Shown one piece after another: positions 1 to 19,049 of a stretch of DNA of 19,049 bases (the first letter of the stretch is position 1; every line of letters begins with the position of its first letter). Source of the DNA: an uncultured Peptostreptococcaceae bacterium (GTDB taxonomy: Bacteria; Bacillota; Clostridia; Peptostreptococcales; Anaerovoracaceae); contig CAJOQI010000101.1 of the NCBI GenBank assembly GCA_905236895.1, positions 1-19,049 of the forward strand. The letters are read 5' to 3'. A model generated the notes under the pieces. It had not been told where the DNA came from. It saw only the letters and a list, made by a program, of their open reading frames with translations, and did not search any database. Both the position numbers and the translations under genes were made by a program.

Positions 1-2
1 AC

Positions 3-785
3 TGGGGTGAACCAACATACACATGGAGCGAAGACTACAGCACAGTAACCGCCAAGCGTGTATGCAAGAACGACGACAGTCATTATGAAGAAGAAACAGT
101 TGATGCAACCTCCAAGGTAACCAAGGAACCAAGCTGCGAAGAAAACGGAGAGATCCTCTACACCACTGCAGACTTTGAGAACAAGGCCTTTAAGGCTCAG
201 GAACAAAGCATAGAGACAGCAGCCATCGGTCACGAATGGAGTCCATGGGAAGTTTTGACAGATCCAACAAGTGCGGATCCCGGAAAGAAGATTCGTCAGT
301 GCCTGCATGATCCAACACATACAGAGTCTTCCGTAGTGCTCATCCCCGGCGAGAAGGTTGTAAACATTACCTACAACCCGAACGGCGGAGTAATAAGAGG
401 TTCTGAAGAAACTTTGGTGATTCAGTACAACGAAGGCGATATCGTAACCATACCCGAAGCGCCTGAACGCGAAGGATACAAATTCCTCTACTGGAAGGGT
501 TCCGAACATCAGCCCGGAGACAAATACGTTGTTGGCGTAGACCACGAGTTCATCGCTCAGTGGGAGAAGATAAACGAGGAAGAGCCGGTAGCACCCGCAG
601 CACCGGAAGAACCAAAGTCACCGGAAAAACCCGTGACGCCATCCAGCGAGGGAGTAAAGACCGGCGACGCATCTACCCCAACCTTCTGGGCAATCATTCT
701 GGTCCTCTGTGGCATCCTGGTTATACTCATGGTGGATATGGGAAGATGCAATCTTAGAAGAACTAATAGCCGCAGGAAATTTTAA
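3..785 (+). CDS. C-terminal part of a wall-anchored surface protein (5' end outside window)
   Basis: The frame is open from the window edge, so about 260 C-terminal residues are seen and the start is missing. The part encoded at about 348-570 (ITYNPNGG ... EGYKFLYWKG ... FIAQW) matches the InlB B-repeat / Listeria-Bacteroides repeat, a beta-grasp module of bacterial surface proteins. Upstream is Cys-containing extracellular-looking sequence (AKRVCKNDDSHYEEE, then EPSCEENGE). A Pro/Glu-rich spacer follows, then VKTGD at about 654-668, a hydrophobic helix (FWAIILVLCGILVILMVDM) and a basic tail. That is the architecture of a sortase-type anchor with a degenerate LPxTG motif, as is common in Clostridia. 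The protein is probably exported and wall-linked or membrane-held. Ligand and full length cannot be judged. Confidence 0.85.
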   Translation, partial: WGEPTYTWSEDYSTVTAKRVCKNDDSHYEEETVDATSKVTKEPSCEENGEILYTTADFENKAFKAQEQSIETAAIGHEWSPWEVLTDPTSADPGKKIRQCLHDPTHTESSVVLIPGEKVVNITYNPNGGVIRGSEETLVIQYNEGDIVTIPEAPEREGYKFLYWKGSEHQPGDKYVVGVDHEFIAQWEKINEEEPVAPAAPEEPKSPEKPVTPSSEGVKTGDASTPTFWAIILVLCGILVILMVDMGRCNLRRTNSRRKF

Positions 786-814
786 TCAGTCAAACAGTAA
801 TACACTTACCTAAT

Positions 815-898
815 AAAGAAGGAGCCTCGTAAATAAGTGAGGTGACCCCCAAAAGTTAGACTTTTGGGGGTCAGTTCAAATCCCGAGGCTCCTTCTTT
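815..898 (+). terminator. Nested inverted repeat / probable terminator downstream of the surface protein gene
   Basis: A perfect 15-bp inverted repeat (815-829 AAAGAAGGAGCCTCG with 884-898) encloses a second perfect 14-bp palindrome (843-856 TGACCCCCAAAAGT with 860-873, loop TAG). The outer arms have the A-rich/T-rich look of a terminator, but only short T-runs broken by C follow. The inner palindrome is unusual for a terminator loop and is treated in the findings. Termination is the likely role, by position between a stop codon and the tRNA promoter. Confidence 0.7.
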
Positions 899-910
899 CC
901 ATACAAAATA

Positions 911-941
911 TTACCACCTCATAATGTAAATGTGCTATAAT
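911..941 (+). promoter_or_regulatory. Promoter of the tRNA-Arg gene
   Basis: There is a consensus -10 TATAAT at 936-941 with an extended TGC just before it (933-935). A weak -35 candidate TTACCA lies at 911-916, with a 19-bp spacer. The -10 ends 25 bp before the tRNA 5' end, a normal distance for a tRNA promoter. Confidence 0.65.
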
Positions 942-966
942 ACACTCTGCCCATGAGGAGCAATAC

Positions 967-1042
967 GGACCAGTAGCTCAGGGGATAGAGCGTCGGTTTC
1001 CTAAACCGTGCGTCGGGTGTTCGAATCGCCTCTGGTCCACCA
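967..1042 (+). tRNA. tRNA-Arg (anticodon CCT)
   Basis: The full cloverleaf can be drawn. The acceptor GGACCAG (967-973) pairs with CTGGTCC (1032-1038). The D arm is GCTC/GAGC. The anticodon arm is TCGGT / ACCGT, with the 7-nt loop TTCCTAA holding CCT at 1000-1002. The T arm is GGGTG / CGCCT around the loop TTCGAAT. The discriminator A and CCA (1040-1042) are encoded. It reads AGG codons. The outermost anticodon-stem pair is a T-T mismatch; everything else pairs normally, so it should be functional. Confidence 0.95.
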
Positions 1043-1045
1043 AAA

Positions 1046-1075
1046 ACCTGCAATTCCGGTGATTGCAGGTTTTTT
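1046..1075 (+). terminator. Rho-independent terminator of the tRNA gene
   Basis: A 9-bp stem ACCTGCAAT (1046-1054) pairs with ATTGCAGGT (1062-1070) around a 7-nt loop, followed directly by a T-run (1070-1075). It begins four bases after the encoded CCA. Confidence 0.9.
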
Positions 1076-1114
1076 ATTTGTCTAAAACCACCGTTCAACC
1101 TTCCACGCAGCCCA

Positions 1115-1133
1115 AATGTTGCCCAGCAACATT
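1115..1133. repeat. Short perfect hairpin between the tRNA and ABC operon
   Basis: AATGTTGC (1115-1122) and GCAACATT (1126-1133) form an 8-bp perfect inverted repeat with a 3-nt CCA loop. No T-run follows, so it is not a standard terminator. Its role is unknown. Confidence 0.5.
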
Positions 1134-1183
1134 ACGCGCCAATTATGCAACCGCAGTTAACAGAATCCGCCGAAAGATGTGCA

Positions 1184-1250
1184 CTTTGGTTGGTAGATTG
1201 GCACGCAACCAAAGATTACAATTATCATATAAATCATATTTATCATAATT
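1184..1250 (+). promoter_or_regulatory. Putative promoter/operator region of the ABC transporter operon
   Basis: A perfect 9-bp dyad, CTTTGGTTG (1184-1192) and CAACCAAAG (1206-1214), encloses a possible -35 TTGGCA (1198-1203). Downstream, three tandem 9-mers starting ATCAT (1224, 1233, 1242) make an AT-rich, nearly symmetrical 31-bp block (1220-1250) containing the candidate -10 TATCAT (1223-1228) or TATAAA (1228-1233). The layout suits a repressor-controlled promoter. The regulator could be the XRE-AbrB protein of the same operon, which is inference. Confidence 0.45.
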
Positions 1251-1267
1251 ATCGGAACGGAACCATT

Positions 1268-1990
1268 ATGAGCATCGTAGAAGTAAAAACCTTGAGAAAG
1301 GAATACCCCTCCTTCACCATTAAGGATATTTCCTTTTCCATAGAAGAAGGGCGCATCACCGGATTCATTGGACGGAACGGCGCGGGAAAAACCACCACCA
1401 TCAAAGCCATGCTAAACCTACTCCATCCCGACGGCGGAGAAGTTGACTATTTCGGCCTTCCCTTGGTTTCCCATGAATCGGAAATAAAAAAGAGAATCGG
1501 CTATTCCAGCGGCACCGTCAGCTGGTATCCCAAGAAGAAGGTCAAGGACATAGTCTCCATAATCAAACTCTTTTACGAAAGCTGGGACGAGGAATCATAC
1601 CGCCGGTACCTACGCCTCTTTTCCCTGGATGAAAACAAAACTCCCTCTGAGCTTTCCGAGGGTATGAAGGTGAAGTTTAACCTTCTCCTTGCCCTATCCC
1701 ACGGGGCGGAGGTTTTGATTCTGGATGAACCCACCAGCGGGCTGGATCCCTTCTCCCGCGACGAGCTATTAGAGGTTTTCGCAGAGCTAAAATCCCACGG
1801 CGTCGCCATATTCTTTTCCACACATATTACCTCGGACCTGGAAAAGTGTGCGGACGACATTGTCTATATATCAAAAGGCGAAATCATATTCGCCGGATCC
1901 AAAAAAGAGTTTATCAAAACCCATTCCCAAAAAGATGAAACCTTTGAAGAAACCATATTAAGAATGGAAAGGGGTGGATTAAATGACTAA
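1268..1990 (+). CDS. ABC transporter ATP-binding protein (YtrB/BcrA-like)
   Basis: A 240-residue ABC ATPase that powers export or signalling by the permease encoded next to it. Walker A is GRNGAGKT (35-42), the signature is the variant LSEGM (129-133), Walker B is LILDEP (150-155, catalytic Glu154) and the switch His is His186. The region after strand 3 (IGYSSGTVSW) has no obvious Q-loop Gln, as in some YtrB-type ATPases. The ATG at 1268 is chosen because the native ABC N-terminus (MSIVEVKTL) starts there, after GGAACGGA. An in-frame ATG at 1145 would add 41 residues unlike any ABC domain and crosses the promoter-like repeats. The gene overlaps the permease by 8 bp. The family includes antibiotic-export and cell-envelope transporters; the substrate is unknown. 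Confidence 0.9.
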   Translation: MSIVEVKTLRKEYPSFTIKDISFSIEEGRITGFIGRNGAGKTTTIKAMLNLLHPDGGEVDYFGLPLVSHESEIKKRIGYSSGTVSWYPKKKVKDIVSIIKLFYESWDEESYRRYLRLFSLDENKTPSELSEGMKVKFNLLLALSHGAEVLILDEPTSGLDPFSRDELLEVFAELKSHGVAIFFSTHITSDLEKCADDIVYISKGEIIFAGSKKEFIKTHSQKDETFEETILRMERGGLND

Positions 1991-2636
1991 TATTCTCCGT
2001 AAAGAGATGAAGCTTAGTGCTTCCCCTCTTACATACATCTTCATACTCTTTGGGCTCATGTTTTTCATCCCCGGATATCCAATTCTCTGCGGCGCTTTCT
2101 TCGTGACCCTGGGACTTTTTCACAGCTTTCAGTATGCCAGAGAAGCGAGGGACCTGGAGTTCTCTTCCCTCCTGCCTATAGACAAAGCCACCATAGTAAA
2201 GGGCAAATACCTCTTTGTCATTTTTATCGAACTATGCGGCTTTATCATCATGCTAATGGCAACCCTTATTCGCATGACCGCCCTGGCCAACTCAACCATC
2301 TACAGAGAGAATGCTTTGATGAATGCAAACCTCTTCGCCCTCGGCGCCGCTTTAATCGCCTTCGGCATATTCAATACCGTATTTCTGGGCGGGTTCTTCA
2401 AGACAGCATATAATCTGGGGAAGCCCTTCATCACATACATCATCGCGGTCTTCTTCTTTATCGGTCTTGCGGAGGCACTTCACTATTTCCCCGGGCTTGA
2501 GATAGTCAATTCCTTTGGTTTTGATAATCTTGGTTTTCAGATTATAATGCTCTTGGTAGGTCTTGGGCTCTTCACCCTTATGACCTTCCTCTCCTGCAAA
2601 GGATCCTGCATGAATCTGGAAAGAATAGATCTTTAA
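1983..2636 (+). CDS. ABC-2 type transporter permease
   Basis: A 217-residue integral membrane protein with about six hydrophobic segments (for example around residues 15-50, 73-93, 110-138, 144-162 and 186-205). It has the layout of small ABC-2 permeases: an N-terminal cytosolic start (TNILRKEMKL), then hydrophobic hairpins with a charged cytosolic loop (REARDLEFSSLLPIDK). It pairs with the ATPase encoded just upstream. The ATG lies inside the end of the ATPase gene (8-bp overlap) with a GGGGTGG ribosome site at about 1971-1977, which implies translational coupling and a fixed stoichiometry. No separate substrate-binding protein is encoded, so export is more likely than import. Confidence 0.85.
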   Translation: MTNILRKEMKLSASPLTYIFILFGLMFFIPGYPILCGAFFVTLGLFHSFQYAREARDLEFSSLLPIDKATIVKGKYLFVIFIELCGFIIMLMATLIRMTALANSTIYRENALMNANLFALGAALIAFGIFNTVFLGGFFKTAYNLGKPFITYIIAVFFFIGLAEALHYFPGLEIVNSFGFDNLGFQIIMLLVGLGLFTLMTFLSCKGSCMNLERIDL

Positions 2637-2660
2637 TCCCCGAAAAACGGAGGTAAATCA

Positions 2661-3107
2661 ATGCTAAAAGACAATCTGATAATGCTTAGAAATATTCGCG
2701 GTCTTTCCCAGGAGGAAGTGGCAGAGGCCGTGGGCATTTCAAGGCAAGCATACGGAAAATGGGAAAGCGGATTAACCATTCCCGATATAGAGAAATGCCA
2801 TCTCCTGGCAAAGCGCTACGGCGTCTCCATTGACAGCCTAATCAAAGAAGAAGCGATTGATGGTCTGGGGCCCATCCCCCCTGCTCCCATAGGAAAAAGT
2901 ATCTGGGGCACCGTCACCGTAAACGACAGAGGCCAGATTGTCATTCCCAAGGGCGCTCGGGATAGATTCGGTATCAAAAGCGGAAGCCAGCTGATTATAT
3001 GCGGCGACGAAATCGGAATCGCCCTTATTCCCATGGACACTTTCGAAGAGGAGCTGGGGAAGATAATGAAGATGGCCTATCGAGATGCCGATAAACAAAG
3101 CGAATAA
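2661..3107 (+). CDS. XRE-family helix-turn-helix regulator fused to a SpoVT/AbrB domain
   Basis: A 148-residue two-part transcription regulator. Residues 1-62 are an XRE/Cro HTH (GLSQEEVAEAVGISRQAYGKWE, followed by LAKRYGVSIDSLI). Residues about 82-125 match a SpoVT/AbrB swapped-hairpin DNA-binding domain (VNDRGQIVIPKGARDRFGIKSG). Both halves normally bind DNA, and AbrB domains also dimerise or tetramerise, so the protein may bridge two sites. The gene starts 24 bp after the permease stop with a clear GGAGG site (about 2650-2654), so it is co-transcribed with the transporter. Autoregulation of the operon is the simplest reading, unproven. The start is fixed by the HTH beginning at residue 1. 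Confidence 0.88.
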   Translation: MLKDNLIMLRNIRGLSQEEVAEAVGISRQAYGKWESGLTIPDIEKCHLLAKRYGVSIDSLIKEEAIDGLGPIPPAPIGKSIWGTVTVNDRGQIVIPKGARDRFGIKSGSQLIICGDEIGIALIPMDTFEEELGKIMKMAYRDADKQSE

Positions 3108-3142
3108 CAAGCGTTGACAATAAAGAAAAACCATAGAAAAGA

Positions 3143-3166
3143 AAAACCTGCTAAAAACAGGGTTTT
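3143..3166 (+). terminator. Weak terminator-like hairpin after the ABC operon
   Basis: AAAACCTG (3143-3150) can pair with CAG-G-GTTTT (3158-3166) if one G is bulged. The 3' arm ends in TTTT followed by GGGC. It is the only candidate terminator between 3107 and the next gene. Confidence 0.4.
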
Positions 3167-3259
3167 GGGCTGTATTTAATCATAAAAAGCCTAATTTCCC
3201 CATCAAAAAAGCTTTTCAAGTTATCATACTTCTGTACGATACCTTTTTTCTCATCTATA

Positions 3260-3300
3260 TGCTAATATTTCTATCAGAATAGCATTCGAGAAAGAAAGGA
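3260..3300 (+). promoter_or_regulatory. Possible promoter and ribosome site of the secreted repeat protein
   Basis: An extended -10 reads TG-C-TAATAT (3260-3268) with no convincing -35. A purine-rich ribosome site (GAAAGGA, about 3294-3300) precedes the ATG at 3309. The rest of 3167-3259 is AT-rich with no other recognisable feature. Confidence 0.4.
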
Positions 3301-3308
3301 CAAGAAAG

Positions 3309-4907
3309 ATGTTAAAAAGAGTTGGATCACTGGCTTTAGCCATACTGCTTATCGGCGTATTTGTTTTCAGTGCTTTTGCTACTGAAGTTAGTGCCGATTC
3401 AGTCACGGGTCTTGTTAAGGAGAATGGCAAATGGATCTTCGTTAGAAACGGAAAATTCGACTCCTCCTTCACGGGAATGGTTCAATGCCCCGCCAACGGC
3501 AAATGGTTCTATGTTAAGAACGGAGTTTTTGATAAGACATTTACAGGCATAGCAAAATCCGTTGCCAACGGCAAGTGGTACTATATCAACAAAGGACAAT
3601 ACGATAAGAGCTTTACCGGTCTTATTCAGCAAGGATCCAAATGGTATGCCGTAAAGAACGGCGCCTTTGCTTCCACTTTCACAGGCGTTGCCAAGAACCA
3701 CGCCAACGGCAAATGGTATTATGTTAAAAACGGCGTATACGACAAAAACTATACCGGTCTTGCCAAGTCCATAACCAACGGCAGATGGTTCTATGTATAC
3801 AGAGGAAAACTCAACTGGGATTATACCGGTTTCTGCGAATACAAGGGCAATTGGTTCTATGTAATCAAGGGCGAAATGTGCAGCAATTACACCGGCTTCG
3901 TAAAGAGCAACGGCGTAAGCTATGCAGTAGTTAACGGTAAGGTAAACGACAGCTATATTGGCCTTATGAAGGATACCAAGGGCAAGCTCTATTATGTATC
4001 CGGCGGTGCTTATGACAGAGATTTCACCGGTGTTGCCAAGTATTCCGAAGACGGTAAACTCTATTATGTTGAAAACGGTAAAGCCCAGACTGACTTCTCC
4101 GGAACAAAGACAATCAGTGGCAAAACCTATAAGGTTACCAATGGTGTAGCAAAGCTTATGGACTTCCTTAAGGTTACGAATTATTCCGTAACAAAGGCCT
4201 CCGACGGAACAACGTCCGTCGATGTAACCTTTAAGAATATTTCCGGAGACTCCATGGGATGCCCCACTGTCAATATCCTTCTCTACGATAAGAACAAGAA
4301 GGAAATCGGCAGCGAAAAGCTTCAGGCTATGATTACCCTTGTTCCCGGACAGGCTATAACCATTACAAAGGACATTACCGATCGAGTATCTGACGGAGCT
4401 TGCTACTTCTCCGTAGAAAAGAATGGTTGGGCTGAAAAGGCAAGCACAATAAGATTCAGTGTTGGCTCTGCTCCTTCATATGTGGCTCTAACAAAGAGCA
4501 TGAGCAAAACCGTAGAGGCTGCCACCAAGTCGGTATCTCTTTCCAGAGATACATCCGTATCCTTCGGTGTAAACCCCAAGGTTAAGCTGAGCAACCTCAC
4601 TCTTAAGACAAATGGTAAGTATCTGGAAACCAGCCTCAATGTAACCAACAATACAGGCAAAACAATTACGAATTTCTATATCTATGCCGCAATGTTGGAT
4701 GCAAACGGCAACGTAATAGATTGGTCCAGATTCCCATACGGAGGCACAACCATCAAGGCAGGAGCTACCGCTACCATTAGGACCAATCCTCAAAAGAAGG
4801 AAAGCCAGATAGCCTACTTCAACGTAAGCTACTATAAATACACAATCGGCAGCACCACTTACGAAGGTTATCTCCCCGTAGTTACAAAGGCTGCCAAGAA
4901 ACAGTAA
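3309..4907 (+). CDS. Secreted protein with about eleven aromatic/glycine repeats and two C-terminal beta-domains
   Basis: 532 residues. Residues 1-24 are a signal peptide (Lys-Arg start, hydrophobic core, AFA cleavage site), so the protein is exported. Residues about 31-283 hold eleven degenerate repeats of 22-24 residues with the pattern N-G-K-W-Y-Y-V-K-N-G-x-Y-D-x-x-F-T-G. They resemble cell-wall- or choline-binding beta-hairpin repeats, but I cannot assign them to a named family. Two beta-rich domains follow (about 285-385 and 420-525). Each has a VDVTFKN- or TSLNVTNNTG-like strand and resembles FxLYD/DUF5011-like extracellular domains. There is no LPxTG motif or C-terminal membrane helix, so the repeats probably mediate surface attachment. 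hslO follows after 17 bp without a terminator. The function is unknown; adhesion or envelope binding is inference. Confidence 0.8.
   Translation: MLKRVGSLALAILLIGVFVFSAFATEVSADSVTGLVKENGKWIFVRNGKFDSSFTGMVQCPANGKWFYVKNGVFDKTFTGIAKSVANGKWYYINKGQYDKSFTGLIQQGSKWYAVKNGAFASTFTGVAKNHANGKWYYVKNGVYDKNYTGLAKSITNGRWFYVYRGKLNWDYTGFCEYKGNWFYVIKGEMCSNYTGFVKSNGVSYAVVNGKVNDSYIGLMKDTKGKLYYVSGGAYDRDFTGVAKYSEDGKLYYVENGKAQTDFSGTKTISGKTYKVTNGVAKLMDFLKVTNYSVTKASDGTTSVDVTFKNISGDSMGCPTVNILLYDKNKKEIGSEKLQAMITLVPGQAITITKDITDRVSDGACYFSVEKNGWAEKASTIRFSVGSAPSYVALTKSMSKTVEAATKSVSLSRDTSVSFGVNPKVKLSNLTLKTNGKYLETSLNVTNNTGKTITNFYIYAAMLDANGNVIDWSRFPYGGTTIKAGATATIRTNPQKKESQIAYFNVSYYKYTIGSTTYEGYLPVVTKAAKKQ
3399..4157 (+). repeat. 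Coding repeat array (about 11 units of 66-72 bp)
   Basis: This is the DNA behind the aromatic/glycine repeats. AACGGCAAATGG-type cores recur at about 70-bp spacing (for example near 3495, 3568 and 3706). Units 1-5 are most alike and units 8-11 have drifted (loss of Trp, less regular length), suggesting older duplications at the 3' end. Confidence 0.7.
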
Positions 4908-4924
4908 ATTATTCGGAGCAAGTA

Positions 4925-5818
4925 TTGAAGGATAGAGATTATATAGTCCGTGGTACTGCGGCAAACAATATGATCAGAGCCTTCGCGGTGGATTGCACCG
5001 CTTCAGCGGAGGAAGCTCGGGGGAGGCATAATGCCTCCCCCGTTGTTGCTGCTGCCCTGGACAGACTTTTGGCAGCAGGGGCAATGATGGGTTCCTCCAT
5101 GAAGGGCGAAGATGATCTGCTGACTTTGATGATAAGATGCGAGGGTCCCATTCAAGGCCTTACGGTAACGGCTGACAGCCACGGGAACATCAAAGGCTAT
5201 CCCCTGGTTCCCGACGTGGAGCTGCCGCCCAAATACCCGGGCAAGCTGGATGTGGGTGGAGCCATCTTCCCCGGAACTTTGACGGTCATCATGGACCTTG
5301 GCCTTAAGGAACCCTATTCCGGCCAGATTGAACTCCAAAGCGGCGAAATCGGCGAAGACCTGGCCTATTATTTCACCGCATCGGAGCAGACCCCTTCCGC
5401 CGTCGGCCTTGGGGTCATGATAGACAAGGATTTAAGCGTGAAGCACGCGGGAGGCTTTATCATCCAACTTATGCCGGACGCAACTGAGGAAGTAATATCC
5501 TCTCTGGAGGAAAAGCTTCAGCATACGGAACACGTAACCACCATGCTTGATAAAGGCTTTACTCCGGAGGACATCCTGGAATCCCTATTGGGAGATCTGG
5601 GATTCAAAAAGACGGAGACCCTTCCCCTTCGCTTCTACTGCAACTGCAGCAAAGACCGCATCTCAGGTGCTTTGGCAACCCTCCAAGATTCGGACCTTCA
5701 GGAGATGATCGACGACGGCGAAGAGATAGAGGTTAAATGTCATTTCTGCAATTCAGCATATAATTTCACTACGGAAGAACTGACGGAGATTTTGGCCGGT
5801 CGAAAGAAAAATGAATGA
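4925..5818 (+). CDS. hslO: Hsp33 redox-regulated molecular chaperone
   Basis: 297 residues, normal for Hsp33. This cytosolic holdase is inactive when reduced with zinc bound; under oxidative stress plus unfolding it forms disulfides and holds unfolding proteins. The N-terminal domain has the family start (RDYIVRGTAANNMIRAFAVD) and core GPIQGLTVTADSHGNIKGY. The C-terminal redox switch has Cys239-x-Cys241 and Cys272-x-x-Cys275, all four zinc ligands present. The TTG start at 4925 is chosen because it places the family N-terminus correctly and lies 6 bp after GGAG (4915-4918); the next ATG (4970) would remove the first conserved strand. It is 17 bp downstream of the secreted repeat protein and ends at a bidirectional terminator. 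Confidence 0.96.
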   Translation: MKDRDYIVRGTAANNMIRAFAVDCTASAEEARGRHNASPVVAAALDRLLAAGAMMGSSMKGEDDLLTLMIRCEGPIQGLTVTADSHGNIKGYPLVPDVELPPKYPGKLDVGGAIFPGTLTVIMDLGLKEPYSGQIELQSGEIGEDLAYYFTASEQTPSAVGLGVMIDKDLSVKHAGGFIIQLMPDATEEVISSLEEKLQHTEHVTTMLDKGFTPEDILESLLGDLGFKKTETLPLRFYCNCSKDRISGALATLQDSDLQEMIDDGEEIEVKCHFCNSAYNFTTEELTEILAGRKKNE

Positions 5819-5820
5819 AT

Positions 5821-5844
5821 AAAAGAGCCCTCAAGGGCTCTTTT
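5821..5844. terminator. Bidirectional terminator between hslO and the serpin gene
   Basis: AAAAGAGCCC (5821-5830) and GGGCTCTTTT (5835-5844) form a perfect 10-bp stem with a TCAA loop. The A-run and T-run let it work on both strands. It lies exactly between two convergent stop codons (5818 and 5848). Confidence 0.92.
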
Positions 5845-5847
5845 ATA

Positions 5848-7206
5848 CTACAGATTCTTAATGGTGCCAATGAACACGGGAATTCCCAGCTTCAGGTCCA
5901 CAATCATATATATAAAGGGTCTGTCCAGATATACCTCTTCAGGCTTATCTTCGAATTCTATGGCCGTTTCTTCAACCATTTCCACTATGGTGGCGGCGCC
6001 GGCCTTTGTTCCCTTCTCATCCACTTCTATATATGTGTCGTGAAAGATATTTCCAATATAGATATTTCCGTTGGATGATGTGCCCAGTTTGCTAAAGTCC
6101 GCATTGTCGCTATCAAATGGGGTTTCCACTCCCAACTTCTTAAAGGCCCCAACCAAGGACAGAGAGCTTTCTTCGCTGAATTTGGGGATGGAATAGTTTA
6201 CCCTCTTGTATGATGGATTCTTAATCATATTTTGAAGTGCCTCACCGTCCATGGACTCAATATATTCATCCACCGTTACTCCTTCCTTGGGAAGAAGGGC
6301 GGCAAAACCGTATTCCCAGCCATAATAGTATTTAATGAAACCCTTTGCTTTTTCGTCTTCCAGGTAATCCCCTTCTTCGTCGTACATGAAGGAGATGCCT
6401 TCTGTATCGCCATTTTCTCCGTGGAAGACTCCCTCATGAACCTGGTATTCTCCAAAGGGCGAAACCCAATTTCCTTCAAAGGATAGGGCGTTAATCAGAT
6501 ACATAACAGCTTCATCGGGAAGTTCCTTAAGCATATCCTTAATCATGCCTGCTGTATTGTCTTCAATCCACTTATTGATCTGCTGTCTGGTTTCTTCGTT
6601 AAACCGGGTCTTCACTATTCCCGCATCATAATAGGTTCCGTTGGTTTTAAGAAAATCCTTCTCTATTTGGAGGCTTTCGTCATCCTTGAACCAAATGGAA
6701 TTGGCAATATGGAGTTCCCCCTGGGTGCCCCCTTCTTTTTCAAGCCATTCCTTCTTGGTAGCCATCTTATTAAGATAGGCCCTCAGGAAGCGATTCAAAT
6801 CATCCTGCTTCTCATCCCAGATATCTCCCACACCTGTAGAGCTGGTTCCGCAGGTGGTCACTCCTGCCTCTCCCTCCGTCAAAGCGTCCAAAAGCTGATA
6901 CTGACTCTCTCCCTTTGCTCCATTGGTAGTCATGGCAAGAGCATAGATTACGGAGAGGGGGGAAATCAAAACATTGTCCTCGCTATTGCAGGCTTTAATG
7001 AGGGATGCGGAGAATTTGGCAAGATACCGGCTACCCTGCCCATCCAAGTCCTTGGTCATCTCTTCCTGAGACATGCTTATATCCACATCTATATCCTTCA
7101 TCAAATCCCCTTCAAGAGAGGCCTGATTTCCGCTATTTCCGGCGCTGCAGCTCCAAAAGGAGAATATCATTATTCCTATTAAAAGTATGGTGCTTAGCTT
7201 TCTCAT
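5848..7206 (-). CDS. Serpin-family protease inhibitor, probable lipoprotein
   Basis: 452 residues: an exported leader plus a full serpin fold. Residues 1-20 (MRKLSTILLIGIMIFSFWSC) form a signal peptide ending in a lipobox-like Cys20, so the protein is probably lipid-anchored outside the cell. Serpin marks are LISPLSVIYALAMTTNGAKG, LHIANSIWFKDD, INKWIEDNTAGMIKDML, LINALSFEGNWVSPF and the C-terminal RPFIYMIVD...GIPVFIGTI. The hinge EKGTKAGAAT (from residue 397) keeps small residues at the P15-P9 positions, as inhibitory serpins require. The ATG lies 8 bp after AGGAGG. The gene converges on hslO and is monocistronic. Bacterial serpins typically trap host or competitor serine proteases by suicide inhibition; the target is unknown. 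Confidence 0.94.
   Translation of the reverse strand: MRKLSTILLIGIMIFSFWSCSAGNSGNQASLEGDLMKDIDVDISMSQEEMTKDLDGQGSRYLAKFSASLIKACNSEDNVLISPLSVIYALAMTTNGAKGESQYQLLDALTEGEAGVTTCGTSSTGVGDIWDEKQDDLNRFLRAYLNKMATKKEWLEKEGGTQGELHIANSIWFKDDESLQIEKDFLKTNGTYYDAGIVKTRFNEETRQQINKWIEDNTAGMIKDMLKELPDEAVMYLINALSFEGNWVSPFGEYQVHEGVFHGENGDTEGISFMYDEEGDYLEDEKAKGFIKYYYGWEYGFAALLPKEGVTVDEYIESMDGEALQNMIKNPSYKRVNYSIPKFSEESSLSLVGAFKKLGVETPFDSDNADFSKLGTSSNGNIYIGNIFHDTYIEVDEKGTKAGAATIVEMVEETAIEFEDKPEEVYLDRPFIYMIVDLKLGIPVFIGTIKNL
5914..6018 (-). other. Reactive-centre loop of the serpin
   Basis: Residues 397-431, from the hinge Glu (P17) to the RPF strand. Aligning the hinge to alpha-1-antitrypsin by eye puts P1-P1' at about Glu413-Thr414, within IVEMVEETAIEF. 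The loop downstream of P1 is about four residues longer than in antitrypsin, so P1 may be off by a few residues. Confidence 0.6.
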
Positions 7207-7280
7207 TTTCCTAATCCTCCTACCTATATACTACCACTTTTTTCCCTCAGGTCACATTAGTTGAATTATTAACAATCTGC

Positions 7281-7307
7281 TTGACAGAGGGATTTTTGTG
7301 TTATAAT
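7281..7307 (+). promoter_or_regulatory. Promoter of the DUF937-M42 operon
   Basis: A perfect -35 TTGACA (7281-7286) and a perfect -10 TATAAT (7302-7307) are separated by 15 bp, two shorter than optimal. A 59-bp leader follows, with a small CCGCT/AGCGG hairpin near 7327-7338 and an AAAGGA ribosome site before the ATG at 7367. Confidence 0.75.
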
Positions 7308-7366
7308 AGGAAAAGCGACAGCGCCCCGCTGAAAGCGGTATATTTATATTAAGAAAGGAAACGAAG

Positions 7367-8164
7367 ATGAATCTACTTAGCTTGTTAATGAAAACAATGA
7401 TTACCGACGACTCCGTAGCCTCCCTGGCAAAGAAGACAGGTGGCTCCAAGTCACAGATGACCAAACTGCTTGTATTGGCTCTGCCTTTGATCATTAAGGC
7501 TTTGACCAAGAACGCCTCTTCACAGAGCGGAGCATCCTCCCTGTTGGGAGCTCTTACACAGCACAACAACACCAATACCATCGCAAGCCAGATTGCAAAT
7601 GCCAATCAGCAGGATGGTAGTGCTATTCTGGGCCACATTTTCGGAAACAATATGTCTTCCGTAACCAACGGCCTTGCTCAGCAGACAGGTCTCACAGGAA
7701 CGCAGGTTAACACAGGACTTAGCAGCCTTGCTCCTGCAGTTCTCAGCGGACTTTCCGCAGCTACCAATGCTACATCCGGCAATTCCGGTGCTGTTGATCT
7801 CACAAGCCTGCTCAATACCTTTGCAGGACAGCAGACACAGCAGAACACCACAACCAGCCTGCTTTCCAGCCTTATGGGTGGCGGACAGACTCAGCAGCAG
7901 TCCAGTGGCGGACTTCTCTCCAGCCTCTTCGGTGGCGGACAGACTCAGCAGCAGCAGTCCAGCGCTCTTAACCCCGTAAGCCTGCTCAGCAGCATGATGG
8001 GTGGCAATACATCCAGCGCAAACACAACCTCCAGCCTCCTTGGTTCACTCCTTGGAAGAAGCACAGAGGCAGGTCTTTCAAACATCCTGGATGATGACGA
8101 TGACGACGAAGATAACTTCAACGGAACAGCACTTCTTAACACTTTGATGAATCTGAAGGGTTAA
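7367..8164 (+). CDS. DUF937-like protein with Gly/Gln/Ser-rich repeats and an acidic tail
   Basis: 265 residues. The N-terminal part (1-140) resembles DUF937 (YidB-like): MNLLSLLMKTMITDDSVASL, TKLLVLALPLIIKALTKN, ILGHIFGNNMSSVTNGLA and SSLAPAVLSGL. The rest is low-complexity. There are near-identical modules SLLSSLMGGGQTQQQ and LLSSLFGGGQTQQQQ, then SLLSSMMGG and SLLGSLLG, then a run of seven acidic residues (DDDDDDE) and a short hydrophobic end. There is no signal peptide, so it is probably cytosolic or surface-associated by an unknown route. The function of DUF937 is not established. The stop is one base before the M42 peptidase ATG, so the two are translationally coupled. Codon use matches its neighbours. 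Confidence 0.8.
   Translation: MNLLSLLMKTMITDDSVASLAKKTGGSKSQMTKLLVLALPLIIKALTKNASSQSGASSLLGALTQHNNTNTIASQIANANQQDGSAILGHIFGNNMSSVTNGLAQQTGLTGTQVNTGLSSLAPAVLSGLSAATNATSGNSGAVDLTSLLNTFAGQQTQQNTTTSLLSSLMGGGQTQQQSSGGLLSSLFGGGQTQQQQSSALNPVSLLSSMMGGNTSSANTTSSLLGSLLGRSTEAGLSNILDDDDDDEDNFNGTALLNTLMNLKG
7863..7971 (+). repeat. 54-bp tandem repeat inside the DUF937 gene
   Basis: GGTGGCGGACAGACTCAGCA occurs at 7877 and again at 7931, flanked by matching CCAGCCT and GTCCAG sequence. The second copy has one extra CAG, lengthening the Gln run. The repeat is in frame and encodes the duplicated LLSSL-GGGQTQQQ module. Such CAG-rich repeats can change length by slippage. Confidence 0.8.
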
Positions 8165-8165
8165 A

Positions 8166-9212
8166 ATGAAAAAAGAATATCGTGACTATGTAGCCAAGCA
8201 ATTGGAGAATGTTCTCTCTATCGATAGCCCCACGGGCTATACGGATGAGGTGCAGAAATATATAGCCGATGAACTTAAAAAGCTGGGGTATAAGCCCCAG
8301 CTTTTGAATAAGGGCGGAGTTTTCTGCTCCATCGGCGGCAAGAAAGACCATCCCCTAACCTTCTTGGCTCACGCCGACACTCTCTGCGCAGTGGTTCGGC
8401 ATATTAAACCAAACGGCCATCTGGCCATTTCCAATATCAGCTTCCATCCCGGTCAGATCGAAACGGAAAACGTCCGTGTAATTTCCCGATTCGACGGTAT
8501 CTACGAGGGCACCATACAGTTGGAAAACCCCTCCGTTCACGTTAATCCCGATGTGGATCAAAAGCGTGAAATCGAAAAGAATATGGAAGTTGTTCTGGAC
8601 GAAAAAGTCTATTCCAAGGAAGACGTGGAGAAGTTGGGAATCTGCTCCGGCGACGTAATCGCCCTGGAGCCTCGCTTCAGAATTACCAAGAATGGCTATA
8701 TTAAGAGCCGCTTCCTGGACGACAAAGCTTCCGTAGCCATCCTCCTTGCCTTCGCCAAATATGTGAAGGAAGAAAAGGTTAAACTTCCCCGCAGGGTGGA
8801 TCTCCTCTTCACCGTTTACGAAGAAATCGGCCACGGCGGAGCTTGCGGAATCCCTGAGGATGCGGTTGAAATTATCGCCGTGGATATGGGCTGCGTTGGA
8901 ACGGACCTTGACTGCACCGAAGAAATGGTCTCAATCTGCGCCAAGGATTCCAGCGGCGTCTATAACCATCACGTGGTGGACAATCTGATTCGTGCAGCAA
9001 AGGAAGCAAAGCTGAACTACGCAATCGACATCTATCCTCGCTACGGCAGCGACGCTTCAGCCGCTCTACGTACAGGTTATGATGTTAGAGCAGGTCTTAT
9101 CGGCCCCGGCGTCTTTGCCTCCCACGGCTATGAAAGAAGCCATCTGGACGGTATCGCCGCAACCTTCGACTTGATGGTATCCTATCTTAAAAAGGATCGA
9201 TTCGACGACTAA
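8166..9212 (+). CDS. M42 family metallo-aminopeptidase (glutamyl aminopeptidase/FrvX-like)
   Basis: 348 residues, the normal length for M42 cytosolic co-catalytic metallo-aminopeptidases that assemble into tetrahedral dodecamers and trim peptides to amino acids. Expected metal and catalytic residues are in place: His69 in LAHADT, Asp185 in FLDDKAS, Glu219-Glu220 in TVYEEIGHGG, Asp240 in AVDMG, and a C-terminal His in ASHGYERSH (His320/His326). The ATG at 8166 is one base after the upstream stop, with AAGGG (8156-8160) as ribosome site, so translation is coupled to the DUF937 protein. A strong terminator follows at 9234. The exact residue preference (acidic or hydrophobic) cannot be read from sequence. 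Confidence 0.95.
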   Translation: MKKEYRDYVAKQLENVLSIDSPTGYTDEVQKYIADELKKLGYKPQLLNKGGVFCSIGGKKDHPLTFLAHADTLCAVVRHIKPNGHLAISNISFHPGQIETENVRVISRFDGIYEGTIQLENPSVHVNPDVDQKREIEKNMEVVLDEKVYSKEDVEKLGICSGDVIALEPRFRITKNGYIKSRFLDDKASVAILLAFAKYVKEEKVKLPRRVDLLFTVYEEIGHGGACGIPEDAVEIIAVDMGCVGTDLDCTEEMVSICAKDSSGVYNHHVVDNLIRAAKEAKLNYAIDIYPRYGSDASAALRTGYDVRAGLIGPGVFASHGYERSHLDGIAATFDLMVSYLKKDRFDD

Positions 9213-9233
9213 GGGAGGCATCGTATAAGCATT

Positions 9234-9258
9234 AAAAAAGGCCTTTCCGGCCTTTTTT
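9234..9258. terminator. Bidirectional terminator after the M42 gene
   Basis: AAAAAAGGCC (9234-9243) and GGCCTTTTTT (9249-9258) are perfectly complementary, with a TTTCC loop. The A-tract and T-tract serve both the M42 gene (plus) and the glutaredoxin-like gene (minus), which converge here. Confidence 0.92.
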
Positions 9259-9303
9259 TCGTATCTTAATACTTCGACAAAATGCTCACTCCGTCTATGC
9301 TCC

Positions 9304-9867
9304 CTATACCTGTGCCTCCAAAGCCTTGTCCAACACCGCCTTTACGGAGGCTTTGATGCTGTCATAGTTCTGGATGGGACTGGCCTCATAGGCTTTCTCC
9401 TCACCGATATACATGGTGGGAACATAGTAATAGTTGTATTTGGCTATTTCTGCGGCGTTTTGGTTCTCCTCCAGCCTTTCTATTTCAACCTTTCCGTATT
9501 CCGGATTCTCCGAAATCAATTCTTCAATGGCCTTCTCCGCCTTCTTGCAATATGGACAACCCTTAAGATAAAACAGTTTGATCTTTCCCACGGTTTCTCC
9601 TCCTTTGATACTTTTATGTTCAGTACTGTTTATATGTTCTATTCCTTTTTTCTCTTCAATCTTATGATTCTTATCGCTATCAGAGTTCATAATCATTGAG
9701 AATAGCAGCCCCGCAAATCCGAAGTACAGAACCGAATTAATTGGACTTGCAGTAATTGGACAGGCTCCCGAACTGCATCCTATGGTTCGGTGAATGATTA
9801 ATCCAACCACCATTCCGGCCATGATATATAGGGCGGGGCCAATAAGTTTCCTTGTCTTTCTATTCAT
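9304..9867 (-). CDS. DUF6132-like membrane segment fused to a CPYC glutaredoxin-like domain
   Basis: 187 residues from the ATG at 9867. The N-terminal part has two hydrophobic helices around GCSSGACPITASP, typical of small DUF6132 membrane proteins. A charged linker (SDKNHKIEEKKG...) leads to a thioredoxin-fold domain with active site CPYC (FYLKGCPYCKKAEKAIEEL), the cis-Pro stretch YYYVPTMYIGEE and a terminal helix. It may do membrane-linked thiol-disulfide exchange on the cytosolic side. The 9867 start is chosen because GTGAGG lies 8 bp upstream; the ATG at 9897 gives 197 residues but has only GAAGAAG before it. A strong internal ribosome site and GTG at 9591 could release the redox domain alone. 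The gene follows the MATE gene, probably in one operon. Confidence 0.82.
   Translation of the reverse strand: MNRKTRKLIGPALYIMAGMVVGLIIHRTIGCSSGACPITASPINSVLYFGFAGLLFSMIMNSDSDKNHKIEEKKGIEHINSTEHKSIKGGETVGKIKLFYLKGCPYCKKAEKAIEELISENPEYGKVEIERLEENQNAAEIAKYNYYYVPTMYIGEEKAYEASPIQNYDSIKASVKAVLDKALEAQV
9589..9606 (-). promoter_or_regulatory. Internal ribosome binding site and GTG start for a separate glutaredoxin-like protein
   Basis: On the minus strand AAAGGAGGAG (9597-9606) stands 7-8 bases before an in-frame GTG (9589-9591) that opens VGKIKLFYLKGCPYC. This is the best ribosome site of the gene and lies exactly at the domain boundary, so a 95-residue redox protein (9304-9591) could be made in addition to, or instead of, the fusion. 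Confidence 0.65.
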
Positions 9868-9939
9868 AAGAAGAACCTCACTAATCTTTTTCACCATAAT
9901 AGTTCTTCTTCATTTGCTTTTCCGTGACCAAATCACCAA

Positions 9940-11292
9940 TCAGCCGGCTTTGATCTCCCTCTTCTTCACCTTCAGATTATAGTATAGCAGCATTATTATT
10001 CCGCAGCTTATCCATCCTACCGGATAGCCGAAGGCCACCGTAACCGGGGTATTGGCAATGAACCTGGTCATGATAAAGAGATATATTTGCCTTAATCCCA
10101 CGAAGGTTGAAAGCATTATTATCATGGGACCTGTGGAGTCTCCTCTTCCGCGGATGGCCCCTGCCAGGGTATGGTTGATGCTATTTGCAATCAGGAAAAA
10201 CGTATTGGTTCTTACGAACAAAGCGCCGTATTTAATAACCTCTTGATCCTTTGTAAATATTGAATTTGCAGGCTCTGCGAAGATTACAAGAAGTGACCCC
10301 ACGGTAAATACCACCCCGAAGGCTACAGCCACAGCAGTAAAGGTTCCTTTGTTGGCCCTCTTTACATCCCCCGCTCCCATATTCTGGCTGACAAAGGTGG
10401 TGGCGGAGTGCTGCATGCTGCTCATGGGCAGAAAGATGAACTGATCCAGCTTGTTATAGCAGCTCCAGCCGGCCATGACGGAGGATCCGAAATAGTTTAC
10501 ATAGGCCTGAACAAAGGCATTGGAAAAAGAGGTCAAAGTTGCCTGGATTGCAGCCGGAAGTCCCACCCTGAAGACCTGCTTAAGAATATCCCTATCCGCC
10601 TTTAGATCGTTTAACGTAAGTCTGTAGATTTCTTTGGTTTTTATCAGAAGCAGAATAACCAAAAACGCCGATATAAACTGGGCGATTACGGTGGCAATGG
10701 CCACTCCGAATACCCCCAGTTTAAGGCCGATTACAAAGAAAAGGTCCAGCACAATATTTACCACGCTGGTCAGAATAAGAAAATACAGGGGCCTCTTGGT
10801 ATCACCCACCGCCCTCAGTATTCCGCTGGCCATATTGTAGATCATCAGTCCCGAAATACCTGCCATATAAGTCCTTAAATAGACTGTTGCATCGGGCATA
10901 ACATCCTCGGGAGTGGCCATAAACTTAAGCATGGGCACTACGAACAAAACCCCGAAAACCGTGAAAAATACACAAAGTCCAAGGGTCATTACCGCAGTGG
11001 TCTCTATGGCTCTGTGGAGCCTGTCCCTATCCTTTGCTCCGAAGCTATTTCCTATTACAACCGTGGCTCCTATAGATAGTCCGTTGAAGAAAAAGACCAC
11101 CATATTGGTCATCATATTGGTTGATCCCACCGCCGCCAGGGCTTCTTTTCCAACAAAATTTCCCACCACAATGGTATCAACCATATTGTAAAGCAACTGA
11201 AATATATTCCCCAGCAAAAGGGGCATGGCAAAAAACACCAGCTGCTTCAATATGGGACCTTGGGTCATGTCTCTGGTGGCGGTTTTACTCAA
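9940..11292 (-). CDS. MATE family efflux transporter
   Basis: 450 residues with about twelve hydrophobic helices in two homologous halves, the size and layout of MATE (multidrug and toxin extrusion) antiporters, which expel cationic drugs or metabolites using Na+ or H+ gradients. The N-terminal signature is clear (LVFFAMPLLLGNIFQLLYNMVDTIVVGNFVGKEALAAVG), and the second half repeats it with GLPAAIQATLTSFSNAFVQAYVNYFG and MQHSATTFVSQNMGAGD. The TTG start at 11292 is chosen because GAGGA lies about 8 bp upstream; an ATG at 11268 (MTQGPILKQL) is the alternative. It begins two bases after the stop of the small Lys/Glu-rich gene, so the two are coupled. The substrate is unknown. Confidence 0.95.
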   Translation of the reverse strand: MSKTATRDMTQGPILKQLVFFAMPLLLGNIFQLLYNMVDTIVVGNFVGKEALAAVGSTNMMTNMVVFFFNGLSIGATVVIGNSFGAKDRDRLHRAIETTAVMTLGLCVFFTVFGVLFVVPMLKFMATPEDVMPDATVYLRTYMAGISGLMIYNMASGILRAVGDTKRPLYFLILTSVVNIVLDLFFVIGLKLGVFGVAIATVIAQFISAFLVILLLIKTKEIYRLTLNDLKADRDILKQVFRVGLPAAIQATLTSFSNAFVQAYVNYFGSSVMAGWSCYNKLDQFIFLPMSSMQHSATTFVSQNMGAGDVKRANKGTFTAVAVAFGVVFTVGSLLVIFAEPANSIFTKDQEVIKYGALFVRTNTFFLIANSINHTLAGAIRGRGDSTGPMIIMLSTFVGLRQIYLFIMTRFIANTPVTVAFGYPVGWISCGIIMLLYYNLKVKKREIKAG

Positions 11293-11294
11293 GA

Positions 11295-11444
11295 CTATTC
11301 CTCATCATCATCCAAGATTTCAAGCCAGGTAACCATTCTGTCGAATTCCCTGTCCTCTTCTTCTTGTTTACGTTTCTTTTCCAGTTTTTTTCTTTCTTTG
11401 GGGCTTAAAGGTTCAGCAGTTTTTTCTTTTTTCTTCTTAAACAT
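11295..11444 (-). CDS. Small Lys/Glu-rich protein upstream of the MATE gene
   Basis: 49 residues from the ATG at 11444. The basic start MFKKKKEKTAEPLSPKERKK leads into a strongly charged, probably helical middle (LEKKRKQEEEDREFDRMV) and an acidic tail (TWLEILDDDEE). There is no membrane helix. An A/G-rich ribosome site (AAGGGGGGGAG) precedes the ATG. A TTG at 11528 in the same frame also has a good AAGGAG site seven bases upstream and would give 77 residues, but the added part is Cys/aromatic-rich and less gene-like. The stop is two bases from the MATE start, so it is probably the first gene of that operon. The function is unknown; a small transporter-associated protein is possible. Confidence 0.6.
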   Translation of the reverse strand: MFKKKKEKTAEPLSPKERKKLEKKRKQEEEDREFDRMVTWLEILDDDEE

Positions 11445-11562
11445 GACTCCCCCCCTTAATAGGTAGATGATACAACTCCATTTTCCACCTTTGGACCTGA
11501 AATAGCAAGGGAAATATGCCCTTTCCAAAAAACATCTCCTTGTGGCTACATCAAGCCAACTA

Positions 11563-11575
11563 TGATATAATTATA
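11563..11575. promoter_or_regulatory. Overlapping divergent -10 elements
   Basis: On the plus strand TG-A-TATAAT occupies 11563-11571 and precedes the signalling operon (start 11629). On the minus strand TATAAT occupies 11570-11575 and could serve the small protein-MATE operon. The two hexamers share two bases. No good -35 is visible for either, so an activator may be needed, or the extended -10 may suffice on the plus strand. Confidence 0.5.
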
Positions 11576-11628
11576 ACAAGTATGCTTTCTTATATTTAAT
11601 GGCATCTATTCAGATGCGGGAGATTATA

Positions 11629-12708
11629 ATGGATCAAATTATTCTTGTTGTGGACGACGATGTAACCAGTCTTAAACTGGCCACGGGTATTTTGGACAAA
11701 GAATATCGTGTCGCCGCCGCCACCAGCGGTCCTATGACCTTTAAGTATCTTGAAAAGAACAGACCCAATCTTATTTTACTTGATATTAATATGCCTGATA
11801 TGAACGGCTTTGAGGTGATGGATAAGCTTCAGGAGAATCCTGACTATGCCAAGATTCCCGTAATCTTCCTAACCGCCTCCCAGGGGCCTCAGATTGAAGC
11901 CGAATGTCTTCAGGCCGGGGGTGTTGATTTTGTCAGCAAGCCCTATGTCCCCATGGTTCTTAAAAGCAGGGTTCAGCGAATATTGGAACTCTACGAATAC
12001 AGAGACCAACTGGAATCCATTAACGAGGAAGAAACCCGCAAGTCCCTTGAAAAAAGCATGAGAATCAGCGGCATTCAGGATGCGGTTATTATCGGCATGG
12101 CCAACCTCATAGAGGAAAGAGACAATAATACGGGCTATCACGTAAAAAACACCCAGGTCTATGTAAAGATGATTTGCGAGGCATTGCACGACAGAGGCCT
12201 TTATACGGATTTGCTCACTCCTCGCTTCCAGGACATGCTTATTAAATCCGCCCCTCTTCATGACGTGGGCAAGATCAAAATAACCGACCTTATCCTACAG
12301 AAGCCGGGCAAGCTCAGCACCGAAGAATATAAAATCATTCAGAACCATACCCGCTATGGTGCCGATATTATAGATAATATCCTTGGCGGAGTCGAAGACC
12401 CCGATTATCTGGAGGTTGCAAGAGATGTGGCCCTCTACCACCACGAAAGATGGGATGGAAACGGCTATCCCGAAGGCCTTAGGGGCGAAGAGATTCCCCT
12501 TGGTGCTCGTATCATGGCTCTTGCCGATGTCTTTGATGCTCTCTATGCCGACAGAGTCTATAGAGCGGGCATCAGGCCCTTGGAAAAGGTTCTTTCAATA
12601 ATGGAAGACTCCGCAGGCACCCAGTTCGACCCAATTCTTATGGAAGTTTTCCTAAGTCTAAAAGATCAGTTACAGTCCTATGTTGAGAAAGAGGATGCCT
12701 ATGAATAG
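11629..12708 (+). CDS. Response regulator with HD-GYP output domain (probable cyclic-di-GMP phosphodiesterase)
   Basis: 359 residues. The receiver domain (1-122) has the acidic pocket Asp9-Asp11, phospho-acceptor Asp52 (LILLDINMPDMNG), Thr82 and Lys104 (SKP). A short helical linker leads to an HD-GYP domain (about 150-350) with the metal ligands His211-Asp212 (HDVGK), His240, HHERWDGNGYP (271-281) and RIMALADVFDAL. All catalytic signature residues are present, so it should hydrolyse cyclic-di-GMP when phosphorylated. The ATG at 11629 is chosen because GGGAG lies 6 bp upstream and the receiver starts there; the ATG at 11599 adds ten residues and has no ribosome site. It overlaps the next kinase gene by 8 bp (ATGAATAG), first in a three-gene signalling operon. 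Confidence 0.94.
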   Translation: MDQIILVVDDDVTSLKLATGILDKEYRVAAATSGPMTFKYLEKNRPNLILLDINMPDMNGFEVMDKLQENPDYAKIPVIFLTASQGPQIEAECLQAGGVDFVSKPYVPMVLKSRVQRILELYEYRDQLESINEEETRKSLEKSMRISGIQDAVIIGMANLIEERDNNTGYHVKNTQVYVKMICEALHDRGLYTDLLTPRFQDMLIKSAPLHDVGKIKITDLILQKPGKLSTEEYKIIQNHTRYGADIIDNILGGVEDPDYLEVARDVALYHHERWDGNGYPEGLRGEEIPLGARIMALADVFDALYADRVYRAGIRPLEKVLSIMEDSAGTQFDPILMEVFLSLKDQLQSYVEKEDAYE

Positions 12709-15565
12709 TCATCTTGAAAGCAGACAACGTAGAAGAGAATTGGTAATCACCGTATCCTACTCTTTCTTCTCCGTTTTCATGATTATAGTTAGCGCCATCC
12801 AAAATTGGCCTATCTTCTATATTCCATTGATTGCCGGAGAAATAGCTTTGGTATGGTGGAACTATATCAAACAGCTTCAAAATTACTCTTTCCGTGCATT
12901 CCTGGTCTCCTTCATGACCTCCCTCAATGTATTTCTCTACGGAATTCAGGGAGAGAATTTTAATGTGCTTATTCCAACCCTCTGCGTGGAATTCGTCCTT
13001 CTTTCCCTTTACGAAATAACCAGAATCATGGACATTGCCATATTCAAGAATGCCCTTCTTTTAGCCTATCACTTTTTCATCAAGCACTCCTTCATCATTC
13101 CGGACGATACAACCCAGAAAAACAGAATGCTCCTGCAGATCGTTTCCCTGGTAATATTGACCATCCTTTGTCTCTATAGAATTCGTCACCACGTTCAGGA
13201 AGAGACGGATGCCATAATGCTTGAGAATCAGGTTCACAGGGAGCAAAAGATAAAGGACGACTTTATGGCAAATACCTCCCACGAACTCCGTACTCCCGTT
13301 AATACAATCGCAGGCATGTGCGAGATTCTTCTTCAAAAGAGTCTCCCCGACGACATTCACCGAGGGGTTCTGGACATTCAGATGACCAGCACGGAGCTTC
13401 AAAACATCGTTACGGATATTATGGACTATGCGGCTCTTGATTCGGGAAAGCTGGAGCTCTCCCCTCGCCCCTATAACATCACTTCCACCCTTAACGATGT
13501 TATGAATAGAACCGTATTCGATATGAAGGACAAGAATCTTGAACTGATTTTCGACTGTGATCCCAATATCCCATGCCTTCTGGAGGGAGACGAACTTCAG
13601 CTCAGAAGAGTTCTCAACAATCTGGTAAGCAACGCGATTAAATTCACCAACGAAGGCGGTGTAATAGTAAAGGTCAGCTATCGTCCCGAGGACTACGGAA
13701 TCAATCTTATTATCTCCGTAAAGGATACGGGAAGCGGACTTAGTCTGGAAGAACAGGATCAGATAACCAGAGGCTTCTACCAGACTGACAGCGACAGAAA
13801 CCGCAGAAATTCCGGAATCGGTCTTGGTCTTCCTATCTCCACAGAGTTGATTAAGAAGATGGACGGGTTCCTTACCATCAAATCTCAGGTTGGAGAAGGA
13901 AGCGAATTCTCCTTCGCAATACCTCAGAAGGTGCTTAACGACCAGCCCTGCATTTCCATAAGCCACCCGGGACAGATTAAGTTGGTTTGGTATTATAACC
14001 CACCCCTTACGGTTTCCTCCATCAGAGAGGCCTTTATGGAGCAGGTCGATCACTTCTCCGATTATTTCGGAATCTTTGCTCAGCGTGCCACCTCCCTGGA
14101 GGAATGTAAGAGACGTATTAGCCAGGGTCAGGGCGTTCACCTGATCATAGGTCAGCACGAATATATGGCGAATAAGCAATTCTTTGATGAACTGTCAAAG
14201 ACCGTTCCCGTCATTCTCATAGCAAAGAGAAACGAGGCCTTAAACCCCGCACCTCACATCCACGTTCTCTATACCCCTTACAACGCTTTGATGTTGGCGG
14301 AAATACTGAATGGAAGAGAGCAGGCCTCCGCAACGAGAAAGAGAGAAAAGAAAAAATTCATAGCTCCTACGGCAAAGATTCTGGTTGTGGACGACAATCT
14401 GATGAATCTGAAGGTTGTGGAAGGCTTGCTGCGTAAATACAGAGTGCGACTTGTGGCGGCATACTCCGGCGAAGACGCTCTAAACATTGTGGACTCCAAG
14501 GACTTCGATCTGGTATTCATGGATCATATGATGCCGGGAATGGACGGCGTGGAATGCTTCCACCTTATCAGAGCCAAGGAGGATCCATACTTTGCTCACG
14601 TTCCAATCGTAGCTCTTACGGCCAACGCAATTACCGGATCCAGGGAGATGTTCCTGGCAGAGGGCTTTAACGAATTCGTGGCGAAGCCAATCGACACCAC
14701 CCATCTTGATGATGTGCTTAGGAGATTTATCCCCTTCGAGAAGCAGATCTATGACGACGACAGAGCCGGTGCAACCAAGGAAGAAATCGCCAAGGCTGCT
14801 CAGGAAATCAATTACGATAATAAGACCGAGGAAAGCTCCAAGGGAGCTGCTCCGGAAACCACCTCCCCTGCAGCAACGGAAACTCAGGAGGTTAACGCTC
14901 CTACCCCATCCGAGGAGGGAGATCCCTTCGATAAGCTTCAGGGGATCGACAAGGACACCGCCCTTATGTACTGCGGAGACTTGGGGGACTTTAAGGAGCT
15001 AGCTCAGATTTACTGCGAGAATGGTAAGGATTATCTGATGGATCTTCAGACTTCCTTCGATTCAATGGACCTTAAGCAATACTCCATCATTTCCCATACG
15101 GTAAAGAGCACATCCAAGACACTGGGTGCCCTTCACCTTTCAGATCTGGCCTTTGCTCAGGAAATGGCAGCAAAGGAGGAGCGTCAGGATGATGTAAAAG
15201 CTCAGCATGAAGAATTCAAGGATGAATACTCCAAAGTCCTTAAAATGCTGGGTGAGTTTGTGGGACTGGAAACCCCTGCGGAAGAAGGCGAATCAACAAA
15301 GTCCGAAGAGGACAGGGCTCCTTCCCCGGGGGTTAATCTGGACTTCAGCAAAGATATCGGAGATTGGATGGCCATCAAGGAAAAACTTCTGGAATGCCTC
15401 GAGGCCTATGAGACCGGTACTTTTGATGACAATATTAAGGAATTAAAGGGCAGAACCCTTAACGGCAAGCCCCTGGATGAGTTACTTGCGGGAGTTATTA
15501 AGAAGGCCGCCGGTTTCGACTTTGAAGGTGCTATTGCAGAACTTAAAGAGATTGGAGGGAAATAG
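12701..15565 (+). CDS. Membrane hybrid histidine kinase with receiver and HPt domains
   Basis: 954 residues. Residues 13-165 contain about six membrane helices with no large outside loop. The DHp domain has His194 (NTSHELRTP), followed by HATPase motifs N311 (NLVSNAIKFT), DTGSGL (342-347) and GIGLGL (372-377). Residues about 425-537 look like a degenerate receiver without the phospho-Asp. A true receiver (558-676) has Asp608 (FMDHMMPGMDG) and Lys662. After an acidic Pro/Thr-rich linker comes an HPt domain (about 742-852, His799 in SHTVKSTSKTLGA), then a further 75-residue helical tail. It can therefore run His-Asp-His relay alone. The ATG at 12701 (six bases after AAAGAGG) is preferred over ATGs at 12680 and 12695. 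It overlaps the HD-GYP gene by 8 bp. Confidence 0.94.
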   Translation: MNSHLESRQRRRELVITVSYSFFSVFMIIVSAIQNWPIFYIPLIAGEIALVWWNYIKQLQNYSFRAFLVSFMTSLNVFLYGIQGENFNVLIPTLCVEFVLLSLYEITRIMDIAIFKNALLLAYHFFIKHSFIIPDDTTQKNRMLLQIVSLVILTILCLYRIRHHVQEETDAIMLENQVHREQKIKDDFMANTSHELRTPVNTIAGMCEILLQKSLPDDIHRGVLDIQMTSTELQNIVTDIMDYAALDSGKLELSPRPYNITSTLNDVMNRTVFDMKDKNLELIFDCDPNIPCLLEGDELQLRRVLNNLVSNAIKFTNEGGVIVKVSYRPEDYGINLIISVKDTGSGLSLEEQDQITRGFYQTDSDRNRRNSGIGLGLPISTELIKKMDGFLTIKSQVGEGSEFSFAIPQKVLNDQPCISISHPGQIKLVWYYNPPLTVSSIREAFMEQVDHFSDYFGIFAQRATSLEECKRRISQGQGVHLIIGQHEYMANKQFFDELSKTVPVILIAKRNEALNPAPHIHVLYTPYNALMLAEILNGREQASATRKREKKKFIAPTAKILVVDDNLMNLKVVEGLLRKYRVRLVAAYSGEDALNIVDSKDFDLVFMDHMMPGMDGVECFHLIRAKEDPYFAHVPIVALTANAITGSREMFLAEGFNEFVAKPIDTTHLDDVLRRFIPFEKQIYDDDRAGATKEEIAKAAQEINYDNKTEESSKGAAPETTSPAATETQEVNAPTPSEEGDPFDKLQGIDKDTALMYCGDLGDFKELAQIYCENGKDYLMDLQTSFDSMDLKQYSIISHTVKSTSKTLGALHLSDLAFAQEMAAKEERQDDVKAQHEEFKDEYSKVLKMLGEFVGLETPAEEGESTKSEEDRAPSPGVNLDFSKDIGDWMAIKEKLLECLEAYETGTFDDNIKELKGRTLNGKPLDELLAGVIKKAAGFDFEGAIAELKEIGGK

Positions 15566-15567
15566 TC

Positions 15568-18234
15568 ATGTTAAAGAAAATAAAAGAAATGACATATTCC
15601 GATAAGCGTTCCCTCCAAGAGAGAAAATTCATTCTTGCGGGAATCATAGGATGCCTGTCCATTCTTGCCGTTCTGTTAAGCGTAATCACAACCAACCAGA
15701 GCGTAATATTTGCGGTCATCCTTTCCCTGACCTTTATCGTCTTCCTCGGAATAATTTCCTTCACCATAAGGACGAAGCGATTTAATCTGGGAGGATCGCT
15801 AATAATACTTATAAGCAATCTGATGATCTTGCCTATAGGCTATCTATTGGGCGGCGGTGTATTCAGCGGCGCTCCCCTTTGGTTCGTCGTAGGCATGGTA
15901 TTCGTCTTCGTTCTCTTCAGAGGAAAGCTCTTCTGGATGTATTTCATCCTGACCTTCCTTTCCTTTGGGGTATCCTTCTATATCGGAGCAACCCATCCTG
16001 AATGGGTAGTTTCCCTGGATGAAGGATATAGCATCCATACAGACGCATTTATAGCGGCCATATCCGTATCCGTACTCTGCGGATTACTGTTTAAGTTCCA
16101 AAGCATGGTTTTGGAACACGAGCTCAAGAAAGCGGAGGATCAAAAGATCGAGATAGAGAGGCTGAACGAAGCCCAGAGTTCCTTCTTCTCCTCCATGAGC
16201 CACGAGATAAGAACTCCAATCAACACCATCATCGGTCTTAACGAAATGACCATGAGAGAGCCCCAACTTCCCAACGAGATTCTGGAAAACACCCTTAATA
16301 TTCAGAACGCCAGTAAGATGCTTCTCTCCCTCATTAACGATATTCTGGACATGTCCAAGATTCAGTCCGGAAATATGCAGATTGTTCCCGCAGCCTATGA
16401 AACCAGCCACCTCCTAAGCGAGATTACCAATCTCCACTGGAACAGGGCTTCGGAAAAGAATCTCCGTTTTGAGATTCAGATAGGAGAAGACATCCCCTCC
16501 ACCCTTTACGGAGACGACACAAGAATCAAACAGATAATCACCAACCTTCTCACCAACGCCATCAAATATACGGAGGAAGGTTATGTAATCATGCGTTTCG
16601 GCGGCGAACGGGTCAACGACAATAAATATCTCCTTCAGGTGGAAATCGAAGACAGCGGCATTGGAATCAGAAAAGAAAACATCCAATACCTCTTCGATAC
16701 CTTCCGCCGTATCGAAGGAAGCGATACCAAGAATATCGAGGGTACCGGCCTTGGTCTCTCCATCTCCAAGCAACTTGTGGATATGATGGACGGAAAGATT
16801 TCCGTAAACAGCATCTATACCAAGGGTTCCACCTTCCGTGTGGAGATTCCTCAGGAAATCGTAAACAGCAAGGAGATGGAATATCGCACTCCCGGTATCG
16901 TTGCCAAGGTGCAGCCTGACTATCATCAGTCCTTCGAGGCACCAAAGGCTACGGTTCTTATCGTTGACGATAACGATATGAACAGAATCGTTTGCAGAAA
17001 GCTTCTCCGCTCCACCAGAGTACAGGTGGATCTGGCTGAATCCGGAAGAGAGTGCTTGGAAAAGACCAGAGAAAAGCACTATGACGCCATCTTCATGGAT
17101 CACGAGATGCCTCAGATGGACGGAATAGAGGCTCTGAGAAGACTTCGTCAGCAGCCTGACGGATTGTGCAGGAATACACCTGTTGTAGCCCTTACAGCCA
17201 ATGCGGGAAGCGATAAGGAAGCCTTCTATCAGGAACAGGGCTTCTCCGCCTATATATCAAAGCCCATTCAGTCCAGCCGCCTGGAAGCCATACTCCTGGC
17301 CTGCCTGCCGGAGGATTTGATCGAGCAGAACTTCACCAAGAACGAGGAAGAGACTCTTAATATACTCAATATGGTTCAGCAGAAGCCATTTATCATTACC
17401 ACCGATTCCATTGCTGATTTGACGGAAGAAATAATCAGCAAATACGAAATCATGGTAATGCCCTATTATATCCAGACGGATCAGGGTCGCTTCAGGGACA
17501 AGGAAGAAATAGACGCCACCAATCTCCAGCAATATATTCTGAACGGAGATCACGACGTTCACTCCATGCCCGCTTCCGTAGAGGAATACGAGAAGTTCTT
17601 CGGAACCGCACTGTCCAAGGCCAGAAAGGTTATCCACCTCTCTGCCATGAAGAATATAAGCAGAGCCTATGACAATGCTGTTCTTGCTGCAGAAAGCTTT
17701 GGTAATGTTCAGGTAGTTGATTCGGGAATGCTTTCCAGCGGAATCGCCCTTATGGTTATCAGAGCATCCGAGCTGCTCCAGAGAGGAATCAGAACCACCG
17801 AGGTTCTTCAGGATCTGGAAAGATACCGCAAGAAGATCAGCATAAATTACCTGGTACCTGCCATTGACCAAACCAATAGCAAATACCATCTGCCAATCTT
17901 CTATCGCATGATCATAAACAGCTTCAACCTGGAGCCCAGCTTTACGATTAAGCGAGGAAAGCTTGCCATCAACAAGCTTATGATGGGATATGTAAGGACA
18001 ACCTCAGAGCAGTTCATCAAGATCTGCCTCTCCAACCCGCAGAACATCAATACCAAACGTCTCTTCGTAACCTTCTCCGGTTGCTCCAGAGACGATCGTG
18101 AGCATATTCTTCAGGAGATCCAGCGCTATGTTCAGTTTGACGAGATAATCGTAAACAAAGCATCCGCTGCCACATTCATCAACTGCGGTCCCAACTCCTT
18201 CGGATTGGCATACGAAAGAAAGGACAAGAAATAA
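15568..18234 (+). CDS. Membrane hybrid histidine kinase-receiver fused to a DegV (EDD/FakB-like) domain
   Basis: 888 residues in one uninterrupted frame. Six membrane helices (about 20-178) and a coiled coil precede DHp His212 (MSHEIRTPINT). ATPase motifs are NLLTNAIKYT (326-335), EDSGIG (361-366) and GTGLGL (392-397). The receiver (461-580) has Asp467-Asp468, Asp511 (FMDHEMPQMDG) and Lys565. After about 25 linker residues, 606-886 form a complete DegV domain: FIITTDSIADLTEEIISKY, HSMPASVEEY, VIHLSAMKNISRAY, VQVVDSGMLSSGIALMVIRA and NCGPNSFGLAY. DegV/FakB proteins bind a single fatty acid. There is no HPt domain. GGAGGG (15553-15558) precedes the ATG, two bases after the upstream stop. Fatty-acid sensing by the C-terminal domain is inference. 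Confidence 0.93.
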   Translation: MLKKIKEMTYSDKRSLQERKFILAGIIGCLSILAVLLSVITTNQSVIFAVILSLTFIVFLGIISFTIRTKRFNLGGSLIILISNLMILPIGYLLGGGVFSGAPLWFVVGMVFVFVLFRGKLFWMYFILTFLSFGVSFYIGATHPEWVVSLDEGYSIHTDAFIAAISVSVLCGLLFKFQSMVLEHELKKAEDQKIEIERLNEAQSSFFSSMSHEIRTPINTIIGLNEMTMREPQLPNEILENTLNIQNASKMLLSLINDILDMSKIQSGNMQIVPAAYETSHLLSEITNLHWNRASEKNLRFEIQIGEDIPSTLYGDDTRIKQIITNLLTNAIKYTEEGYVIMRFGGERVNDNKYLLQVEIEDSGIGIRKENIQYLFDTFRRIEGSDTKNIEGTGLGLSISKQLVDMMDGKISVNSIYTKGSTFRVEIPQEIVNSKEMEYRTPGIVAKVQPDYHQSFEAPKATVLIVDDNDMNRIVCRKLLRSTRVQVDLAESGRECLEKTREKHYDAIFMDHEMPQMDGIEALRRLRQQPDGLCRNTPVVALTANAGSDKEAFYQEQGFSAYISKPIQSSRLEAILLACLPEDLIEQNFTKNEEETLNILNMVQQKPFIITTDSIADLTEEIISKYEIMVMPYYIQTDQGRFRDKEEIDATNLQQYILNGDHDVHSMPASVEEYEKFFGTALSKARKVIHLSAMKNISRAYDNAVLAAESFGNVQVVDSGMLSSGIALMVIRASELLQRGIRTTEVLQDLERYRKKISINYLVPAIDQTNSKYHLPIFYRMIINSFNLEPSFTIKRGKLAINKLMMGYVRTTSEQFIKICLSNPQNINTKRLFVTFSGCSRDDREHILQEIQRYVQFDEIIVNKASAATFINCGPNSFGLAYERKDKK
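17383..18225 (+). other. DegV domain within the hybrid kinase
   Basis: 281 residues, full length for a stand-alone DegV protein, placed after the receiver. TDSxADL, the SxPAS stretch (equivalent to TSQPS), the xLSxxxISxAY stretch (equivalent to SSGIS), DSxxLSSGxA and the terminal GPxxxGLxY are all recognisable in the right order. No ribosome site or good start codon for a separate protein was seen at the junction. Confidence 0.9.
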
Positions 18235-18247
18235 GACAAATATAGAA

Positions 18248-18282
18248 GCGGGCCTTACTAATTATGTAAGGCCCGCACTTTT
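18248..18282. terminator. Terminator after the signalling operon
   Basis: GCGGGCCTTAC (18248-18258) and GTAAGGCCCGC (18266-18276) form a perfect 11-bp stem around a TAATTAT loop, followed by ACTTTTA. It lies between two convergent genes, though the minus-strand direction lacks a long T-run. Confidence 0.88.
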
Positions 18283-18316
18283 ATTGGAATTGCTTTTGTT
18301 TCCATCCACCTTTCCA

Positions 18317-19049
18317 CTAATTGGGAAGGGTGATGGTAACCTTGGTTCCCTCTCCCAAGGTGCTGTCGATTATCATCTCTCCTCCAAGATCCTTTTCCAT
18401 TCTCTCCTGGATTCCTATAAGTTCTCTGTGGGTTTTATCGGTGATCTTATTGATATCGAATCCCACACCGTCATCCTCAACTATGATTTTAACTCCAGCA
18501 GCCAATCTCCTGGTTTGGATTGTAACGGTTCCCGGTCTGTCCAGATCCCTTATGCCGTGCTTTACTGCATTCTCCACAAGAGGTTCAATGGTTAAAGGCG
18601 GAATCTTGAAATCATCCACATCTATATCGTATTTTACATTCAGCTGATCACCAAAACGCATCTTCTCAAGAGCCAAATAACTCTTAATCTGATTGAGCTC
18701 CTGGGAGAAAAGCACCGGCTCCGGATCCTCGATAGTTTCAAGGGTATTCCTCAGATAGTCGGAAACATAGCCAACTGCCTCTTGGGCCTTGCTTGGATCC
18801 ATATCGCAGAGATAATAGATATTGGTCATTACATTATAGATATAATGGGGTTTCATTCTCCCTGCAGCCAGGAGCAAACGGTTCTGAAGATTAATCATAT
18901 CCGCCTCTCTAAGGGCCTCTTCTACCTCTGAATGGTAGCCAATGTATGTGACCATAAGGCCGATTATGAAAGCCGGGAAAACCAGGGCAGTTTCTTTGGA
19001 CGGTGGATCAATTAATGCTGCCAGGACAGTGAGCCCAGGAGGGCACAGA
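18317..19049 (-). CDS. C-terminal part of a LytS-like sensor histidine kinase (5' end outside window)
   Basis: The frame is open to the window edge, so the start and most of the sensor domain are missing; the methionine at 18955 is internal. The visible N-terminal part ends in a membrane helix (ALVFPAFIIGLMVTYIGYH). A His-kinase domain follows with the phospho-acceptor His in RMKPHYIYN (codon 18845-18847), then SQELNQIKSYLALEKMRFGD, the N-box EPLVENAVKHGI, DDGVGFD and GIQERMEKDLGGEM. This is the LytS/YehU/AgrC-like class that phosphorylates LytTR or AraC-type regulators, one of which probably lies near this gene outside the window. It converges on the DegV-kinase gene and need not belong to the same pathway. 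Confidence 0.88.
   Translation of the reverse strand, partial: LCPPGLTVLAALIDPPSKETALVFPAFIIGLMVTYIGYHSEVEEALREADMINLQNRLLLAAGRMKPHYIYNVMTNIYYLCDMDPSKAQEAVGYVSDYLRNTLETIEDPEPVLFSQELNQIKSYLALEKMRFGDQLNVKYDIDVDDFKIPPLTIEPLVENAVKHGIRDLDRPGTVTIQTRRLAAGVKIIVEDDGVGFDINKITDKTHRELIGIQERMEKDLGGEMIIDSTLGEGTKVTITLPN

Follow-up and report, generated by a model that had tools for sequence, protein, structure and literature searches.

What does a DegV domain do at the end of a membrane-bound hybrid histidine kinase of a gut-type Clostridia bacterium? DegV proteins are widespread, and we know of no role for those outside the FakA/FakB pathway. In contrast to the FakB/DegV proteins of PF02645 (such as 2dt8 and 4x9x), the DegV domain considered here is fused to a membrane hybrid kinase. 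An initial annotation of the window (the whole 19,049-nucleotide stretch of DNA that was analysed) described this order of domains in one frame and offered two ideas for it: a bound lipid may modulate the kinase or receiver, or phosphorylation may control fatty-acid loading or hand-over to FakA. Our results suggest that the protein probably belongs to an uncharacterised class of lipid-sensing signal relay, the design of which is common to many related proteins.

Results

The gene runs as a single open frame across 888 codons, and Pfam matches HisKA, HATPase_c, Response_reg and DegV domains in the order described. Its features are as follows.

15568..18234, + strand: hybrid histidine kinase with a C-terminal DegV domain, 888 aa (open frame, Pfam domains)
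15554..15559, + strand: GGAGGG, ribosome-binding-site-like, 8 bases 5' of the ATG (read from the sequence)
15613..16098, + strand: six-helix membrane sensor region, about residues 16-177 (AF2 helices, hydropathy peaks)
16174..16371, + strand: HisKA dimerisation/phosphoacceptor domain, residues 203-268 (Pfam 1.2e-16)
16201-16203, + strand: phosphoacceptor His212 (residue check)
16510..16857, + strand: HATPase_c, residues 315-430 (Pfam 3.7e-25)
16954..17292, + strand: receiver (Response_reg), residues 463-575 (Pfam 6.2e-26)
17098-17100, + strand: receiver Asp511 (residue check)
17335..17376, + strand: flexible linker, residues 590-603 (pLDDT <50 in the full-length AF2 model)
17392..18219, + strand: DegV domain PF02645, residues 609-884 (Pfam 7.3e-31, fold match, alignment)
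17563-17565, + strand: S666, at the FakB2 T61 position (alignment)
17659-17661, + strand: S698, at the FakB2 S93 position (alignment)
17887-17889, + strand: H774, at the FakB2 R170 position (alignment)
17983-17985, + strand: M806, at the FakB2 R202 position (alignment)
18181-18183, + strand: N872, at the FakB2 H266 position (alignment)

The protein is a hybrid histidine kinase: it has a HisKA domain with its His, an HATPase_c domain and a receiver with its Asp. The key kinase and receiver residues are intact, as had been claimed, and all lie in the expected places (His212, Asn330, Asp362, Asp467, Asp511, Thr543 and Lys565). The DegV match is near full length, covering profile positions 3-279 of 280, and the model of this domain (pLDDT 90.9) folds as DegV by structure match, which bears out the initial description of a complete domain. 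The six-helix sensor was likewise recovered, as membrane-length helices at residues 16-42, 46-69, 72-94, 102-116, 120-142 and from 156 onward in the full-length AF2 model; the pTM of that model is 0.53, and its domain contacts are unreliable and were left unused. No Hpt match was found by Pfam in the DegV kinase of the window itself. A membrane sensor common to the genus was considered and rejected: among 60 relatives, residues 1-190 have weak matches in five, at 17-30% identity, and the genus of the window is not represented in these.

The junction between kinase and DegV is genuine. There is no stop or frameshift in the sequence within 17300-17400, the interval where a break had been thought conceivable, and GC3 is 0.587 in the kinase part and 0.585 in the DegV part. 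The Hsp33 gene of the window is matched in 6 of 12 same-genus genomes, with four full-length matches at 67-75% identity and two split matches at 73-74% over the longer piece, so the contig fits its genome; it is also matched, at 41-45% identity, in four of the nine other fusion-bearing genomes of the family. The open frame, even GC3 and Hsp33 matches led us to reject an assembly artefact or mis-binning. Recent transfer finds no support in composition, since the GC content of the cassette (0.467) is that of the remainder of the window (0.463). A DegV match of any kind is absent from all 12 of the other same-genus genomes; hence, the fusion is sporadic within the genus.

Relatives with the fusion are numerous. 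A search with the DegV part of the window protein found 59 proteins, including one almost identical to that of the window, and all have HK, REC and DegV by precomputed domains. A distant member as query gave 121 matches, the best 120 of which comprise 117 kinase-type fusions (three without a HisKA match) and three Dak2-DegV proteins. With a long member there were 401 matches, and 119 of the 120 listed were new and were counted; those listed are mostly ~1130-1175 aa long, and 90 of the 120 have a precomputed Hpt match, some being pieces. Altogether, 283 fusion entries were obtained among the matches listed, P0002 excluded. We therefore reject the idea of a unique oddity, as many separate entries clustered at 90% contain the fusion; it is also present in 10 of 349 same-family genomes, so that the occurrence in relatives on which the initial annotation depended is confirmed. 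The long HK-REC-DegV proteins (P0160 and P0169-P0287) constitute a very large set, most with Hpt, and include Butyrivibrio strains. Seven long members were scanned with Pfam for an Hpt domain behind DegV: it is above cut-off in P0151, P0159, P0160 and P0222, below cut-off in P0183 and P0262 and not found in P0215 (P0183, P0215, P0222 and P0262 come from Butyrivibrio sp. VCD2006, AE2032 and JL13D10). Relatives with titles or names, Ruminococcus sp. YE71 among them, are nearly all Clostridia; L011 is titled Muribaculaceae yet is close to L012, titled Blautia.

The source names of these kinases, where given, are of the DegV/EDD type (e.g., 'DegV family protein'), which is an annotation trap. The view that DegV proteins are normally stand-alone requires qualification: HK-REC-DegV proteins, with or without Hpt behind DegV, are numerous and Dak2-DegV proteins occur too. 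That DegV can form one domain of a multidomain protein is stated in a 2025 paper (PMC12288450). We found no description of a DegV-bearing histidine kinase in literature searches of limited depth, which agrees, within that scope, with the earlier statement that no characterised protein of this order is known.

A quick tree was made from 76 DegV domains (43 of the first 162 fusions, 30 stand-alone and 3 Dak2-DegV). The fusions fall on one side of a branch with an SH-aLRT of 100, so a single fusion event is enough to account for them. Relatives were compared in five pairs, three of which lie within L005-L007 and one of which has a dS of 2.35, and dN/dS was 0.04-0.09 for the DegV part; for the kinase-receiver part the value was 0.03-0.07, with four of the five pairs computable. 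The DegV domain is thus maintained and is not decaying. The sporadic occurrence in the genus, with DegV in 0 of 12 other genomes, would suit a DegV domain that is a vestigial passenger or an assembly artefact, but the many intact, distinct entries, the low dN/dS of the DegV part and the single supported clade make this reading highly improbable.

How does this DegV domain compare with FakB? Many of its best fold matches are long-chain fatty-acid complexes. For the pocket positions we use what we take to be FakB2 numbering (T61, S93, R170, R202 and H266). The letters of 4x9x at 61, 93 and 170 agree with this numbering, and the R202 and H266 columns were located by conservation in stand-alone DegVs. 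In FakB1, a carboxylate network Ser171-His270-Thr62-carboxylate-Ser95 is described, Arg173 and Arg205 are given as completely conserved in FakB, and FakA binding is reported to depend above all on Arg205 and catalysis to require Arg173 (PMC8892158). Arg170 corresponds to FakB1 Arg173 (catalysis), and the window protein has His774 there; Arg202 corresponds to FakB1 Arg205 (FakA docking and membrane contact), and the window protein has Met806. FakB has His266 in the carboxylate network where the window protein has Asn872, a change that, as aligned, breaks part of the known network. FakB and the window protein are alike at the positions that hold the carboxylate (Thr/Ser at 61 and Ser at 93 in FakB), both hydroxyls being retained as serines, S666 and S698. 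Judged by these residues, the window DegV does not count as a working FakB.

The same positions were compared across 281 aligned fusions from the matches listed, made up of a first set of 162 and a second of 119; we left out P0002, whose identity to the DegV query is 100%, as well as two fusions with a DegV match of ≤220 residues. Among these listed matches, R202 is Arg in 1 of 281, the H266 position is Asn in 272 and His in 1, and R170, R202 and H266 occur together in none, versus 26 of 30 stand-alone DegVs of the order and family. R170 is retained, again among the matches listed, in 83/162 of the first set and 4/119 of the second. The T61 position is Ser or Thr in 140/162 and 119/119 of the listed matches, respectively, and the S93 position is Ser or Thr in 99/162 of the first set and Ser in 118/119 of the second, long set. 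In the window's own clade the S93 position is Ser in 23 and Thr in 3 of 26. These counts indicate that the FakA-docking surface is lost throughout, whereas retention of the hydroxyls holds for the window's clade and for the long set and not everywhere; the variation at S93 in the first set suggests that part of the members may have another ligand or none. Because the fusions trace to a single origin on the tree, their 281 rows should not be counted as so many separate losses.

Stand-alone DegVs of the family served as controls. In seven FakA-bearing genomes R170 is present in 7, H266 in 6 and R202 as Arg in 5 (Lys in 2); in eight FakA-free genomes R170 is present in 8 and R202 in 6, and the H266 position is Tyr in 7. 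Absence of FakA alone therefore does not remove R202. Dak2/FakA-like_M-DegV proteins were seen in L110 (G126), L109 (G367, cut by the contig end), G281, G384 and P0166-P0168. Like the fusion, they are longer proteins that end in a DegV domain; unlike it, their front part is of the fatty-acid-kinase type, Dak2 plus FakA-like_M. Six that were aligned have R170 in 6/6 and R202 in 3/6: those of G126, G281 and G384, from the family, are without R202, and P0166-P0168 retain it. From these alignments, loss of R202 appears to accompany fusion to another domain in most cases. H266 is also altered in the FakA-free stand-alones, and the Dak2-DegV L106, with its kinase in cis, has Asn at this position; hence, Asn is no proof of lost phosphorylation. 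The Tyr266 proteins of FakA-free genomes (L052, L091-L095 and L097), which are stand-alone and keep R170, may possibly be a second FakA-independent group of DegVs.

DegV is present in 32 of the 349 genomes of the window's family. The ten family fusions were confirmed by tblastn on fetched loci, and we infer from identical contig coordinates that six of the ten genomes are those of L002-L007. In each of the ten, the kinase fusion is the sole DegV match. A FakA C-domain above cut-off was found in 0 of these 10 genomes, 5 of which are <90% complete; no FakA was found in the window's genome (G000, 78.8% complete), and G172 has a FakA_C match below cut-off at 18.2 bits. Dak2 occurs in two of the ten, in frames of 219 and 223 aa, too short for FakA. 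The other DegV-bearing genomes of the family have a FakA-length match in 8 of 22 and lack FakA in 14 of 22 (Fisher p 0.035 for FakA absence in the fusion genomes versus these, kinship ignored), and some of those without FakA hold a Dak2-DegV protein instead. A wider sample of other family genomes has FakA above cut-off in 2 of 48, which together with the 8 of 22 indicates that FakA is rare in this family anyway; its absence beside the fusion is therefore weak evidence. Among 12 fusion genomes reached via L002-L012 and L017, FakA_C is above cut-off in six (titled three Lachnospiraceae, Blautia, Eubacterium and Muribaculaceae), and these also have non-fused DegV frames. The fusion thus appears to persist without FakA, and mutual exclusion of fusion and FakA is not implied. 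With the docking Arg, the catalytic set and H266 lost, and with FakA not detected in the ten fusion genomes of the family, hand-over to FakA is unlikely, and the idea of phosphorylation-controlled loading and hand-over is disfavoured.

The neighbouring genes are listed here, together with one from a related locus.

12680..15565, + strand: partner hybrid kinase HisKA-HATPase-REC-Hpt, 961 aa (Pfam, Hpt 27.1 bits)
11599..12708, + strand: response regulator REC-HD-GYP, 369 aa (Pfam REC and HD_5)
18317..18955, - strand: convergent LytS-type His_kinase/HATPase protein (Pfam PF06580)
11962-12927 of locus L003, - strand: PAS-GGDEF gene (Pfam)

The stop codon of the partner kinase ends 2 bases before the start of the DegV kinase, and the REC-HD-GYP gene, which carries HDVGK and HHERWDGNGYP motifs, overlaps the partner gene by 29 bases. 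A partner kinase lies directly upstream of the fusion in the window and in 17/17 testable distinct loci (L002-L006, L008-L012, L017, L083-L087 and L108, of which L004 shows the partner's end only; L007, cut by the contig end, is outside this set). In G089, a distant genome, there are three fusions, and every one has a partner kinase of its own. The partner Hpt is at or above the Pfam cut-off in 5/6 other loci scanned, with L012 scoring 23.4 versus 24.6. The REC-HD-GYP gene precedes the pair in 11/15 observable loci (L008 in part only); none was found in L083-L085 by motif and a 150-bit tblastn limit, and in L087 a gene with a GGDEF motif takes its place. Downstream, the LytS-type neighbour is conserved in 7/7 close relatives (L002-L008), and a convergent GGDEF-motif gene lies directly behind the fusion in five of these seven (L003-L007); the latter gene is absent from the window, where the LytS-type gene stands instead. 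GGDEF matches are present in 10/10 family fusion genomes, making c-di-GMP signalling plausible.

Discussion

We see roughly an even chance that the DegV domain is a FakA-independent acyl-binding sensor or gate within a phosphorelay, the ligand being a carboxylate of the fatty-acid type. The pocket would be occupied by lipid from the inner membrane leaflet or cytosol, and occupancy would alter the behaviour of the receiver and kinase. This would change the flow of phosphate from the receiver of the DegV kinase to the Hpt of the adjacent partner kinase, from which phosphate would pass to the REC-HD-GYP regulator and alter c-di-GMP. In the long relatives a single chain has DegV after the receiver and before Hpt, so phosphotransfer from one to the other may be the step on which DegV acts; this and the link to the Hpt of the second kinase favour an acyl-occupancy sensor or gate. 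Lipid modulation of the kinase or receiver seems the better of the two original ideas. A broader reading, held more tentatively, is that the fusions may form a large, unrecognised class of phosphorelays gated by lipid among Clostridia of gut and rumen: a fatty-acid carrier fold would have been captured once by a hybrid kinase and have lost its kinase-partner surface, and DegV, standing in line after the receiver and ahead of Hpt (the latter in cis, or in trans via the paired kinase), would couple intracellular acyl-chain status to c-di-GMP turnover.

The main rival, somewhat unlikely in our judgement, is that DegV is a protein-docking or dimerisation platform with a structural ligand or none, joining the two kinases or positioning the receiver at the partner Hpt. 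The constant pairing with an Hpt kinase would suit such a platform, as would the varied S93 position in many members and the fold relatives that act as regulatory protein partners, since the fold matches include, by PDB title, complexes of DhaR with DhaK and the co-activator DhaQ. DhaQ and DhaR-DhaK act on transcription factors and dihydroxyacetone; in this, these regulators with DhaK-type folds differ from the window protein. Serines at both carboxylate positions in the window protein and in 118 of the 119 listed long relatives speak against a mere platform, and Asn at the H266 position, kept in 272 of the 281 listed fusions, has the look of a selected pocket residue. Domains that follow a receiver are outputs as often as inputs, and DegV follows the receiver like ordinary output domains; receiver phosphorylation might then control the loading, release or delivery of a fatty acid to an enzyme or membrane, and the kinase would regulate lipid traffic. 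This we regard as improbable. FakB proteins are described as exchanging lipid with membranes (PMC8892158), which would fit an output of this kind, but the Arg of FakA docking and membrane contact is replaced in 280 of the 281 fusions listed, no FakA was found in the ten family genomes, and the Hpt that follows DegV in long relatives marks a relay and not a terminal position.

It is also possible, with still less probability, that DegV reads another small hydrophobic or carboxylate ligand (e.g., a short-chain acid or a bile-acid-like or aromatic gut compound) and not a long-chain fatty acid. The change from His to Asn and the variable R170 and S93 positions alter the head-group site, and the titles of several relatives indicate gut samples (Goat_Ileum, Lapin); the many long-chain fatty-acid complexes among the best fold matches argue the other way. 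Phosphorylation of the bound fatty acid by the relay itself, which would then stand in for FakA, is barely credible, given the loss of R170 in many members.

The sensor or gate reading has a parallel in RpfC, which acts through an HD-GYP regulator. Both systems have a REC-HD-GYP regulator next to a hybrid kinase that contains REC and Hpt, which in the window is the partner kinase (12680-15565), and a fatty-acid-type ligand is suspected for the window system. RpfC is described as sensing DSF through a 22-residue N-terminal region, the fatty acid activating the hybrid kinase (PMC5391125), whereas the window system has a separate DegV domain behind the receiver and two paired hybrid kinases. By analogy, it may work somewhat like RpfC/RpfG; we do not claim membership of that system. 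A DegV fold uncoupled from FakA, whose pocket hydroxyls persist in the clade of the window and in the long relatives, makes the idea of DegV as a sensor directly testable. If this is true, Clostridia of gut and rumen would sense fatty acids through a soluble domain that feeds two-component and probably c-di-GMP signalling, in parallel to DSF sensing but by another receptor.

Three other genes of the window may be recorded. A bacterial serpin (PF00079, 5.1e-77; 5848-7206, - strand) adjoins Hsp33, a protein with choline-binding-type repeats (PF21540) is encoded at 3309-4907 (+ strand), and HTH_3 and MazE-like domains are joined in one 148-aa protein (2661-3107, + strand) 3' of an ABC transporter gene.
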